Origin: Anaerolinea sp.
Lineage (GTDB): Bacteria; Chloroflexota; Anaerolineae; Anaerolineales; Villigracilaceae
DNA: 64,000 nucleotides
Assembly (NCBI GenBank): GCA_020723805.1
Contig: DYID01000001.1
Location: 1-64,000, forward strand
Direction: 5' to 3'
In this document: positions 1 to 64,000 of the stretch, piece after piece
Numbering within the stretch: the first letter of the stretch is position 1
Layout of the letters: every line of letters begins with the position of its first letter
Notes under the pieces: generated by a model
The model's database searches: none
What the model saw: the letters and a program-made list of their open reading frames with translations, nothing else
What the model was told of the DNA's origin: nothing
Program-made: the position numbers and the translations under genes

Positions 1-3000
1 TGGCGGTGCCGTCGGTGTAACTCAAGGTCACGCCCGATGCGCCCGCGTTGCCGGAAAGGGTGAAGGAAGAGACACAGGTGTAAGCGCGAATGTTATCCAG
101 CCACCAGCCCCAGGCGGCGCCTGTATCGTCCAAGCCCATGCGCCAGCGGAAGGTGACCGTCTTGCCTGCCAGCGAGGACAAGTCCAGGCGCGTGCTGATA
201 TATCCGTGGCTGGTTCCGACGAAAGCAGCACGTCCCTTGAGGGGGTTGTTCCAGTTTGGATAGATCGTACCGCGATAGCCGTTGTGCGTCATCAGCGAAC
301 CGGCATCCACCCAGGTGGTGCCATTGTTGATGCTATATTCCAGCACGCCGCCATCCCAGTAATAGGGCAGGTCTGTCTCGAAATCATAAGCATGAGCAAA
401 GTGCAGGAAGGCGTTGGCAGGAACGACGAAGGATGTTAATCGTGCAGTGGCGTCAGTGATGGCGGGGGGATAATCATCTGCATAGAGCGAGTGACTGCCC
501 GATTGGACGAAAGGTCCATAGGGCGAATCCCACTGCCAGCGGACGTAGGAGCCGTTGTTGAACGTCCAGTTGGATGTGCCGTTTTCGAGGTCATCGGTAA
601 AGAAGAAACTGGGATAGGTGCCGGAGGTGGTGCAGAGCGGAGCGTCGGTGTTGAAGTTCGGGGCGGGCTGGGCGTTCATTTCCACGGCGTCGAGCGCGTC
701 TTTGACTTCGACACAGTCAGCGGAGGTGATGCCCTTGGTGCCAATCAGGTTGGTGCAGGCTTGCTGGAGGGCGTAGTAGAGGTCGGAGTAATCGGCGCCG
801 GAGGAAAGCAGGTTGGTATTTGCTTCGTAGTAGATGGCGGCGGTCTTGGTCCAACCGAGGGCGGTGACGGTTCTACCGTTGAACGCGCCGCCGTCCACCA
901 TCAGGGAGACTGCTTTGTTGTTGACGCCGCTATTGGTATGCACGCCGCCGTTATCACTTTCGCCTTCATAGTAGTTGGGGCTGGACATGCGGTCGGGATC
1001 ACCGAATGCCAGCGGGTTGCTCATGCTGCGGACTGCCCCAAGCCCGCTGGTATCCTCGCCCAGCAGCCAGCGGACGGTCACGTCGTCGTTCCCCTGCCCG
1101 TTGGTCTGGTCGTAGTATTCGCCCCACAGGTCGGAGAAGGACTCGCTGATGGCGCCGGATTGATAGTAGTAGAACAGGTTGGATTCATATTGGGTGACGC
1201 CATGGGTCAATTCGTGCGCCACAATGTCGTCGGCAAGGGCGAAGCCGTAGGCGCTCCCGTAGACCATCTGCGCGCCATCCCAGAAGGCATTGCCGTAGGG
1301 ACAGGGGAAGGCTGGGTCGCAGTATTGCACGGTTGAAATGATTGTCATCCCATTGTTATTTATGCTGTCACGGTTGAAGTTGTTGGCGTAAAAGTAGTAG
1401 GTGCCAATGGCGTATTTATGAGCGCCATCCGCATGGGGGTTATTTCCGTTGGTGCAATTGGGTTGGTTTTGGTTGCAGAGAAAGTCGCCGGGGAGTGATG
1501 ATGTGTTGTTTGCTGTGTAAGTGTTGACTTGCACGCCGTTGTTAAGCTGGAAATCTGCCGAACTGGCAACTCCATCTACTGTTGCCTTCACTACGTAACT
1601 GCCGTTTATATTGTTGGATATAAAAGCAGAAGCGGTTGCAATACCACTTGAGTCCGTAACTGCTGTCGTGGTATTCGTATTCGTGTCAGCAAAGGTTCCG
1701 CTGGCTCCACTTGCCGGCGCCATAAAGGTGACTGTTTTTCCGCTCAACGGCTGTCCCAAATAGTTTGTTACCTTTGCTTTTAAAGGTTGCCTGAACGGAG
1801 TCAACAACGGCACTGATTGATCTGAGCCGGATTCAACCAAAATTGATGCGGGGGCAAGAGGATCTAAATTCAAAATCAAAACGCCAACATTTGTGTTTAA
1901 AAATAATTTACTGTCGTCCGAATTAACTACACTGGGACCAAAAGAAGACACCGAAGGGATCGTTATCGTGGCTATTGTTGAATAATTCGTTGTGTCTACA
2001 AATTTCACCATTCCTGAATTACCAAGCACGGCAACACGTTTCTGGCTCTGAATCTCAACCAAATAACCTGAACCATTAAATGAGCCAAGTTGTGTACTTA
2101 ATGAGAGATCTAAGGGGTTCGACCAAATTTGCCCTGTGCTTGTGAACACCTTGCTTTCATCTTTTAAGAGTATGTACGTGCCCGCCGTAAAGCCTGACGT
2201 ATGTTGTGTGGATGTTGGATCAGGTATTGTGTCCGTTGTAACATTGAATTTGTACAACTTGTTCGGGAAAAACTGCTCATTAGCAAAGAGATAGTTCTTG
2301 TCGGATGAAATCGCAAGCGAGGGACCTGCTCGGATAATGAAACTTGATTTGCTAACATTTGTATGTGTCGTGGTGTCAATAACATGAATGCGTTCAATCC
2401 CAAATGAATACGGGCTCCCGCTCGAATACAAGCGTCCAGGGCGACCGTATTTAACATCGAAGGGAAAATCGCTTTCTTCTGGAATGACTGTGGCTGACAA
2501 AGAAAGTGATGTTGTATCAATGAAAGCAATTTGATTTGCCCCATTGAGTGCGACAGCAAGCTCACTTCCATCCGAACTAAGGTCCATCCCCATTGGGGCT
2601 GCGCCATTGGTCATGCGAATCTCGGTAACTACTTGTAGAGTGGTTGATGAGATAACATCAATTTTATGGCCAGTAGTATCTGCTCCATACAAGACCCCAT
2701 GTGTCTCATCAAGGACAAGGTCTGAATATGGCAAAGAGCCTGTTGGGAATGCTGCAGGTGTTCCGGGAGGAAAGGATGTTAGATTAATAGCAACAATTCC
2801 ATTACCAGTACTGACAAACAACTTGTTACCATTGGACTGCGCAGTCAGTGTCCCTAGTGGTCCCTGTAATGGATAAGTTGAAAGAGGGTAAAAGTTATCA
2901 ACGCTGATGAAGATGACGCTATTAAGGGCAGATGATGCTACTGCGATTGCATTACGACCGGGAATATAGGCTACTTCACCATTGACACCCGTGGAGCCGA

Positions 3001-4435
3001 TTTTTGCCGCCAAATTAGAGGTCCATACTTGTCCAGTGTCTGTGAACACATAGCCATTGACAGGGTCGACAATATGCATCTTCGCCGATAAAACGGATGT
3101 ATGTGGGGTGCTCGTTGGATTAGGAATAATATCTGTTGAAACATCGTATTTGTAAATTTTTTGAGGTGAAAAGTTGGCATCATTGGCATAAAGGGTGTTT
3201 TTATCAGCTGAAATTGACAACCTCGGCGCAGATCTGACGATATGTGATGACTTACCTATTTCTGCATGTGAACTCGTGTCAATAATGTGGATATAGTCGA
3301 ATCCGCTCGAGTCTGGATTGCCAGTTGAATAAAGACGTCCCGGCCGACCGTAAATAACGTCCCATGGTTTGTTAGGACCTACAGTTACATTCGGTATTAC
3401 TGTGGCTATTATTGCTCCGCTATCAGGGTTGATGAATATTATAGAACCCGCTCCACTTTGTGCAATTGCTAATTCGTTTCCATCTGGACTAAGGGCGATT
3501 CCTTTCGGATTCGCTCCACTTACCAACACAATGCTTTTTACTAATTGTAAAGTTGTCATAGATATAACATCTATTTTGTTGCCCGTAGAGTCAGAACCAT
3601 AAATCCAACCACGAGATTCATCAAGGGCAATCTCAAAATAAAGGGGCCAACTCGTTGTTTGTAATAACGCTGTGTTTGGGCGGTTTTCCCAAGTAGGTGA
3701 TAATGGCATCCACGCCGTGTCAATCTGATTGAAATGCAGGCTGATGCTTCCCCGCTCGGCGTTGACCAACACCAGTTCGCGCACGGGGATGTCCTTGTTT
3801 TTCGCGGTCACTTCCATGCGCCAGACCAGTTCCGCAGGGCGGGTACTGGGGCGCAGGAGACTTTCGTCATAAATCCACAGTTCCGGTGTGGAGACGACAA
3901 AGTCTTCGGGGGCGCGCTGGTACCACTTTGCCAGCGCCTGAAGGGCAGTCTCTGCCGCTTGTGCAGAATCAACTTTCGGCGCGGTAGGAAGCGAGAGAGT
4001 CGTCGAGACTTCCCCGTTCATCGAGTACAGGTCGCCTCGCTCGTTCGTGTTCACAATCAATTCCCCGCCCATGACGGGAACGCCGTTGTACTTTTGCTGA
4101 TAGCGGGCGGTCACGCGTCCATCCTCGGACCGAACGACGCTCATCTCCGAAAGGTCGCGCGCGGGGTTCTTCAATCCAAATTCGGGCGCAAACCGATTGG
4201 CTAATGCCCGCGCTGGATCCTGCGGACGGGCAAACGTGCCGAGGGCACGGATGGCAGACACGGCGCGTCCGCTCTCTGGACCGATGAAACTGACGCGTCC
4301 GCTTTGGGGGTTGACCTGGCGTTTGATTCCATCGCCGCTCTGCGCCAGCACAGCCGACGGCTGGACAGCCGAGAACAGCAGGGTCAATACAGCAACGATG
4401 GTCAGAATGCGGTTGAATTTTGATGTTGTGAACAT
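1..4435 (-). CDS. Secreted M4 (thermolysin-type) metalloprotease with inserted beta-propeller-like repeats, partial
   Basis: Reading frame open from the ATG at 4435 to the left window edge (about 1478 codons, C-terminus missing). Signal peptide about residues 1-31 (VLAQ cleavage region). A fungalysin/thermolysin-type propeptide follows (about 40-220). Next come two homologous blocks of about 300 residues rich in YncE/SMP-like motifs (GNKIDVIS and GHKIDVIS, YGRPGRLYS in both). A Big_1-like Ig domain spans about 860-960. The M4 catalytic domain has HELTH at residues 1074-1078 (nt 1202-1216) and the downstream GAISESFSD helix carrying the third zinc ligand. A C-terminal jelly-roll-like region begins near residue 1265. 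Family role: zinc endoprotease acting outside the cell. The ORF is preceded by GGGAG about 8 nt upstream. The propeller and Ig insertion between propeptide and protease is unusual for M4 enzymes. Confidence 0.9.
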   Translation of the reverse strand, partial: MFTTSKFNRILTIVAVLTLLFSAVQPSAVLAQSGDGIKRQVNPQSGRVSFIGPESGRAVSAIRALGTFARPQDPARALANRFAPEFGLKNPARDLSEMSVVRSEDGRVTARYQQKYNGVPVMGGELIVNTNERGDLYSMNGEVSTTLSLPTAPKVDSAQAAETALQALAKWYQRAPEDFVVSTPELWIYDESLLRPSTRPAELVWRMEVTAKNKDIPVRELVLVNAERGSISLHFNQIDTAWMPLSPTWENRPNTALLQTTSWPLYFEIALDESRGWIYGSDSTGNKIDVISMTTLQLVKSIVLVSGANPKGIALSPDGNELAIAQSGAGSIIFINPDSGAIIATVIPNVTVGPNKPWDVIYGRPGRLYSTGNPDSSGFDYIHIIDTSSHAEIGKSSHIVRSAPRLSISADKNTLYANDANFSPQKIYKYDVSTDIIPNPTSTPHTSVLSAKMHIVDPVNGYVFTDTGQVWTSNLAAKIGSTGVNGEVAYIPGRNAIAVASSALNSVIFISVDNFYPLSTYPLQGPLGTLTAQSNGNKLFVSTGNGIVAINLTSFPPGTPAAFPTGSLPYSDLVLDETHGVLYGADTTGHKIDVISSTTLQVVTEIRMTNGAAPMGMDLSSDGSELAVALNGANQIAFIDTTSLSLSATVIPEESDFPFDVKYGRPGRLYSSGSPYSFGIERIHVIDTTTHTNVSKSSFIIRAGPSLAISSDKNYLFANEQFFPNKLYKFNVTTDTIPDPTSTQHTSGFTAGTYILLKDESKVFTSTGQIWSNPLDLSLSTQLGSFNGSGYLVEIQSQKRVAVLGNSGMVKFVDTTNYSTIATITIPSVSSFGPSVVNSDDSKLFLNTNVGVLILNLDPLAPASILVESGSDQSVPLLTPFRQPLKAKVTNYLGQPLSGKTVTFMAPASGASGTFADTNTNTTTAVTDSSGIATASAFISNNINGSYVVKATVDGVASSADFQLNNGVQVNTYTANNTSSLPGDFLCNQNQPNCTNGNNPHADGAHKYAIGTYYFYANNFNRDSINNNGMTIISTVQYCDPAFPCPYGNAFWDGAQMVYGSAYGFALADDIVAHELTHGVTQYESNLFYYYQSGAISESFSDLWGEYYDQTNGQGNDDVTVRWLLGEDTSGLGAVRSMSNPLAFGDPDRMSSPNYYEGESDNGGVHTNSGVNNKAVSLMVDGGAFNGRTVTALGWTKTAAIYYEANTNLLSSGADYSDLYYALQQACTNLIGTKGITSADCVEVKDALDAVEMNAQPAPNFNTDAPLCTTSGTYPSFFFTDDLENGTSNWTFNNGSYVRWQWDSPYGPFVQSGSHSLYADDYPPAITDATARLTSFVVPANAFLHFAHAYDFETDLPYYWDGGVLEYSINNGTTWVDAGSLMTHNGYRGTIYPNWNNPLKGRAAFVGTSHGYISTRLDLSSLAGKTVTFRWRMGLDDTGAAWGWWLDNIRAYTCVSSFTLSGNAGASGVTLSYTDGTA

Positions 4436-4511
4436 GGCGAATTCTCCCAGGGGGATTTTCCCCCTTCACATTTGATTCATGCGGATTTCCCGCCTGAAGA
4501 AGTTTTTTTCT

Positions 4512-4541
4512 ATTATAGGCATTTTTTGTCCGGCTTTACAA
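4512..4541 (-). promoter_or_regulatory. Putative promoter of the M4 protease gene
   Basis: On the minus strand TATAAT (4512-4517) is preceded, 18 nt upstream, by TTGTAA (4536-4541). The predicted 5' UTR is about 65 nt and contains a GGGGG-AAAAT-CCCCC hairpin just before the Shine-Dalgarno sequence. Confidence 0.45.
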
Positions 4542-4699
4542 GATGTGTTGTGTCACAGTTTTGTTACAACAAAAAGCGCCAAGCGGTTGGAAATTTTCTA
4601 TTGCGGATTTCGCGGATGCTGCCGTTGTTTGCGAAGGCGGTAATTCATTTGAAGTACCCTATGCCCGAAATTTTCCTCTTTTTTATGCCGACTGACTTT

Positions 4700-4727
4700 T
4701 TGCGCATGGCAGTTCGCGGATTATACT
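4700..4727 (+). promoter_or_regulatory. Putative promoter of the TauE-like gene
   Basis: TTGCGC (4700-4705), 16-nt spacer, TATACT (4722-4727); the start codon at 4750 is preceded by AAAGGAAAA, a plausible ribosome-binding site. Confidence 0.4.
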
Positions 4728-4749
4728 TGGCGCAAAGGAAAACTTCATC

Positions 4750-5514
4750 ATGCTCACACCTCTCCACTACATCTTCGTTGCGCTTGCTGCGCTGGGGGCG
4801 GGAGCGGTCAACGCCCTCGCCGGCGGCGGGACGCTCATCACCTTTCCCACACTGACCTTTTTAGGCGTCCCCGCTGTCGCCGCCAATGTGACCAACACCG
4901 TTGCGCTTTGTCCCGGTTATTTCGGTGGAACTTTGGCGCAATGGAATGACCTGAAAGGGCAGAAAGGCAGGTTGTGGTTGATTGTCCCTGCCAGCATCAT
5001 TGGCGGGTTGATTGGCGGCTGGCTGCTCTTGCAAACGGGCGAAAAACTCTTTCGCAATCTGGTGCCTTATCTTATTTTATTGGCGTCGGCTCTGCTGGCG
5101 GTTCAGGACCCCGTCCGTGCCTGGCTGACGCGGCGGATGACCTCCGGGCAGGGGAAACAGTTGGAACAGATTACCTGGCTCCCTGTTATGCTGGCATCGG
5201 TGTATGGCGGGTATTTCGGGGCGGGGCTGAGCGTGATTGTTCTCTCCGCCTTGGGGTTGACGCTCGAAGACACGCTCACGCGTCTCAACGCGCTCAAACA
5301 GGCGGTGGCTTTTTCGGTCAATATCGCCGCCGCGGTGTACTTTCTGTTTTCGGGGCAGGTGCTATGGTCTGCCGCTTTGGTGATGGCGGTCGGCGCTTTG
5401 CTCGGCGGCTGGCTGGGCGGCAGACTGGCAGGCAGAATCAAACCGTCCACGCTGAGGTGGACGGTGGTGACAATCGGCGTGATTGTTTCCATCGTTTATT
5501 TTGTGCGGAGATAG
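4750..5514 (+). CDS. TauE/SafE-family membrane permease
   Basis: 254 residues, about eight predicted membrane segments. The N-terminal half carries a Gly/Ala-rich segment ([12 protein letters not shown]) followed by [12 protein letters not shown], and the second half repeats the topology ([20 protein letters not shown]), the internal duplication typical of the TauE/SafE/YfcA family. Members move sulfite, sulfoacetate or other small organic anions across the cytoplasmic membrane. Substrate cannot be read from sequence. It stands alone, with its own promoter, and is followed by a repeat-rich gap. Length fits the family (about 250). Confidence 0.88.
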
Positions 5515-5630
5515 CATGTCCAAGTGCGTCCGACGCTGGAGAGCGTCTCTTTCGCATTGGCGAATGGTTTCAAAACTATCCGTAGCGGCGACTTTAGTCG
5601 CTTCTGGGCTCAAATTTCTTAATAACTTAT

Positions 5631-5730
5631 GTTACGCGGTAGCGCGAGATTCTTGTCCTGAGCCTGCCGAAGGGTATCTCGCGTTTTCAGGCGACATGAA
5701 TGTCGCGCTACGAAGAAACTGCGTAAGGTG
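5631..5730 (+). repeat. Dispersed palindromic repeat family A, copy 1 (with nested insert)
   Basis: Starts GTTACGCGGTAGCGCGAGAT and ends CTACGAAGAAACTGCGTAAG, so the ends are inverted (TTACGC/GCGTAA). Compared with copies at 46227, 48377 and 57132, a second palindrome (TCTTGTCCTGAGCC and TGCCGAAGGGT) replaces the 2-nt centre of the GAGAT-ATCTC hairpin. Flanked by a third palindromic motif (GACTTTAGTC at about 5590, TGACTAAAGTC at about 5744). Confidence 0.75.
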
Positions 5731-5809
5731 TGTGAATAAATCAATGACTAAAGTCGTTCCTACAGCGAATCTGTGAGTTATAGAATTTATCGAGATGTGC
5801 TGCGCTTGC

Positions 5810-6163
5810 TCAAGCGTTTTTGCGTCCCGGCACGGGCATCACTGCCGTGTCGTCAAAGAGCGAATCGGTATAGGTTCGCTTCGGCGCGGACGGTCGAATT
5901 GCAGGCGGACGCCAGTTGGCAACGATATACTGGTGCACGTCGGGCAGGTGATGCTTCAAAAGAGACATTGCCCGGGCGTACTGGGCGTATGCCGCGCCGT
6001 TCAATCCCTGCGGTTTTCTCAGCCCGGCATGGATCGCGCCAGCCAGCGCCAGGGCTTCCTGCGGTGTCATCTCGCGCCTTTCCAGCAGGGATTGGAACAG
6101 GGATAACAAGTCCGACGCGGTGGCGGGCTGGGATAACGCCTTGAACGATTCGAGATTGGGCAT
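5810..6163 (-). CDS. Small hypothetical protein
   Basis: About 117 residues from ATG 6163; a GTG at 6172 in the same frame would add three residues and overlap the upstream stop. Mostly helical, no membrane segment. The first half reads NLESFKALSQPATASDLLSL and later REEMTPQEAL-like helices, the C-terminus is basic and proline-rich. I do not recognise a family. It follows the gene ending at 6166 with essentially no gap, so the two are probably cotranscribed and may act together. Confidence 0.6.
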   Translation of the reverse strand: MPNLESFKALSQPATASDLLSLFQSLLERREMTPQEALALAGAIHAGLRKPQGLNGAAYAQYARAMSLLKHHLPDVHQYIVANWRPPAIRPSAPKRTYTDSLFDDTAVMPVPGRKNA

Positions 6164-6165
6164 GA

Positions 6166-6447
6166 TCAGCACACTTCCCCGTCTTCGTCCACGTAGCAGT
6201 AATCGCCCTGGAACAACTGCCAGTCACGCCACAGTTTTGCCAGTTCTCTGAGGTAGGCAGGAATGTCCGCGCCGCTGACGACCCGTTCGTTGTTCGTCAG
6301 CACCGGCAGGGACGCTCCCATTCCGAACAGGGTCGCGGCTTCCTTTGTTTCAATCACCACGCGCTCATAGCCGAGCGCCATGTCGCGGAACTCGGCTTCG
6401 ATGGCGTCGGCTTGTGGGCTGTGCGCTTCACGGTAGAGTTTGATCAT
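6166..6447 (-). CDS. Small hypothetical protein, possibly thioredoxin-fold
   Basis: 93 residues from ATG 6447. The longer frame back to 6528 is rejected because TATAAT lies at 6469-6474 on this strand and would fall inside it. Sequence begins MIKLYREAHSPQADAIEAEF and later has LPVLTNNERVVSG-DIPAYL, an order (strand, SPxA helix, then a Pro before a strand and a terminal helix) that recalls glutaredoxin-like folds, but there is no CxxC; the only cysteines are near the C-terminus. The fold call is an inference. Divergent from the DUF6504-like gene. Confidence 0.6.
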   Translation of the reverse strand: MIKLYREAHSPQADAIEAEFRDMALGYERVVIETKEAATLFGMGASLPVLTNNERVVSGADIPAYLRELAKLWRDWQLFQGDYCYVDEDGEVC

Positions 6448-6486
6448 CGTTTGTCTTTCTGGAGTAAGATTATACCCGCATCGTCC

Positions 6487-6849
6487 ATGGAACTCGTCCC
6501 GCTTCACTTTCTCGACCAGCCGATTCAACCTCTCTTCGATGCGCCTCCCGCCCTCGAAAAGACGCCCGATTGCCCAAACGGATTCATCTGGGAAGGCAAG
6601 ACCTATCGCGTGACCGAAATGCTCTCCTCATGGAGCGACTTCAAGCGGCGCGGACGGATGGCGCAAAATATGCGTCCCGCTCATGCGGCGGCTGCTGCCT
6701 CACGCGGGTCGTTGAACGTGGGACGGTTCTACTTCCGCGTGCGGGTGGATTCGGGACAGGTGTTCGACATTTATTACGACAGAGCCATGAAGAGCGTGGA
6801 CGACCGCAAGGGTCAGTGGTTTGTATATCGGGAGATGGGAGAAGGCTGA
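6487..6849 (+). CDS. DUF6504-like small protein
   Basis: 120 residues from ATG 6487 (MELVPLHFLDQPI). The longer frame from 6412 runs into the divergent gene and its promoter and is rejected. Core features: GFIWEGKTYRVTEMLSSW, then a basic stretch, then GRFYFRVRVDSGQVFDIYYD, and a final W. This WEG-YRV-W plus FRVRV-FDIYYDR pattern matches small DUF6504-type proteins of actinobacteria and Chloroflexota of unknown role. Its stop TGA overlaps the next ATG by one base (TGATG), so it is translationally coupled to the CPBP protease gene. Confidence 0.75.
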   Translation: MELVPLHFLDQPIQPLFDAPPALEKTPDCPNGFIWEGKTYRVTEMLSSWSDFKRRGRMAQNMRPAHAAAAASRGSLNVGRFYFRVRVDSGQVFDIYYDRAMKSVDDRKGQWFVYREMGEG

Positions 6850-7562
6850 TGGAACAGGATCAACTATCGGCGGCGAAAGAAGCGGCGTATGCCGTCCCCT
6901 GGAAGCCAATGGATCATTGGGTCGGCATCCTCCTGCTGGCATTGATAGATGCGGCTTTGTTTGTCTCCGTCTCGCAGGGCGCGGGCGCCCAACTCGCGCA
7001 AAACGCCGGGCTGATCCTGATTCAACTGGCGTACCTCCTGCCTCTGGTCGTCGTCTTTGCTTATCGGCGCATTCATCCCAAAGCGCTTGGGTTTGGCAGG
7101 TTCCAATGGAGCGCGCTCGGCATCGGCTGCGGGCTTCTGCCTCTGGCGTATGTGGTGATCCTGGCGCACAACGTTCTCCTCATGCTGTTGGGCGTGGATA
7201 CGCAGGGTGTCCGCGTTTTGGAGTTGTTCTCTGCGCTCGAATCGCCGCTGTGGTTCATGCTGGTTGGCGTCATCTTTGCCCCGATGGTCGAGGAACTCTT
7301 CTTTCGCGGCTTTCTCTTTCAGGGGTTTCGCCGGCAATATGGCTGGGTCAAGGGAGCATTATTCAGTTCGCTCATCTTCGGCGCGGCGCACCTCGACCTC
7401 ACCGCCTTCCTCCCGACCGCCGTCCTCGGTTTTCTGCTTGCCTACCTGTATCACCGCACCAACTCGGTTTGGGTTCCCATCCTCCTGCACGTGCTGGTCA
7501 ATGCCTTTGGGTTGTGCGCCGCCTATGCAACTACGCAACTGCCGGGCGTTATTCCCGGGTGA
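6849..7562 (+). CDS. CPBP-family intramembrane metalloprotease
   Basis: 237 residues with about seven membrane segments. The three diagnostic motifs are in order: EELFFRG (EExxxR), FGAAHLD (FxxxH) and HVLVN (HxxxN/B). These bind the catalytic metal in the Rce1/Abi (CPBP) family. Bacterial members cut membrane-anchored substrates or are linked to bacteriocin immunity; the actual substrate is unknown. Start chosen at ATG 6849 because it overlaps the stop of the upstream gene. The 3' end overlaps the convergent NDH-2 gene by 14 bp. Confidence 0.9.
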   Translation: MEQDQLSAAKEAAYAVPWKPMDHWVGILLLALIDAALFVSVSQGAGAQLAQNAGLILIQLAYLLPLVVVFAYRRIHPKALGFGRFQWSALGIGCGLLPLAYVVILAHNVLLMLLGVDTQGVRVLELFSALESPLWFMLVGVIFAPMVEELFFRGFLFQGFRRQYGWVKGALFSSLIFGAAHLDLTAFLPTAVLGFLLAYLYHRTNSVWVPILLHVLVNAFGLCAAYATTQLPGVIPG

Positions 7563-8799
7563 TGAGCCGCACCTGGTTGTCGTAGAAGAAATATTCCCAC
7601 GCCCAGTTGATAAGCACCGTCAGGCGATTGCGAAAACCGATGATGCGGTAGATGTGCAGCCCCACCCAAATCAGCCATGCCAGCAGCCCGCTGAACGACC
7701 ATCCCCAAATCCGTGCCACTGCCGCATTGCGCCCAATCGTTGCGAGCAAGCCGGGGTCCTTGTAGCGGAACGGCTTTGGCTCCCTGCCCTCGATGACATG
7801 CAGGATGTTCTCCGCCGCCGCCTTTCCCTGCTGGATTGCCACCGTCGAGAGCATGGGAAGCGGCTGACCGTTCCCGTTTTCGAGATATGCCGCGTCACCG
7901 GTGACGTACACCTCAGGGTGACCCGGCAACTGTAACGTCGCCGCGCTTCTCACCCGACCTGAACCTGCCGCCTCCACCCCCAGCCTTTTCGTAACCTCAG
8001 CCGCTTTCACGCCTGCCGTCCAGATGAGCGTGTAGCTCGGAATCTCCGTCCCATCCGCCAGCAGAACGCGCTGACCGTTGTAATCCGTCAGCCGCGCGCC
8101 GAAGCGGACGTCCACATTTTTCTTTTGCAATAACCTGAGCGTCGCCTTGCGCAGTTCGTCGGGGTAACTGGCGATGAGGGCATTCCCCGCCTCGAGCAAA
8201 AGCACACGCGCCTCGCGGATATTTAGTTCGGGATACTCCTTCCGCATTACGTGCGAAATCAACTCTGCCAGCGCGCCGGAGGTTTCCACGCCGGTCGGTC
8301 CACCGCCCACCACGACAAAGGTCAGCATGGCGCGGCGTTTTTCCTCGTCCGCTTCACGGCTGGCTTTCTCGAACATCTCCAAAAGGTGATTGCGTGTGGC
8401 GACCGCGCTTTCGATGTCCTTGATTTGGAAGCCGTGTTCCCGTACCGACTCCATGCCGAAGAAGTTCGTCTCACCCCCTACGGCAAGGATGAGGAAATCG
8501 TATGCGACAACCGAGCCGTTCAATTTGACGTACTTGACATCGAAGTCAATCGAGGTCACTTCGCCCATCTGGAAGGTCAGGTTCTTCTGCTTGCGGAAGA
8601 TGGTACGCAGGGGGTAGGCAATCTGCGAAGGGACAAGCCCGGCAATGGCAACCTGATAGAGCAGGGGTTGGAAGAGATGATAGTTGTTTTTGTCCACGAG
8701 CGTGATGCGGACGGGAGCATTTTTGAGACGTTTGGCGGCGGTCAGCCCGGCGAAGCCGGCACCGACAATGACGACGTGGGGGAGTTGTCTGACGTTCAT
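7549..8799 (-). CDS. ndh: Type II NADH dehydrogenase-like FAD oxidoreductase
   Basis: 416 residues. N-terminal FAD-binding Rossmann motif VIVGAGFAGLTAAKRL, a DKNNYHLFQPLLYQVA segment typical of NDH-2, a second Rossmann motif VVVGGGPTGVETSGAL for NAD(P)H, and the late TGDAAYLENGNGQPLPML motif. The C-terminal 60 residues contain a hydrophobic Trp-rich helix suited to membrane attachment. Expected role: oxidise NADH and reduce quinone without proton pumping. Shine-Dalgarno AGGAA precedes ATG 8799. Strong promoter candidate upstream. Confidence 0.9.
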   Translation of the reverse strand: MNVRQLPHVVIVGAGFAGLTAAKRLKNAPVRITLVDKNNYHLFQPLLYQVAIAGLVPSQIAYPLRTIFRKQKNLTFQMGEVTSIDFDVKYVKLNGSVVAYDFLILAVGGETNFFGMESVREHGFQIKDIESAVATRNHLLEMFEKASREADEEKRRAMLTFVVVGGGPTGVETSGALAELISHVMRKEYPELNIREARVLLLEAGNALIASYPDELRKATLRLLQKKNVDVRFGARLTDYNGQRVLLADGTEIPSYTLIWTAGVKAAEVTKRLGVEAAGSGRVRSAATLQLPGHPEVYVTGDAAYLENGNGQPLPMLSTVAIQQGKAAAENILHVIEGREPKPFRYKDPGLLATIGRNAAVARIWGWSFSGLLAWLIWVGLHIYRIIGFRNRLTVLINWAWEYFFYDNQVRLITRE

Positions 8800-8873
8800 G
8801 AGTTCCTGCTTTCTTGTGTCTTGGTCCTCTCGCCGGCAGCGGAGGTTTTAATTGTGAAATTATTCACTTTTAT

Positions 8874-8901
8874 TTTATACCAAGACGGTCTGAATTGTCA
8901 A
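8874..8901 (-). promoter_or_regulatory. Promoter of the NDH-2 gene
   Basis: Minus strand TTGACA (8896-8901), 16-nt spacer, TATAAA (8874-8879); about 70 nt 5' UTR before ATG 8799. Confidence 0.6.
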
Positions 8902-9032
8902 TTTGTTCCCCAGTTTCGTAACTTGGAGTAGTTTGCGCTCTCTAACGCAATGGGGCAGCGCGCAGCCGCTTACAAACAAAAAGCGACGGGGAAAGCCGTC
9001 GCTCAAGGTGTGCCAAATCGAGACCGGATCAA

Positions 9033-9734
9033 TTATCGGCGGGGATGGAAGCGGTCGAAGCGGGCGATTTCCCGCTGCATCACCTCAACGGGGAAGTCCA
9101 TGCCGTGCGCCGGGTAGATTCGCTCGATCCCCATTGGCAGGATTTTCTTCCAGCTTTCGACGACCATGCCGATGTCATCTGCCAGAATGGGCAAGCCCGG
9201 CGTGAGGCGGAGGTACCAGTCGTTCATCGCCATGTCGCCTACGAAGGCATCGCCCGATTCCGCCAGGATGCTAACATGCCCCATCGAGTGACCAGGGGTG
9301 TACACCACTTTGGCGGGGATGCCATAGCCGTCGAGCGACATGCCATCGTCGCCGAGGACGAGGTCTGCTTTGACGGGAGGAAGTTTGGGATGGATGAGGG
9401 CTTTTGCCAGCGCGCTCATGGCACGCCCGTAGGCGTTGACGCCGGCGGGAAAGGGCGGCGCTCCGTTCTCGACCCAGGGCTGGTCGCGGTGATGGACGGC
9501 GACCTTTGCGCCCGTGAGTTGCTGGATGGGATGCAGGGAGCCGATGTGGTCCCAGTGCGCGTGGGTGAGCAGGATGAGGGAGATTTCCTTCGGGTCGAGG
9601 CGCAGGCGTTCCATGCCGCGCACAAAGGCTTTGACGTTGCCCTGCGCGCCGCCGTCAATAAGCACTGTCCGCTCGCCGCGCAGGAGGTAGCAGTTGCAGA
9701 TGCCAACAGGGATGCGGTGGAAGGTGAAGGTCAT
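9033..9734 (-). CDS. MBL-fold metallo-hydrolase
   Basis: 233 residues. Metal-binding signature LTHAHWDHIG (HxHxDH) near residue 57, a later Gly-His (TPGHSMGH) and VGDMAMND carrying the bridging Asp, then the C-terminal PAHG histidine. The compact length and these motifs fit a hydroxyacylglutathione hydrolase-like or lactonase-like branch, but substrate is not readable. GGAG sits 6 nt before ATG 9734. Monocistronic: a repeat-bearing gap lies upstream. Confidence 0.85.
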   Translation of the reverse strand: MTFTFHRIPVGICNCYLLRGERTVLIDGGAQGNVKAFVRGMERLRLDPKEISLILLTHAHWDHIGSLHPIQQLTGAKVAVHHRDQPWVENGAPPFPAGVNAYGRAMSALAKALIHPKLPPVKADLVLGDDGMSLDGYGIPAKVVYTPGHSMGHVSILAESGDAFVGDMAMNDWYLRLTPGLPILADDIGMVVESWKKILPMGIERIYPAHGMDFPVEVMQREIARFDRFHPRR

Positions 9735-9770
9735 AGGGTCTCCTGGGTGATTATCGTGTGATTGACTGGT

Positions 9771-9867
9771 GTTACGCAGTTTATTCCTACCGCGATATTC
9801 ATGTCGCCTAAAAACGCGAGATACCCTTCGGCAGGCTCAGGACAAGAATCTCGCACTACCGCGTAAG
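9771..9867 (-). repeat. Dispersed palindromic repeat family A, copy 2 (with nested insert)
   Basis: Reverse orientation relative to copy 1: GTTACGCAG at one end and ACTACCGCGTAAG at the other. It carries the same nested palindrome (ACCCTTCGGCAGGCTCAGGA) inside the CGCGAGAT-ATCTCGC stem. The left half is diverged. Confidence 0.7.
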
Positions 9868-9880
9868 GCGAGTGATTGAT

Positions 9881-10780
9881 TCATGGCGGCGGCGCGTTCC
9901 ACTGTCCGGCATACCAACGGAGGTATTCTTCGACATGCGCCGACCAGTATTCCTCGGTGTGTGCGCCGTTATAAAGCCGCCATTCGTGGACGAGTTCGTT
10001 TTCGTTGAATTGCGCCTCGAGAGCGACTGCCATGCGCCATTCCTGGTCTTTGTCGCCGATGTCCATGAAGACGCTGGGGCGGTAATCGGGGGGGATGGCG
10101 GCGATCCATTTGGCGATTTGTGAGGCGTCGCCCTGGAGGACAGCCGGGGAGTGCAAGCCGATGACGCTGAAGAGGTCCCAGCGGGTAAAACCGAGGCGGA
10201 GCGCCCAGCCGCCTCCACGCGAGAGACCGCCGATGGCGCGATGGGTGCGGTCGGGGAGGGTGCGGTAGGTGGAGTCAATGTAGGGGATGAGGGCGTCCAC
10301 CAGCCGCTGACCGAAGCCGGCGCCGGGCGGAAGATTCCAGTAGCGGTCATCGGGGAAGACGATGATAAAGGGCTGCGCTTCGCCGTTGAGGAGGAGCGCA
10401 TCGAGGGTATCCACTGCGCCGAGGCGAATCCACTGGTCGGCGGTGTAGGTCTGTCCATGCAGGAGGTAGAGGACGGGGTAACGCCGCTCTGGTTCTTCGT
10501 CGTAGCAGGGCGGCAGGTAGATGAAGTATGCTTGGGGCGGGTTCGTGGTTTCGAGCAAGCCTTCTTCCACGCGGCCAGGCTGGGTGAGGCAGGTCAGCGG
10601 GGTGGGGGTGGGCGTTTCGGTGGGAGGGGAAGGGGTGAAGGTAACCGTCGGTTCGGGGGCGGCGGTGGCAGGAAACGGCGTCGGTGTGGGGCGAGGCGGT
10701 TCGGCGGGCGAGCAGGCGGAAAGTCCGAAAAGAAGCGAGAGCAGGATTGTCGTCTGTGTTATCGCTTGACGGGTCTTCAT
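9881..10780 (-). CDS. Esterase-family lipoprotein (alpha/beta hydrolase)
   Basis: 299 residues from ATG 10780; upstream in-frame codons overlap the -10 box. Signal peptide with lipobox LSAC, then a Pro/Thr-rich linker of about 45 residues, then an esterase D/enterochelin esterase-like domain: YLLHGQTYTADQW for the oxyanion region, GGLSRGG with the nucleophile Ser, and a later GDKDQEW Asp and GAHTEEYW His. Expected role: surface-anchored carboxylesterase. TATAAT lies only 7 nt upstream of the start codon, suggesting a leaderless mRNA. Confidence 0.85.
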   Translation of the reverse strand: MKTRQAITQTTILLSLLFGLSACSPAEPPRPTPTPFPATAAPEPTVTFTPSPPTETPTPTPLTCLTQPGRVEEGLLETTNPPQAYFIYLPPCYDEEPERRYPVLYLLHGQTYTADQWIRLGAVDTLDALLLNGEAQPFIIVFPDDRYWNLPPGAGFGQRLVDALIPYIDSTYRTLPDRTHRAIGGLSRGGGWALRLGFTRWDLFSVIGLHSPAVLQGDASQIAKWIAAIPPDYRPSVFMDIGDKDQEWRMAVALEAQFNENELVHEWRLYNGAHTEEYWSAHVEEYLRWYAGQWNAPPP

Positions 10781-10787
10781 CCCAAGC

Positions 10788-10793
10788 ATTATA
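10788..10793 (-). promoter_or_regulatory. -10 box of the esterase gene, 7 nt from the start codon
   Basis: TATAAT on the minus strand, with no Shine-Dalgarno between it and ATG 10780. Confidence 0.5.
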
Positions 10794-10812
10794 CTCGCCG
10801 CACTCATCGCAT

Positions 10813-10887
10813 CGGGGCGTAGCGCAGTCCGGTTAGCGCGCTTGCTTTGGGAGCAAGAAGCCGGCGGTTCAAATCCGCCCGCCCCGA
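10813..10887 (+). tRNA. tRNA-Pro (anticodon TGG)
   Basis: Complete cloverleaf of 75 nt: acceptor CGGGGCG/CGCCCCG with discriminator A, D arm GCGC/GCGC, anticodon arm CTTGC-TTTGGGA-GCAAG with TGG at positions 34-36, T arm GGCGG-TTCAAAT-CCGCC. CCA is not encoded. Reads UGG, a proline anticodon. Confidence 0.97.
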
Positions 10888-10971
10888 CTGGTGACCAACG
10901 GCAGAGACACGAAACACGAGGTGTTTTTGTGTCTTTGTTGTTTAATGCTAAAATTTGCGCGGAGACCCGTT

Positions 10972-11274
10972 ATGACAAAGAAGTTCGATGGAATCATTGA
11001 AGCCGTCCATTTCAAGAATGGACAAATTGCCCTGGTGCGCGCCTACGAACGCCGGGGGGTGTCGTTTTCGGATCGCGTGTTAATCGAGCGCAAAGACCTG
11101 CTGGAGCGAATCAAAAGCGGGAAGAAGTTCGTAACCGGTTCCCGCAAGGAGTTTTGGGGCGGCACGTTCGAGGTGGGGAAGCCCGTGTTGGTCGTCACGC
11201 GCGACGGCAAAGAGTTCCTCGCCACCCGCGAAGATGCGGAACGCGACGAACTCGAAAACGTGCCGGTCTTCTAA
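10972..11274 (+). CDS. Small conserved-looking hypothetical protein
   Basis: 100 residues from ATG 10972, preceded by GGAGA at about 8 nt. Begins MTKKFDGIIEAVHFKNGQI, contains VSFSDRVLIERKDLLERIKS and a KPVLVVTRDGKEFL strand pair, ends ENVPVF. Mostly beta with one basic helix, no membrane segment or cysteine. I do not recognise a family. It sits directly before the glycosyltransferase with a 26-nt gap, so it may share its transcript. Confidence 0.7.
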   Translation: MTKKFDGIIEAVHFKNGQIALVRAYERRGVSFSDRVLIERKDLLERIKSGKKFVTGSRKEFWGGTFEVGKPVLVVTRDGKEFLATREDAERDELENVPVF

Positions 11275-11300
11275 AACCGAAGTTCGACCGCAGGAATCTC

Positions 11301-12026
11301 TTGTCCACTTTCTTATCCGTCGTCATCCCGGCGCACAACGAAGAAAACCGCCTGCCTGCCTCGCTGGAGCAGGTGCTTCGTTTTCTGGCGGGGCAGGCGT
11401 TTTCCTCCGAAGTCGTCATCGTCGAGAACGGCAGTTCCGACCGCACGCTCGAAATCGCGCAGGAATTTGCGCGGCAGCATGACAATATCCGCGTGATTCA
11501 GAGCGAGCGCGGCAAAGGTGCGGCGGTGCGGCGGGGGATGCTCGAGGCGCGCGGCGAATACCGCTTTATGTGCGACGCCGATCTTTCGATGCCGGTGGAG
11601 GAGATTGTCAAGTTCATCCCTCCCGCGCTCGAAGCGTTCGACATTGCCATCGCCTCGCGCGAAGCAAAAGGCGCGGTGCGCTACAACGAACCTGCCTACC
11701 GTCATCTTGGCGGGCGCGGCATCAACTTTATCATTCAGACGCTCATCCTGCCGGGCTTGAACGACACGCAGTGCGGATTCAAATGTTTCCGTGCCGGCGT
11801 GGCGGAGGATATTTTCCGCCTGCAAACCCTGCACGGCTGGTCGTTCGACATCGAACTGCTCTACATCGCGCGGCGGCGCGGCTACCGCATTCACGAAGTC
11901 CCCATCCACTGGTATTACCACCCCGACACAAAAGTCAGCGCCCTGCGCGACGCCCTGCGCATGATTCGGGATATTTTCCGCATCCATGCCAACGCCTGGC
12001 GCGGTTTGTACGACCATGCGCGTTGA
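11301..12026 (+). CDS. Family 2 glycosyltransferase, dolichyl-phosphate glucose synthase-like
   Basis: 241 residues if translation starts at TTG 11301, which follows AGGAA by 4 nt; the longer frame from 11154 overlaps the previous gene out of frame and is rejected. GT-A core: SVVIPAHNEENRLPASL, then EVVIVENGSSD, then ADLSMP as the metal-binding DxD equivalent, a DTQCGFKCF motif and a late WSFDIELLYIA, all typical of DPG/DPM-type synthases. Likely transfers a sugar from a nucleotide sugar to a polyprenyl phosphate at the membrane. No membrane helices follow the catalytic domain. Its 3' end overlaps rnhB by 11 bp. Confidence 0.85.
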   Translation: MSTFLSVVIPAHNEENRLPASLEQVLRFLAGQAFSSEVVIVENGSSDRTLEIAQEFARQHDNIRVIQSERGKGAAVRRGMLEARGEYRFMCDADLSMPVEEIVKFIPPALEAFDIAIASREAKGAVRYNEPAYRHLGGRGINFIIQTLILPGLNDTQCGFKCFRAGVAEDIFRLQTLHGWSFDIELLYIARRRGYRIHEVPIHWYYHPDTKVSALRDALRMIRDIFRIHANAWRGLYDHAR

Positions 12027-12645
12027 CCCCAGTCTTGCCTTCGAAACGGAACTTTGGGAGAGCGGACTGCTCCACATTGCAGGCTTGGACGAAGCCGGGC
12101 GCGGCGCATTGGCGGGACCGGTCGCCGTCGGTGCGGTGATTCTCCCCAAAGATTCAACGCTTCTTGCCTCGACCTTGAAGGGGGCGCGCGATTCCAAGCA
12201 GATGACTCCCCTCGAGCGCGACTCGCTTGCGCCGCGCATTCGTGAAATTGCCCTTGCCTGGGCGGTGGGTTTTGCCTCCGCAGAAGAGATAGACCTGCAG
12301 GGCATCGTCCGTGCGGTGAGGCTCGCCGCCATCCGTGCTCTGCATCAAATCACGCTCGCCCCTCAATATCTGCTGACCGACTTCCGCCTCGAACTCCCTC
12401 AAATTAACATCCCTCAGCGTTCGCTCGTCAAAGGCGACGCGCGCTGTTTGAGCATTGCCTGCGCCTCCATCCTTGCCAAGACCGAACGCGACGCCCTCAT
12501 GCGCGAACTGGACGCGCAGTATCCCGGCTATGGGCTGGGGAAAAACAAGGGATATGGCACGCAGGCGCATCGCTCCGCGATGGAGCGATTGGGGTTATCG
12601 CCTATCCATCGCCGGTCGTTTCATGTCAGGGAGTTGGGGTTGTAG
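12016..12645 (+). CDS. rnhB: Ribonuclease HII
   Basis: 209 residues from ATG 12016. The signature GLDEAGRGALAGPV (catalytic Asp-Glu of DEAGRG) is near the N-terminus, followed by DSKQMTP, SIACASILAKTERD and the GYGLGKNKGYGT-H motif. Removes RNA from RNA-DNA hybrids and single ribonucleotides from DNA in the cytoplasm. Start chosen inside the glycosyltransferase end because the longer frame lacks a ribosome site and family homology begins here. The 3' end overlaps the convergent lipoprotein gene by 20 bp. Confidence 0.95.
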   Translation: MRVDPSLAFETELWESGLLHIAGLDEAGRGALAGPVAVGAVILPKDSTLLASTLKGARDSKQMTPLERDSLAPRIREIALAWAVGFASAEEIDLQGIVRAVRLAAIRALHQITLAPQYLLTDFRLELPQINIPQRSLVKGDARCLSIACASILAKTERDALMRELDAQYPGYGLGKNKGYGTQAHRSAMERLGLSPIHRRSFHVRELGL

Positions 12646-13444
12646 AGGCGGCGCCTTCGTGGGGGGGCCAGGGAATTTCCACCGGTCCGCCGTAGCCGTG
12701 CTTTTCCTGCACAAAGACGCGTCCATGGGATGGGACGCTGCAGCCGGGTTCGTCGTTTTCCACCGTGATGAACGGAAAGTTCGTGCCGAGCGTTTCGAAG
12801 ATGATCTCGCCGTTTTCACAGCGCCAGACCTCGATGATGTACTGGTGCATGAATTCGTCCGAGTATTTGCCCGGGCTGATCGGCACCGCCTCCCACGTAA
12901 TCTCGACTTTGTTCCCGTTTCGAGTTGCCTTTGCCCAACGGGGACCGGGGTAATACGGCGAGACGATCAACTTCAAGCCGGGGTAGAGGATGGGGAGCGC
13001 TTTGGGGTCGCCCTGGATTTCGAGGAATTTGGCGTTGACCCAGCAGCGGTATGGGGAATTTTCCACCAGTACCCAATTGTTGGCGTCGGTACGCCCCACG
13101 AGTTTGATGTTGGCGCCGCCGTTCAGGGCAAAGAGGTAAAGGTATTCTGCGCCGGGTCCGTAGCGGCAACTCAACTTATCTGCGGTGACTTTGGCTTTGA
13201 GGCTTTCGACTGTGGGAATGGGAGTCTGGGTGGGAGTTTCGGTGGGAGGCGGGGTGAAGGTCAGGGTGGGGGTGGAGGTAAAAGTTGGGGGAATGGGGGT
13301 AAAGGTTTCGGTGAGGGAAAGGCTGGGGGAGGCAGGGGCAGGCTGAGGTGAGTCCGAGGCGGGCGTCCTTGTCGTAGTCGCCAAATTGCAGGCGGAGGTC
13401 GTCAGGAGGAGAAGGATGAGGAGGGCAAACTTCGATTTTTTCAT
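12626..13444 (-). CDS. Lipoprotein with bacterial SH3-like domain
   Basis: 272 residues from ATG 13444. Lys-rich start, hydrophobic core and lipobox TSAC give a lipidated N-terminus. A Pro/Thr linker of about 60 residues follows (typical Chloroflexota spacer), then an SH3_3-like domain (LSCRYGPGAEY, NWVLVENSPYRCWV) and a C-terminal domain of unknown type. SH3_3 domains usually bind cell-wall peptide or scaffold proteins. TACAAT lies 6 nt before the start codon with no Shine-Dalgarno. Function beyond surface attachment is unknown. Confidence 0.78.
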   Translation of the reverse strand: MKKSKFALLILLLLTTSACNLATTTRTPASDSPQPAPASPSLSLTETFTPIPPTFTSTPTLTFTPPPTETPTQTPIPTVESLKAKVTADKLSCRYGPGAEYLYLFALNGGANIKLVGRTDANNWVLVENSPYRCWVNAKFLEIQGDPKALPILYPGLKLIVSPYYPGPRWAKATRNGNKVEITWEAVPISPGKYSDEFMHQYIIEVWRCENGEIIFETLGTNFPFITVENDEPGCSVPSHGRVFVQEKHGYGGPVEIPWPPHEGAASTTPTP

Positions 13445-13450
13445 GATGCC

Positions 13451-13456
13451 ATTGTA
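13451..13456 (-). promoter_or_regulatory. -10-like box of the SH3 lipoprotein gene, 6 nt from the start codon
   Basis: TACAAT on the minus strand; likely leaderless transcript. Confidence 0.4.
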
Positions 13457-13549
13457 CCCAAAATAGTTCACCCCGGCCTGAGGGGGGCAGGTCGGGGTGA
13501 ACTGTGCATATTTTACTCAATGTCTGAATTTTGACAAGAGGAAATTTTC

Positions 13550-13987
13550 TTAAAGTTTTTGCTCGAGCATTTTGCGGGCGACATTTTTCATGTGCATGAG
13601 GACGCCGGCAAAGCCGTTGAGCCGCTGCTGCGAAACGGCTTCGTGCAGGTTCATGGGCAGGAAGAAGTCGGCAGGGACGCTGAGGATTTCCTCGGGCTGA
13701 CAGCCGTTGAGTCCGTTGGCGAGGATGGTGGCAAGTCCGCGGACGGTGGGGGATTGCGGGGGGATGTCCATGTGGAAGAGGATGCCGCCGTCGGGCTGGC
13801 GCTCGCCGAAGAGGAAGACCAGGGTCATGCATTCGGGGACGGGTTCCATTTTGGAGCGTGCGTCTTTGAGGTGTTCGGGCAGGGGCGGGAAGGTTTCGGC
13901 GTAGGCGATGAGGGTTTCGAGTTTTTCCTCGCGCGTCATGGCGGCGAAGTCGTCCACGATTTCTTGCAGTTTGGGAGGCAGTTTCAT
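13550..13987 (-). CDS. sufE: SufE-family cysteine desulfurase activator
   Basis: 145 residues from ATG 13987 (MKLPPKLQEIVDDF). Core pattern LPEHL, then VPECMTLVFLF where Cys is the expected sulfur-accepting residue, then IPPQSPTVRGLATIL and ADFFLPMNLHEAVSQQRLNG, matching the SufE fold. SufE accepts persulfide from SufS for Fe-S assembly. No sufS or sufBCD is in the window. The gene lies just downstream of a rhodanese gene on the same strand, so both may act in sulfur transfer. The ten residues upstream of this ATG fall in a repeat and are rejected. Confidence 0.88.
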   Translation of the reverse strand: MKLPPKLQEIVDDFAAMTREEKLETLIAYAETFPPLPEHLKDARSKMEPVPECMTLVFLFGERQPDGGILFHMDIPPQSPTVRGLATILANGLNGCQPEEILSVPADFFLPMNLHEAVSQQRLNGFAGVLMHMKNVARKMLEQKL

Positions 13988-14046
13988 GTTCACCACAGAT
14001 GAAAGCAGATGCACGCAGATGGGATGTGATCTGTGTGCATCTGCGG
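13985..14046. repeat. Intergenic hairpin repeat between sufE and the rhodanese gene
   Basis: CCACAGATG-AAAGCAGATGC on one side and ATCTGTGTGCATCTGCGG on the other form an imperfect long inverted repeat directly upstream of sufE. Confidence 0.5.
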
Positions 14047-14047
14047 T

Positions 14048-14887
14048 TTATTTTTCGATGGGCGCGTCCACGAGGTTGCCCCATTCGGTCCAGGAGCCGT
14101 CGTAGTTTTTGACGTTGGGGTAGCCGAGCAGGTATTTCAGGACGAACCAAGTGAGGGAGGAGCGTTCGCCGATGCGGCAGTAGGCGATGACTTTCTCGTC
14201 GGCTTTGATGCCTTTGCCTTCGTAGAGGGCGCGCAGTTCCTCGGCGGATTTGAAGGTGCTGTCGGCTTCGTTGACCGCCATTGCCCAGGGGATGTTGACC
14301 GCGTTGGGGATGTGTCCGCCGCGGGTGGCACCTTCCTGCGGATAGTTGGGCATGTGCAGGAGTTCGCCGGTGTATTCCTTGGGGGAACGCACGTCCACGA
14401 GCGGTCTGCGCGCGTTGCTTTGCTGGAGGACTTCATCGCGGAAGGCGCGGATGGATTTATCCGGCTCTTTTGCCCGGTAGGTCGTTTTGGGGTAGGATGG
14501 TACATCCTTCACGAGCGGACGTTTTTCCAGTTCCCATTTGAGGCGTCCGCCGTTCATGATTTTGACGTTCTGGTGACCGTAGTATTGGAAGAGCCAGAGG
14601 GCATAGCAGGCGAACCAGTTGGATTTGTCGCCGTAGAAGACGAGGGTGGTGTCGTTGGCGATGCCGAGGTTGGAGCAGACCTCTTCGAATTGTTCCCTGG
14701 TGAGGAAGTCGCGGCGCAGGGGATGCTGCAGGGTGGTGAACCAGTCCACCTGCACGGCGCCGGGGATGTGACCCATGGCGTAGAGCAGGGGGTCTTCGTC
14801 CGATTCGATGATGCGGACGGCGGGGTCGTTGAGGTGCTGGGCAACCCAGTCGGTTTCGACGAGGTATTCGGGGTGTGCGTAAGACAT
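14048..14887 (-). CDS. sseA: Thiosulfate/3-mercaptopyruvate sulfurtransferase (tandem rhodanese)
   Basis: 279 residues from ATG 14887, preceded by AAGGAGAG. Two rhodanese domains: an inactive N-terminal one (residues about 10-125) and a catalytic C-terminal one with YCRIGERSS, the persulfide-forming Cys and six-residue loop. The N-terminal [16 protein letters not shown] and [15 protein letters not shown] motifs match cytosolic sulfurtransferases. The loop sequence is nearer the thiosulfate type (CRxGxR) than the mercaptopyruvate type (CGSGVT). Same strand as sufE, about 60 bp upstream of it. Confidence 0.92.
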
Positions 14888-15015
14888 GTCTCTCTCCTTT
14901 CTAAAATGGTTCTTGTCCGTTTTTGATGGAGGTGATATTACCGTTCTTACGTCACATGTCAAGCCGGAAATTCGGGAGGAGAGATAAAGCCAGATAACAC
15001 CCCGGGGAAATGGCG

Positions 15016-15141
15016 TCAGGAAGAGCGCGGTTGAGCCCGGCGGAACAGGCTGTAGAGTGCCAGTGTCAGCATCGCGCCGACGCCGATCCATGCCGAAGCG
15101 GCGACGATGGAAAGCGAAGGGCGAAAGTCAAAGGTGGTTAT
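15016..15141 (-). CDS. Possible single-helix membrane peptide overlapping the crtB stop
   Basis: An open frame of 41 codons starts in the bases of the crtB stop (GCATAACC, would need an ATA start) and ends TGA at 15016-15018. It encodes [20 protein letters not shown], a continuing hydrophobic helix, and a basic FRRAQPRSS tail: one membrane segment with a positive-inside end. Codon third positions look coding-like. The lack of an ATG/GTG/TTG start at the overlap makes expression uncertain; an internal ATG exists within the helix. It could be a decayed gene end. Confidence 0.3.
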
Positions 15142-16085
15142 GCGTCACGTTTTACTCTCATCCACAGCGACGGGATGCGGCGTAGTTTTTCCCATGCCGA
15201 TAAACTGGCGCGTTTGGTAAACACATCGTAGTCGTTCTTTTCGATTTCATCGAGGATGCCCTGATAGAACACAGACGCGGCACCGATGGCGAGTTGACCT
15301 TCGCGTTCGAGCATTTTCACGCCCGCCCACGATTCGGCGTAGATGCGGCGCGTGCGCTCGATTTGGAACTTCATGAACTGCCGCCAGTTGTCGGTGATGC
15401 GCCCTTCGGCAATGTCCTGCTCGCGGATGCCGTAGAAGGCGAGTTCCTCACGCGGCAGATACAAGCGTCCGTTGCGGTAGTCTTCTCCCACGTCGCGCAG
15501 GATGTTGGTCATTTGCAGGGCGACGCCGAGTTTGATGGCGTAGGGAACGGCGTCGTGGCTTTTGAAGCCGACGATGTACATGCTCATTAGTCCCACCGTG
15601 GAAGCGACGCCGTAGCAGTAGGTGGCGAGTTCGTCGAAGGTCTGATAGCGGGATTGGGTCAGGTCGCGGGCGACGCCGTCAATCAGTTGCAGGGCGTAGT
15701 GGCGGGGGATATGGTATCGGGCGAGGGTATCTGCCCAGGCGAGGGCAACCAGGTCATCGTCGAGGAAAGAGGCGTGTTCGACCATCCCGCGCCAGTAATC
15801 GAGTTTTGAGTCGTGCTCATCGTCCGCCGATTCGTCCACGATGTCGTCCACCGTGCGGCAGAAGGCGTAGAGGGCGCGGACGGCGGAACGTTTCTCCTCG
15901 GGCAGGAGCGCCGAAGCCAAGTAGAAGGACTTGGAATGTTCCGCCGTGATGCGCTCGGCTTGCCTGTACGCGGTGCGCAGCGAAGCGTCGCCAGCCCAAT
16001 ACGAAAAGAAGGGACGCTTGTGCGGATGCTGGATGTTCCCCGCCAAGGCGAGGAGTTGATTTTCCCAGTTGGCTTGTGCGTGCAT
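15138..16085 (-). CDS. crtB: Phytoene/squalene synthase family protein
   Basis: 315 residues. Both Mg-diphosphate motifs are intact: CRTVDDIVDES (residues about 75-85) and NILRDVGEDYRNGRLYLP. SKSFYLASALLPEEKR at the N-terminus is typical of CrtB. Condenses two geranylgeranyl diphosphates to phytoene, the first committed carotenoid step, at the membrane surface. GGAG precedes ATG 16085. Divergent from crtI with a shared 190-bp control region, so the two first steps are likely co-regulated. Confidence 0.93.
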   Translation of the reverse strand: MHAQANWENQLLALAGNIQHPHKRPFFSYWAGDASLRTAYRQAERITAEHSKSFYLASALLPEEKRSAVRALYAFCRTVDDIVDESADDEHDSKLDYWRGMVEHASFLDDDLVALAWADTLARYHIPRHYALQLIDGVARDLTQSRYQTFDELATYCYGVASTVGLMSMYIVGFKSHDAVPYAIKLGVALQMTNILRDVGEDYRNGRLYLPREELAFYGIREQDIAEGRITDNWRQFMKFQIERTRRIYAESWAGVKMLEREGQLAIGAASVFYQGILDEIEKNDYDVFTKRASLSAWEKLRRIPSLWMRVKRDA

Positions 16086-16150
16086 GGTATGGTCTCCTGG
16101 TCTGGTAGTCTGATGGTTGTGGAGGCGGGGAGAGCGGAACGAATGGGGTT

Positions 16151-16178
16151 ATTGTACGTGTTTTGTCCAGATTGTCAA
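16151..16178 (-). promoter_or_regulatory. Promoter of crtB
   Basis: Minus strand TTGACA (16173-16178), 16-nt spacer, TACAAT (16151-16156). The -35 box is the inverted partner of the two TTGACA boxes at 16198 and 16209. Confidence 0.6.
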
Positions 16179-16214
16179 GGTTTTGCAAAGTAATATCTTG
16201 ACAAATATTTGACA
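16171..16214. promoter_or_regulatory. Candidate CarH-type operator between crtB and crtI
   Basis: TTGTCAAG (16172-16179) and CTTGACAA (16197-16204) form an 8-bp inverted repeat, and TTGACA recurs in direct orientation at 16198 and 16209, exactly 11 bp apart. Known CarH operators (from memory) overlap the -35 box and contain 11-bp direct repeats. A CarH-like regulator is encoded 1.7 kb away. That this site is bound by it is an inference. Confidence 0.5.
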
Positions 16215-16226
16215 CCATGTTATCGT
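16198..16226 (+). promoter_or_regulatory. Promoter of crtI
   Basis: TTGACA (16198-16203), 17-nt spacer, TATCGT (16221-16226). The predicted start of transcription is next to the hairpin at 16234-16260. Confidence 0.6.
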
Positions 16227-16233
16227 AACGCGA

Positions 16234-16260
16234 GTAACGCAAGTCTTAGACTTGCGCTAC
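16234..16260 (+). repeat. Hairpin in the crtI 5' leader
   Basis: CGCAAGTC-TTA-GACTTGCG with GTA/TAC outer pairing, ending just before the AGAAGGAG ribosome site. A related palindrome lies at 35503-35532, so this is probably a dispersed repeat that now forms the 5' end of the mRNA. Confidence 0.6.
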
Positions 16261-16273
16261 AGAAGGAGAAACC

Positions 16274-17815
16274 ATGAAACCAACTGCCATTGTGATTGGC
16301 GCGGGGATTGGCGGGATCGCCACCGCCGCCCGCCTCGCGAAAAACGGATATGACGTGACCGTGCTGGAGAAGGAATCCACCCCTGGCGGACGCGCCAATC
16401 AGATCGTCCGCGACGGTCACCGCTTCGACATCGGACCGACGCTGTTCCTCATGCCCGAAGTTTGGGATGAGACTTTTGCCGCCCTCGGCGAACGCATGAG
16501 CGACCACCTCGACCTGCGCCGCATTGACCCGACCTACAAGGTGCACTTTGAAGACGGCTTGCAGCTGCAACTGACCTCCAACCTCGGCGAGATGCAGCGA
16601 CAACTGGAACAGGTGGAGAAGACTGCCTTTACGGGTTTCCTTGCCTACCTCGCTGAAGGCGCGCGGCATTACAAACTCTCGCTGGAGAAGTTCGTCGGGC
16701 GGAACTTCTACAACCTCTTCGAGTATTTCAGCCTCGCCAACCTGCCGCTCATCGTACAACTCAAAGCGCTGCAAAAACACTACGCCAACACGGGTCGCTT
16801 CTTCAAGGACGAGCGGCTCAAAGCCGCGTTCACCTTCCAGAACATGTATCTGGGGCTCAGTCCCTACGACGCGCCTGCCACCTACTCCCTGCTTCAATAC
16901 ACGGAACTTGCGGAGGGTGTGTGGTATCCGATGGGCGGGATGTACGCGGCGATTCAGGCGCTGGTGAAGGTGGCGGAAAATTTGGGGGTGAGGTTTGTGT
17001 ACAATTCGCCAGTCAAGAAAATCAATGTTGGGAAGGGGAAAGTGGAAAGTGTCGAGACCGCTGACGGCAGACTGTTGACCGCCGACCTCTTCATCGGCAA
17101 CGCGGACTTGCCCTACATCTACAAGGAACTTCTTCCCGACCGCGCCGAAGCCGAAAAACTGGACAAGAAACTCTATACCTGCTCGACCATCATGTTTTAC
17201 TGGGGCGTGGACAAGCAGTATCCGCAGGTTGCTCATCACAACGTTTTCCTCGGCGGCGACTACAAAGCCTCCTTCGACCGCATCTTCCAGGACCACACCC
17301 TGCCCGAAGTGCCGTCGTTCTACGTTCATGCGCCCGCCCGCACCGACCCCGCCGCCGCGCCCGCAGGTCAGGACACGCTCTATGTCCTCGTCCCTGTCGG
17401 TCACCTCGACGCACGCACCGCGCAGGACTGGGACGCGCTCGTCCACTGCGCCCGCGAGACCGTGTTTGCCCGCCTTGCCAAAGAGATGCGCGTCACCGAC
17501 CTGAGGGAGCACATCAAGTTCGAGATTGTGTACCAGCCCAAAGTCTGGAAAGACCGCTTCAACCTGGAGAAAGGCGCGGCATTCGGGCTGAGTCACAACT
17601 TCTGGCAGGTGGGCTACCTCCGCCCGCATAATCGTCACGCCAGATACAAAAATCTCTACTTTGCGGGCGCGTCCACCCACCCTGGCACGGGTCTGCCCAT
17701 CGTCCTGCTTTCGGCAAAACTGACGACCGAGCGAATCCTGAAAGAGGTCAAAGGTCAGAGAGTCGAAAGCCGAGAGTCGGAGAAACTCCTTTCGCAAACG
17801 GCAGAGGTACAATAG
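16274..17815 (+). CDS. crtI: Phytoene desaturase family protein
   Basis: 513 residues, close to the usual CrtI length. N-terminal FAD motif IVIGAGIGGIATAARLAKNG, then the CrtI-type SxPGGRA region (ESTPGGRANQ) and DIGPTLFLMP. C-terminal signature YFAGASTHPGTGLPIVLLSA is the bacterial carotenoid desaturase motif. Converts phytoene to more unsaturated carotenes such as lycopene. AGAAGGAG precedes ATG 16274. Followed 86 bp later by the B12-type regulator on the same strand, so transcription may continue into it. The last 20 residues are low-complexity and look like read-through of a short repeat. Confidence 0.93.
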   Translation: MKPTAIVIGAGIGGIATAARLAKNGYDVTVLEKESTPGGRANQIVRDGHRFDIGPTLFLMPEVWDETFAALGERMSDHLDLRRIDPTYKVHFEDGLQLQLTSNLGEMQRQLEQVEKTAFTGFLAYLAEGARHYKLSLEKFVGRNFYNLFEYFSLANLPLIVQLKALQKHYANTGRFFKDERLKAAFTFQNMYLGLSPYDAPATYSLLQYTELAEGVWYPMGGMYAAIQALVKVAENLGVRFVYNSPVKKINVGKGKVESVETADGRLLTADLFIGNADLPYIYKELLPDRAEAEKLDKKLYTCSTIMFYWGVDKQYPQVAHHNVFLGGDYKASFDRIFQDHTLPEVPSFYVHAPARTDPAAAPAGQDTLYVLVPVGHLDARTAQDWDALVHCARETVFARLAKEMRVTDLREHIKFEIVYQPKVWKDRFNLEKGAAFGLSHNFWQVGYLRPHNRHARYKNLYFAGASTHPGTGLPIVLLSAKLTTERILKEVKGQRVESRESEKLLSQTAEVQ

Positions 17816-17901
17816 CAGTGCAAAACTTTTGCAGAACGTTCGCGTGTGACCTTTGACTTGCAACGTTCGAACTGCACCTTTGACTTTCGACAGGAGTCCA
17901 C

Positions 17902-19218
17902 ATGCTCAGCCAGACCCCCACCTATAACATCAAGGTTGTCCTCAACAAGACCGGCATCGCCGCCGACACCCTGCGCGCCTGGGAGCGCCGCTACGGGCTT
18001 CCCAACCCTCAGCGCACGCCAGGCGGACATCGTCTGTACTCGGACTACGACATTGCGACGATCAAATGGTTGATGGCGCGTCAGGCGGAGGGACTTTCCA
18101 TCTCCCGCGCCGTGGACTTGTGGAACGAACAACTCGCTTCTGGTTCGGACCCCCTGGCTGGATTTGCCCCTTCGGCTTCCGCCTCCCCTTTGGCAGTTCC
18201 TTCTCCCGCTTCAACGCTCATCTCTCTGCGCGCGGACTGGATTCAGGCGTGCAGGGAATTCGACGAACTCGCCGCCGAGCAAATTCTCAACCAGGCATTC
18301 TCGCTCTTCCCTGTCGAAGCCGTGTGCACGGACCTGCTCCAAAAAGGCTTGGCTGAAATCGGGGAACTTTGGTACGAGAACAAATTGAGCGTCCAGCAGG
18401 AACATTTTGCATCCGCTCTCGCCATGCGCCGCCTCGACGCCCTGCTCAGCGCCGCGCCCGCGCCCACCCGCGAAGGGACGGCGCTCATCGGCTGTGTGGC
18501 GGAGGAGTGGCACGCTTTCACGCCTCTGCTCCTTGCCCTGCTCCTGCGCCGCCGCGGATGGCATGTCATCTACCTCGGCGCGAACGTCCCCAACGACCGC
18601 TTCGCTGAAACCGCCCAAACCGTCCGCGCCGACCTGGTCATCCTCGTCGCGCAGACACTTGTCACCGCTGCGTCGCTGCAACTTGCCGCGCAGACCCTCG
18701 CCGCGCAGAACGTCCGCGTGGCGTATGGGGGGCGCATCTTCAACCTGCACCCCTCGCTGAGGGAGAAAATCCCCGCGCAGTTTCTCGGCGAGACCATCGA
18801 AGCCTCCGCACTCGAAGCGGAACGATTGCTTCAGTCAAAGACCCTAAAAATTTCGGAGACCTTGAGGGTCTCAGAAGCGCATCTCGCCGCGCATCAATTC
18901 TTCACCGCGCACCGCGCCAAAATCGAACTGACGCTCAAACAACTCGTCCCGCCCCTTGCCGTCAGCCCCAGCGGATTGGAATCGAGCATCCAGTATCTCG
19001 GCGACAACATCGCCGCCGCCCTGCAACTCGGCGACATGGACTACGTCTCCGGCGAGATGGAATGGCTCAAGACGCTCATGCAGGCACACAACCGTCCCGT
19101 CTCCGAACTCATCCACTTCATGCAAAGTTATGCCGAAGCGGTGGACCGTCACATCAACGGCGCGGGCGAACCCATCAAACGTTGGCTGGCGGAGGAGATT
19201 GCCAAACTACATGCGTAG
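17902..19218 (+). CDS. MerR-family regulator with B12-binding photoreceptor domain (CarH/LitR-like)
   Basis: 438 residues. Residues about 8-75 form a MerR helix-turn-helix (GIAADTLRAWERRYGLPNPQ, RTPGGHRLYSDYD). Residues about 115-205 form a helical B12-cap with W-x9-EH (LWYENKLSVQQEH), the CarH motif that places Trp over adenosylcobalamin and His below the cobalt. Residues about 210-300 form a cobalamin-binding Rossmann domain with EWHAF in the ExHxxG position (final Gly replaced by Thr). In CarH, light breaks the Co-C bond and the tetramer leaves DNA. An extra C-terminal helical region of about 120 residues follows. Context (crtBI, phr) supports light control of carotenoids. Confidence 0.88.
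   Translation: MLSQTPTYNIKVVLNKTGIAADTLRAWERRYGLPNPQRTPGGHRLYSDYDIATIKWLMARQAEGLSISRAVDLWNEQLASGSDPLAGFAPSASASPLAVPSPASTLISLRADWIQACREFDELAAEQILNQAFSLFPVEAVCTDLLQKGLAEIGELWYENKLSVQQEHFASALAMRRLDALLSAAPAPTREGTALIGCVAEEWHAFTPLLLALLLRRRGWHVIYLGANVPNDRFAETAQTVRADLVILVAQTLVTAASLQLAAQTLAAQNVRVAYGGRIFNLHPSLREKIPAQFLGETIEASALEAERLLQSKTLKISETLRVSEAHLAAHQFFTAHRAKIELTLKQLVPPLAVSPSGLESSIQYLGDNIAAALQLGDMDYVSGEMEWLKTLMQAHNRPVSELIHFMQSYAEAVDRHINGAGEPIKRWLAEEIAKLHA
18839..18871 (+). repeat. In-frame palindromic repeat inside the CarH-like gene
   Basis: AGACCCT (18839-18845) and AGGGTCT (18865-18871) flank TTTCGGAGACCTTG. It encodes KTLKISETLRVSE at the junction between the B12 domain and the C-terminal extension. 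Confidence 0.55.
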
Positions 19219-19274
19219 GACACGTTTTCTAACGTGTCCGTCGGCGCAAGAGAACGCCGACTACGCAACGCAAA

Positions 19275-20159
19275 ATGGAAAACATGAAATCAACAGACCG
19301 CTCCTCGCTTGTCATATTTCCAACCTTGGTCTTCATCGGCTTCCTCGTCGCGCTGGCGGGAGGTCAGAGCGGCGCGGCGCTTGGCGGAACCCCCGTCTTC
19401 GCGCTTGTGGTCGCGCTGGCGTTCCTTATCCAGTGGTTGGCGTTCATCCCCGCCTACCTCCTCCAGACCGAAAAGTTCTTCGACCTCACGGGCAGCGTCA
19501 CTTACATCGCTGTAACGGGCGTTGCGCTTTGCTATAGCCGCTACACCGTTCCGCTGGATGCGCGTTCGATTCTTGTGGCGGCGCTGGTCATCGTCTGGGC
19601 GGTGCGGCTCGGGGCGTTCCTCTTCAGCCGCATCCGCAAGGCGGGCAGGGATGACCGCTTCGACGAGATCAAGCCGAACTTTCTGCGCTTCCTCAACGTG
19701 TGGACGATCCAAGGGCTGTGGGTCACGCTTACTGCCGCAGCGGCGCTGGTGACCATCACCTCCACAACACGCAAAGACCTGGACGCCTTCGCCATCGGCG
19801 GCGCGCTGGTGTGGCTCATCGGCTTCGCCATCGAAGTCATTGCCGACGCGCAGAAGAGCCGCTTCAACGCCGACCCCGCCAACAAGGGCAAGTTCATCCG
19901 CACAGGACTATGGTCGCGCTCGCGGCATCCCAACTACTTCGGCGAGATACTCCTGTGGATGGGCGTCGCCATCATCGCCGTCCCGATCCTGCAAGGCTGG
20001 CAGTGGGTCGCCATGATCTCGCCGCTGTTCGTGGCTTTGCTCCTCACCCGCGTCAGCGGCATCCCCCTGCTCGAAAAGAAAGCCGACGCGAAATGGGGCG
20101 GGCAGGCGGAGTACGAAGAATACAAGAAGAACACGCCCGTTTTGATCCCGCGGCTGTAA
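19275..20159 (+). CDS. DUF1295 (steroid 5-alpha-reductase-like) membrane protein
   Basis: 294 residues with about seven membrane segments. The C-terminal signature GLWSRSRHPNYFGEILLWMG and preceding SRFNADPANKGKFI are diagnostic of DUF1295, a branch of the steroid 5-alpha-reductase/ICMT superfamily. Members are NAD(P)H-dependent membrane reductases or of unknown role. Start ATG 19275; a second ATG three codons later is also possible. It lies 57 bp after the CarH-like gene in the same direction and may be part of the light-responsive run, though its role in carotenoid or lipid chemistry is unproven. Confidence 0.85.
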   Translation: MENMKSTDRSSLVIFPTLVFIGFLVALAGGQSGAALGGTPVFALVVALAFLIQWLAFIPAYLLQTEKFFDLTGSVTYIAVTGVALCYSRYTVPLDARSILVAALVIVWAVRLGAFLFSRIRKAGRDDRFDEIKPNFLRFLNVWTIQGLWVTLTAAAALVTITSTTRKDLDAFAIGGALVWLIGFAIEVIADAQKSRFNADPANKGKFIRTGLWSRSRHPNYFGEILLWMGVAIIAVPILQGWQWVAMISPLFVALLLTRVSGIPLLEKKADAKWGGQAEYEEYKKNTPVLIPRL

Positions 20160-20254
20160 AAGCGGAAAAGACTCAAAATCCAGCCACGAATTTCACGGAT
20201 TTACACGGAATAAAAAAATCAGTGGAAATCTGTGGCAAAAGAATACGGAAAACT
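20160..20254. repeat. Intergenic imperfect hairpin
   Basis: CAGCCACGAATTTCACGG at the left and GTGGAAATCTGTGGC at the right form an imperfect inverted repeat between the DUF1295 gene and the MFS fragment; it may mark the point where the transporter gene was truncated. Confidence 0.4.
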
Positions 20255-20701
20255 ATGAACTTCCTCGTTGGACGCCTTACGAGCCGCTTCCGTGAAGACG
20301 TTCTCATCGCTGTTTCCGTCGCACTCATGGCGGTTTCCCTGCTCGGCTGGGCGCTGACGCCGTCGGTCTTTTGGCTGTTGGTGGTGCTGACGCCCACTGC
20401 CATCTCGGGCGGGACGCTGAATACTCTGCTCTCCAGCACGCTGACAAAAGCCGTCACGCCGCAGGAAGTGGGCGGCATTTTGGGGTTGTCCGCCTCCGTC
20501 GAGTCCGCCACGCGCATCATCGCTCCTGTCCTCGGCGGCGCTTTGCTCCAGCAGGTCGGCACATGGGCGCCTGGCGCGTTTGGCGCAGTCCTCATGCTCA
20601 GCGTAACCGTCTATGTCGTCGTGAAAATTTACAACCATCCCATCGCCGCCGCTTTGCGGGAACAGTCCGTTGCGCCGGCGCACATCTCTGCGAGTGACTA
20701 A
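20255..20701 (+). pseudogene. MFS transporter C-terminal remnant
   Basis: 148 codons from ATG 20255. The product starts MNFLVGRLTSRFREDVLIAV, i.e. at the cytoplasmic loop and helix that lie deep in the second half of a major facilitator, and contains four hydrophobic segments with ESATRIIAPVLGGAL. A full MFS has about 400 residues and twelve helices, so the N-terminal two thirds are missing. The upstream repeat sits exactly where the gene would continue. It remains an open frame ending 2 nt before the DICT gene, so it may still be translated. Confidence 0.7.
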
Positions 20702-20703
20702 CC

Positions 20704-21273
20704 ATGAACAAAGATATTCTCGGTAATTTCTATCGGCGGATGCTTCCGCTCTACCCGCCGCGGACGGAGGCGCTCCTCCGCCGCACATCCCCCTCCGACC
20801 TCCAGCGGTTGACCTTTCGCTACATCTTCACTGTGGACGGAATGATTGAAATCAGTCACATGATTGAAGACTTGATTGTCTCCAGCCCAGGCGTCTCAGA
20901 GACGCATGTCTCGTTTCAGTACTTCTCGCGGCTGGCGCCCCAAATGGAGCGTTACAGACTGGTAGCGCAATCCTCCCGAGGGTTGTGGCTGTATGGCGTG
21001 CCAGATGTCCAATTGCCTGAACTTCCCAACACCGTTTATGTGGATACCACTGCCACGCCGCTCGAACATTACTGGTATGTACTCGCCTATGGTCCCGGCT
21101 TGAGCGCCACCCTGCTTGCCGAAGAGCTCACTCCCGAGGAACGCCTGGCTGGTGAGCCGCGCATGTACGAAGGCTTCTACACCTTTGAAGCGGATACAGC
21201 CTTTCAAGTGTTGGAGGTCCTTCATCAGTTGTTTCCTGGAAAAGTACCGCTCCCGGGGCTTTACACAACATGA
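20704..21273 (+). CDS. DICT sensory domain protein
   Basis: 189 residues, single domain. Conserved features of DICT domains are visible: [64 protein letters not shown] domains occur as input modules in diguanylate cyclases and two-component proteins, often near light-related genes. Here it stands alone, starts 2 nt after the MFS remnant, and overlaps the photolyase start by 4 bp (ATGA), implying coupled translation. A light- or redox-sensing partner role for the photolyase operon is a reasonable inference; ligand unknown. Confidence 0.72.
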
Positions 21274-22664
21274 CCTCCCTTTGGTGGATTCGCCGCGACC
21301 TGCGTCTGAATGACAATCCTGCACTTCACGCCGCGCTCGAGCCCTTCGATCAAACTCAGGGCAAGGCGGGTGAGGTCCTCCCTGTCTTCATCCTCGACCC
21401 AGCCTTTTCATCCTCTTCCCTCCGCCGGCGGGACTTCCTCTACGAGGGACTCCACGCTCTCGACCGCGACCTCCGTGTTCGCAATTCGTATCTCGTCATT
21501 CGCAGCGGCAAACCCCTCGAAGTTCTTCGCTCTCTCCTCGCCGAGACCAACGCCTCCGCCATCTTCGCCGAAGCGGATTTCACCCCCTACGCCCGCCGCC
21601 GCGATGCCGAAATTGCCCATCACCTCCCTCTTCAACTCGTTCACGGACAAACCGTCCATCACCCCGAATTCGTCAAAAAAGCGGACGGCAAACCCTACAC
21701 GGTGTACACGCCCTATTCCAAAGCGTGGAAATCCCTACTGGCGGAAATTCATCTGCTCCCCGCGCCGAAACACGTCCCCACCCCCGCAGGGATTCGCACC
21801 GAACCCCTCCCGCCGTTCAAAGCCAACCCTGGCTTCCCGGCTGGCGAGCAGGAAGCGTTACATCGCCTCGAGCGCTTTGCTCAATTACCAATTACCAATT
21901 ACCATGATTTTCGCAACCGCCTCGACCTCGACGGCACCTCGCAACTCTCTCCCTACATCCGCTTCGGCATGGTCTCCCTCCGCCACGCCGTTCACGCCGC
22001 CCTTAATTACCAATTACCAATTACCGCCAACCAACACCATCTTTCTCTTGGCAACTCAACCTGGTTGAACGAACTCATCTGGCGCGAGTTCTACATCCAG
22101 ATCCTCTATCACTTTCCTCACGTTGCAAACACCGCCTTCAACCCCGCCCTTGCCAACATCCCCTGGCGGAACGAGGCGTCAGAGTTCGAAGCGTGGAAGA
22201 GGGGCGAGACAGGCGTCCCTGTGGTGGATGCGGCGATGCGTCAACTGCTGTCCACAGGCTGGATGCACAACCGCGCGCGGATGATCGTCGCCTCGTACCT
22301 CGTCAAGGATTTGCTGATTGACTGGCGCTGGGGCGAAGCCTGGTTCATGCAAAACCTGCTCGACGGCGACATCGCCCCCAACAACGGCGGCTGGCAGTGG
22401 ACGGCAGGCACAGGCACCGACGCCGCGCCGTATTTCCGCATCTTCAACCCCGTGTTGCAAAGCATGAAGTTCGACCCGCACGGTGACTACATCCGCAAGT
22501 GGGTGCCCGAATTGCGCGGGCTGAATGCAAAGGACATCCATGCGCCCTGGGAGAAGGGCATCAAAGTGAAAGGCTACCCCGAACGCCCCATCATCGAGCG
22601 CGATAAAGAGCGAACATTGGCGGCTTATGCCATGTCGAAAGTCGAAAGTCAAAGGTCGCGCTGA
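21270..22664 (+). CDS. phr: Deoxyribodipyrimidine photolyase (cryptochrome/photolyase family)
   Basis: 464 residues. N-terminal [15 protein letters not shown] is the antenna-domain signature; C-terminal FAD-binding motifs include [58 protein letters not shown] and [26 protein letters not shown], all class I CPD photolyase features. Repairs cyclobutane pyrimidine dimers using blue light. Overlaps the DICT gene by 4 bp. Three short repeat-derived peptides ([10 protein letters not shown] near residue 27, QLPITN near 206, [10 protein letters not shown] near 246) interrupt family-conserved spacing without breaking the frame. Confidence 0.94.
21341..21362 (+). repeat. In-frame palindromic repeat inside phr
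   Basis: GCCCTTCGATCAAACTCAGG then GC; same CCCTTCG-CTCAGG family as the nested insert in repeat A copies 1 and 2. Encodes PFDQTQG. Confidence 0.55.
21884..22024 (+). repeat. Two ATTACCA tandem-repeat tracts inside phr
   Basis: CAATTACCAATTACCAATTA (21884 onward) and AATTACCAATTACC (about 22004-22022) encode QLPITN-type peptides. The same word recurs in the P450 gene (24394 onward). Confidence 0.65.
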
Positions 22665-22718
22665 CTTTTGACCTTCGACCTTCGACTATCAGACTCCAGA
22701 CTACCCGACTACCAGACC
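22632..22718 (+). repeat. Degenerate TCGAAAGTC/GACT tandem tract before the hydrolase gene
   Basis: Contains GTCGAAAGTCAAAGGTCG, a TTTTGACCTTCGACCTTCGA run and then AGACTCCAGACTACCCGACT. Short imperfect words with no coding sense. Confidence 0.6.
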
Positions 22719-23669
22719 ATGAAACTCAAACGCCCTCTCCTCATCCTCCTCGCCGCCCTCCTCCTGCTTCTTCTCGTCGGTCCCTTCCTCGTCCCCGTGC
22801 CGCCGCTGGAAAACACCGTCCCTGTGGGGGAACTCACCGACCCCGACAGCCGCTTCATCGAAGTCAACGGCATTGACATTCACTACAAACGCTACGGGCA
22901 GGGCGAACCGACCTTCATCCTTTTGCACGGCTTTGGCGCCAGCCTGTTCTCGTGGCGCGAGGTGACCCAACCGCTCTCGCAATACGGCACGGTCATTGCC
23001 TATGACCGTCCCGCCTTCGGTCTCACTGAACGCCCGCTCACTTGGGAGGGCGAAAATCCCTACAGTCAGGGCGCGCAGGTCGAACTGGTTATCGGCTTGA
23101 TGGATGCACTCGGCGTCGAACGGGCGATTCTCGTCGGCAACTCGGCGGGCGGGACCATCGCCATGCTCACCGCGCTGAAATACCCTCAGCGCGTGCAAAG
23201 CCTGATTTTGGTTGACCCTGCCGTCTACGCCGGAGACGGCGCGCCTGCGTGGATTCGTCCGCTGCTCCGCACGCCGCAGATGCGTCATCTCGGTCCGCTG
23301 TTTGCGCGTCAAATCCAAACGCGCGGACCCGAACTCATCGAACTCGCCTGGCACGACCCCTCGAAGATTACGCCCGAAATCCTGGAGGGCTACAAAAAGC
23401 CGCTTCGCCTCGCGGACTGGGACAAGGCGCTCTGGGAATTAACCCTCGCCAGCCGCGAAAGCGGACTCGCCGAACGCCTCGACGAATTCGACCTGCCCAT
23501 TCTCGTCATCACAGGCGACGACGACCGCATCGTCCCCACCGAGCAATCGCTTCGCCTTGCAGACGAATTGCCCAACGCCCAACTCGCCGTCATCCCCCGA
23601 TGCGGGCATGTCCCGCACGAGGAATGCCCCGCCGAGTTCATGCAGGCAGTGGTGGAATTTCTCAAATGA
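22719..23669 (+). CDS. Alpha/beta hydrolase with N-terminal membrane anchor
   Basis: 316 residues from ATG 22719; upstream codons come from a TC-rich tandem repeat and are rejected. N-terminal hydrophobic segment (residues 5-24) followed by a Pro-rich linker, so probably anchored outside the membrane. Hydrolase core: ILLHGFGAS oxyanion loop, VGNSAGG nucleophile elbow, ITGDDDRIVP Asp and RCGHVPHEE His, a complete catalytic triad. Substrate unknown. Placed between phr and P450 in the same direction, but separated from both by repeat-rich gaps. Confidence 0.87.
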   Translation: MKLKRPLLILLAALLLLLLVGPFLVPVPPLENTVPVGELTDPDSRFIEVNGIDIHYKRYGQGEPTFILLHGFGASLFSWREVTQPLSQYGTVIAYDRPAFGLTERPLTWEGENPYSQGAQVELVIGLMDALGVERAILVGNSAGGTIAMLTALKYPQRVQSLILVDPAVYAGDGAPAWIRPLLRTPQMRHLGPLFARQIQTRGPELIELAWHDPSKITPEILEGYKKPLRLADWDKALWELTLASRESGLAERLDEFDLPILVITGDDDRIVPTEQSLRLADELPNAQLAVIPRCGHVPHEECPAEFMQAVVEFLK

Positions 23670-23689
23670 ACCCCTTGTATCCTCCGCGT

Positions 23690-23768
23690 AGCGGACGTTC
23701 TCTAACGTCCGCACTGACTTTCGACTTTCGACCTTCGACCTATAACCTTCAAACCTGCAAACCTATAG
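23690..23768 (+). repeat. Degenerate TTCGACCT tandem tract before the P450 gene
   Basis: GACTTTCGACTTTCGACCTT is followed by CGACCTATAACCTTCAAACC; also a CGTAGCGGACGTTCT-CTAACGTCCG hairpin (about 23682-23718). Confidence 0.55.
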
Positions 23769-23769
23769 T

Positions 23770-25050
23770 ATGAAACCCATCACTCCCTCCCTCGGACGCG
23801 CCGCCCTGCTCGCCCTGCTCAAAGAACGTTCCCCGCTCGGACCGCTCAAGGTCATGGCACAGCACGTCGGGCGCTTCTTTCAAATTCCCCTGCCGGGCTT
23901 TCGTCCGTATGTGGTCTTCGGTCCCGAAGCGAACCGCAAGGTCCTCGTCACCGAGCGCGAGAAAGTCCTGTGGCGCAACACCGACCCCGTCACCGACCTG
24001 CTCCGCCGCGGCGTCCTCATCGTGGACGGCGAAGAACACGACCGCTACCGCGCGTTGATGGAGCCGCCGCTTCACCCTTCACGTCTGCCCGCCTACACCG
24101 ACATGATGATTCGCCAGACAGACCGCGTCGCATCGCAATGGAAGAATGGTCAAATCGTGGACATGCTGGTCGAAAGCCGCAAGATCGCCCTGCTCATCAT
24201 CATGCAGGCGCTCTTCAGCAAAGACGCCTGGGACGACCTGCCGCGCATCTGGACGCCCATCCTCAAAGCCATCGAATACATCTCGCCTGGCGCGTGGATT
24301 CTCTGGCGCAAGATTCCGCGCCCTGGCTACAACAAGCATCTGCGCGCGCTCGACGACTACCTCTACAAAATCATCGCCTCCCGCCGCGCTTCAATTACCA
24401 ATCCCCAATTACCAATTACTAATCCCCAATTACCAACGACCAACGACCTCCTCCAACACCTGATTGACGCGGGACTCACCGACGACCTCATCCGCGACCA
24501 GATGCTGACCATGCTCATTGCAGGACACGACACCTCCACTGCGCTTCTCGCCTGGACCTTCGCCTTGCTCGGTGAACACCCGGACATTCACCAACGCCTG
24601 ATCGAAGAGCTCGACGCGTCGGACAAATCGCCTCTGCTCGATCAGGTCATCAAGGAGAGCCTGCGGCTGTACCCGCCCATTCACATCGGCAACCGCCGCG
24701 TCGCGGAAGAAATGGACTTCGGCGAGGGCAAAGTCCCTGCAGGCGAGCGCATGTTCTACTCCATTTACCTCACCCACCGCGACCCCGAAATCTGGGAGAA
24801 CCCTGATTCCTTCTGCCCCGAACGCTTCGCCCACGGACGGAAGACCCCGCCCTTCTCCTACATCCCCTTCGGCGGCGGACCGCGGGCGTGCATCGGCGCG
24901 GCGTTCGGTCAGGCAGAGGCGCGAATTGTCCTTTCGCACCTCTTACGCAATTACCAATTTCAATTTACCAATCATCCCATCCACCCCCACATGGGCGCCA
25001 CCCTCGAACCGCGCCCCGGGGTCCTCATGCGAGTACACCCCAAGCCTTGA
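23770..25050 (+). CDS. Cytochrome P450
   Basis: 426 residues. I-helix oxygen-binding motif AGHDTST, K-helix ExxR in KESLRLYPP, PERF meander and the heme-Cys loop FGGGPRACIGAAFG are intact. No membrane anchor, so a soluble bacterial form. Neighbouring crtB, crtI, lycopene cyclase and phr resemble the Thermus plasmid island where a P450 (CYP175A1) hydroxylates beta-carotene; carotenoid hydroxylation is therefore a plausible inference. Residues near 206-222 (SITNPQLPITNPQLPTTN) derive from an ATTACCA repeat between helices G and H. Confidence 0.93.
   Translation: MKPITPSLGRAALLALLKERSPLGPLKVMAQHVGRFFQIPLPGFRPYVVFGPEANRKVLVTEREKVLWRNTDPVTDLLRRGVLIVDGEEHDRYRALMEPPLHPSRLPAYTDMMIRQTDRVASQWKNGQIVDMLVESRKIALLIIMQALFSKDAWDDLPRIWTPILKAIEYISPGAWILWRKIPRPGYNKHLRALDDYLYKIIASRRASITNPQLPITNPQLPTTNDLLQHLIDAGLTDDLIRDQMLTMLIAGHDTSTALLAWTFALLGEHPDIHQRLIEELDASDKSPLLDQVIKESLRLYPPIHIGNRRVAEEMDFGEGKVPAGERMFYSIYLTHRDPEIWENPDSFCPERFAHGRKTPPFSYIPFGGGPRACIGAAFGQAEARIVLSHLLRNYQFQFTNHPIHPHMGATLEPRPGVLMRVHPKP
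24391..24441 (+). repeat. In-frame ATTACCA/CCCAATT tandem repeat inside the P450 gene
   Basis: Repeats of the words AATTACCAAT and CCCCAATTACCA encode ITNPQLP twice. The frame is kept before the I-helix. Confidence 0.7.
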
Positions 25051-25059
25051 AACCATCGA

Positions 25060-25213
25060 ATGCTCTTTACAAACATGTGCTTAAGGGCGTACTGGGCGTT
25101 CCCTAACGCCCGCTTGCGCTAGAGAGCGCAAAATGCGCAGAGACCTTTTTTGAAAGATTGCAACAAAGCAACTATAAGACCAAAGACTACGAGACTATAA
25201 GACTATAAGACTA
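25060..25213 (+). repeat. Repeat-rich gap before the lycopene cyclase gene
   Basis: Contains a GGGCGTACTGGGCGTT-CCCTAACGCCC hairpin-like segment and a degenerate GACTATAAGACT tandem tract (25165-25213) running up to the start codon. Confidence 0.55.
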
Positions 25214-26008
25214 ATGACTTACTTCGGCTTCCTCCTCCGCTTCCTCGTCCTCCCCATCCTTGTCCTCCTCGGTATCCACTACCTGCTCCCTCGCGCAGAC
25301 GGGGAACGGGCTGGGGTGAGGGTCAACCCGCGCGCCGTGTGGACTGCAATCGCCGTCCACGTCTTTCTCGCCGTTGCCTACACCACCCCCTGGGACAACT
25401 ACCTCGTTGCCACGGGCGTCTGGTACTACAACCCCAGCCTCGTGACGGGCATTGTCCTCGGCTACGTGCCGATTGAAGAATACACCTTCTTCGTCCTCGA
25501 AACGATTCTTTCAGGCTTGTGGTGGTGGTTTCTGGCGCGCCGCATCTCGCCGCCCATGCAAGAGTTCAAACCCAACAAATTACTTGTGTACCTGTCTGCG
25601 TGTGTACTTGTATTACTCTGGCTCCTCTTCACCGCCCTTTTCTTCTTCGGCGACATGAAATGGACCTACCTCTCCATCACCCTCTTCTGGGCATTGCCTG
25701 CGATTCTCCCGCAGCTGCTCTTCGGCGCGGACATCCTCTGGCATCGCCGTAAACTGGTCTTCTGGAGCATCCTCGTCCCTGGGACGTACCTCTCGCTGAT
25801 GGACATCCTCGCGCTCAAAGAGACCACGTGGTCCATCTCCCCGTCTCAGACCACAGGCATCCTCTTCTTCGGCATCCTGCCGCTGGAGGAGGTGGTCTTC
25901 TTCTTCATCACCAATGTCCTCATCATCTTCGGCATGACGCTGCTGCTTTCGGCGGAGGGACGTGCGCGCTTCGCGGAATGGAAGGCGCTCCTCCGCCCCG
26001 CTCACTGA
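25214..26008 (+). CDS. Fused lycopene cyclase (CrtYc-CrtYd type)
   Basis: 264 residues, about seven membrane segments. Two homologous halves each carry the cyclase motif: VPIEEYTFF (first half) and LPLEEVVFFFITN (second half), plus TPWDNY after the first segments. This is the heterodimeric-type cyclase joined in one chain, as in Myxococcus/Thermus-like or archaeal bifunctional proteins. Cyclises lycopene ends to beta- or epsilon-rings, giving the substrate for a P450 hydroxylase. An in-frame repeat (ADGERAGVRVN, residues about 28-38) enlarges the first loop. A GATCACT tandem tract follows the stop. Confidence 0.85.
   Translation: MTYFGFLLRFLVLPILVLLGIHYLLPRADGERAGVRVNPRAVWTAIAVHVFLAVAYTTPWDNYLVATGVWYYNPSLVTGIVLGYVPIEEYTFFVLETILSGLWWWFLARRISPPMQEFKPNKLLVYLSACVLVLLWLLFTALFFFGDMKWTYLSITLFWALPAILPQLLFGADILWHRRKLVFWSILVPGTYLSLMDILALKETTWSISPSQTTGILFFGILPLEEVVFFFITNVLIIFGMTLLLSAEGRARFAEWKALLRPAH
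25296..25325 (+). repeat. In-frame repeat inside the lycopene cyclase gene
   Basis: GACGGGGAACGGGCTGGGGT then GAGGGTCAA; reverse complement matches the CTCACCCC-AGCCC element at 57742 in the LLM gene. Confidence 0.6.
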
Positions 26009-26056
26009 TCACTGATCACTGATCACTGATTACTGATCACTGATTACTGATTACCC
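26003..26056 (+). repeat. GATCACT/GATTACT tandem tract
   Basis: About seven copies of CTGATCA or CTGATTA between convergent genes. A related tract (ACTGATTACTGTTC) lies at 60306-60392. Confidence 0.8.
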
Positions 26057-26057
26057 C

Positions 26058-26990
26058 CTACTTCTCCTCCGGCGCTTCGCGGACGATGTAGAGCGGTCTG
26101 CCTTTGGCTTCATCGTAGAGACGACCGATGTACTCGCCGAGGATGCCCAGCGAAATCAACTGTACGCCGCCGAGGAACAACACGGCGATGAGCGTGGTTG
26201 CCTGACCAAAGAACGCCTGCGAGCCGCTGGCGCGGAGGTAAATGACCACCGGAATGGCAAGGATGGCAATCCCCGCCGAGAAGAAACCAAAGAACGTGGC
26301 GACCTGCAAGGGGAAGTAGGAAAAACTGGTAATGGCATTGAGCGCCAGACGGAACATCTTGCGGAAGGGGTATTTCGTCTCGCCGGCTTTGCGGGCGGCA
26401 CGTTTGTACTCGATGCCGATCTGCTTGAAGCCCACCCATGCCGACATGCCGCGCAAAAAGCGGTGCCGCTCGCGCATGGAGTTCATCACGTTCACCACCT
26501 TGCGGTCCATCAGGCGGAAGTCGCCGGCATCGAGCGGGATTTTCACGTCGGTGATGCGGTAGATGAGACGGTAGAACAACGAGGCGGTCCACAACTTGAA
26601 CCACGATTCGCCCTCGCGTTCGGCGCGGACGGCGTACACCACCTCGTAGCCTTCCTTCCATTTTTCCGCCATTTGGGGGATGAGTTCGGGCGGGTCTTGC
26701 AAATCGGCGTCAATGATGACAACCGCCTCGCCGCGCGAATAATCGAGCCCGGCGGTCACCGCCAGTTGATGCCCGAAGTTGCGTGCGAAGATGACCGGGC
26801 GGACGTGTTCATCCTGTCTGGCGAGTTCGCGGATGAGTTCGGTCGAGCCGTCGCTGGAGCCATCGTCCACGAGGATGAGTTCCCAGGGCTGCCCCAAGGT
26901 TTTCATCACTTCGCTGACGCGGCGGTGAAGTTCGGGGAGGTTGTCTTTTTCGTTGTAAATGGGAGCGATGATGGAGTAGGTGATTTTCAT
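26058..26990 (-). CDS. Family 2 glycosyltransferase with two C-terminal membrane helices (GtrB/DPM-like)
   Basis: 310 residues. Catalytic GT-A domain: SIIAPIYNEKDNLPEL, ELILVDDGSSDGS, VVIIDADLQDPPELIP (DxD), and LDAGDFRLMDRKV. Two membrane helices near residues 235-300 match bactoprenol glucosyltransferases of the GtrB type. Likely moves a sugar from a nucleotide to undecaprenyl phosphate for cell-surface decoration. It ends 50 bp from the convergent lycopene cyclase gene. Upstream, 81 bp separate it from the AI-2E transporter gene. Confidence 0.9.
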   Translation of the reverse strand: MKITYSIIAPIYNEKDNLPELHRRVSEVMKTLGQPWELILVDDGSSDGSTELIRELARQDEHVRPVIFARNFGHQLAVTAGLDYSRGEAVVIIDADLQDPPELIPQMAEKWKEGYEVVYAVRAEREGESWFKLWTASLFYRLIYRITDVKIPLDAGDFRLMDRKVVNVMNSMRERHRFLRGMSAWVGFKQIGIEYKRAARKAGETKYPFRKMFRLALNAITSFSYFPLQVATFFGFFSAGIAILAIPVVIYLRASGSQAFFGQATTLIAVLFLGGVQLISLGILGEYIGRLYDEAKGRPLYIVREAPEEK

Positions 26991-27071
26991 GTCTTCTTTG
27001 AGCAGGATTCGGTTTGGGCGGAGAAGCGCTCCCTGAGGGCGGAGCAGGCGCCAGTCAGGGATGAGGCGGGA

Positions 27072-28232
27072 TCATTGTCCCTTTGCCTTGCGGAGTTTGA
27101 GACGTCCGCGTTTGGGCGGGCTGGTCTTTTCGGGCGGGGCGACAAACTGCGCGCCGTCGTCCTCGGCAAAGGCGGGCAGTCCCAGAATTTTGCGGCGCAG
27201 GTAGCGGATGATGATGGTCAGCGAGGCAACCACCGGCACGACCAGCAGCGCACCCAGAATGCCCTCCAGGATGGTGGCAACGATGATGATGATGAAGACC
27301 ACACCCTCGTTCATGTGGACACTGCGTCCCATAATCAGCGGGCGGAGGAAGACGTTTTTGATGCTGATCAGCACAAGGTACACCGCCACCACAATGCCCG
27401 CCACCCAAAAGTTGGAAAGCGGAATCCAAGTGGAGCCTTCGAGCAGCGCCACGCCCGCCGCGAGAAGCACCGCCAGGAACGGACCGACATCCGGCACGAG
27501 GGTGAACAAGCCCGCCACCATGCCCAGCACGAGCGCGCCGGGGATGCCCATGATGAGCCAGACGACAGTGAAGATGACGCCCACCACCAGCATCAGCACG
27601 ATTTGACCGCGCAGGTATGCCATCCAAATGTTTTTGACGCGGCGGTAGAGTTCGTCCACTTCTGCGCGATAGGGAGGCAGGACGAAGGAAAAGAGATTGA
27701 CGCGCATCTCGTGCCAGTGCATCAGCAGTAAATAGACGGTGACGATGATGACGAGAAACCACAGCACGCCCACCGAGGTGGTTTCGAGCAGGGAGAGGAA
27801 TTCTTCGGGCAGGGGGGTTAGAAAGGCGTTTTCCAACTCCGCCAGACTGCGCCCCCAGCCTTCCAAGTGAAAGACAAGGCTTCCAAAGTACACCGGTCTT
27901 GAAAGGGTGGCGGCTACCTGGCGCGAGAGGTCGAGCAGGTCTTCCACAACGATGCGCATTTCGTCATAAAAGATGGGCGTCATGGCAGCTGGCACACCCA
28001 CCAGCAAAATCAAAGCGGAGAAGAACACCATGTTCACCGCCGCCGGGTGCTTCATGTTGAAGCGTGCGCGCAGAAAATCCACCGCGGGGTTCAGGAGATA
28101 TGCCACAAAGCCGGCAATCACAAAATTGCGCACGGCTTCGCCCGCGTAAAATGTAAAGGCGACAAAGGCGGCAAACAGTAAAATGCCTGCCACATAACGA
28201 AACGTCGGCGACCATTGATTCGATTCGCTCAT
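27072..28232 (-). CDS. AI-2E family transporter
   Basis: 386 residues with about eight membrane segments in the usual AI-2E pattern: two near the N-terminus (LFAAFVAFTFYAGEAVRNFV, IAGFVAYLLNPAVDFL), a soluble-looking middle, then a C-terminal bundle with GALVLGMVAGLFTLVPDVGPF and GRSVHMNEGVVFIII. Family members export AI-2 or act as Na/H antiporters; the substrate is uncertain. The start ATG overlaps the thrC stop by 4 bp (ATGA), so the two are cotranscribed. The C-terminus is basic. Confidence 0.9.
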   Translation of the reverse strand: MSESNQWSPTFRYVAGILLFAAFVAFTFYAGEAVRNFVIAGFVAYLLNPAVDFLRARFNMKHPAAVNMVFFSALILLVGVPAAMTPIFYDEMRIVVEDLLDLSRQVAATLSRPVYFGSLVFHLEGWGRSLAELENAFLTPLPEEFLSLLETTSVGVLWFLVIIVTVYLLLMHWHEMRVNLFSFVLPPYRAEVDELYRRVKNIWMAYLRGQIVLMLVVGVIFTVVWLIMGIPGALVLGMVAGLFTLVPDVGPFLAVLLAAGVALLEGSTWIPLSNFWVAGIVVAVYLVLISIKNVFLRPLIMGRSVHMNEGVVFIIIIVATILEGILGALLVVPVVASLTIIIRYLRRKILGLPAFAEDDGAQFVAPPEKTSPPKRGRLKLRKAKGQ

Positions 28233-29497
28233 AGCAACTTTCGGACTGCCTCCAGAGTTGGTTCGATGACGGGTGCTTCCGTCACTGCCTGCATCGCGGC
28301 GCGGACATCCTTGAGTCCGCTGCCGGTATTCAGCACCAGGATGGGGTCTTCGCCTCCGACCACGCCGGAGCCTGCCGCTTTCACCAGCCCGGCATACGCC
28401 GCCGCCCCGGCCGGTTCGGCAAAGATGCCAACGCGGCCCAGTTCCGCAATGGCGCGAAGGATGTCCTCATCCGAGACGGTGATGTAGGTGCCGCCGGTTT
28501 CCTTTGCGGCGCGGATCGCTCTCACGCCGTCGCGCGGCAGGTCCACCGAGATGGAATCGGCGATGGTCTTTGCAGAGACGGGGGTGATGGTCTCGGTGTT
28601 CCCGTGAAAGGCGTTGGCAATCGCGGCAGAGCCTTCTGCCTGCACGCCGATGATGCGCGGCATGCGCGTCAGCCAGCCCAGTTGGAACAGGTCTTTGAAG
28701 CCCTTGTGAAGACCGGAGATGATGTTGCCGTCACCCACCGAGACGAAGACCGTCAGCGGATTGTGATCCACACCTTCGCCGATGCGTTTATGAAATTCGG
28801 GATGCACCCCATGCCACCATTCCCAGATTTCGAAGGCGGCGGTCTTCTTGCCCTCTGCCGTGAAGGGATTGTAGCCCGTGTTGCGGCAATACCAGCCGAA
28901 CTCATTGGCGCATTGGATGGTGAGGTCGAAGGCGTCGTCGTAGGTGCCGTCCACCAGAATGACTTTGGCGCCGAAGATGAGCAGCTGCGCCACTTTCGCC
29001 TGTGGAGCAGATTTGGGGGCGAAGATGACGGCTTTCTGTCCCGCCGCGGCTGCCATGCCCGCCAGCGCCGCACCGGCGTTGCCGGTGGAAGCCGTCACCA
29101 CCACCCTGGCTTTGATTTCGCGCGCGCGCGCCACCACAATGGCAGAGGCGCGGTCTTTGAAGGATGCCGTCGGGTTGCGCGATTCGTCCTTGAGCCACAG
29201 GTTTTGGAGGTCGAGTTTGGCGGCGAGGGAGGTCAGTTGAAAGACCGGCGTCCCGCCGGCGGCGTGGAGAGGAGTCGCTTCGCCCTGAGGGGCAGGGACG
29301 GGGATGAGCGGCGAGTAGCGCCAGAGGGACGGGTCGTGCCGGGAGAAGAGGTCTTCGGGGCGGTATTTGTTGCGGATGGCGTTGTAGTCGAGTACCACGT
29401 CGAGGTTCCCGCCGTCTTGCGGGCAGGTGTAGGTGATTTGAGCGGGGGCGTATTCCGCGCCGCAGATGGAACAACGATAGCCGGTGAACTTGCCCAT
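28229..29497 (-). CDS. thrC: Threonine synthase
   Basis: 422 residues from ATG 29497, preceded by AAGGAAA. An N-terminal zinc-ribbon-like segment (CSICGAEY, then TCPQDGG) precedes the PLP fold. PLP lysine in PTASFKDRASAIVV, phosphate-binding STGNAGAALAGM, and a late LNTGSGLKD motif are present. Converts O-phosphohomoserine to threonine. The N-terminal cysteine ribbon is typical of the shorter bacterial threonine synthase class. Related pyridoxal enzymes such as diaminopropionate lyase are less likely. Upstream lies a multi-hairpin gap. Confidence 0.88.
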   Translation of the reverse strand: MGKFTGYRCSICGAEYAPAQITYTCPQDGGNLDVVLDYNAIRNKYRPEDLFSRHDPSLWRYSPLIPVPAPQGEATPLHAAGGTPVFQLTSLAAKLDLQNLWLKDESRNPTASFKDRASAIVVARAREIKARVVVTASTGNAGAALAGMAAAAGQKAVIFAPKSAPQAKVAQLLIFGAKVILVDGTYDDAFDLTIQCANEFGWYCRNTGYNPFTAEGKKTAAFEIWEWWHGVHPEFHKRIGEGVDHNPLTVFVSVGDGNIISGLHKGFKDLFQLGWLTRMPRIIGVQAEGSAAIANAFHGNTETITPVSAKTIADSISVDLPRDGVRAIRAAKETGGTYITVSDEDILRAIAELGRVGIFAEPAGAAAYAGLVKAAGSGVVGGEDPILVLNTGSGLKDVRAAMQAVTEAPVIEPTLEAVRKLL

Positions 29498-29596
29498 AGA
29501 TGGTTTCCTTTTGATTTCCCCAATTGTACCCCGATGAAGCCGGCGGGGCGTAACCATCTTTGCGCGGGTGTGCACGCAAACCATGTCAGGCGCTCC

Positions 29597-29720
29597 GCAC
29601 GGGGATGAACCCCCGTGCTATTCGTACGAAGTCCCGCCAAGGCGGGACTAGTCCGCTTTCGCGAAGCGCCCTTTAGGGGAGCGGACTTTGTGATGATAGC
29701 CCGACGGCTTGTCGTCGGGC
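29597..29720. repeat. Cluster of four hairpins
   Basis: Four successive perfect stems: GCACGGGG/CCCCGTGC (29597-29618), AGTCCCGCC/GGCGGGACT (29630-29649), AGTCCGCT/AGCGGACT (29650-29687) and GCCCGACG/CGTCGGGC (29699-29720). The palindrome TTCGTACGAA sits between the first two and TTCGCGAA inside the third. Confidence 0.85.
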
Positions 29721-29874
29721 GGGCATTGACAAACTTTGCGCGGACACTCGCGCGGTGAGGCGTCGGGGAGAAAAGGTTGGGGAAACAGGAGCAAGCGCCG
29801 GTGAGGAGGGATGCGCGTCGAAATCAAATATCGAATTGTCATTCTTCTTTCATCCTTGTTGGGTGGTTTGCGGA

Positions 29875-29880
29875 TATAAT
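29875..29880 (+). promoter_or_regulatory. -10 box of the LacI-sensor kinase gene
   Basis: TATAAT 29 nt before ATG 29910; no convincing -35 box. Confidence 0.4.
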
Positions 29881-29909
29881 TTTCGCATCCTTCCGGGAGC
29901 CGCATCTTC

Positions 29910-32900
29910 ATGTCTTCATCCTCAAGAATCACAATCGGCGTTTTTGCTTCACAGGTGGGTCGCGCCTGGGGAGCGCAGTTTCTCGCGGGGGTGACCGATG
30001 CGGCGCAGGAATTGAACGTCAATCTGGTGCATTTCATCGGGGGAAAACTTTCGCCCACTCCAAACGGCGGCTCGAAGCCCTCCTTCGGTTTGTATGACTT
30101 GGCAGCGCCGGCGCAGTTTCAGGGTCTTTTGTTGACCGCCGATGTGGCGCACGGCGTGAGCGAGAAAGACCTTGAAACGTTCCGCGCTTTCTACGGAAGC
30201 ATCCCCATGGTGACTCAGTCGGTGCCGCTGGCGGGGGCGACGATGTTCATCCCCGACAATGTGCAGGGAATGAGCGCGCTCATCCGCCATTTGATCGAGC
30301 ATCACGGTTACAAGCGCATCGCGTTCATCCGCGGGCTGGCAGGGCAGATTGATGCCGACCAGCGTTTTCAGGCATACCGCGATGAACTCAAGGCGCACAA
30401 CCTGCGCTTCGACGAAAGACTGGTGGTGGACGGCGACTTCACGCCGGAGAGCGGACGCGAAGCGGTGCGAATTTTGCTGGAAGAGCGCGGCGTTCGGTTT
30501 CAGGCGGTGGCGGCGGCAAACGACCGCATGGCGTTTGGGGCGCTGGAGGCGCTGCAGCAGCGCGGCGTGCGCGTGCCGGACGACGTGGCTGTGACCGGCT
30601 TCGACGACCAGCGCGAGGCGCAGGCGTTGGGCGTGCCGCTGACCACGGTGCGGCAGTCGTTTTACACGGCGGGGAAGAATGCCCTGCAAACGCTGGTCAA
30701 CCGCATTCGCGGGAACACCGTCCAGCGGCAGGTGGTGACGCCCACCCAATTGCTCGTGCGCTGGTCGTGCGGCTGTCTGCCGGAGAACGTCCGTCAGGCG
30801 GCGGTGCCTCCGCGCGAGGTTGCCAAGACCGGCAAACTGGAAAACAAACGCGAAGCCGCCATGCGCGCTCTGCTGAATTCAGCCGGCGTCACCGCACAGG
30901 ACCCCGCCCTGCCGCAGTACCGTCAGGTCTTTGGGCGCGCCTGGGATGCCTTTTTGCTGGCATTGCACGAAAAGGCGACCAGCGACGATTTTTTGAAGAC
31001 CATCAACGCCATGATCGAGGTGATGCAGGGACAGAACCTGCCGCCGCTCATCTGGCATAACGTCCTTTCGATGATGCGCAAGTATGCCCTGGGCGGAATC
31101 ACCAACCCGATGGTGATGTTACATGCGGAGAATCTCTTTCAGCAGGCGCGTCTGCTCACCAGCGAACTTGCCCAGCGCTGGCAGGCGTATCAACGCCTGG
31201 CGCTGGAACAGCAGGAGGAACTGCTGCAGAACTTCAGTTTTTCGATGGCGCCCGCCATGAGCATTGACGAGATCGGCGCGGCAATCTCGAAGCACTTCCC
31301 CGAAATGGGTATCGAGCGCTGGTATGTGATGTTCTACAGCGACGTGAGCGCGCCGCAATCCATCACCGCGCCCGCGCCGGAAAGTTACCGCCTGCTCTTC
31401 CAATACGAGAACGCAAAATTCGAAGTGCCGCACAAGCCGGTTGCCCTGGGCACCGGTCAACTCGTGCCGCGCGGCAAGACTCCCGCCGACCACCGTTACA
31501 CCGCCGTCGTCATGCCCCTTACGCTGGCAAAGAACCGCTTCGGCTTCATGTGGGTGGAAATGGGACCGGCGGACTGGGAGGTATACGTCCGCATCCGCAA
31601 CCTGGTGAGCAGCGCCCTGCTGCGCACGATGCTGGTTTCGCAGAGGGAACAGGCGCAGAAGCAGGTGGAGCAGCTGCTGGCGGAGGCGCGCGAACGCGCG
31701 CAGGAACTGGCAATCGCCAAGGAATTTGCCGAAAGCATCGCGGCGGAAAACGCCAAACTCTATTCGAGCGAACAGGCGCGCCGCCGCGCGGCGGAGGCGC
31801 TCAGCCGCGCCTCGCGGCAGTTGTCGTCCCTCTCCACCGAGGCGGAAGTGCCGCAGCAGATCGTCGCCCAGTTGACTCAAATCATCCCGGTCGAGCGCTG
31901 CGCGCTCTTTTTGGAGGATGTCAACGGCGAACCGCGCCTGCGCGGGCATGTCGGTCTGCCCCAATATGTGCCGGTTGAAGACCTGTTTTACGAGGCGGAG
32001 GGCAGGAATCTCTATCATGCCATCGCGCGGCGGGGCGAACACCTGCTCATCGCCGATGTGAAAGCCGTGAACGGCTGGAAACAGCCCGAATGGCTGACGC
32101 TCGACCGCTCCTGGCTGGGCGTTCCGCTGTTTGCCAAGAACAAGGTCGTCGGTTTGCTGACCATGAGCCGCGCCGAGCCGGACGCCTTCAACTCCGATGA
32201 AGTGCTGCTTGCCAACACCTTTGCCGTGCAGGCGTCCATCGCCCTCGACAATGCCCGCTTGTACGACGACCTGAACCGCTTCAATCAAATGCTCGAGCGC
32301 ATGGTGGAACAGCGCGTGGACGAGCTCAACAAGGTCGTCAGCCGCCTCGAAAAACTCGACAAGAACAAAAGCGATTTCATCCAGGTGGCGGCGCACGAAC
32401 TGCGCACCCCTCTCACCGTCATCAAAGGTTACATGGGTATGCTCAAAGCCGCCGCTGCCATCCAAAACGACCCCACGCTGAAACTCGCCATGGACGGCGT
32501 GCTGCAAGGCACCGACCGCCTGCATCAGGTGGTCAACAGTATGCTCGACGTGGCGCGGCTCGAAAATCAGGTGTTGAACCCGCATTTCGAGAAGGTGACC
32601 CTCGGGACGCTCCTGCGCCTCATCCAGAAGGACTATGCCGCAGACCTGCAGGCGCGTCGTCTCACGCTCGAACTTGATCCTGCCATCAATGATTTGCCTC
32701 CCCTGCGGGCGGATTCGGAACTCCTGCTCAAGGCGCTGGACAACGTGGTGGTCAACGCCATCAAGTTCACGCCCGACGGCGGCTCGATTTCCATCAGCGC
32801 CTCGGTGGTGAGCAGTGAACGCGGCGACCTGTGCGAAATCCGCGTCCGCGATACCGGCATCGGCATCAACGACGCGGACAAGGAGATGATCTTCGAGAAA

Positions 32901-33098
32901 CTCTACCAGGTGGGCAAGGTGGAACTGCACTCCTCGGGCAGGACCAAGTTCAAGGGCGGCGGACCGGGCTTGGGTCTTGCCATTGCGGCGGGCATCGTGC
33001 GGGCGCATCAGGGGAAAATTTGGGTGGAAAGCCCCGGTTACGACGAGGAAAAACTGCCGGGCAGTACGTTCTTCATCCAGATTCCGCTGGCGAAATAG
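29910..33098 (+). CDS. Soluble histidine kinase with LacI-type ligand domain and GAF domain
   Basis: 1062 residues, no membrane segment. Residues about 8-290 form a periplasmic-binding-protein/LacI fold (ITIGVFASQVGRAWGAQF, NDRMAFGALEALQQRGVRVP, VTGFDDQREA) but without a DNA-binding helix-turn-helix. A long helical region with coiled coil (about 560-655) precedes a GAF domain (about 660-810). HisKA has H829 in AAHELRTPLTV; HATPase has DTGIGIND and GGGPGLGLAIAAGI. Such cytoplasmic LacI-sensor kinases suggest sugar or nucleoside sensing with phosphorelay output. No cognate response regulator is adjacent. The downstream neighbour is the CRISPR leader. Confidence 0.9.
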   Translation: MSSSSRITIGVFASQVGRAWGAQFLAGVTDAAQELNVNLVHFIGGKLSPTPNGGSKPSFGLYDLAAPAQFQGLLLTADVAHGVSEKDLETFRAFYGSIPMVTQSVPLAGATMFIPDNVQGMSALIRHLIEHHGYKRIAFIRGLAGQIDADQRFQAYRDELKAHNLRFDERLVVDGDFTPESGREAVRILLEERGVRFQAVAAANDRMAFGALEALQQRGVRVPDDVAVTGFDDQREAQALGVPLTTVRQSFYTAGKNALQTLVNRIRGNTVQRQVVTPTQLLVRWSCGCLPENVRQAAVPPREVAKTGKLENKREAAMRALLNSAGVTAQDPALPQYRQVFGRAWDAFLLALHEKATSDDFLKTINAMIEVMQGQNLPPLIWHNVLSMMRKYALGGITNPMVMLHAENLFQQARLLTSELAQRWQAYQRLALEQQEELLQNFSFSMAPAMSIDEIGAAISKHFPEMGIERWYVMFYSDVSAPQSITAPAPESYRLLFQYENAKFEVPHKPVALGTGQLVPRGKTPADHRYTAVVMPLTLAKNRFGFMWVEMGPADWEVYVRIRNLVSSALLRTMLVSQREQAQKQVEQLLAEARERAQELAIAKEFAESIAAENAKLYSSEQARRRAAEALSRASRQLSSLSTEAEVPQQIVAQLTQIIPVERCALFLEDVNGEPRLRGHVGLPQYVPVEDLFYEAEGRNLYHAIARRGEHLLIADVKAVNGWKQPEWLTLDRSWLGVPLFAKNKVVGLLTMSRAEPDAFNSDEVLLANTFAVQASIALDNARLYDDLNRFNQMLERMVEQRVDELNKVVSRLEKLDKNKSDFIQVAAHELRTPLTVIKGYMGMLKAAAAIQNDPTLKLAMDGVLQGTDRLHQVVNSMLDVARLENQVLNPHFEKVTLGTLLRLIQKDYAADLQARRLTLELDPAINDLPPLRADSELLLKALDNVVVNAIKFTPDGGSISISASVVSSERGDLCEIRVRDTGIGINDADKEMIFEKLYQVGKVELHSSGRTKFKGGGPGLGLAIAAGIVRAHQGKIWVESPGYDEEKLPGSTFFIQIPLAK

Positions 33099-33328
33099 GG
33101 AGGAACGCTCGTATGAACCTGCTCGAACGCGCCTTCCTCGACCGCCGCGTACCCCCCCGCCCGATTCGCCCGGTTTTGCCCGTTTTCAGCAGGGGGGTAC
33201 GCACACAGCGATTCGGATTGTCAATTTGGCAAACAGCGCAGGTTTTGGATGAAAATTCGGAATTTATGCGGTATAATGCCGCAGGTTCTGTTCACCCATT
33301 CGCCAGTTTTTTGCAGGCGAAAAACAGG
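33099..33328 (+). promoter_or_regulatory. Putative CRISPR leader
   Basis: 230-bp gap between the kinase stop and the first repeat. It contains TATAAT at 33272-33277, so transcription could begin about 45 nt before repeat 1, and a TTCGCC-GGCGAA hairpin at about 33299-33322. The degenerate terminal repeat is at the opposite end of the array, which supports this side as the leader. A small open frame from 33113 is not convincing. Confidence 0.6.
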
Positions 33329-35501
33329 GTCAGAATCAATAAATGCCCGTCAGGGCATTAAGACGTGTTGGGGCGCCGAGGCGCTGAAGGCGAAGTCCCC
33401 GAGTCAGAATCAATAAATGCCCGTCAGGGCATTAAGACGGATAGACTGGCAAGGATGCGGGGAAAGCGTCTTTTGCGTCAGAATCAATAAATGCCCGTCA
33501 GGGCATTAAGACAGAAATTTCTTAGGTGGGATTTAACATTCACATCCGGGTCAGAATCAATAAATGCCCGTCAGGGCATTAAGACATATTAGGAATGGTA
33601 TCAGAGGTTTCAAGCCATTTTGTCCAGTCAGAATCAATAAATGCCCGTCAGGGCATTAAGACTGAGGTTCCTGTTCCATAGTTACTCTACAATCGAAAGT
33701 CAGAATCAATAAATGCCCGTCAGGGCATTAAGACTCACATATTCAAGCAGGTTCGCCAATGTGCGGCAAAGTCAGAATCAATAAATGCCCGTCAGGGCAT
33801 TAAGACTTTACTTGCGGCGGCTTTTTATAGCCTTCGCCACTTTGGTCAGAATCAATAAATGCCCGTCAGGGCATTAAGACCGAACACGCCGCCAGAGCCG
33901 CGCACAACACCACAAAGTCAGAATCAATAAATGCCCGTCAGGGCATTAAGACTCATCGCACGCCGCGAGATTAGCCGCAACCCCGAAAAAAGTCAGAATC
34001 AATAAATGCCCGTCAGGGCATTAAGACTCAGCAATTAGATTTGCCCATTTCGGGCGTAAAAAGTCAGAATCAATAAATGCCCGTCAGGGCATTAAGACCA
34101 GACAAGTGCAAACTCGACCCACCACAGAAAAACAAAGAGTCAGAATCAATAAATGCCCGTCAGGGCATTAAGACCCCAAACAATATGAAAAAGATAAAAA
34201 CAATCCCCCTAAGTCAGAATCAATAAATGCCCGTCAGGGCATTAAGACCTTAAACATTCTTGGCATACGAACCCCCTTTTCGTTTTGTCAGAATCAATAA
34301 ATGCCCGTCAGGGCATTAAGACACATCGTATTTTCTATGGAAAAGGATTTCTTTTATTAGTCAGAATCAATAAATGCCCGTCAGGGCATTAAGACTTTTA
34401 TATTCACAGGTAATACTCTCTCCATTCCCTCGGTCAGAATCAATAAATGCCCGTCAGGGCATTAAGACTCTCGCAACTGAGGACTGTTACCGGTAAACAG
34501 TCCAGTCAGAATCAATAAATGCCCGTCAGGGCATTAAGACGTACTCTTTCACAGCATCCATTGTCATCGTCATTTTTAGTCAGAATCAATAAATGCCCGT
34601 CAGGGCATTAAGACTTGCGATTGTGACCGCTGATTTCTCCGCGCTCAATTTCTCGGGTCAGAATCAATAAATGCCCGTCAGGGCATTAAGACTGGAACAA
34701 TGGCTAATCGAGTGGTTAAAACACATCGGTCAGAATCAATAAATGCCCGTCAGGGCATTAAGACCCGAGTCCGTTAGCCTGTAAGTTGTTAAGGTTCCGA
34801 GTCAGAATCAATAAATGCCCGTCAGGGCATTAAGACTCATTGCTCAGCAATTCATTAAACCATTTTCGCTCATCTGTCAGAATCAATAAATGCCCGTCAG
34901 GGCATTAAGACCGCCTCAAATCGTCCACGGCGTTTACCACATCAATCTTGGTCAGAATCAATAAATGCCCGTCAGGGCATTAAGACCAAATCGGTGTTGG
35001 GTCGTCGAAAAAGTTAGTGGTTGGTCAGAATCAATAAATGCCCGTCAGGGCATTAAGACGTTTCTGGCAGGACGTCTTTGTAGGCGTCCAGGATGTTGGT
35101 CAGAATCAATAAATGCCCGTCAGGGCATTAAGACCAAACCGTTGGGCGGCAAGCCCAGAAAGGAATCTTTTGTCAGAATCAATAAATGCCCGTCAGGGCA
35201 TTAAGACCTTGCCATCTGGAACTTCTTTCGCGACCCGCTTGTCAGTCAGAATCAATAAATGCCCGTCAGGGCATTAAGACGCACTGAGGCAGTTCCCGCC
35301 ATAAAATTTCTATTCAAGTCAGAATCAATAAATGCCCGTCAGGGCATTAAGACTTTTGTTGGGTACATGCAAATCCCAAACTACGACCCGTCAGAATCAA
35401 TAAATGCCCGTCAGGGCATTAAGACCGGTTTGCCTTCCACCCGTTTTTGCCCGTGAGGGCAAAAAGTCAGAATCAATAAATGCCCGTCAGGGCATTAAAC
35501 G
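33329..35501 (+). CRISPR. CRISPR array, 30 repeats, 29 spacers
   Basis: 36-bp repeat, starting GTCAGAATCAATAA and continuing ATGCCCGTCAGGGCATTAAGAC in two parts. Inside is a stem AATGCCC-GTCA-GGGCATT. Repeats begin at 33329, 33403, 33477, 33550, 33627 and so on to 35466; period 71-78, so spacers are 35-42 nt. Twenty-nine repeats appear identical; the last (35466) loses the final bases (ATTAAACG instead of ATTAAGAC), marking the distal end. Transcribed rightward the 3' repeat end ATTAAGAC would give an 8-nt handle resembling that of type I/III crRNAs. No cas gene adjoins it, so type is unassigned. Confidence 0.98.
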
Positions 35502-35502
35502 A

Positions 35503-35532
35503 CGTAGAGCAAGTCTATAGACCTGCTCTACG
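35503..35532. repeat. Near-perfect 30-nt palindrome after the array
   Basis: CGTAGAGCA and TGCTCTACG flank GTCTATAGAC, with one mismatched pair. May act as a terminator-like hairpin for the array transcript; related to the hairpin at 16234. Confidence 0.7.
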
Positions 35533-35626
35533 CGCTGGATGCGCCAATTGTCGGCAAGAGGGGGTGAGCAAGCAAAGGATGCAGAATGCCGTCAGCGTGG
35601 GGGGCGTGTATCGAAACAGGAACAGG

Positions 35627-36325
35627 CTAATCGGGAGTCCGAATCGAGGTGCTGTTGCGGTCGAAGTAATTGGTGAAGCGCGTCCGCAAGGGATCGAGTA
35701 AGCCGATGTGCGCCAGCATCAAAATCGAAAAGGCAGACATGCCAAACAGGAAGAACAGGTCGCCCAGAATGTAGAGGGACTTGCCGCCCGCAAAGACATA
35801 ACGGAACACAATCAGCCCCAGTTGAATCAGGCTGGTCACCAGCAAAGGGATGGCAAACGGGCGCAGATTGTGACCTTCCAGGATCAGGTGCAGTCCCACC
35901 AGCGCCGTCAGCGCCGCCCCCATGACGATCACATACTTCCAGAAGCGCCAGAAATCGTACTCCTGCATGTACAGGCGCAGCAGAATTTCGACGTAGAGAT
36001 AGCAAATCCCCGCCAGGCAAACCCACATCATCCCGTTGATGAGAATCGGCAAAATCAAATTTCCATAGACGCGAATCGCCAGCATTGCCGCCAGCCAGCC
36101 GACCAGATACGCAATGCCCAGTGCAAGCACCGCGGCAAACAATCCCGGTGAAGCGCCTTTGGCGGGTCCAAGGATGTCATACGCCAGTTTGGCTCCCCCG
36201 AGCATGGCAATGCCCAGCGCCCCCAGGCTGATAATCAGCATGACCAGGCTAAACATTCCCCTTTGCGAAACATGCCCGTTGCGCGGTTGTGTGGGAGACG
36301 GCGACGTACTCCTGCGGTCATTCAT
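35627..36325 (-). CDS. Hypothetical multi-pass membrane protein
   Basis: 232 residues from ATG 36325, preceded by GGAGGT. N-terminal 22 residues are polar and Ser/Pro-rich; then about seven membrane segments (starting FSLVMLIISLGALGIAMLGG). No conserved catalytic residues stand out; FILEGHNLRP-like polar loops lie mid-protein. I do not recognise a family. It converges on the CRISPR array but nothing links it to CRISPR function. Confidence 0.75.
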   Translation of the reverse strand: MNDRRSTSPSPTQPRNGHVSQRGMFSLVMLIISLGALGIAMLGGAKLAYDILGPAKGASPGLFAAVLALGIAYLVGWLAAMLAIRVYGNLILPILINGMMWVCLAGICYLYVEILLRLYMQEYDFWRFWKYVIVMGAALTALVGLHLILEGHNLRPFAIPLLVTSLIQLGLIVFRYVFAGGKSLYILGDLFFLFGMSAFSILMLAHIGLLDPLRTRFTNYFDRNSTSIRTPD

Positions 36326-36783
36326 ACTGACCTCCTACCCTGCTGCGATAAATTCTTTTCAAATTGAAAGACGGACTGTCATTATACCCATAAGACTGCG
36401 AGCCGTCGGACGAAGTTCCCGCCTCACCTGACAAGCCTCCTGCGTAATCCCTTTGCCGCTGCCCGCAAAAACGTCAATTCGGGATAAGGCTTTTGGAGAA
36501 TGGCGGCGTTACGACACGAACAGACGGCGGGTTTCGTACATGATTTTATTCCGCTAATCCACGCTAATCTGCGCTAATCCGTTCAAAATTCGCGAAGATT
36601 GGCGCAGATTAGCGGATCAGAAAGCCTTTCTCTGTAAACCAGGCAGGTAAATCTCTTATCCCGAACTCACGTGCAAAACAAAAGACAACCCGGCAAACCT
36701 TCGCCGGGCTGTCTTTTCTTCTTTCCTCTTTCTTTTCCCACTCCCCACTTTCCACTCCCCACTCCCCACTTTCCGCTTTTTCC
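36326..36783. other. Repeat-bearing gap between the membrane protein and lpd
   Basis: Holds a CGCTAATC-type inverted repeat (36551-36616, arms GCTAATCTGCGCTAATCCG and GCGCAGATTAGCGGAT), the lpd terminator (36681-36718) and a C/T-rich tandem tract (CACTTTCCACTCCCCACTCC-like words, 36719-36782). No gene is supported. Confidence 0.6.
36681..36718 (-). terminator. Hairpin terminator downstream of lpd
   Basis: AAAGACA-A-CCCGGC and GCCGGG-C-TGTCTTT form a strong stem with A/T-runs on both sides, so it can stop transcription in either direction. It lies about 65 bp past the lpd stop. Confidence 0.75.
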
Positions 36784-38208
36784 TCAAATGTGTATCGGGC
36801 TTCCCGCCGCCCCATGCGCCGCTTCCATCAACACTTCCGAAAGCGTCGGGTGGGCGTGGACATTGCGCGCGATCTCGTGCGGCGTCAGTTCCATCATGCG
36901 CGCCAGCGTGAGTTCGGGCAGGAGTTCGGTCACTTCGGGACCGATCATGTGCGCGCCCAAAATCTCGCCGTACTTCTCGTCCACCACAATTTTCACGAAG
37001 CCGCCGTAATCGCCCAGCCCCAGCGCCTTGCCGTTTGCCTGGAAGGGGAAGCGCCCAATCTTGATGTTATAGCCGCGTTCCTTTGCCTGCGCTTCGGTCA
37101 ACCCAAACGAAGCGATTTGCGGCTGGCAATACGTGGCGCGCGGCATCATCTCGTAATCGAGCGTCACCGTCTCCACGCCCGCAATGACCTCCGCCGCCAC
37201 AATCCCCATCGCCGAGCCGACGTGCGCCAGCATCAGTTTGCCGGTCACATCGCCGATGGCGTAGATGTTCGGCACGCTGGTCTGCATCTTCTCATTGATT
37301 TCGACAAAGCCGCGCTCGTTGATTTTGACGCCAACCTCCTCCAGCCCCAAGCCTTTGGAATTCGGGCGGAACCCGATGGCGACCAGCGCCTGCTCCGCTT
37401 CGAGGGTGGTCTGCTTGCCGCCTGCACTGAGCGACGTCGAAGTGCCTGCTGAAACCACCACCTTCACGCCCGTCTTCGTCGCCTCAACCGACTCGACCTT
37501 ATGCCCCGTCAGCGACTTGATGCCGCGCTTCTTGAACTCCTTCTCGAGTTCCTTCGAGATTTCCTCGTCTTCGAGCGGCACAAGGCGCGGCAGCATCTCG
37601 ACGATGGTCACATCCACGCCGTAGGCATTCCACACCGTCGAGAACTCCACGCCGATCGCGCCCGAACCGATCACAATCACCGACTTGGGCAATTTCTCCT
37701 GAAGAATTGCCTCCCGATACGTGACGACCTTTTCGCCGTCCACTTTCCAGGCGGCAGGCATCGCCGCGCTTGCGCCCGTGGCGACGATGATGTTCTTCGC
37801 GTTCAACTCCGTCGCTTTGCCGTCTTTATCGGTCACGGTGACAACCGTCGGCTTGGTGAGACGCGCCTCGCCCATGAAGACGGCGATGTTGTTCTTGCGC
37901 ATCAGGAAGCCCACGCCCTTGGTCAGGCGGTCCGAGTTTTGGCGCGAGCGTTTGACCGCCACGCTGTAATCCAGTTTGAGGTTCTCGAACGAGAAGCCAA
38001 AGTCCTTGCCGCGTTCGCGCAGGGTGTGCGCCACTTCCGCGTTCTTCAACAGCGACTTGGACGGGATGCAGCCGACGTTCAGACACACGCCGCCCAGCCA
38101 TTGCTTGTCCACGATTGCTACTTTTTGTTTGAGTTGCGCGGCGCGAATCGCGGCGACGTATCCCGCCGGTCCCGCACCGATGACAACGACATCGAAATTT
38201 TCAGCCAT
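36784..38208 (-). CDS. lpdA: Dihydrolipoyl dehydrogenase
   Basis: 474 residues. N-terminal FAD motif VVVIGAGPAGYVAAIRAAQL, redox-active disulfide GGVCLNVGCIPSK, NAD-binding IVIGSGAIGVEFSTVW, YAIGDVTGKLMLAHVG, and the C-terminal HAHPTLSE motif with the catalytic His. E3 subunit of 2-oxoacid dehydrogenase complexes or glycine cleavage. No E1/E2 genes are adjacent. A repeat-derived peptide (GTSTSLSAGGK, residues about 255-265) lengthens a loop in the NAD domain. GGAG is about 5 nt before ATG 38208. Confidence 0.96.
   Translation of the reverse strand: MAENFDVVVIGAGPAGYVAAIRAAQLKQKVAIVDKQWLGGVCLNVGCIPSKSLLKNAEVAHTLRERGKDFGFSFENLKLDYSVAVKRSRQNSDRLTKGVGFLMRKNNIAVFMGEARLTKPTVVTVTDKDGKATELNAKNIIVATGASAAMPAAWKVDGEKVVTYREAILQEKLPKSVIVIGSGAIGVEFSTVWNAYGVDVTIVEMLPRLVPLEDEEISKELEKEFKKRGIKSLTGHKVESVEATKTGVKVVVSAGTSTSLSAGGKQTTLEAEQALVAIGFRPNSKGLGLEEVGVKINERGFVEINEKMQTSVPNIYAIGDVTGKLMLAHVGSAMGIVAAEVIAGVETVTLDYEMMPRATYCQPQIASFGLTEAQAKERGYNIKIGRFPFQANGKALGLGDYGGFVKIVVDEKYGEILGAHMIGPEVTELLPELTLARMMELTPHEIARNVHAHPTLSEVLMEAAHGAAGSPIHI
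37424..37445 (-). repeat. In-frame palindromic repeat inside lpd
   Basis: GCACTGAGCGACGTCGAAGT then GC: arms GCACTT/AAGTGC around a GACGTC core. It encodes GTSTSLSA on the lpd strand, inside a family-conserved loop that is normally shorter. Confidence 0.55.
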
Positions 38209-38262
38209 GAGTTAACTCCGTTTGACTTATTTTGTTCAATTTTACACCACAGACAAGTTCAC

Positions 38263-38880
38263 TTATCTCTTTTGCGCCGCCATCAGGAACACGGGGAACG
38301 TCTTTTGCCTGCCGTTGACCTCTTTCTGAATCTCATACGCCGTTGAGAACCTGACATTTTCGAACCCAATGGTTTCCACCCATGCCTGCAATTCATGCCG
38401 CTCGAAGCCTTTATGCACATCGGTCGTCCCGTCGGTGTGGAAGGAGCCGTCCTCTTTGTCCAGGTCTGCCACAATCAAGCAGCCTTTCGGTTCGAGCAGG
38501 TCGTAAAACTTTTTCAGAATGCCTCTTGCATCATGAATGTGATGCAAAACCATCAGCGAATAGATGAGGTGATATTTCTCTGCGGGCAAAGGTTCGGTCT
38601 CGAGATCGAGCCGAATGGGACGCATGTTCTTCACGCCGGAACTCGCAATCTTATTGCTCAGCACATCCAACATGCCTTGTGAGGTATCTGCCAGCGTGAT
38701 TTGCCCGAGGTCGTTCTGAAGGAAAAAACTCAGCAAGCCTGTCCCACAGCCGTATTCGAGGGCGTTCATTTTCGTGGAAAGCGGCACTGTGCGGCGAATC
38801 GCCTCCGCTACCCTACGGGCGCGTTCCACTTTTTGGGGGTCAGAATCCCAGTCTTTTGCGCGTTCGTCGAAGTTGGTCAT
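38263..38880 (-). CDS. Class I SAM-dependent methyltransferase
   Basis: 205 residues. Motif I is LEYGCGTGLLSFFL, motif II region ITLADTSQGMLDVL, and the post-I motif RLDLETEPLPAEKYHLIYSL followed by LHHIHD. Belongs to the Methyltransf_11/UbiE-like superfamily; the substrate is not readable. Shine-Dalgarno GGAAAGGAAA precedes ATG 38880. It is followed by lpd after 55 bp on the same strand. Upstream is a 230-bp gap with a long inverted repeat. Confidence 0.88.
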   Translation of the reverse strand: MTNFDERAKDWDSDPQKVERARRVAEAIRRTVPLSTKMNALEYGCGTGLLSFFLQNDLGQITLADTSQGMLDVLSNKIASSGVKNMRPIRLDLETEPLPAEKYHLIYSLMVLHHIHDARGILKKFYDLLEPKGCLIVADLDKEDGSFHTDGTTDVHKGFERHELQAWVETIGFENVRFSTAYEIQKEVNGRQKTFPVFLMAAQKR

Positions 38881-39015
38881 AGTTTCCTTTCCTTCATTAC
38901 AGGTGGAAGGTGGGGCGGTTTGTGTTTACATCTAACGGCGGTTTTGTGCTGGTAGAATGTGGGGGCGCGTTCGTCTTCCGCGCTCACCCTAGCGGCGAAA
39001 GGATGGAGCAAATTA

Positions 39016-39089
39016 TATAATACCCACGGTTGAGAATTGCGTCTCCCGCCTTCTAAAAAAACGCAATTCTCAACCGAGTGCGGTATAAA
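39016..39089. repeat. MITE-like inverted repeat
   Basis: CGGTTGAGAATTGCGT (39027-39042) and ACGCAATTCTCAACCG (39061-39076) are a perfect 16-bp inverted repeat separated by 18 nt. Outer bases TAATACC and GGTATAA partly extend it. Situated between a divergent methyltransferase and MazG-like gene. Confidence 0.85.
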
Positions 39090-39113
39090 CGTTCATTTTG
39101 CTCAAATTGATTC

Positions 39114-39443
39114 ATGAACTTCAACGACTACCAGACCAAATCACGCAAGACAGCAGGGTATCCCGCCATTGGGCATCCTGTGATTTACCCGGTCTTGGGT
39201 CTCGCCAACGAGGCGGGCGAAGTGGCGGGCAAGATCAAGAAAGTGTTCCGCGACAAGGATGGCGAGATCAGTGAGGAGACTCGCGAGGCGCTCAAAGCAG
39301 AACTTGGCGATGTATTGTGGTACCTCGCGCAGGTCGCCACCGAGTTGGGGCTGACGCTCGATGAAATCGCCGAATACAATATTGCCAAGTTGTATGACCG
39401 TTTGGAGAGGGGGAAGATTCGAGGGGACGGAGATAACCGGTAG
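39114..39443 (+). CDS. MazG-like nucleoside triphosphate pyrophosphohydrolase
   Basis: 109 residues. All-alpha NTP-PPase fold: NEAGEVAGKIKKVFRD (ExxE) and ELGDVLWYLAQVATELG (ExxD) coordinate Mg. Short single-domain form close to MazG-like/phage-type or dCTPase-like proteins. Likely hydrolyses non-canonical or excess nucleoside triphosphates to monophosphate and pyrophosphate. The start follows a repeat directly; no clear Shine-Dalgarno is seen. A degenerate GATTT-rich tandem tract follows the stop. Confidence 0.88.
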   Translation: MNFNDYQTKSRKTAGYPAIGHPVIYPVLGLANEAGEVAGKIKKVFRDKDGEISEETREALKAELGDVLWYLAQVATELGLTLDEIAEYNIAKLYDRLERGKIRGDGDNR

Positions 39444-39495
39444 ATTTTAGATTTGCGATTTTCGATTTGCGATTGACGATTTACGGCTGACGATT
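39440..39495. repeat. Degenerate GATTTGCGATT tandem tract
   Basis: Words GATTTTAGATTTGCGATTTT and GATTTGCGATTGACGATTTA between convergent genes; the last bases overlap the nth stop. Confidence 0.6.
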
Positions 39496-40149
39496 TTTTC
39501 CGTAATCGCAAAGTTTGACAATCGGACACTTTTCGCACATCGCCTTACGGGCGGTGCAGATTTCGCGTCCCAGGCGGATGAGGTTCAGGTGCGCGGCGTA
39601 GTAGGTTTCGGGAGGAAATAAAGCCTCCAGATGAGGATGCGCCTGTTCGACAGTCATCCGCTGCGGGCGGAGTCCGATGCGTCCCGTCACGCGGTAGATG
39701 TGGGTGTCCACCGGAAAGGCGGGTTTGTTCAGCGAAAAGCACAGGACGATGGCGGCGGTCTTCGGTCCCACGCCGTTGAATTTGGTCAGCCAGGCGCGGG
39801 CGTCTTCCACGCTCATTTCGGAGAGGAAAGATAAATCCAGATTTCCGCGTTCCTGCGTGATGGCTTTCAACACCTGCTGAATGCGCGGACCTTTTTGATT
39901 CGCCAGCCCCGCCGGGCGGATGGCTTCGATGACCTCTTTTTCCTTCGCATCGCGCACCGCCTCCCACGTGGGGAATTTCGCGCGCAGAGCGTTGAAGGCG
40001 CGGTCGCGGTTGACGTCGTTGGTGTTTTGCGAAAGGATGGTGGAGACCAGTTCGTCAATGGCGGGCAATGGATTGCGCCAGACGGGTTCGCCATAGAAGG
40101 CGAGCAGGGTCTCGTGAATCTTGACGGCGCGTTGTGCCAGACGGTTCAT
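39481..40149 (-). CDS. nth: Endonuclease III
   Basis: 222 residues from ATG 40149, which overlaps the recF stop. Helix-hairpin-helix FNGVGPKTAAIVLCF with catalytic Lys, VDTHIYRVTGRIGL with catalytic Asp, and a C-terminal Fe-S loop with CTARKAMCEKCPIVKLC (C-x6-C-x2-C-x5-C). Removes oxidised pyrimidines and nicks the abasic site. Upstream codons from 40182 derive from a Lys/Ser-rich tract and lie in the recF 3' end. Length agrees with the family. Confidence 0.96.
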   Translation of the reverse strand: MNRLAQRAVKIHETLLAFYGEPVWRNPLPAIDELVSTILSQNTNDVNRDRAFNALRAKFPTWEAVRDAKEKEVIEAIRPAGLANQKGPRIQQVLKAITQERGNLDLSFLSEMSVEDARAWLTKFNGVGPKTAAIVLCFSLNKPAFPVDTHIYRVTGRIGLRPQRMTVEQAHPHLEALFPPETYYAAHLNLIRLGREICTARKAMCEKCPIVKLCDYGKNRQP

Positions 40150-41354
40150 GCTTTTTCCACTCTTCCGCTTTCCACTTTCCACACTTCAGCCTTCTCCACA
40201 AACTCCGGCGCGAACAATTTGAGATCGGTTGTTGTGAACAGCGCCTGCTCGCTCCCGCCGATGTATTTCAGCAAATCGGCGCGGCGCTGAAGGTCGAGTT
40301 CCGCCATGACCTCATCGAGCAGGATGACGGGCCACTCGCCGGAGCGTTCCTTCAGCCAGTTCACTTCGGCGAGTTTGAGCGCAAGCAGGGCAGTGCGAAT
40401 CTGTCCGCGCGAGCCGTAATCGCCGAGGTCAATGTCATTGGCAAGGAAGCGCAGTTCGTCGCGGTGCGGACCGATGGTGGTCACGCCGCGCGCAATCTCC
40501 TCGTTCCGCAGTTCCTTCAGGCGCGCGCGAAAACCGCTTTGAATCTCGTCGAGTTCGAGGTGCGAGCGGTCCACCACAGTGTTCATGCGCAGTCCCAACT
40601 GTCCGTTCGGCTTGGGCAGGGGATCGTAGGCAGGTTCGTAGGCGAGGCGCAGGATTTCGGTGCCGTGAGTCAGTTCGTGATGGACGCGCGCTGCGAGATG
40701 TTCGATGCGCTGGATGGCTCCGATGCGCCACAGGATGATTTGTGCCCCCAGGCGGCTCAGCGCTTCATCCCAGACCTCCAACTGGTCACGCCCTCCCAAG
40801 CCTTCGCTCAACGCCTTGAGCAGTGCGTTGCGCTGGGTGAGCGCCTGATTGTATTCGCCCAGCACACGCGCATACGCCGGCACCGACTGCGCCAGCGCGA
40901 GGTTGAGATAACGGCGGCGCTCTTCGGGCGCGCCCTCGATGATTTGCGACATTTGCGGCACGAAGATGACCGCGTTGAACTGACCGAGCACGTCGCCGGC
41001 GGGTTTCTTCACGCCGTCGAGCAAAATCTCCTTGCGCAAGCGTTGACCGTTCAACACGCCGACCGGTTCGAGGATGAGCCGCACCTCGAGGCGGTGACGG
41101 CGTTTCTCGCGCTGAAACTCCGCCACCAGCCGCGTCACGGTGAGTGAGCCTTTCTTCGCTTCCTCCAGGTTGACGATTTGCCGGTCGGCGTGGGTTTGAA
41201 AGGAGGTGAACGCCGCCAGAAAATAAATGGCTTCGAGCAGGGTGGTTTTTCCCTGCGCGTTGCCGCCCGTCAGCAGGATCACCCCCTGCGGCAGGTCGAG
41301 ATCGAGACGGGTAAATTTGCGGAAGTTGGTGAGGGAAAGGTGTTTGAGGAACAT
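40146..41354 (-). CDS. recF: DNA replication and repair protein RecF
   Basis: 402 residues. Walker A in LTGGNAQGKTTLLEAIYF, QFNAVIFVPQMSQIIEG, RRRYLNLAL, IGPHRDEL, and the signature/Walker B SRGQIRTALLALKLAE and VILLDEVMAELD. Loads RecA at gaps with RecO/RecR. It is not next to dnaN or gyrB as in many bacteria, but is coupled to nth with a 4-bp overlap, giving a small DNA-repair operon. The Walker A and signature regions match RecF rather than RecN or SMC proteins. Confidence 0.94.
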   Translation of the reverse strand: MFLKHLSLTNFRKFTRLDLDLPQGVILLTGGNAQGKTTLLEAIYFLAAFTSFQTHADRQIVNLEEAKKGSLTVTRLVAEFQREKRRHRLEVRLILEPVGVLNGQRLRKEILLDGVKKPAGDVLGQFNAVIFVPQMSQIIEGAPEERRRYLNLALAQSVPAYARVLGEYNQALTQRNALLKALSEGLGGRDQLEVWDEALSRLGAQIILWRIGAIQRIEHLAARVHHELTHGTEILRLAYEPAYDPLPKPNGQLGLRMNTVVDRSHLELDEIQSGFRARLKELRNEEIARGVTTIGPHRDELRFLANDIDLGDYGSRGQIRTALLALKLAEVNWLKERSGEWPVILLDEVMAELDLQRRADLLKYIGGSEQALFTTTDLKLFAPEFVEKAEVWKVESGRVEKA

Positions 41355-41434
41355 GGGTTCAGGGGGAAGGTCGGGGATGGAAAGCGAAAGTTTGCCTGAA
41401 ACCCGTTAGGAGATGAAAGGAGCGCGGTTGCTCA

Positions 41435-41956
41435 TCAAAATTCCTGTTCCTGCTCCGCTTCCTGTTTCGGCTGCCAGACGCGCACAGCGCGGTCGGGGAA
41501 CAGGACGCCGTTCAGGTGGTCAATCTCGTGCTGGAAGATGCGCGCCAGCCAGCCCTTTGCCTTGATCTTTATCGGCTTGCCGTGACGGTTCAATCCTTTC
41601 ACGTGGACTTCGACATGGCGTTCCACTTCGCCCAGCAAACCGGGGATGGAGAGACAGCCCTCCACGCCCATCACCGTCTCTGCGGAGATTTTGACGATCT
41701 CAGGGTTGATCACCGCCCAAACCTTCTTGGGCGCGTCTTCGTTTTCTTCGTCCTCTTCGCGTTCGTAATATTCGACGACGATCAGTCGTTCCGAGAGTCC
41801 AATCTGCGGCGCGGCAAGACCGACGCCCGGCGCTTCGCGCATGGTTTCCACCATGTCGTCAATCAGCGTTTGGAGGTCTTTATCGAATTTGGTGACGGGG
41901 CGGGCTTTTCGCCGCAGGACAGGGTCGGGCAGGGTGACAATCTTGCGCAGGGTCAT
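41435..41956 (-). CDS. def: Peptide deformylase
   Basis: 173 residues. All three motifs are present: GVGLAAPQIG, EGCLSIPG and QHEIDHLNG; Cys and two His bind the metal. Removes the formyl group from nascent N-terminal methionine. AAAGG is upstream of ATG 41956. C-terminal residues (about 150-173) are Gln/Glu-rich. Runs in the same direction as recF and nth, 80 bp upstream of recF, possibly the same transcript. Confidence 0.96.
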   Translation of the reverse strand: MTLRKIVTLPDPVLRRKARPVTKFDKDLQTLIDDMVETMREAPGVGLAAPQIGLSERLIVVEYYEREEDEENEDAPKKVWAVINPEIVKISAETVMGVEGCLSIPGLLGEVERHVEVHVKGLNRHGKPIKIKAKGWLARIFQHEIDHLNGVLFPDRAVRVWQPKQEAEQEQEF

Positions 41957-41995
41957 TCAGGGTACCTTTATTTTTTTGGATAATGAAGCCGAATT

Positions 41996-43696
41996 TTACT
42001 CCGGTTTTTGGTTGCGGCGTTCTTCTTCTTTGAAGGTTTCCGCGTTGCGGTGATAGGTGGCGAGCCACTCCGCCATGCGTTCGCGTTCTGCGGTAACTTT
42101 TGCCTCGTTCTGTTTTACTTGCCGCGCCACGCGGCGTCGGTCAATATCCGACTGGACGGCGGCGGGATCCATCACATCTTCGAAGGCGAGTTTCGTCCCG
42201 CCGACGGTGATATAGACCGTGCCGTAGTTGAACAGGTTGCCGAGAATGCCCTTGCGGATGTAGTTCGTCCCCAGAATGCTTTCCAGTTGGGCGGCGTTGC
42301 GCGATTCGGTGCCGAACGGCTTGCGGTCTATGTCAATGATTTGTTCGCTGGTGACTTCGTATTTGTCGTTGCTCCAGTCCATGATTTCATAGACCAGCCA
42401 GGCGGCAAAGGGAAAGAAGGTCAGGAAGAACACCACCAGCCAGGTATCCGGCGTCCAGCGGTCGGCGTGGGGGAAGAAGGAAATGTTGGGGTCGAAGATG
42501 ATTTGAAAGAGGCGGATGAGAAACGCCAGCAGTACAGCAAGCGTGCCGCCAAACGGCGCCCATGCCTGAAGAATAAGCACCACCCAATGTTTGCGATAGA
42601 TCACATGGTCGCCGAATTCGTAGCGCAATTTGAGGGTGTTTGCGCCGAGAAGGCGCAGGAGGGCGCTGGCAGTCCGCGGCTTGGGGGGAGAGGAGGCTGG
42701 GGGCGACGCGGCAGGTTTCGGCGGAGTCGGAAGCGGCAGTCCGAGATGTTTGCGGATGGCGTTCTTCATCGCTTCCTTCTCGAGGCTTACGGCTTGAGCC
42801 TTGGTGCGGTTCCAGTATTCCTCGATCATGTGCTGCGCCTGTTCGGGATGGCTGACGTTGCTGAACACGATTTTGCCGACGAAGGTGCGGATGACCACAT
42901 CGCCGAAGTCGAGGATGCGCCCGCCCTGCCCGGTCTCCACGCCCACCGACAGGATGGTGCTGAGCGGCGATTCCTGACGGCTGTCGTAGATGCCAATGAC
43001 TTTTTCGAGCCAGACCACGCGCTGATTGGTGACGATGTAGTAATCGTTGCCCCAGTCCACGATGTTCCAAGCGATCCAGCCTGCCGCGGCGAGCAGAGAA
43101 AGCCCCGCGGCAAACGCCACAATGAGAAAATGGGCAATCGCCAGGTAGGCATAGAACAATGCCAGCGGCAGTCCCAATGAAAGCACGGGCAGGACGAGTT
43201 TTTGATACAGGACGATGGGATGTTTGCGCGCCAGGAAGTAAATCACTTCATCGTCTCTCAGCCATTTGAACTGGAGCGTGCGCGCCAGTTTGCGGCTGCG
43301 CACTGCCACGTCCAGGTTGAGCCGCAGCAGGGCAGATCGTTTGTACAGGCTCTCGAAGTTTTCGCGGGATAACACCAAAAGAAGCGTGTCGCTGGTGGCG
43401 GTGACGGTGCCGGAGCGTTTGCGGCGGTCGAGCAGCCCCATTTCGCCGAAATAGTCGTTGGCGACCAGCACAGCCAGCGGTATCTCTTTCCGCTCATGCT
43501 TGCGGACGATGCGGACGCCTCCCTTGTAGATCATGTAAAAGTATTCCGATTTATCGCCCTGCCGGAAGATCACCTGCCCGCTGGCATACGAAACCTCCTC
43601 CAACTGATTGGCGATGGTTTCGAGTTCGCTTTCGTCCAAGCCATAAAAAAGGTGGATTTTCTTGAGAAAGGCAATGCGGGCGGGAATTTCGATCAC
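41996..43696 (-). CDS. cNMP-binding domain protein with membrane helices and two PH-like domains
   Basis: 566 residues from a GTG start at 43696. Residues about 15-130: cyclic-nucleotide-binding domain (FRQGDKSEYFYMIYKGG, FGEMGLLD, RSGTVTA). Then two repeats of a membrane helix pair followed by a YdbS/bPH-like domain (NDYYIVTNQRVVWLEKVIGI and NDKYEVTSEQIIDIDRK). The C-terminus is a coiled coil (about 515-560). Likely a membrane sensor that couples nucleotide or ligand binding to lipid-interface domains. Arginine in the cNMP pocket is not clear, so ligand is uncertain. TAGAAT sits 6 nt before the start. Confidence 0.8.
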   Translation of the reverse strand: MIEIPARIAFLKKIHLFYGLDESELETIANQLEEVSYASGQVIFRQGDKSEYFYMIYKGGVRIVRKHERKEIPLAVLVANDYFGEMGLLDRRKRSGTVTATSDTLLLVLSRENFESLYKRSALLRLNLDVAVRSRKLARTLQFKWLRDDEVIYFLARKHPIVLYQKLVLPVLSLGLPLALFYAYLAIAHFLIVAFAAGLSLLAAAGWIAWNIVDWGNDYYIVTNQRVVWLEKVIGIYDSRQESPLSTILSVGVETGQGGRILDFGDVVIRTFVGKIVFSNVSHPEQAQHMIEEYWNRTKAQAVSLEKEAMKNAIRKHLGLPLPTPPKPAASPPASSPPKPRTASALLRLLGANTLKLRYEFGDHVIYRKHWVVLILQAWAPFGGTLAVLLAFLIRLFQIIFDPNISFFPHADRWTPDTWLVVFFLTFFPFAAWLVYEIMDWSNDKYEVTSEQIIDIDRKPFGTESRNAAQLESILGTNYIRKGILGNLFNYGTVYITVGGTKLAFEDVMDPAAVQSDIDRRRVARQVKQNEAKVTAERERMAEWLATYHRNAETFKEEERRNQKPE

Positions 43697-43702
43697 GGTT
43701 CG

Positions 43703-43708
43703 ATTCTA
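43703..43708 (-). promoter_or_regulatory. -10-like box of the cNMP protein gene, 6 nt from the start codon
   Basis: TAGAAT on the minus strand before GTG 43696; no Shine-Dalgarno between. Confidence 0.4.
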
Positions 43709-44212
43709 TCAAATTTCGCGCACGATAGTGCAGCCATAGGCGGGCGTTTCGGGGAGGTCGGGCAAACGCCCCGCGAGCAATGCCTCCACCGCCTCCTCGA
43801 GATAAAACCGTGTCGCCGTGCGATGCCGAAAGGTGACATCATCCACTGCGCCGCGGTAACGCAGGATGCCCTCCCGATCCACGACGAAGACATGCGGTGT
43901 GGCGACCGCCTCATAGAGGTCCGCCACGACATGTTCCGCATCTACCAGGACCCTGGGCAGGCGCCGGCTTCGAGCGGCTTCTTCCAACGCCTGAAGCGAT
44001 TCGTTCCGATTCGAGGCGATGGGTAACAGTTCCACCTCCGCGCCCCACTGCACGAGACACGCCATCATCGAGCGGTCGGCGCGTTCCGAGTGCGGGCATT
44101 CCGCCGACCAGAAATTGACGATGACGATCTTCCCGCGATAATCGCTCAAGCGGTGCAGGCGTCCGCGCAGGTCGGGCAATTCAAAGTCAGGTGCAGGTTG
44201 GTTGATTTGCAT
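43709..44212 (-). CDS. Thioredoxin-like redoxin (TlpA/AhpC-type)
   Basis: 167 residues. PAPDFELPDLRGRLHRLSDY and KIVIVNFWSAECPHSERAD are typical of TlpA/ResA-like redoxins; ATPHVFVVDREGILRYRG gives the cis-Pro. The active-site pair is CPHS: the resolving Cys is replaced by Ser, so it is more likely a one-Cys peroxiredoxin-like or sensor protein than a disulfide reductase. No signal peptide, so cytoplasmic. Its -10 box is 6 nt from ATG 44212. Confidence 0.85.
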   Translation of the reverse strand: MQINQPAPDFELPDLRGRLHRLSDYRGKIVIVNFWSAECPHSERADRSMMACLVQWGAEVELLPIASNRNESLQALEEAARSRRLPRVLVDAEHVVADLYEAVATPHVFVVDREGILRYRGAVDDVTFRHRTATRFYLEEAVEALLAGRLPDLPETPAYGCTIVREI

Positions 44213-44218
44213 GAGAAG

Positions 44219-44224
44219 ATTATA
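44219..44224 (-). promoter_or_regulatory. -10 box of the redoxin gene, 6 nt from the start codon
   Basis: TATAAT on the minus strand; likely leaderless. Confidence 0.5.
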
Positions 44225-44301
44225 GCCCCAAAGGTTACAAAGGGACCAAAGGCACAGAGGAAAAACTCCTTTGACTCATCTGTTGCATCTTTGGCGGAGA
44301 T

Positions 44302-44416
44302 TGGCTAAAAGGAAGGGCTAAACCTTTCTTTGCCACAGAGTCCGCAGAGTTCTCTGAGAAAAAACTTAAAGTCTCTGCGTGCTCTGTGGCTAAGCCCCCA
44401 ACATTAGCCACTCCCC
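44302..44416 (+). repeat. Dispersed palindromic repeat family B, copy 1
   Basis: About 115 bp: GGCTAAAAGGAAGGGCTAAA, then GCCACAGAG paired with CTCTGTGGC and an inner TCTCTGAGA, then AAGCCCCCAACATTAGCCAC. Second copy at 56881-56997 is about 80% identical by eye. Confidence 0.8.
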
Positions 44417-44453
44417 TTTGGCGCTTCTGCCTCTTGCTCTCTGATGCCTCTGG

Positions 44454-44459
44454 TACAAT
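44454..44459 (+). promoter_or_regulatory. -10-like box of the flippase-like gene, 7 nt from the start codon
   Basis: TACAAT before ATG 44467, inside the tail of sequence following repeat B. Confidence 0.4.
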
Positions 44460-44466
44460 CCGCCGC

Positions 44467-45489
44467 ATGAAAAAATGGCAATTCTGGCTCGGGGTGCTGA
44501 TCAGCATCCTATTTTTGTGGCTTGCCCTGCGGGGTCTGCATTTGGGCGATTTTTGGGGCGTAGTGACACAAGCCAACTACCTCTGGATTTTGCCCGGCAT
44601 CGCCGTGTATTTCGTCGGCGTATGGGTGCGGGCGTGGAGGTGGCATTACCTGCTGGGACCCATCAAGAAGATACCCACCGCTGTCATGTTCCCTATCACG
44701 ACCATCGGTTACATGGGTAACAACATCTATCCGGCGCGCGCCGGCGAGGTGCTGCGGGCGGTCCTGCTCAAGCGGCGGGAGGGGGTGTCGGTCTCGGCTT
44801 CGCTGGCAACCATCATCGTCGAGCGCATCTTCGACGGCGTGGTGATGCTGGCGTTCGTCTTCGTCAACCTGCCCGAACTGGCAAAGTTGACGGACGCCTC
44901 CGGCTTTGTGGGCAACATTCAGCAAGCGGCGTTGATTGGAACGGGAGCCTTCCTTGGGGCGCTGGCAATCTTTCTCCTTGCCGCCATGTTCCCGCACCGC
45001 ACGGCAACGACCGGGACATGGTTCATCGAACGTCTCCTCCCGCGGCGGTTTCATGAACGGGTGATCCGTCTGATGAACAAGTTCCTCGGCGGGCTGGAGT
45101 CGCTGCGTTCGCCCTTCAATGTGCTGATGGTCTTTTTCACGTCGGTGCTTATCTGGCTGTTGGAGACGGGGAAATACTGGTTCGTGATGCACGCCTTCAA
45201 CTTCAGCGTATCGTTCTTTGCGCTGATGCTGATGAACGGTATCGTCAACCTGGCGACCACCATCCCCTCCGCGCCGGGCTACATCGGCACGTTCGATGCG
45301 CCCGGCATTGCTGTCCTTACCGCCTATGGCGTGGAGCAGGCGGTGGCGGCTGGCTATACCCTCGTTTTGCATGTCGCCTTGTGGCTGCCAATCACCCTGC
45401 TGGGCGCGTACTACCTGGCGCGGGAGGGAATCCGCTGGAGCGACGACATCCGCAAGGAGTTGGGAGAGCAGGCTCAAGGTCCGCAGTGA
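44467..45489 (+). CDS. Flippase-like membrane protein (lysylphosphatidylglycerol synthase TM region family)
   Basis: 340 residues from ATG 44467; the longer frame would extend into repeat B. About eight membrane segments; family motifs NIYPARAGEVLRAVLLKRREG, SASLATIIVERIFDG and TIPSAPGYIGTFDAPG match UPF0104/AglD-type proteins. Members flip or synthesise lipids or glycolipids; exact role unknown. It ends before the response regulator gene, 81 bp away with a TTATACT box between. Confidence 0.85.
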   Translation: MKKWQFWLGVLISILFLWLALRGLHLGDFWGVVTQANYLWILPGIAVYFVGVWVRAWRWHYLLGPIKKIPTAVMFPITTIGYMGNNIYPARAGEVLRAVLLKRREGVSVSASLATIIVERIFDGVVMLAFVFVNLPELAKLTDASGFVGNIQQAALIGTGAFLGALAIFLLAAMFPHRTATTGTWFIERLLPRRFHERVIRLMNKFLGGLESLRSPFNVLMVFFTSVLIWLLETGKYWFVMHAFNFSVSFFALMLMNGIVNLATTIPSAPGYIGTFDAPGIAVLTAYGVEQAVAAGYTLVLHVALWLPITLLGAYYLAREGIRWSDDIRKELGEQAQGPQ

Positions 45490-45570
45490 TGCGGGATGCG
45501 GAGCGGCTTGCGTTATACTTGAACAATCATCGCTCGAGTTTCGACCGTCTGCGGAAGGCAAGGTGTTCCC

Positions 45571-46221
45571 ATGTCTCAGCCCGAAGGACAACCGAGCAGG
45601 AAAATGAGGGTGCTCATCGCCGATGACGTTCAGGAAACGCGCCGCAACACCCGCCTGATGCTGGCAACCATGGACGATGTGGAAGTGGTCGCCATTGCAT
45701 CCAACGGTCTGCAAGCCGTGCATCTGGCGAGGGAACACCGTCCCGACATCGTTTTGCTCGACATCAATATGCCCGAAATGGACGGGCTGACCGCCTACAA
45801 GGAGATTCTGAAGATTCGCCCGGACACAGGCTGCATCATCATCTCTGCCGAAAAAGACCCAGCCACGCTGCGCGCCGCCATGTCCATTGGTGTGCAGGAA
45901 TACCTCATCAAGCCGTTCACGGTGGACGAACTGGAGGAAGCCATTGCCCGCGTGCGCACGCGCGTGGAGCAGATACGCATCAAACTGGCGCAGACGGCGC
46001 AGCTTCAACGCCAGCGCGAAGCCTATCTTGCGCAGTTGGCGGTGGAGTACGCCAAGTCCCGCCGCATCGACGATAAAGCCATCGAGGTCTTCGAGCAGCT
46101 GGCGGAAAACCCCAGGTGCGAAATGCGCTGGCTGCAACACCTGGCGATGATTTACGTGGTGCGGCAAAAGTGGGAGCGGTTGAAAATCCTTGCGGAAAAA
46201 ATCGAGAAGAGAAGTAAATAA
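45571..46221 (+). CDS. Response regulator with C-terminal helical domain
   Basis: 216 residues. Receiver residues: acidic pair IADDVQE, phospho-Asp in VLLDINMPEMDG, Ser/Thr in IIISAEK and Lys in EYLIKPF, so it looks fully functional. The C-terminus (about 125-216) is helical with coiled coil (RTRVEQIRIKLAQTAQLQRQ) and no DNA-binding motif. Stand-alone receivers with such tails act as protein partners. No kinase is next to it; the nearest is at 51991-53463. Start ATG 45571 follows AAGGCAAGG. Confidence 0.87.
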   Translation: MSQPEGQPSRKMRVLIADDVQETRRNTRLMLATMDDVEVVAIASNGLQAVHLAREHRPDIVLLDINMPEMDGLTAYKEILKIRPDTGCIIISAEKDPATLRAAMSIGVQEYLIKPFTVDELEEAIARVRTRVEQIRIKLAQTAQLQRQREAYLAQLAVEYAKSRRIDDKAIEVFEQLAENPRCEMRWLQHLAMIYVVRQKWERLKILAEKIEKRSK

Positions 46222-46226
46222 CTGAT

Positions 46227-46319
46227 GTTACGCGGTAGTGCGAGATTTATCTCGCATTTTCAGGTGACATGAACCCTCATTCGGGGACAATGTGTCGCGC
46301 TACGAGAAAACTACGTAAC
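46227..46319 (+). repeat. Dispersed palindromic repeat family A, copy 3
   Basis: GTTACGCGGTAGTGCGAGAT and TTATCTCGCATTTTCAGGTG at the left, TACGAGAAAACTACGTAAC at the right. A nested CCTCATTCGGGGACAATG hairpin splits the GACATGAA-TGTCGC half relative to copy 6. Confidence 0.8.
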
Positions 46320-46349
46320 GTCAGTAAATAACCCATTGTTGGAGTTTCA

Positions 46350-47642
46350 ATGAAGACAGCCATCATTGGCGCCGGGTTTGGCGGCATGGCAGCCGCGTAT
46401 GACTTGAGAAAAGCGGGGTACGAAGTGACCATTTTCGAGTCTGCCGATTCTGTCGGCGGGCTGGCAAGCGGTTTCAAGGAGCCGCATTGGGATTGGTCGG
46501 TGGAGAAGTTCTATCACCACTGGTTTCAAACCGACAAGCACATGCTGGGCTTGATCGAAGAATTGGGCTGGATGGACAGAGTCATCTTCCCGCGCCCGCT
46601 GACGGTGATGTATCACGACGGGAAGTTCTACCCCTTCGATTCGATTCTCAAGGCGCTTCTTTTTCCTGGACTGGGGTTTGGTCTGAACAAAATCCGCTTT
46701 GGTCTCGTCGGACTCTTTCTCCGCCTCACGAATGACTGGCGGTCGCTGGAAAAGGTCACGGCGGATGAGTGGATGATGAAGTGGGCGGGGAAGCAAGTCT
46801 ATGAACAGATGTGGAAGCCGCTGCTGGTCGGCAAGTTCGGTCCGTACTATCGCGATGTCAACATGGCGTGGATGTGGGCGCGCATCAAGGCGCGGACGAC
46901 GCGGCTGGGCACGTTCGAGGGCGGCTTCCAGCGATTTGCAGACATGTTCGCGGAACGATTGCGGGAGATGGGAGTCGAGATTCGGCTGGGGACGCAGGTG
47001 AGGTTCATTAAACGAGACCAGGACAAGGGTCTCAGCATTGCGGCGGGGACGGTCGAGTCGTTCGACAAAGCGCTGGTCACCACGTCGCCGAATCTGATGG
47101 CGAAACTGTGTCCCGATCTGCCGTCGGATTATTTACGCGGTCTGCTCGAGTTGAAGTCCATGGGCGCGGTGGTGATGGTGCTGTCGCTCAAGCAACAGTT
47201 GTCGAGAGAGGGCTATTACTGGTTCAATCTGCCGAAGGAGGCGGGGTATCCGTTTTTGGCGCTGGTGGAGCATACGAATTTTGTTTCGGTGGAACATTTC
47301 GGCGGCGATCATATCGTGTATGCCGGCGATTATCTGGAAGCGGGGCACGAGTATTTTGCGCTGAGCGACCAGGAGTTGCTGGAACGGTTTGTGCCTGCGC
47401 TGAAAAAAATCAATCCCGCGTTCGAGCGGGATTGGGTGAAGAAGGTATGGGTGAACAAGACGAACTATGCCCAGCCCGTGCCGCTGGTGAATCATTCGAA
47501 GAACATCCCCGCTCTGCAGACGCCCCTCGAGGGGTTGTATTTCGCTTCGATGAGTCAGGTCTATCCGTGGGACCGGGGGACGAACTTCGCGGTGGAGATT
47601 GGGCGGCGCGCGGCACGGCTGATGATGGGGAAGACGGCGTAA
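46350..47642 (+). CDS. FAD-dependent amine-oxidase-family oxidoreductase (UDP-galactopyranose-mutase/PPOX-like)
   Basis: 430 residues. N-terminal FAD motif AIIGAGFGGMAAAYDLRKAGYEVTIFE, GGLASGF following, then KFYHHWFQTDKHM, a WAGKQVYEQMWKPLLVGKFG segment, and the C-terminal SQVYPWDRGTNFAVEIGRRAA second FAD-contact motif. Resembles NAD(P)/FAD-dependent oxidoreductases often annotated near cell-surface polysaccharide genes. Substrate unknown. GGAG is 6 nt before ATG 46350. Followed by a hairpin terminator. Confidence 0.85.
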   Translation: MKTAIIGAGFGGMAAAYDLRKAGYEVTIFESADSVGGLASGFKEPHWDWSVEKFYHHWFQTDKHMLGLIEELGWMDRVIFPRPLTVMYHDGKFYPFDSILKALLFPGLGFGLNKIRFGLVGLFLRLTNDWRSLEKVTADEWMMKWAGKQVYEQMWKPLLVGKFGPYYRDVNMAWMWARIKARTTRLGTFEGGFQRFADMFAERLREMGVEIRLGTQVRFIKRDQDKGLSIAAGTVESFDKALVTTSPNLMAKLCPDLPSDYLRGLLELKSMGAVVMVLSLKQQLSREGYYWFNLPKEAGYPFLALVEHTNFVSVEHFGGDHIVYAGDYLEAGHEYFALSDQELLERFVPALKKINPAFERDWVKKVWVNKTNYAQPVPLVNHSKNIPALQTPLEGLYFASMSQVYPWDRGTNFAVEIGRRAARLMMGKTA

Positions 47643-47648
47643 GCACAA

Positions 47649-47689
47649 CACGTCCCGAAGGTTTCAGGAAAGAGCCTTCGGGACGTGTC
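47649..47689. terminator. Hairpin between convergent genes
   Basis: ACACGTCCCGAAGG and CCTTCGGGACGTGT, perfect 14-bp stem with 13-nt loop. No strong T-run follows on either side, so termination may be weak. The same CGTCCCGAAGG stem recurs at 59436. Confidence 0.65.
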
Positions 47690-47698
47690 ATGAAAAAA

Positions 47699-48235
47699 CT
47701 ACCGCTTCCCAAACCACATGCGGGCGAGCAGGTTGTCCTTGCGGATGAATTGATGATACAACGCCGCGCCGACGTGCAGGGCAATGAGCAGGACGAGCAG
47801 GGTTGAAATCAGTCCATGACCGAGGCGCGGAGAGTAGACGAAGAAATCCGGGTAGGGAACCGCGCCGCTGAAAACGGCGGGCAGGTTTGCCTGCTGAAAC
47901 ATCCCCAGTCCGCTGACTGCCATGCCAATCAGCAAAACGTAGAGCAGGAAATGCACTGCCCGCGCCGCGAAGTTGAGGAGGGCGTTGCCGGCGTCGGCGG
48001 GGGCGGGGCGTTTAGTAGTGAAATATACGATCAGGCGGATGACCAACAGAACGGTGATGAACGCGCCGATATAGGCATGGATTTGCAGCATAGCCGGCTT
48101 CTGCGGGCTGTCGGCTGGCACGCCGGGTAGGACGAATTTTCCAACGCCAAGCATCAGTACAACGAGCAGGAACATCAACCAGTGCACGGCAACATGGACA
48201 GGGTGATAACGGGCAGGGGCGGTTTGTGTGGTCAT
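47699..48235 (-). CDS. Cytochrome b561 family protein
   Basis: 178 residues from ATG 48235, preceded by TTGGAGGAGAAA; upstream codons rejected. Four membrane segments with His in HPVHVAVHWLMF, QIHAYIGAF, and LLIALHVGAALYHQF, the pattern of di-heme cytochrome b561 domains. Transfers electrons across the membrane, often from quinol or ascorbate-like donors. No electron-partner gene is adjacent. Convergent to the amine oxidase-like gene. Confidence 0.88.
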   Translation of the reverse strand: MTTQTAPARYHPVHVAVHWLMFLLVVLMLGVGKFVLPGVPADSPQKPAMLQIHAYIGAFITVLLVIRLIVYFTTKRPAPADAGNALLNFAARAVHFLLYVLLIGMAVSGLGMFQQANLPAVFSGAVPYPDFFVYSPRLGHGLISTLLVLLIALHVGAALYHQFIRKDNLLARMWFGKR

Positions 48236-48376
48236 TTTCTCCTCCAAATGGCAGATGGGTTTGCCGGCTTTGACAACACAGCCGGCGTCTATTCTTACGC
48301 CTCGAGCATGGAAAACCACCGCGCTCCTCTCTAGGTGAACGGAACAGGTTGGAGTAAAATGAATTTATCATTTCAC

Positions 48377-48469
48377 CTTACGCGGTGGCGCGAGATTCAT
48401 CTCGCGTTTTCAAGCGACATGAACCCCCATTCGGGGACAATGTGTCGCGCTACAAGAAAACTGCGTAAC
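48377..48469 (+). repeat. Dispersed palindromic repeat family A, copy 4
   Basis: CTTACGCGGTGGCGCGAGAT and TACAAGAAAACTGCGTAAC ends, with the nested CCCCCATTCGGGGACAATG hairpin as in copy 3. Confidence 0.8.
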
Positions 48470-48525
48470 ATCAGTTATCATGTTTGCCCCCGCCGCAAGC
48501 GACGGGTACCATTGCATCCCGCCCT

Positions 48526-49116
48526 ATGAATCGCCAGGCTTCCACCTTTCGGTTTTCGTTCCACCCCATTTTCTTGAAGGTCATAAAGAAAAGCCATGCG
48601 AAGATTTTACGTCTCGATTCGCGTCTCAAGGAGGTAAAGGTTGAGGACGGCAATGTAATAAGCGCGAGAATTCATACGCTCGAAGATGAACTGGCGGAAA
48701 CATCCTTAATCGTCATTATCTTTTCCGTCATGGCGCTCGAAGCATATATCTACGACTATGCCGCCCGGCATCTGGGCGATCTTTACGTGAAGGATCACCT
48801 CGATAAACTCGATACATCCAGCAAATGGATTGTCATTCCCAAACTGATCACCGGCAAAGAAATCAGCCGAAGCGGAAATTGGTTCAGCCTTTTGAAGAAA
48901 TTGGTCAAAGCCAGAAACTCGATCATTCACTATAAATCATCCGAACCGCCTGTACCGCTTGTTGAGGCAGGCAAGTATTTTGAAAAACAACGAGTATATT
49001 CAAAAGCCCTGCTTGAATCGGCAAGAGAGGCGGTTACCCTGTTGGGGATACTTGCTGATAAAATAACCGAACTAGACCCTGAGGAAGCTCCATGGGTTAA
49101 ATCGTTTCTGAGGTAA
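48526..49116 (+). CDS. HEPN-like hypothetical protein
   Basis: 196 residues from ATG 48526. Helical, with VKARNSIIHYKS near residue 135, matching the R-x4-H core motif of HEPN domains (RNSIIH), and earlier IIVIFSVMALEAYIYDYAARHLG. HEPN proteins act as RNases in toxin-antitoxin, abortive infection and CRISPR systems, or as nucleotide-binding proteins. No obvious antitoxin or NTase partner is adjacent (ssb follows after 27 bp). The function is an inference from one motif. Sits directly after repeat A copy 4. Confidence 0.62.
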   Translation: MNRQASTFRFSFHPIFLKVIKKSHAKILRLDSRLKEVKVEDGNVISARIHTLEDELAETSLIVIIFSVMALEAYIYDYAARHLGDLYVKDHLDKLDTSSKWIVIPKLITGKEISRSGNWFSLLKKLVKARNSIIHYKSSEPPVPLVEAGKYFEKQRVYSKALLESAREAVTLLGILADKITELDPEEAPWVKSFLR

Positions 49117-49143
49117 TCTCTACACTTTGCACCCGGAGGAACA

Positions 49144-49572
49144 ATGAGCTATCACACCATCGTAATTGCAGGAAATTTGGGACGCGATCCCGAAATGCGT
49201 TTCACCCCTTCAGGCCAAGCGGTGACCAATTTCTCGATTGCCGTAAACGAAAGTTTCACCAACAATAACGGTGAGAAAGTCAAGCGTACCATCTGGTTTC
49301 GAGTCACTACGTGGGGCAAACAGGCTGAAATTTGTAACCAGTATCTCAAAAAAGGCAGAATGGTACTGGTGGAAGGGCGGATTAACGCCGACCCCAATAC
49401 CGGTGGTCCCCGAGTTTGGAATGGACCAGACGGACAGCCTCGCGCCTCCTTCGAAGTGACGGCGAACACCGTCCGCTTCTTATCTTCGCGCAGTGAAGGC
49501 GGCGAAGCGCCTATGCAGGGCGGCGGCTTCGAAATGGCTGAAATGCCGCCCGAAGACGACATCCCCTTCTAA
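49144..49572 (+). CDS. ssb: Single-stranded DNA-binding protein
   Basis: 142 residues. OB-fold SSB: IVIAGNLGRDPEMRFTPSGQAVTNFSIAVNE, then IWFRVTTWGKQAE and KGRMVLVEGRI. The acidic C-terminal tail ends EMPPEDDIPF, the DDIPF partner-binding tip. Coats single-stranded DNA and recruits repair proteins. CCGGAGGAACA before ATG 49144 is a strong ribosome site. A terminator follows. Confidence 0.97.
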   Translation: MSYHTIVIAGNLGRDPEMRFTPSGQAVTNFSIAVNESFTNNNGEKVKRTIWFRVTTWGKQAEICNQYLKKGRMVLVEGRINADPNTGGPRVWNGPDGQPRASFEVTANTVRFLSSRSEGGEAPMQGGGFEMAEMPPEDDIPF

Positions 49573-49584
49573 GCCTGCCGTACA

Positions 49585-49633
49585 CAGGTCTAATGAAACG
49601 GGGATGCCCTGTTTGATTAGACCTGTTTTTTTT
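49585..49633 (+). terminator. Rho-independent terminator of ssb
   Basis: CAGGTCTAAT and ATTAGACCTG stem, 21-nt loop, followed by TTTTTTTT. Confidence 0.9.
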
Positions 49634-49649
49634 CAATAAACTCAACCCT

Positions 49650-49982
49650 ATGACCACTCCCACTCCCCAGCCCCCGCCGCCCGGTCCCCGCCTCGAAATG
49701 CCCGCGGACCTCAAACCGCTCTACACCAACCTGGCGCGGATTGCCCACTCTCCCGCCGACATCGTGATAGATTTTGCCCAGCTTTTGCCCGGCGATGTCA
49801 AAGCCACAGTGCAGGCGCGCCTGCTTATGTCTCCGTTGAGCGCCAAATTGCTGCTGCGCGCCCTGCAGGAAAACCTTGCGCGTTACGAAGCCGCTTTTGG
49901 AGAAATCACCGTCCCACACGCCAGCACGCTCGCGGATAATCTCTTCAAAGGCATTCAGCCGCCCGAACCGCCCAAAGAATAA
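49650..49982 (+). CDS. DUF3467-family protein
   Basis: 110 residues. N-terminal Pro-rich 15 residues, then a domain with TNLARIAHSPADIVIDFAQLLPG, VQARLLMSPLSAKLLLRALQ and ENLARYEAAFGEI, typical of DUF3467, a small possible DNA/RNA- or protein-interacting domain found in diverse bacteria. Function unknown. Starts 17 bp after the ssb terminator; the next gene begins 16 bp after its stop. Position next to ssb hints at nucleic-acid work but that is an inference. Confidence 0.82.
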   Translation: MTTPTPQPPPPGPRLEMPADLKPLYTNLARIAHSPADIVIDFAQLLPGDVKATVQARLLMSPLSAKLLLRALQENLARYEAAFGEITVPHASTLADNLFKGIQPPEPPKE

Positions 49983-49998
49983 CTGGATAAAGGTCCCC

Positions 49999-50688
49999 AT
50001 GCACAAACTCGAAAAGATCGCCGAACAAATCCGTCAGAGCCTCGAACAACGCAACTCCATTCGCGAGGAGGCGCTCAAGCAAGCGCGTCAGTTGACCCGC
50101 GCCTGCTCGCTTGCCATCCGCGCTGTGCACCGCAACGAATTCGATGTCATGGAAGGCTACCTGGCGGAAGCGCAAGCGCTCGCCGACAAACTGAGAAACG
50201 GTCTGCGGGATTACCCCGACCTGTACTACGCCGGCTACTCGCAGGACGCCCTCAAGGAATATGTCGAAGCCAACGTGACCTGCGCCTTGATTCAAAACCA
50301 GGCGCTTCAGACTCCCGAAGACCTGGGGGTGGAATACACCACCTACCTCAACGGGCTGGCGGAGGTCGTCGGTGAACTGCGCCGCCGCATTCTCGACATC
50401 CTTCGTTCGGGGTATTCACAAGAGGCAGAGCGCCTGCTCAATCACATGGACGACATCTACTCCGTCCTGGTCACCATGGATTACCCGGACGCCATTACCA
50501 ACGGACTGCGCCGGCAGACCGACAACGTGCGCGGCATCATCGAGAAGACCCGCGGCGACGTCACCTTCAGCCTGCGCGGCGAAGACCTGACCCAAGCCAT
50601 CAGCCGGCTGGACAGCCGTTTGAGGGGTGACCAGGTCAAGGTCGAGGAAAGAAGCGGGGTGACCTTCCACGTGAACGACACAGAGTAA
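49999..50688 (+). CDS. Translin-family protein
   Basis: 229 residues from ATG 49999; the longer frame overlaps DUF3467 and is rejected. All-helical, with IRQSLEQRNSIREEALKQAR, LTRACSLAIRAVHRNEFD and QDALKEYVEANVTCALI, the pattern of translin (COG2178). Eukaryotic translin binds single-stranded nucleic acid and, with TRAX, cuts RNA; bacterial/archaeal members are poorly known. It lies between DUF3467 and a membrane protein with 8-16 bp gaps, suggesting one operon. Confidence 0.8.
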   Translation: MHKLEKIAEQIRQSLEQRNSIREEALKQARQLTRACSLAIRAVHRNEFDVMEGYLAEAQALADKLRNGLRDYPDLYYAGYSQDALKEYVEANVTCALIQNQALQTPEDLGVEYTTYLNGLAEVVGELRRRILDILRSGYSQEAERLLNHMDDIYSVLVTMDYPDAITNGLRRQTDNVRGIIEKTRGDVTFSLRGEDLTQAISRLDSRLRGDQVKVEERSGVTFHVNDTE

Positions 50689-50696
50689 AAAAGAGC

Positions 50697-51317
50697 ATGG
50701 CGCGCGGCGGCCGCAAATATCCGCTCATCGTGTATCGCCACCTGCTCAACCGCTGGTGGACGCCGATGTTTGCCATTGGGCTGGTGATGCTTTTGCTCGC
50801 AGTGGGGGAATATGCCGACCCTGTGGGAAGGATTCTGGGGCGCTGGCAATTCCTTGGCGGCATTGGCGTTCTGGCAATCCTGACAGGTATCTTCTTTCTG
50901 GTCATCCGTCAAATTGCCTACGTTCAACCGTTTCGCGGTCATCTCAAGGTGGTCACGCCGTTCTTGCGCTTCAACATTTCTTACAAGCGGCTGCTCAAAA
51001 CAACCACCGCCGAAATGCGTCAACTCTTTCCGCCTCGGGGCATGTCGGGCTGGATGCGAGACATCTTCGAGCCGCTTGCCGCGCAAACCGCTCTTGTCCT
51101 CGAGTTGAAGTCGCATCCATTGCCGCCCTGGGTGCTGCGCATGTTTCTTTCGCGGTTTTTCTTCAAAGACAAAACCCCTCATCTGGTGCTTCTCGTGAAG
51201 GACTGGATGGGGCTGAGCACGGAAATTGACAGTTTTCGCACGGGGGACGGCACGCCGCAAAAACCCGATACGGGACGCCGGCGCGATTCATTGCTTTCGA
51301 GACTGCCCCAAAAATGA
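50697..51317 (+). CDS. Hypothetical two-helix membrane protein
   Basis: 206 residues. Basic start MARGGRKYPLIVYRHLLNRW, two membrane segments (about 22-45 and 53-75), then a soluble domain with HLKVVTPFLRFNISYKRLLK and a late PHLVLLVKDWMGLS, compatible with a PH-like fold. No known catalytic motif. The gene begins 8 bp after the translin stop and its own stop overlaps the next ATG by 4 bp (ATGA). Role unknown. Confidence 0.75.
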   Translation: MARGGRKYPLIVYRHLLNRWWTPMFAIGLVMLLLAVGEYADPVGRILGRWQFLGGIGVLAILTGIFFLVIRQIAYVQPFRGHLKVVTPFLRFNISYKRLLKTTTAEMRQLFPPRGMSGWMRDIFEPLAAQTALVLELKSHPLPPWVLRMFLSRFFFKDKTPHLVLLVKDWMGLSTEIDSFRTGDGTPQKPDTGRRRDSLLSRLPQK

Positions 51318-51730
51318 ACATTTATTTTGCCTGTTCCATCACCGGCGGGCGCGAGTTCGAGCCGGTTTACCAGACGATTGTCCATGCGTTGGAAGAGGCA
51401 GGGCATGAGGTGCCGACCGCTCATTTGGCTGAGTCAAGCGTCGGGGCGCTGGAGGCGGCGTTGAGTCCGCAGGAGGTGTATGCGCGCGATACGGCGTGGA
51501 TCCGCGCCTGCGATGTGCTGATTGCCGAGGTCAGCGTCCCATCGCATGGGGTGGGGTATGAAATTGGATTCGCTCTTGGGATGGGAAAGCCCGTACTCGC
51601 GATTCATCGGGAGGACCGCCGGCTCTCGAAGATGATCAGCGGAAACCCCGCCTCCTCCCTGACCGTGAAATCGTACCGCACGCCCGAGGAGGCGATTCGA
51701 ATCATCGAGCGTTTTCTTTCATCCGTGTGA
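51314..51730 (+). CDS. Nucleoside 2-deoxyribosyltransferase/DNPH1-like hydrolase
   Basis: 138 residues. YFACSITGGREFE, then AWIRACDVLIAEVSVPSHGVGYEIGFAL with the catalytic Glu region, and KPVLAIHRED. The SITGGR start resembles DNPH1 (2'-deoxynucleoside 5'-phosphate N-hydrolase) more than true deoxyribosyltransferases. Likely acts on abnormal or free deoxynucleotides. Translationally coupled to the membrane protein gene. A hairpin follows at 51884. Confidence 0.85.
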   Translation: MNIYFACSITGGREFEPVYQTIVHALEEAGHEVPTAHLAESSVGALEAALSPQEVYARDTAWIRACDVLIAEVSVPSHGVGYEIGFALGMGKPVLAIHREDRRLSKMISGNPASSLTVKSYRTPEEAIRIIERFLSSV

Positions 51731-51883
51731 TAAGCGCCGTCTCGAGGTGGGAATCCTGCCTAATGTCACCGGCGATTGGTTATTTTTTGCATGGCAAAAT
51801 CAATAACAGGTGGGGTATTATCGGAATGGAGACAACACAAAGACACCTCCAAATGCTCCTCATTGTCTCCTCCTTTGGCGAAA

Positions 51884-51914
51884 GCCGCCGCCGGGCAAAT
51901 CACCCGGCGGCGGC
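51884..51914. terminator. GC-rich hairpin between convergent genes
   Basis: GCCGCCGCCGGG and CCCGGCGGCGGC, perfect 12-bp stem with a 7-nt loop; T-tracts are weak on both sides. Confidence 0.65.
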
Positions 51915-51990
51915 ATTGCTTTTGAAAAGGAAGGCTGTGTTTCGTGATGGGCGTGCAGATGCTTGAAACATCCGCTGTGCGCCAATACTT

Positions 51991-53463
51991 TTACTTTCTT
52001 CCAACGGGAATAGTGGGGCTGTTGACCGGCAGGACGATGAAGAAAGTGCTTCCCTGTCCCACATTCGATTCGACCCAGATGCGCCCCTGGTGTGCGTCCA
52101 CGATGCTTTTGACGATTGCCAGTCCCAAACCTGTGCCTTCCTGGTCGTTGATGTTCCGCCCGCGGTAGAACTTGTCGAAGATGTGCGCCTGGTCCTGAAT
52201 GGGGATGCCGGGACCGTTATCAGAAACCTGAATGATGACTTGGTCACCTTCGGGACGGATGGAAATTTTGACCTCGCCTTCGCGGTTCGAATACTTGATG
52301 GCGTTTCCCACTACATTATCGAGAACCTGGCGCAGGCGCACGGGATTTGCCCGCAGGGGAGGCAGAGAGGAGGCGATCTCGGTCTGTACTTTGATTTGCT
52401 TGGCTTTGATTTGACCCTGGAGCATGTCGAGGGTGTAGCGCAGGAGCCCGTCCAGTTGGACCCATTCGCGGCGGGTGTCGAGACCGGCTTCGATGCTGCC
52501 AATGTCCAGCAGGTCGTTGATCAGGGCGGTGATGTGTTGGATGCTTTCCTGAATGCGTTTGAGGAAATCTTTCTGGTTTTCGTTGAGGGGACCTGCACGG
52601 GCAATCAGTTCGGTATAACCAATGACGGAGGTCAAAGGGGAGCGCAGGTCGTGGGAAACGGTATGCACCATTTCGTTGCGGACGCGGTCCACTTCCTTTA
52701 GGTAGGTAATGTCCTGCATGGTGATGACGTAACCGATTTCGGGGATGGCGGTGTATTGTGCGCTTGCCACTCTGCCGTCGGGAAAATTGACTTCGTGATA
52801 TTGCAAGGGATCGTCAGTATGGTTGCTGGTAATCAGGGCGTGCAAATCGGGATGCTGAATGACATCCAGCACGGGCTTGCCGATGACCGCCTGCTCATCC
52901 AAGCCGAAGGAAGCGCACATGGCTGGGTTGACCAACAGAATTACGTTGTCTTCATCCAGAATCATCACGTTGTCGTGAATACTGTTGATGACGGTTTCCA
53001 AGCGGGAGCGCTCCGCCTCCGAAATTTGTGCGCGTTTTTTGAGGGAGGATGTCGTCCGTTTGACTTCGCGGCGCAGCCAGTCGCCAACGCGGTGGGCATG
53101 TTTGAGCGCTCCTTCCACGATGCCCACGATGTCGTCGGTGTGCAGGGGTGGGGCAAGGAAACCGTTGATGCCCAGTTTGAAGACCCGCTTGGCAAACTCC
53201 GGCGTCGCTTTTTCGGTATAGACGAGGAAAGGCAGGGTGGGAAAACGTTCGAGCAGTTCGGCAATAAGTTCCAGCCCGTCATGCCCGTCGAAGTTTTCGC
53301 CCACCATCAAAAGAGCCGGGGTGGTTTCCTGCAGCAAGCGGCTCAATGCCTTTGTATCCGCCGCAATTGCCGTCTCATAATTGACGGCTTGCAGGGCGCG
53401 ATCCATCAGCTTCAAGGTGTGCGAACCATCGAGCGCCAGCAGGATAAGGTCTTTTTTGGGCAT
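51991..53463 (-). CDS. Sensor histidine kinase with N-terminal pseudo-receiver and PAS domain
   Basis: 490 residues, soluble. Residues about 1-125 look like a receiver but the phospho-Asp place (LLMVGENFDGHDG) has Gly, and the conserved Lys (GFLAPPL) is missing, so it is a pseudo-receiver. A PAS domain spans about 150-260 (SIHDNVMILDEDNVILLVN). HisKA has HTVSHDLRSPLTSVIGYTEL; HATPase has DNGPGIP and GTGLGLAIVKS. Probably phosphorylates a partner after sensing through PAS. The gene is 17 bp downstream of the receiver-GAF gene (same strand), so they likely form one system. Confidence 0.9.
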   Translation of the reverse strand: MPKKDLILLALDGSHTLKLMDRALQAVNYETAIAADTKALSRLLQETTPALLMVGENFDGHDGLELIAELLERFPTLPFLVYTEKATPEFAKRVFKLGINGFLAPPLHTDDIVGIVEGALKHAHRVGDWLRREVKRTTSSLKKRAQISEAERSRLETVINSIHDNVMILDEDNVILLVNPAMCASFGLDEQAVIGKPVLDVIQHPDLHALITSNHTDDPLQYHEVNFPDGRVASAQYTAIPEIGYVITMQDITYLKEVDRVRNEMVHTVSHDLRSPLTSVIGYTELIARAGPLNENQKDFLKRIQESIQHITALINDLLDIGSIEAGLDTRREWVQLDGLLRYTLDMLQGQIKAKQIKVQTEIASSLPPLRANPVRLRQVLDNVVGNAIKYSNREGEVKISIRPEGDQVIIQVSDNGPGIPIQDQAHIFDKFYRGRNINDQEGTGLGLAIVKSIVDAHQGRIWVESNVGQGSTFFIVLPVNSPTIPVGRK

Positions 53464-53480
53464 GGGTGTCTGCGAAAATT

Positions 53481-54653
53481 TTACTTGGTTTTCTGTGCCA
53501 TGGGTACAGCAGGCATGGTCTTTTCTGCGGCAGCAGATAACCTCTGCAGGGCGGCGCGTGCAGTTTGCAGCGCCTGCCGCTGATCGTTGGTCAGCACACC
53601 GGGCATCTCTGTCAGAAGCAAATCAACCGATTGGATTGCCGCGCGTACCTCCTCCATCACCACCTTGCGGGTATTTTCCAGGGTGAGGTATTGCCGCTTT
53701 TGGGCTTCCCTGGCAGCCTGCACCGCCTCATTCAATGCGCGGAACAGCCGGGCATTGACTAGCGAAATCGAGGCATAATCGGCAACTGCCTCCAGCAGGG
53801 TCTGTTCGGAAGGAGTAAATGGCTTTGCTTCCTTCCGCACGACGACCAACATGCCGATCACCTCCAACTGCACCTTGATCGGCACCACACAGACCGATTT
53901 TCCCAAACTGGCAATCCGAAACTTGGAAAGCGGGTCGCCTTCCATTGCCAGCGTCTCGCCGGAAAGCGCCACCAGCGCGCTGATGCCGTCGTCCAGCGGC
54001 ATGTTCATGTACTTTGCCCATGCCTGCGGCAGACCACGCTGGGCGGAAAGAAGGAACGTCTTGCTATCCCGCTCACGGATGAGGAGCCAGGCAATGTCGG
54101 CGCCGGTGACTTGCGCCGCGCCATCCACAATTTTCTGAAACAAAATGCGCTGGTCGGTGATGGAAATGACCGCCTTGCCCAGCCCGATGATGGCAGTCAA
54201 CTCGCGCACCTTGCGCTGTAACTGCTCGTTCATCTCGGCAACCTGCCGGTCGAGCCGCTGGTTTTCGCGCTCACTGCGCACGCGGGCAAGCACGCGCTCT
54301 ACTGCCGAGAGCACTTCGGCATCGCGGGCGGGCCACAGGATGTAATCCGCCGCACCCAGGCGGAACGCCTGAATGATGTCCTGCTCCTGACCCTTGTTGG
54401 CAATCACCAGCAGGGGCGTATCCACGCCTTGCGAAGCCAGCGCCACCAGCAGGTCTTTGGTGCTCAAGCCGGGCAGGTTAAGGTCGGCAATGATCAAATC
54501 GGGGGGAGAGTGGAGCGCCTTTTTGATGGCGGAGGACGCATCGGCGACGACATCCACCTGATAGCCCACAAATTGGAGAGTCTGACGGGCAATCAGGTCG
54601 CTGATTTTTGGGTCGTCTTCGACGAGCAGGATGCGATCCCCGGTACTTGGCAT
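53481..54653 (-). CDS. Receiver-GAF response regulator
   Basis: 390 residues from ATG 54653. Receiver (ILLVEDDPKISD, phospho-Asp in LIIADLNLPG) with the usual Lys replaced by Trp in ADYILWP. A coiled coil (about 130-165) leads to a GAF domain (about 170-315; LFQKIVDGAAQVTGADIAWL) and an all-helical tail ending KTMPAVPMAQKTK. No output enzyme or DNA-binding domain: probably a sensory or scaffold component. Same strand as and 17 bp before the pseudo-receiver kinase gene. Confidence 0.85.
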   Translation of the reverse strand: MPSTGDRILLVEDDPKISDLIARQTLQFVGYQVDVVADASSAIKKALHSPPDLIIADLNLPGLSTKDLLVALASQGVDTPLLVIANKGQEQDIIQAFRLGAADYILWPARDAEVLSAVERVLARVRSERENQRLDRQVAEMNEQLQRKVRELTAIIGLGKAVISITDQRILFQKIVDGAAQVTGADIAWLLIRERDSKTFLLSAQRGLPQAWAKYMNMPLDDGISALVALSGETLAMEGDPLSKFRIASLGKSVCVVPIKVQLEVIGMLVVVRKEAKPFTPSEQTLLEAVADYASISLVNARLFRALNEAVQAAREAQKRQYLTLENTRKVVMEEVRAAIQSVDLLLTEMPGVLTNDQRQALQTARAALQRLSAAAEKTMPAVPMAQKTK

Positions 54654-54746
54654 GATGTCTCTCAATCTGAATGTGCGTTGACCATTGTAACACCCTTGCT
54701 TCAAATCGTGAGCGGGCGGGCGTTGCAACAGTCTTTCAAAAGAAAC

Positions 54747-55805
54747 TTACAGGGAAAAGAGCGGACGCGCCAGACCGGTCTGGATGCCGCGGTGATTGTA
54801 GATGGGCTTTACGGGTCCAAACCGACCGAGCGCCTGTTCCTGCTTCGAGGACAGGGCGCCCAACTGACGCAGAATCTCCAGCGTCACCGCCGGGCGGACG
54901 CGGGTGCTCCATTCGTATCGGTCGTTCATCCGCGCGGCGTCGCCATCCGAAACCTTGAAGGCGATGCCCACGCCGGGCGTGTCCTTGCCCAGTGCGCCGG
55001 GCATGAGACCGATAATCTGATAGCCCTCCGCGCCGCGCTTGCAGACAATGCGCCCCTCGCCCGCCCGCATCAACTCGCAATCGAATTCGCCGTCGGCGCT
55101 GACCATTTCGGGATGGGAGGTCATGGCGGAGGTGATTTTGCGGCAGGCTTCGGCGCGGGGGGCAGGCAGGGCGTGCGGGTCGCACAGACGCGCCATGCCC
55201 AGGGCGGCGTTGTAGAGCGGCATGGCAAAGTTCGGTGCGGAACAGCCGTCAATGCCGAGTTGAATGTTTTCGGACGGAATCAGGCACAGGTCCGAGAGCG
55301 AAGCGAGGATGTCTTGTTGAATCGGGTGGCGGATGTCGAGGTAGGTGTCGAGGGGCAGTCCGCGCATTTTGGCGTGGGCAAGCATGGCGGTATGTTTGCC
55401 GGAACAGTTATTGTAGAGGGGCGTGGGTGACTTGTCCTGGAGAATGAGCGCTTTGAAGGCATCCACATCGCCGGGCAGGTGCGCGCCGCATTGCAGATGA
55501 CTTTCGTCAATGCCGATTTTGGTTTGCATTTCCCGCACGGTTTGCAGGTGCCTGGCGCTTCCTTCATGTGAAGCGCAGGCAATGGCGAGCTCGCGCAGGG
55601 TGAGGTGGAAGTGTTCCACGCCGCCGCGTTCGACAAACGGAAGCGCCTGAAAGGGTTTGGCGCTGGAGCGTAAAAAGGCGACGTGGTAGGGGTCGCCGAG
55701 AGAGGCAAGCAGTTTGCCGTTGGAATCTACGACGGCGATACAGCCATAGTGGATAGATTCGGTGATGCCGCCGCGAGTGGTTTCGAAGAGAGGTTGTACG
55801 TTCAT
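54747..55805 (-). CDS. L-asparaginase II family protein
   Basis: 352 residues from ATG 55805. Rhizobial/plant-type asparaginase family (PF06089-like): FLRSSAKPFQALPFVE, ACASHEGSARHLQTV, NCSGKHTAMLAHAK, GIDGCSAPNFAMPL, and a C-terminal RPLFSL. Hydrolyses asparagine to aspartate, or related amides. This family is serine/lysine based and differs from bacterial type I/II enzymes. Start overlaps the last base of the MBL gene stop (TAATG), so coupled. Confidence 0.87.
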   Translation of the reverse strand: MNVQPLFETTRGGITESIHYGCIAVVDSNGKLLASLGDPYHVAFLRSSAKPFQALPFVERGGVEHFHLTLRELAIACASHEGSARHLQTVREMQTKIGIDESHLQCGAHLPGDVDAFKALILQDKSPTPLYNNCSGKHTAMLAHAKMRGLPLDTYLDIRHPIQQDILASLSDLCLIPSENIQLGIDGCSAPNFAMPLYNAALGMARLCDPHALPAPRAEACRKITSAMTSHPEMVSADGEFDCELMRAGEGRIVCKRGAEGYQIIGLMPGALGKDTPGVGIAFKVSDGDAARMNDRYEWSTRVRPAVTLEILRQLGALSSKQEQALGRFGPVKPIYNHRGIQTGLARPLFSL

Positions 55806-56668
55806 TATTCGTCTATGGCGCTGAATGCGGCGGAGGGGTAATGACGCGCAAAGTAATTGCGCAGACCGAAGCGCAGGCGGTGCAGGTATTGTCTTTGCTT
55901 TGCGGCAGGAGCCTTGAATTCCTTCAGCAGGGAGTCGGCGAGTTTGTCCGTCAGTGCGGGAGTGACGGAACGCTTTTCGCTCAGTTTTTCGATCTTGGTC
56001 TGTATCTGTTTGAGCAGGTCGGCTTGTGCGCGGACGGCTTGCATGTTCACCACGCCGCCGCGCCCGCTGACGATGGTGTAGCCCTTGAATTCGGGGCTTT
56101 GCAGGTGGTCGAGCGTTTCGAGCCAAGCAGGCAGGTCGGCGTGGGCGAGGAAGGGCGGCTGTCCCTTGAGGACGGCGTCGCCGACGAAGACGATTTTTTC
56201 TGCCGGCAGGATGACCCAGATGGCGCCGCTGGTGGGACCGGGGTGACTCTCGAGGAGAACCGGCGTGTCGCTCCAGTGCAGCGCCATGCGGCTCACGAAG
56301 GAAATTTCCGGCGGCGCCCAGCGCACGCTGCCCAGACCGGGGATGGATTCCCAGTTGGCGCCGGTCTCGTCGCCCTGTGCTTTGAAGGTGTTGGGGCGGT
56401 TCTGGAAGGCGCGGGCGGTCATTTCGTGGGCGATGACCGTGCAGTCCATCATGCGGACGCCCAGCGTGCGGTCAGGGTGGGAGTCGAGGTTGATGAGGAC
56501 GCGTTCGTGACCGTTGCCCATGCCCATCAATGCCGCGCGCCAGGCGCGTCCGTCTTCGGGGGCGGGGGGCGCGTCAATCTGGATCAATCCGCGCGTTTGG
56601 ACGATGACGCCCAACGTTACGCCGGGGAAGCGGTCTTCGATATAGACGTTTTTTGCAATGGAATCCAT
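55805..56668 (-). CDS. MBL-fold protein with altered metal motif
   Basis: 287 residues from ATG 56668. VTLGVIVQTRGLIQIDAPPAPEDG is the typical MBL start; the metal motif reads NLDSHPDRTLG instead of HxHxDH, so two His are changed. Later LLESHPGPTSGAIWV and VGDAVLKGQPPF keep the second-half positions. The C-terminus is a basic helical region (RLRFGLRNYFARHY). May be a metallo-hydrolase with altered metal use. One-base overlap with asparaginase. Confidence 0.78.
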   Translation of the reverse strand: MDSIAKNVYIEDRFPGVTLGVIVQTRGLIQIDAPPAPEDGRAWRAALMGMGNGHERVLINLDSHPDRTLGVRMMDCTVIAHEMTARAFQNRPNTFKAQGDETGANWESIPGLGSVRWAPPEISFVSRMALHWSDTPVLLESHPGPTSGAIWVILPAEKIVFVGDAVLKGQPPFLAHADLPAWLETLDHLQSPEFKGYTIVSGRGGVVNMQAVRAQADLLKQIQTKIEKLSEKRSVTPALTDKLADSLLKEFKAPAAKQRQYLHRLRFGLRNYFARHYPSAAFSAIDE

Positions 56669-56714
56669 TGAATGTACTCTCCTGAAGTGCGCTGGCAATA
56701 TCTTATCACGTCAC

Positions 56715-56807
56715 CTTACACGGTGGCGCGAGATTTATCTCGTGTTTCTTGGCGACACGAGCCCCCGTTCGGGGACAATGTGTTGCGCTACGAGAAAACT
56801 GCGTAAG
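56715..56807 (+). repeat. Dispersed palindromic repeat family A, copy 5
   Basis: CTTACACGGTGGCGCGAGAT start, CTACGAGAAAACTGCGTAAG end; nested CCCCGTTCGGGGACAATG hairpin. Confidence 0.8.
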
Positions 56808-56880
56808 GCGAGTTATCACCTTTCGGCAGGGGGAATTATAACGCCCATGCGGGATGCACATGGGCGTTATCAATTCAGAG

Positions 56881-56997
56881 AGTGTCTAAAAGAATGGGCT
56901 AAAGATTTTTCTGCCACAGAGCTCACAGAGATCTCTGAGAAAAATCTCAAAATCTCTGTGCTCTCTGTGGCTAAGCCCACGACATTGGGCACTCCCT
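56881..56997 (+). repeat. Dispersed palindromic repeat family B, copy 2
   Basis: GTGTCTAAAAGAATGGGCTA, GCCACAGAG-CTCACAGAGATCTCTGAG and CTCTGTGGCTAAGCCC, then ACATTGGGCACTCCC. Pairs with copy 1 at 44302. Confidence 0.8.
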
Positions 56998-57131
56998 CAA
57001 TTCACGTCAATGAGCGGGGCGGAAGCCGCTTGCTCAGTTTATGGAAGTCTTTCGGATTCGTGAAATCTGCGGCTAAAGAATTGGGCTTGTCCTTTTGAAA
57101 AGACAAGGCAACAACATGAGTTGATGCTCGC

Positions 57132-57206
57132 CTTACGCGATGGCGTGAGATTTATCTCGCGTTTTCAGGCGACATCAATGTCGCGCTACGAGAAAACTAT
57201 GTAAGG
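57132..57206 (+). repeat. Dispersed palindromic repeat family A, copy 6 (shortest)
   Basis: CTTACGCGATGGCGTGAGAT, TTATCTCGCGTTTTCAGGCG, then ACATCAATGTCGCG, end CTACGAGAAAACTATGTAAG. No nested inserts, so closest to the basic unit. Confidence 0.8.
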
Positions 57207-57210
57207 TGAG

Positions 57211-58239
57211 TTAATGGTGAAATCGGGAAACCAGATTTTTCCACCACTCATCTTTTTCGCCCGGCACGAAGGGGGTGTAGAGCGTCAGCCGGTCGGCAAT
57301 GCCGTCGTAGCGCTGTTTCAATTCGTCCGCCAGTTTGTCTTCCTCGGTCACCAGACAAAACTCGCCCAGCATCTCGTCGGTGATGAGCATGGGCATTTCC
57401 GCCCATTCGCCCTTCGCCGCGTGTGCGGACAATGTCTCTGCAATGCCGCCCCAGCCGTGCAAGTCCATGACCGGGCGGTAGGATGGGGTGGATGCGTAGA
57501 ACGCCACCTGCGCCCGCGCGAAGTTCATCTCTTCGGGCGTGGTGGCGATGAACGCGGTCACTGAAATGCTGATATCTTTCCTCTTTCTACTTTCTTTTTC
57601 TGCTCCTTCTTCAAGCGCAGGAAGGATCACCTCTTTCAAATAACGCGGGCTGTGGAAAGGATGGACATGAAATCCATCGCACAACTCGCCTGCCAGTCTG
57701 GCGAGTCCGGTATTGACGCCGGCGATGTAGATGGGAATTGACCTCACCCCCAGCCCCTCTCCTTTAGGAGAGGGGGGCAGGGGTGGAGGTTGAAAAAACG
57801 GCGACATCAGCGTAATCTTGTAATACTCGCCGCGATAATTCAATTTCGTGCCGTTTTGCCAGCAATCCCAAAAGGCGCGGATGACCTCGATTTGCTCGCG
57901 CAGTTTCTTGACCGGCGACTCGGGCCACGGCTGACCGAACCTGCGCTCGATGTGTGCCTTGACCTGTGTGCCAAGACCCAGAATGAATCGTCCGCCGGAT
58001 TGGGCGGCAAGGTCCCAGGCGGTGTAGGCTAGGTTGGCGGGGGAACGCGCAAAGGAAACCGCAATCGCCGTCCCGAAATTGAGATGCGATGTATGTTCGG
58101 CAATCAAGGCGCAGGGCAGGAAGGGGTCATGTTGAGTCTCCTGTGTCCACAGCGCGTCGAATCCGATTTCTTCCGCGGCTTTGGCAATCGCGGGAACGTC
58201 TTTCAAACCGACAATGGGAAGTGCAGCATCGAGTTTCAT
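57211..58239 (-). CDS. LLM-class flavin-dependent oxidoreductase
   Basis: 342 residues. TIM-barrel luciferase-like motifs: ALWTQETQHDPFLP, GTAIAVSFARSPANLAYTAWDLA, GRFILGLGTQVKAHIERRFG, and FHVHPFHSPRYLKEVILPALEEG. Probably an F420-dependent reductase or flavin monooxygenase (TIGR03617-like). A repeat-derived loop (PPPLPPSPKGEGLGVRSIPI, near residues 149-167) is inserted. Shine-Dalgarno AGGTGA precedes ATG 58239. Confidence 0.85.
   Translation of the reverse strand: MKLDAALPIVGLKDVPAIAKAAEEIGFDALWTQETQHDPFLPCALIAEHTSHLNFGTAIAVSFARSPANLAYTAWDLAAQSGGRFILGLGTQVKAHIERRFGQPWPESPVKKLREQIEVIRAFWDCWQNGTKLNYRGEYYKITLMSPFFQPPPLPPSPKGEGLGVRSIPIYIAGVNTGLARLAGELCDGFHVHPFHSPRYLKEVILPALEEGAEKESRKRKDISISVTAFIATTPEEMNFARAQVAFYASTPSYRPVMDLHGWGGIAETLSAHAAKGEWAEMPMLITDEMLGEFCLVTEEDKLADELKQRYDGIADRLTLYTPFVPGEKDEWWKNLVSRFHH
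57742..57788 (-). repeat. In-frame palindromic repeat inside the LLM gene
   Basis: CCTCACCCCCAGCCCCTCTC, CTTTAGGAGAGGGG and GCAGGGGTGGAG: inverted CTCTCCT/AGGAGAG core. Same family as the insert at 25296. Confidence 0.75.
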
Positions 58240-58244
58240 TTTTC

Positions 58245-58320
58245 ACCTGGTGGTCGAGTAGGCGGCGGGTCTCGATACGTGCTTCGCACACTCGACCATC
58301 GCCGCCGTATCGAGGCCACA
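58245..58320. repeat. Intergenic inverted repeat
   Basis: GGTGGTCGAGTAGGCGGCGG at the left, TCTCGATACGTG and CACTCGACCATCGCCGCC further right; imperfect palindrome between the M42 and LLM genes. Confidence 0.55.
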
Positions 58321-59370
58321 TTAATCACTTAGCAAATATGCCATAATCCAATTCGTCGTGGCGTTCAACCCATCCATGTGCGCGCGTTCGTAGTTGTGCG
58401 AAGCGTCAATGCCGGGACCAATTAACGCCAGCGCCACGTCGCCGCCTGCGTGCCAGAACGCCTCGCCATCTGAACCGTAGAACGGATACACATCGGTTTT
58501 GTACGGGATGCCGTACTTCTCGGCGAGCGAGCGCATCTTTTTATTCAAGCCTTCGTGATACACGCCGCCGCTGTCCTTGATGCACAACGTCGCGTGAAAT
58601 TCATCGGACTCTTGCCCCGCCCCCACCACTGCCATATCCACCGTGACCAATTCTGCGACATCGGAGGGAATGCCCGCCGCCGCGCCGTGACCGACCTCCT
58701 CGTAATTGGAGATGTGGAAATACACGGTTCTTGCCGGACTTTGACCTGATTCTGCCAACGACTTGATCGCCGCGACGAGATTTGCCACGCAAGCCTTGTC
58801 GTCGAGAAACCGCGAGCGGATGAATCCGTTCGTCACTTCGACGCGCGGATCGAACGCCACGCAGTCGCCGATGTTGATTCCCAACTCGCGTGTTTCTTTT
58901 TCGCTGGTGGTGCGCGCATCCAGGCGGACTTCCATGTGGTCTTCATCGCGCGGCGTTCTACCTCCCTCGCCGCCGTAGATGTGGCCCGACGCCTTGTCAA
59001 TCAGCACCGAACCGCGAATCTTTTCACCCTTCGACGTGAACACCCATACCCCCTCCGTTTCCACACTGTTCCATTGAATCCCGCCGATGCGGCTCAACTT
59101 CAATCGCCCGTTCGGCTTGATTTCCTTGACCACCGCGCCGAGCGTATCCACATGAGCGGTCAATGCAACAGGGGGTAAATTGCTTTCCACTTTCCACTTT
59201 GCGACGAGCGCGCCTTTGCGGGTTCGCGAGAGCTCCAATTGCTGGTATTGTGAAAGTTCCTTCTCCACAAACGCAATCGCAGGCTCGGCAAAGCCGGTGG
59301 GGGAGGGAATGTTGAGCAGCTTGACGAGAAAGTCAACGAAATAATCCTGGTTGATGGCTGGCAGTGACAT
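58321..59370 (-). CDS. M42-family metallopeptidase
   Basis: 349 residues. Co-catalytic two-metal site: TAHVDTLGAVV, SRFLDDKACVANLVA, HISNYEEVGHGAAAG (the EE pair) and the late SHNYERAHMDGLN His. Belongs to the glutamyl aminopeptidase/TET-like M42 family, typically dodecameric and cytoplasmic. GGAGACCC lies before ATG 59370. No partner gene is adjacent. Confidence 0.92.
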   Translation of the reverse strand: MSLPAINQDYFVDFLVKLLNIPSPTGFAEPAIAFVEKELSQYQQLELSRTRKGALVAKWKVESNLPPVALTAHVDTLGAVVKEIKPNGRLKLSRIGGIQWNSVETEGVWVFTSKGEKIRGSVLIDKASGHIYGGEGGRTPRDEDHMEVRLDARTTSEKETRELGINIGDCVAFDPRVEVTNGFIRSRFLDDKACVANLVAAIKSLAESGQSPARTVYFHISNYEEVGHGAAAGIPSDVAELVTVDMAVVGAGQESDEFHATLCIKDSGGVYHEGLNKKMRSLAEKYGIPYKTDVYPFYGSDGEAFWHAGGDVALALIGPGIDASHNYERAHMDGLNATTNWIMAYLLSD

Positions 59371-59407
59371 GGGTCTCCTCTTATTCTGTTCACAAGTTTA
59401 CAAATTA

Positions 59408-59515
59408 GACTTTATCGGAATTAACCTTCATTCACCGTCCCGAAGGTTTGGTTTGAGCAATTTGAACGTCTGGTAGCAACCTTCGGGACGTTTTTTTCTA
59501 ATTACCGATAAAGTC
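59408..59515. repeat. Nested inverted repeats including a terminator
   Basis: Outer arms GACTTTATCGG (59408-59418) and CCGATAAAGTC (59505-59515) enclose the CGTCCCGAAGG hairpin. Confidence 0.75.
59436..59497 (+). terminator. Hairpin with T-run inside the nested repeat
   Basis: CGTCCCGAAGG (59436-59446) and CCTTCGGGACG (59480-59490), then TTTTTTT. It lies between the M42 gene and the thioesterase gene (both minus), so the T-run is on the wrong strand for the thioesterase transcript. Confidence 0.6.
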
Positions 59516-59519
59516 CATT

Positions 59520-59590
59520 GAAAGGTTTGCAAGTTTAACCTTCTATCTTTCCGACTTTCAACTTTCCAATCATCCAACCTTCAAACCTTC
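59520..59590. repeat. Degenerate CTTTCAACTTTCC tandem tract
   Basis: Words CCGACTTTCAACTTTCCAAT and CCTTCAAACCTTCAAAC run into the 3' end of the thioesterase gene. Confidence 0.55.
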
Positions 59591-59998
59591 AAACTCCATA
59601 ATTTTCTTCCTCCACTCCGGCGGGATGGGGATGGTCTTCCCTGCGCGGTAATCATACGTCACCATGACAACCTCGCCCTTTGCCAGCACCTTGCCGGTCT
59701 CTGCGTCCACAATGTTCTGCTCCCAGGTCATGGACTTGTTTCCCAGTTTCGCCACGTGGACGCCCACTTTCACTTTCTGCCCGAAATGGATGGGTTCATG
59801 GTAGGCGATGTGTGCATCTGCAAGGATGACGCCGATTTCCATGAAGGACTGGTCCTTTGTGAACAGTCCCAGTGCGATCATGTAGGCGATGCGCCCCTGC
59901 TCGAAATAGGTCAGATGTTTGGCGTTGTTGACGTGTCCCTGCGGGTCCAAATCCCCGTAACGGACTTCGATGGGATGATAGAAATTGAAATGGGTCAT
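59570..59998 (-). CDS. YbgC/FadM-type acyl-CoA thioesterase
   Basis: 142 residues. Hot-dog fold signature IEVRYGDLDPQGHVNNAKHLTYFEQGR with catalytic Asp, then FMEIGVILADAHIAYHEPIHFGQ. Hydrolyses short- or medium-chain acyl-CoA. C-terminal tail is affected by an adjacent tandem tract. TATAAT lies 8 nt before ATG 59998, pointing to a leaderless mRNA, and the promoter is back-to-back with that of the Cas4-like pair. Confidence 0.9.
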   Translation of the reverse strand: MTHFNFYHPIEVRYGDLDPQGHVNNAKHLTYFEQGRIAYMIALGLFTKDQSFMEIGVILADAHIAYHEPIHFGQKVKVGVHVAKLGNKSMTWEQNIVDAETGKVLAKGEVVMVTYDYRAGKTIPIPPEWRKKIMEFEGLKVG

Positions 59999-60006
59999 AT
60001 TGCGCG

Positions 60007-60012
60007 ATTATA
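60007..60012 (-). promoter_or_regulatory. -10 box of the thioesterase gene, 8 nt from the start codon
   Basis: TATAAT on the minus strand; no Shine-Dalgarno between. Confidence 0.5.
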
Positions 60013-60040
60013 CACCGCACTGGTTTTAGAAAATTTGTGC

Positions 60041-60046
60041 TATACT
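60041..60046 (+). promoter_or_regulatory. -10-like box of the Cas4-like pair, 6 nt from the start codon
   Basis: TATACT before ATG 60053; only 28 bp separate it from the opposite TATAAT at 60007-60012. Confidence 0.45.
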
Positions 60047-60052
60047 CCCGTC

Positions 60053-60289
60053 ATGCCCCTCATTCGTTCCTCCGATATTGGAACCTATCTCTATTGCCGC
60101 CGCGCCTGGTGGTATCGAAAACAGGGCGTCGAACCGGCGAACCAGGCGGAACTGGCTGCCGGGACTGAACTCCATCGAAAGCATGGACGTCAGGTGCTGG
60201 CTTCATCCATCAAACGGACAATCGGGTTGATACTGCTGATGATTGCCCTCGTTCTGCTCGTGGCATACTGCTCGGCACAGATTCTTTAG
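60053..60289 (+). CDS. Cas4-like N-terminal Cys segment with membrane helix
   Basis: 78 residues from ATG 60053. MPLIRSSDIGTYLYCRRAWW matches the N-terminus of Cas4/Dna2-type nucleases, where this Cys is the first ligand of the Fe-S cluster. A charged middle and one membrane helix (TIGLILLMIALVLLVAYC) follow. The nuclease body is missing here but is encoded by the next ORF, 103 bp downstream, itself with an N-terminal membrane helix. Together they look like one nuclease split in two. The pairing is an inference. Confidence 0.7.
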   Translation: MPLIRSSDIGTYLYCRRAWWYRKQGVEPANQAELAAGTELHRKHGRQVLASSIKRTIGLILLMIALVLLVAYCSAQIL

Positions 60290-60305
60290 CCATTCATTGC
60301 AACCG

Positions 60306-60392
60306 TAACTGATTACTGTTCACTGATTACTGTTCACTGATTACTGTTCACTGATTACTGCTCACTGATTACTGCTCACTGCTTACTGCCTC
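60306..60392 (+). repeat. GATTACTGTTCACT tandem tract between the two Cas4-like ORFs
   Basis: Six imperfect copies of ACTGATTACTGTTCACTGAT-type words (later CTGCTCACTG). It ends at the start codon of the second ORF. Related to the tract at 26003. Confidence 0.85.
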
Positions 60393-60905
60393 ATGCTCTA
60401 CCTTGCCCTCGCCCTGCTCTTCCTCGCCTTCCTTCTCTTCTGGCAATCGAGCCGCCAGCGGAAAGCCGCCGGTCTGCCCGGTGGGCGCGTCATCTACACC
60501 GATACTCGCGGCTGGAACAAAGTGGAAAAACCGCTCTACTACGCTCCCCTCGAATTGACCGGCAAGCCCGATTACCTCATCGAAAAGAACGGGCAGATTA
60601 TTCCTGTGGAGGTCAAATCGGGGCGTGCGCCCGATGCGCCGTATGACTCACACATCTTTCAACTGGCTTCCTACTGCCTGCTGGTGGAAAAGACCTATCA
60701 CAAACGTCCCCCTTATGGGATCATTCACTACGAGGGGCGCGACTTCGCCGTGGATTACACCCGCGACTTGGAAGCCTCCCTGCTCGACCTGCTGGCGGAG
60801 ATGAAACGCGACGAGCGCAGGAAAGAAGTCCCTCGGTCGCATGAACAGGCGTCCCGTTGTAAGCGATGCGGGTATCGGGATGCGTGCGATCAGTCGTTGG
60901 CGTAA
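60393..60905 (+). CDS. Cas4-like PD-(D/E)XK nuclease body with membrane anchor
   Basis: 170 residues. One membrane helix (residues 2-17), then the nuclease core: GKPDYLIEKNGQIIPVEVKSGRAP gives the Asp and ExK of the PD-(D/E)XK site, followed by HIFQLASYCLLVEK with a QxxxY motif. The C-terminus has CKRCGYRDAC (C-x2-C-x5-C), the three downstream Fe-S ligands. In Cas4 the fourth ligand is near the N-terminus; here it is on the previous ORF. Such stand-alone Cas4-like nucleases occur outside CRISPR loci. No cas1/cas2 nearby. Confidence 0.8.
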   Translation: MLYLALALLFLAFLLFWQSSRQRKAAGLPGGRVIYTDTRGWNKVEKPLYYAPLELTGKPDYLIEKNGQIIPVEVKSGRAPDAPYDSHIFQLASYCLLVEKTYHKRPPYGIIHYEGRDFAVDYTRDLEASLLDLLAEMKRDERRKEVPRSHEQASRCKRCGYRDACDQSLA

Positions 60906-60908
60906 GGG

Positions 60909-60914
60909 TATAAT
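60909..60914 (+). promoter_or_regulatory. -10 box of the NAD kinase gene, 9 nt from the start codon
   Basis: TATAAT before ATG 60924, partly overlapping the stop region of the previous gene. Confidence 0.45.
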
Positions 60915-60923
60915 TCATCCGTC

Positions 60924-61787
60924 ATGTCCGACATTTTCATCCCCAAACATCCCGTTGTGACCGCCTACCCAAAAATGCCCGAAGCCTTTGCGGAGGTTGC
61001 GGCAATGTCGGCGTATTTCAAAGAGAGGGGGCTGGATGCGCCGCACGGCTCGATTTACGATGAGGAATTGCGTAAACGGGTACGCGCGGGGGAGTTCGAC
61101 CTGCTGATTATCGCGGGCGGCGACGGGAGCGTCTTGCGGGCGGGACATCTCTGTGCGCCGAGCAGGGTTCCGATTCTGGGCGTGAACCTTGGTAATATCG
61201 GCTTCCTCATTCAGGTGGACCGCCATGAGTGGCGCGAATATTTCGACAAACTGCTGGCAGGCGAAGCGTGGATCGAGAATCGCATGATGATTCACGCCGA
61301 ACACATTCGGGCTGGCGAAATCGTCGGTTCGTGGGATGCGTTGAACGAGGTGGTGGTTGGGCGCGGGCAGACTTTGCGCCCCGTCCGTCTGACGGCGTTT
61401 GTGGACGGGCGTCAGTTAACCAGTTACGTTGCAGACGGGTTGATTGCCGCCACCGCCACCGGCTCGACCGCCTACGCCCTCGCCGCGGGCGGACCCATCC
61501 TGCCGCCCGAACTGCGCAACATTTTGCTCGTGCCGATTGCCCCGCATCTTTCCGTTGACCGCGCGGTGGTACTTGCCGCAGGTTCGATGGTCGGCATTCG
61601 CGTGGACAGCGAAAACGCCGTCTTGAGCATTGACGGTCAGCCCTCCATCACCCTGATGGAGGACGACCGTGTGGATGTGCGCGCCGCCCAGGTCACCGCC
61701 CAATTCGTCCGCTTTGGCGACCCCGGCTACTTCTACCGCAACCTGACCGCCCACATGAACGAAAACTCTTTGCGGCTGCCACGATAA
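60924..61787 (+). CDS. nadK: NAD kinase
   Basis: 287 residues. IIAGGDGSVLRAGHL is the GGDGS/T motif; LGVNLGNIGFLIQV follows; ATATGSTAYALAAGGPILPPE is the nucleotide-binding glycine-rich region. Phosphorylates NAD to NADP in the cytoplasm. Starts 19 nt after the Cas4-like nuclease stop, so it could also be read from that transcript. Followed by a B-box protein gene and recN in the same direction. Confidence 0.94.
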   Translation: MSDIFIPKHPVVTAYPKMPEAFAEVAAMSAYFKERGLDAPHGSIYDEELRKRVRAGEFDLLIIAGGDGSVLRAGHLCAPSRVPILGVNLGNIGFLIQVDRHEWREYFDKLLAGEAWIENRMMIHAEHIRAGEIVGSWDALNEVVVGRGQTLRPVRLTAFVDGRQLTSYVADGLIAATATGSTAYALAAGGPILPPELRNILLVPIAPHLSVDRAVVLAAGSMVGIRVDSENAVLSIDGQPSITLMEDDRVDVRAAQVTAQFVRFGDPGYFYRNLTAHMNENSLRLPR

Positions 61788-61866
61788 GAAAACCTCAAAG
61801 GAAATAAAAAAAAACACCTTCGTACCGCTTTGTAACCCGCCGCGGCAAAAAAACAGGACGACCACG

Positions 61867-62394
61867 ATGACCGAAGTAACCACCGAAACACTCTACTGCT
61901 ACGTTCACCCAACCCGTGAGACCACCCTGCGCTGCGCCACCTGCGAACGTCCCATCTGTGTCTCGTGCGCGATCCGCACGCCGACGGGCTACCGCTGTAA
62001 GGAATGTGTGAAGGGACAGCAGAAGATCTTCAACACCGCTGAATGGTATGACTACGTTATTGGTTTTGTCGTGGCGGCGGTGCTTTCGGGTATTGCCTCT
62101 TTTCTCGTGACCCTCATCGGGGGCTTCGGCATTTTTGGCTGGTTCATCATCTCCGCCGGCGCGCCGACAGCCGGTGTCTTCATTGCCGAAGCGGTGCGGT
62201 TTGTCGTTCGCAGGCGGCGGGCGCGCGCCTTGTTCCTCACCGTCGCGGCGGGCGTGGTGCTGGGCGCATTGCCGACCCTGCTCTCTCAACTGGTTTTCTT
62301 CGACCTGTTTGGTGTCATCTTTCAAGCCATCTATCTTTTCATCGCCGTTCCTGTTGTGTACACACGCCTGTCGGGCATCCAATTGTTCCGATGA
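61867..62394 (+). CDS. B-box zinc-finger membrane protein
   Basis: 175 residues. Residues about 9-50 form a B-box-like zinc finger: CYVHPTRETTLRCATCERPICVSC then GYRCKECVKGQQ. Three or four membrane segments follow (GFVVAAVLSGIASFLVTLIG, then IFGWFIISAGAPTAGVFIAE). The layout, zinc finger then membrane domain, is common in Chloroflexota and actinobacterial proteins of unknown role. recN starts 10 bp after its stop. Confidence 0.83.
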   Translation: MTEVTTETLYCYVHPTRETTLRCATCERPICVSCAIRTPTGYRCKECVKGQQKIFNTAEWYDYVIGFVVAAVLSGIASFLVTLIGGFGIFGWFIISAGAPTAGVFIAEAVRFVVRRRRARALFLTVAAGVVLGALPTLLSQLVFFDLFGVIFQAIYLFIAVPVVYTRLSGIQLFR

Positions 62395-62404
62395 GACCTG
62401 ATTC

Positions 62405-64000
62405 ATGCTTACCGAACTTCACATCCAAAACTTTGCCATCATAGACAAACTCGACCTGCGCTTCGGTCCCGGTCTCATCATCCTTACCGGCGAGACGGGC
62501 GCGGGCAAGTCCATCATCCTCGACGCCGTGGTCATGCTCATCGGCGGCAAGGCGGATACGACCTACGTCCGCACGGAGTCAGACGCGGCGCTGGTCGAGG
62601 GCGTGTTCCAGCTCAAAGGTCCAGAAAGAGAAGCGGTGCATGAGGTTTTGAAGCGCGAAGAATTGATGGACGATCCCGATTACGTCACCCTCTCCCGCGA
62701 AATCCGCAGAGAGGGACGCAGTGTGGCGCGCGTCAACGGGCGGACAGTGGGAGTCTCGCTCCTGAAGGAAATCGGCGCGCTCGTGGTGGATATTCACGGA
62801 CAGGCGGAACATCTCTCGCTTCTCGATTCGCGCGCGCACCTGGGCTTGCTCGACCGCTACGCCGACATTGCGCGTCCCCTCAGCGACTACCGCCAGACCT
62901 ACCACGCTTTGTTGAATCTGCGCCGCGAGTTGAACGAACTCCGCAAAGCCCAGGCAGACGCCGACCGCCGCATCGAGATGCTGACTTATCAAGCGGAGGA
63001 AATCGAAGCGGCGCGTCTGAAAGCGGGCGAAGACGAAGAACTGCGCAAGGAACGCGACCGTCTCGCCAACGCCGAGTCGCTGGCGCAGAACGCGCAGGAG
63101 GCGCTCGCCATCCTCGACGAGGGTTCGCCCGAAATGCCCGCCGCCAGCGACCTGATCGGGCAGGCGGCGCAGGCGCTGGGCGCGCTGGCAAAACTCGACC
63201 CAGCCCAAAACGAACTGGCAAATCAGGCGGAAGTCCTGCTCGATACCATCTCTGAGATTGTCCATAGTCTGCGGAATTATCTCGATGAAATCGAGTTCAA
63301 CCCCAAGCGGCTGGAGGATGTGGAGGAGCGCCTCGACCTCATCCATTCCCTCAAACGCAAGTATGGCGGGAGCATCCCGGCGGTCATTGCCTACGGACAG
63401 GACGCCCGCAGACAACTGGAAACCATCACAGGCGCGGCGGAACGCATCGAAGAACTGGAATTGCAGGAGGCGAAACTGCTCGATGCGCTGGCAAAGCAGG
63501 CAAGTCTGTTGAGCGAAAAACGCAAGTCGGCGGCGGAGGCGATGAGCAAAGGCATCGAAGCCGAACTCGACGATTTGCGGATGTCTGCCGCCCAATTCCG
63601 CGTGGATTTTCAAACCAAGCCCGACCCGAACGGCATCCCCCTGGGGAACGGCGACCGCGTCGCTTTCGACCAAAACGGATTCGACAAAGTGGAATTCCTC
63701 ATCGCTCCCAACCCCGGCGAGGGACTCAAGCCGCTGGTCAAAATCGCCTCGGGCGGCGAGACCTCGCGCCTGATGCTGGGACTGAAAAACGTCCTCGCCC
63801 GCGCTGACGAGGTGCCATCGCTTATCTTCGATGAAATTGACCAGGGCATCGGCGGGCGCGTGGGCATGACGGTCGGACAAAAGTTATGGAATCTCTCGCG
63901 CCTGCATCAGGTCTTCTGCGTGACGCACCTCCCGCAACTGGCGGTCTTCGGCGACGAGCATTACCATGTTCAGAAACTGGTGCAGGGCAGCCGCACCATC
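62405..64000 (+). CDS. recN: DNA repair protein RecN, partial (3' end outside window)
   Basis: 532 residues visible from ATG 62405; continues past the edge (RecN is about 550-580). Walker A ILTGETGAGKSIILDAVVML, LHIQNFAIIDKLDL at the start, VVDIHGQAEHLSLLD, a long coiled-coil middle (about 150-360), signature ASGGETSRLMLGL and Walker B PSLIFDEIDQGIGGRVG. SMC-like ATPase in double-strand break repair. With nadK it follows the common nadK-recN order. Confidence 0.96.
   Translation, partial: MLTELHIQNFAIIDKLDLRFGPGLIILTGETGAGKSIILDAVVMLIGGKADTTYVRTESDAALVEGVFQLKGPEREAVHEVLKREELMDDPDYVTLSREIRREGRSVARVNGRTVGVSLLKEIGALVVDIHGQAEHLSLLDSRAHLGLLDRYADIARPLSDYRQTYHALLNLRRELNELRKAQADADRRIEMLTYQAEEIEAARLKAGEDEELRKERDRLANAESLAQNAQEALAILDEGSPEMPAASDLIGQAAQALGALAKLDPAQNELANQAEVLLDTISEIVHSLRNYLDEIEFNPKRLEDVEERLDLIHSLKRKYGGSIPAVIAYGQDARRQLETITGAAERIEELELQEAKLLDALAKQASLLSEKRKSAAEAMSKGIEAELDDLRMSAAQFRVDFQTKPDPNGIPLGNGDRVAFDQNGFDKVEFLIAPNPGEGLKPLVKIASGGETSRLMLGLKNVLARADEVPSLIFDEIDQGIGGRVGMTVGQKLWNLSRLHQVFCVTHLPQLAVFGDEHYHVQKLVQGSRTI

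Follow-up and report, generated by a model that had tools for sequence, protein, structure and literature searches.

A probable Cas4-family nuclease encoded by two genes, each with a membrane helix, in Chloroflexota

Two neighbouring genes with complementary matches to Cas4

The window, that is the whole stretch of 64,000 nucleotides analysed here, harbors two open reading frames, ORF1 and ORF2, which are separated by 103 nt and lie in different frames according to the ORF list of the window (Table 1). ORF1 contains the sequence YLYCRRAWW and a C-terminal hydrophobic helix; ORF2 contains PDYL...PVEVKSG and CKRCGYRDAC, both after a hydrophobic helix at its start. A sequence-only reading of the locus had interpreted the former as a Cas4-type N-terminus followed by a membrane helix, and the latter as an initial membrane helix with a PD-(D/E)XK core and the CKRCGYRDAC segment. 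Profile searches bear out the Cas4 character of both: the cas4 profile TIGR00372 matches ORF1 over positions 2-47 with 26 bits (E 6.7e-6), short of the curated cut-off of 65, and ORF2 over positions 55-178 with 75.7 bits (E 3.7e-21), above that cut-off. Likewise, profiles of Pfam, NCBIfam and PADLOC assign the two ORFs to Cas4 over complementary stretches. TIGR00372 is also matched individually by 38 of the 44 relatives of ORF1 and by all 46 relatives of ORF2 (E up to 0.01), hence ORF1 belongs to the Cas4 family and not to an unrelated one. Judged from these matches, the resemblance of both ORFs to Cas4 exceeds chance. The whole host genome contains three cas4 matches in all, with ORF2 as the sole one over the cas4 cut-off.

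Table 1. Features of the locus, in window positions.
Feature	Position	Strand	Description
ORF1	60053..60289	+	78 aa; Cas4-type nuclease N-terminal half and C-terminal membrane helix; ATG start, TAG stop
ORF1 Cys15	60095..60097	+	expected Fe-S ligand 1; 44/44 rows; 36/36 phylum-level loci
ORF1 His41	60173..60175	+	motif-I active-site His (GxxxH); 44/44 rows; 34/36 loci; role by analogy with Pcal_0546 His94 (PMC4176176)
ORF1 hydrophobic helix	60221..60277	+	residues ~57-75; N side cytoplasmic by charge
14-bp tandem array	60308..60388	+	between the ORFs; unit ACTGATTACTGTTC; not part of the system
ORF2	60393..60905	+	170 aa; N-terminal membrane helix, PD-(D/E)XK core and three-Cys C-terminus
ORF2 hydrophobic helix	60396..60452	+	residues ~2-20; C side cytoplasmic by charge
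ORF2 Asp60	60570..60572	+	motif II; 46/46 rows; 35/36 loci
ORF2 Glu73-x-Lys75	60609..60617	+	motif III; 46/46 rows; Glu 35/36, Lys 36/36 loci
ORF2 Cys156, Cys159, Cys165	60858..60887	+	expected Fe-S ligands 2-4; 46/46 rows; 36/36 loci
NAD kinase	60924..61787	+	18 nt past ORF2; neighbour in 22/64 stretches
RecN-like gene	62405..64000	+	extends beyond window end; neighbour in 25/64 stretches

Predicted catalytic residues and cluster ligands are spread over both chains

In solved Cas4 structures, the cluster is held by one N-terminal and three C-terminal Cys, and motifs II and III provide the metal ligands (PMC4176176). The same set of four Cys is present here only across both chains, and so are the RecB motifs I (H), II (D), III (ExK) and QhxxY, these motifs with exceptions in the loci L119, L153 and L155-L157: ORF1 lacks the catalytic acid, ORF2 lacks the first Cys and the motif-I His. 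The latter residue is found within the sequence GTELHRKHG of ORF1 and had been missed in the earlier reading. Since ORF1 holds this His, the active site is divided, and not only the cluster. A helper role has been proposed for the conserved His94 of Pcal_0546, and the H80A variant of SSO1391 is inactive (PMC4176176); we equate H80 with His94.

The alignment of ORF1 (44 rows) is invariant at S7, C15, R17, W19, G37 and H41. For ORF2 (46 rows), the invariant residues include D60, E73, K75, Q90, Y94, H150, C156, C159 and C165. Across 36 phylum-level loci, which include two (L148, L150) from genomes already represented in the family alignments, the four Cys, K75 and Q90 are retained in all 36, D60 and E73 in 35, H41 in 34, Y94 in 32, H150 in 28 and R17 in 26. 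ORF2 has one further common Cys, C95, that could in principle complete a cluster within this chain; it is kept in 30 of the 36 loci only and is therefore an unlikely fourth ligand.

Several loci deviate from the pattern. Tyr94 is replaced by Leu in L155-L157, Asp60 by Glu in L155, and the ORF1 His by Arg in L153. Together with the incomplete conservation of R17 and H150, these changes indicate that part of the divided family may be altered or inactive. L155-L157 are divergent pairs whose activity may be lost or changed, and in L155 another ORF1-like stretch is located about 4 kb off. One might then suppose that the membrane heterodimer no longer cuts DNA at all and serves as a binding, sensing or scaffold protein, a view that the changed motif residues of L119, L153 and L155-L157 would favour. 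We regard it as quite improbable, as D, E, K, Q and Y are present in 46 of 46 ORF2 rows and the His in 44 of 44 ORF1 rows.

Both halves carry a predicted membrane helix

All 65 distinct pairs have one hydrophobic stretch per half, with a 19-residue Kyte-Doolittle mean of at least 1.78 in ORF1 and at least 1.74 in ORF2. K and R residues precede the ORF1 helix in 63 of 65 pairs (the other two are ties) and follow the ORF2 helix in all 65. From this placement of charges, the soluble parts of both halves should be cytoplasmic. These pairs depart from the usual form of Cas4, a single soluble chain, as each consists of two ORFs with one helix each. We compared the pairs with 20 ordinary Cas4 of the same genomes, hand-picked from the weaker matches of the class and phylum searches. 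These are encoded in a single open frame, and none of the 20 has a membrane helix (maximum Kyte-Doolittle mean 1.18). The N-terminal Cys pattern is found in 19 of them, with some matches of this simple pattern located upstream of the true start, CxxC...C in all 20, and a GxxxH-like motif in 14.

The halves co-occur and are often unlinked

ORF2 is found in 55 of 61 near-relative genomes, including the host genome itself. Among 199 genomes of the class, 136 encode both genes, one ORF2 only, three ORF1 only (one a weak match) and 59 neither (Fisher p ~1e-45, a value inflated by shared descent, which the test ignores). For this count, ORF2 matches weaker than ~1e-22 were taken as ordinary Cas4 and left out, which affects 8 of 145 genomes (G079, G097, G113, G119, G170, G185, G205, G219); all 139 genomes with ORF1 were kept, including the weak match in G138. 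The one genome of 137 in which ORF2 occurs without ORF1 is G102, and its match lies 303 nt from a contig end. Internal stops are present in six of the class-wide match rows (G063, G092, G125, G132, G138, G212). The same pair of ORFs, which the sequence-only reading had suggested looking for in related genomes, is thus present in 136 of 199 genomes of the class and also elsewhere in Chloroflexota: in a phylum sample of 301 genomes, ORF1 is found in 77, some of them beyond the class, and pairs were read out there too. The corresponding ORF2 search matched 113 of the 301 genomes, ordinary Cas4 included. In another phylum, that of G528 (labelled Acidobacteria), the ORF1 profile had 0 matches among 247 genomes, in a search run without positive control; the locus from G528, L054, is cut by a contig end and preserves just the end of an ORF2-like gene.

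The starts of both genes are less than 500 nt apart in 61 of the 136 genomes and 500-3000 nt apart in 31; in three they are further apart on one contig, and in 41 they are located on different contigs. Of the three distant cases, one spans 5.7 kb; the second is G212, at 183 kb, whose ORF1 match contains a stop, and the third is G070, at 2.8 Mb, whose genome consists of one contig. In the phylum sample, G516 likewise has both halves on one contig, at a distance of ~0.9 Mb. Within the 65 distinct pairs, which form the first set that was read, the halves are always separate ORFs with gaps of -4 to 851 nt. Duplicates were removed from this set, L029 and L078 were lost to the motif filter despite having both ORFs, contig ends cut L014, L044, L054 and L082, and L055 and L056, which match over 22 residues, were not used. 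Judged at the locus only, 4 of 69 distinct ORF2 loci have no whole ORF1 nearby: none was found near L053 and L072, L062 is at a contig end, and in L039 ORF1 leaves the frame within the helix. In L039, a HEAT-like gene follows this ORF1.

The linkage data bear on how the two chains are made. Several relatives have short gaps or 4-nt overlaps between the ORFs, as would suit synthesis of the pair as one protein by recoding (frameshift or readthrough). We consider this highly improbable for the family, since 41 of the 136 genomes carry the halves on separate contigs, three have them on one contig at distances of 5.7 kb to 2.8 Mb, and in seven loci of the neighbour census described below another gene lies between them; for unlinked pairs recoding is ruled out. 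The co-occurrence of halves that are often unlinked rather indicates two genes kept together by selection, with which neither a local frameshift nor recoding nor the insertion of a tract agrees.

The last of these refers to the tandem tract between the ORFs. The sequence-only reading had described a tract of 87 bp, and an array of close to this length and a 14-bp period is indeed found; its suggestion that the tract had split a single gene fails. The corresponding rival view would be a recent break of one membrane Cas4 gene in this genome, with both pieces in decay, for which the position of the array between the pieces speaks. The exact 18-nt tract word occurs in only four of 182 loci, all from the window's own genome and none from another, and the division into two genes is class-wide and extends elsewhere in the phylum. 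Moreover, a like array exists elsewhere in the window, the ORFs are separate in 65 of 65 distinct pairs at the variable gaps given above, and the halves are far apart in many genomes. Relatives without the tract rule it out as the cause of the split, and a recently broken gene has next to no probability. With respect to the arrays themselves, the same short array stands at 26002-26051 and at 60308-60388, 34 kb from each other, with 7 exact ACTGATTACTG words versus 0.01 expected. A CRISPR-like array with unit GTCAGAATCAATAAATGCCCGTCAGGGCATTAAGAC and a period of ~73 was recognized by eye in the tandem-repeat output at 33626-35353; the cas1 gene of the genome is on another contig.

A fused version with two helices was not seen among the loci read. 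The sole single-ORF form is L119 (G165, open frame from 4713), which has 219 aa and no membrane helices. It has lost Glu73, His41 and Tyr94, and its placement within the divided family is weakly supported (0.633), so that it looks like a late, decayed fusion and, by its sequence, is probably inactive. When 58 divided sequences, including L119, are placed in a tree with the 20 ordinary Cas4, the two groups are on opposite sides of one branch (support 0.969), as expected from a single origin. The wide distribution of the division across Chloroflexota suggests a working two-part enzyme and not a broken gene.

A joined-chain model adopts the Cas4 fold

For structure prediction we chose L038, whose ORFs are 3 nt apart and in frame, and read through the stop to obtain one chain of 252 residues (69 aligned rows). 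The joined-chain model has a mean pLDDT of 95.0 and a pTM of 0.89, in a construct that puts the halves side by side and thereby favours their association. In the prediction, H31-78 comprises the motif-I helix and, continuous with it, the membrane helix; ORF2 contributes a second helix (H85-107). The closest solved structures are those of the type I-C CAS-Cas4 and the Cas4/Cas1 fusion: 8d3l_I (Z 18.4, 181 residues, rmsd 2.9) and 7mi4_A (Z 19.6, 182 residues, rmsd 2.9), each with an aligned range of 1-252 that spans both halves. Further matches are 4ic1_D (SSO0001, Z 13.5) and 4r5q (Pcal_0546, Z 11.9), above which AdnA (15.3) and EXO5 (13.8) rank. The Cas4 fold was obtained for the predicted joined chain of L038 only.

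ORF2 of the window modelled alone has a pLDDT of 84.0 and a pTM of 0.70, with values of 71-78 in the last 30 residues (the Cys region), and matches 7mi4_A with Z 13.3 over 130 residues and 8d3l_J with Z 10.4 over 128; the comparison with the joined chain is fair in part only, as sequence and alignment depth differ. These models concern the possibility that ORF2 is the whole working enzyme, either as a three-Cys or as a cluster-free membrane Cas4, and that ORF1 is a separate regulatory or anchoring protein. All of D, ExK, Q and Y are located on ORF2, and nuclease activity survives mutation of the Cys in Pcal_0546 and SSO1391, whereas it does not in SSO0001 (PMC4176176). Against this, ORF2 is without the motif-I His and its helix, which ORF1 keeps alongside the first Cys in all 44 rows, the model of ORF2 alone is worse, above all near the Cys, and ORF2 is almost never found without ORF1 (1 of 137 genomes). 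We therefore hold a self-sufficient ORF2 to be unlikely.

Gene neighbourhood points away from CRISPR adaptation

The neighbours within the window are genes for a thioesterase, NAD kinase and a RecN-like protein, which agrees with the earlier description of the locus as lying outside a cas operon. Judged at the window, the pair has the position of a solo-Cas4, that is, a cas4 outside cas loci, and not that of a CAS-Cas4 in a cas1/cas2 module; the single cas1 of the genome is located on a contig other than that of the pair. No association with cas1 is seen across 199 genomes either: cas1 is found in 85 of 136 genomes with the pair versus 35 of 63 without (Fisher p 0.36), which leaves 51 genomes with the pair that show no cas1. 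Between the NAD kinase and the RecN-like gene, a small protein is encoded at 61867-62394, whose relative in L033 weakly matches a B-box zinc finger, below the cut-off.

The neighbour census comprises 64 stretches (63 loci and one window piece, with some genomes represented twice). The gene caller was crude, calling ORF2 41 times in the 64 stretches, and one member per neighbour cluster was tested against Pfam. The census lists RecN-like genes in 25 stretches, NAD kinase in 22, B-box-like genes in 22, HEAT-like genes in 8, translin-family genes in 7 and M50 proteases in 5, where 'HEAT-like' denotes a weak Adaptin_N match and 'B-box-like' a match that is below the cut-off as well. No neighbour is common to all lineages in the 64 stretches; neighbours are lineage-specific. 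In the home family, as well as in L138, L146 and L147, ORF2 is followed by NAD kinase and the RecN-like gene, two genes that frequently adjoin in bacteria anyway. A translin-family gene (PF01997, one member tested) precedes ORF1 on the same strand in L052, L141, L142, L143, L145, L150 and L152, and touches ORF1 or lies within 150 nt of it in 6 of these 7 loci. The five loci with an M50 protease are outside the class. A HEAT-like gene is located between the halves, neither of which is lost, in L032, L033, L040, L042, L043, L045 and L047.

Translin proteins bind single-stranded nucleic acid, by which the role leans to DNA maintenance. A part in DNA entry stays conceivable in view of a Cas4-like nuclease of Synechococcus that was found to lower transfer or maintenance of RSF1010 replicons (PMC10653904). 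For a link to competence, ComEC (PF03772) is too common to discriminate: it is present in 177 of the 199 genomes, with upper bounds, as two negatives are unlisted, of 124 among the 136 genomes that have the pair and 55 among the 63 that lack it. The least certain part of our interpretation is the cellular role. Housekeeping DNA-end processing or repair would suit the RecN and translin-family neighbours; degradation of incoming DNA is the other candidate, and we favour either of them over CRISPR adaptation.

Relation to known Cas4 proteins

The pair belongs to the Cas4 family (DUF83, TIGR00372): the predicted fold, the motifs and the expected ligands of the family are found across two chains, in place of the single soluble chain that is usual. 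The Cas4 proteins characterised so far are nucleases of this soluble, single-chain kind. Solo-Cas4 (COG1468 / PF01930 / TIGR00372) shares with the pair the Cas4 motifs, the 1+3 Cys, a location outside cas loci and the occurrence in Chloroflexi; the pair differs in having two chains with a membrane helix on each. A monophyletic solo-Cas4 of many Chloroflexi was reported in 2017, in a study that ascribes four conserved Cys to all Cas4 family members (PMC5704561). The accessible text of that study mentions neither a divided gene nor membrane helices (the words transmembrane and split occur 0 times each). Searches of the literature, with preprints and most subscription journals outside their coverage, likewise returned no report of a divided or membrane Cas4.

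Other relatives differ in similar respects. The Cas4 of 8d3l and 7mi4 is a single soluble chain or a Cas1 fusion and works with Cas1-Cas2, unlike the pair with its lack of cas1 association across 199 genomes; 8d3l_I is also matched by the sequence profile, in two stretches. The nucleases AddB, AdnA, Dna2 and EXO5 have the nuclease fold of the joined model (Z 10 to 15) and presumably its Cys pattern; they are helicase-linked or single-chain, and to our knowledge have no pair of membrane helices. The Argonaute-associated Cas4 family protein ACE1 (9iab, 9iac; Z 11) is a further Cas4 relative outside CRISPR and, from what its available description gives, is a single chain tied to Argonaute, unlike the pair. 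SSO0001 and Pcal_0546 (4ic1, 4r5q) have ligands and motifs in an order identical to that of the pair, for Pcal_0546 Cys64/200/203/209, Asp123, Glu136, Gln149 and Tyr153 (PMC4176176), with all ligands on one soluble chain, unlike the pair.

A proposed two-subunit nuclease at the membrane

Taken together, ORF1 and ORF2 are very likely separate genes for two subunits of one Cas4-family nuclease at the cytoplasmic face of the cell membrane. The best reading is that of an obligate heterodimeric, membrane-tethered DNA exonuclease of the solo-Cas4 type with one common Fe-S cluster, whose assembly, cluster and activity we infer. This is in line with the central proposal of the sequence-only reading, namely that the two chains jointly rebuild one cluster at the membrane, which gains support from the complementary profile coverage, the conserved residues, the predicted topology, the co-occurrence of often unlinked halves, and the model. 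ORF1 would supply the N-terminal Cys and the motif-I His and end in a membrane helix; ORF2 would start with a membrane helix and supply the catalytic D-ExK, QxxxY and three Cys. In the membrane, the two helices would lie together as the arms of a hairpin that has no loop, and the soluble halves could thereby form a single Cas4 fold holding one Fe-S cluster (1+3 Cys) and one metal site. By analogy with soluble Cas4 in vitro, the complex would most likely trim single-stranded DNA ends at the membrane. With respect to its origin, the simplest course would be the insertion of a membrane hairpin into a Cas4 domain, at the loop that follows the motif-I helix, together with a break of the chain on the outer side of the hairpin.

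The data also suggest that the second subunit goes unnoticed where annotation relies on ORF2, the score of ORF1 falling short of the family cut-off. If the two-subunit reading is true, the pair represents an unusual natural split enzyme, whose catalytic residues and cluster ligands are spread over two membrane proteins, with genes that are retained jointly although they are often unlinked. It would also allow a direct test of solo-Cas4 function outside CRISPR, in which either half is deleted and activity is restored by adding the other. More tentatively, the divided active site and Fe-S cluster of a widespread, obligate two-subunit enzyme may act as a safety catch, such that the halves cut only when together in the membrane and trimming is confined there; trimming would then perhaps be limited to entering DNA or to membrane-attached sites of replication and repair.
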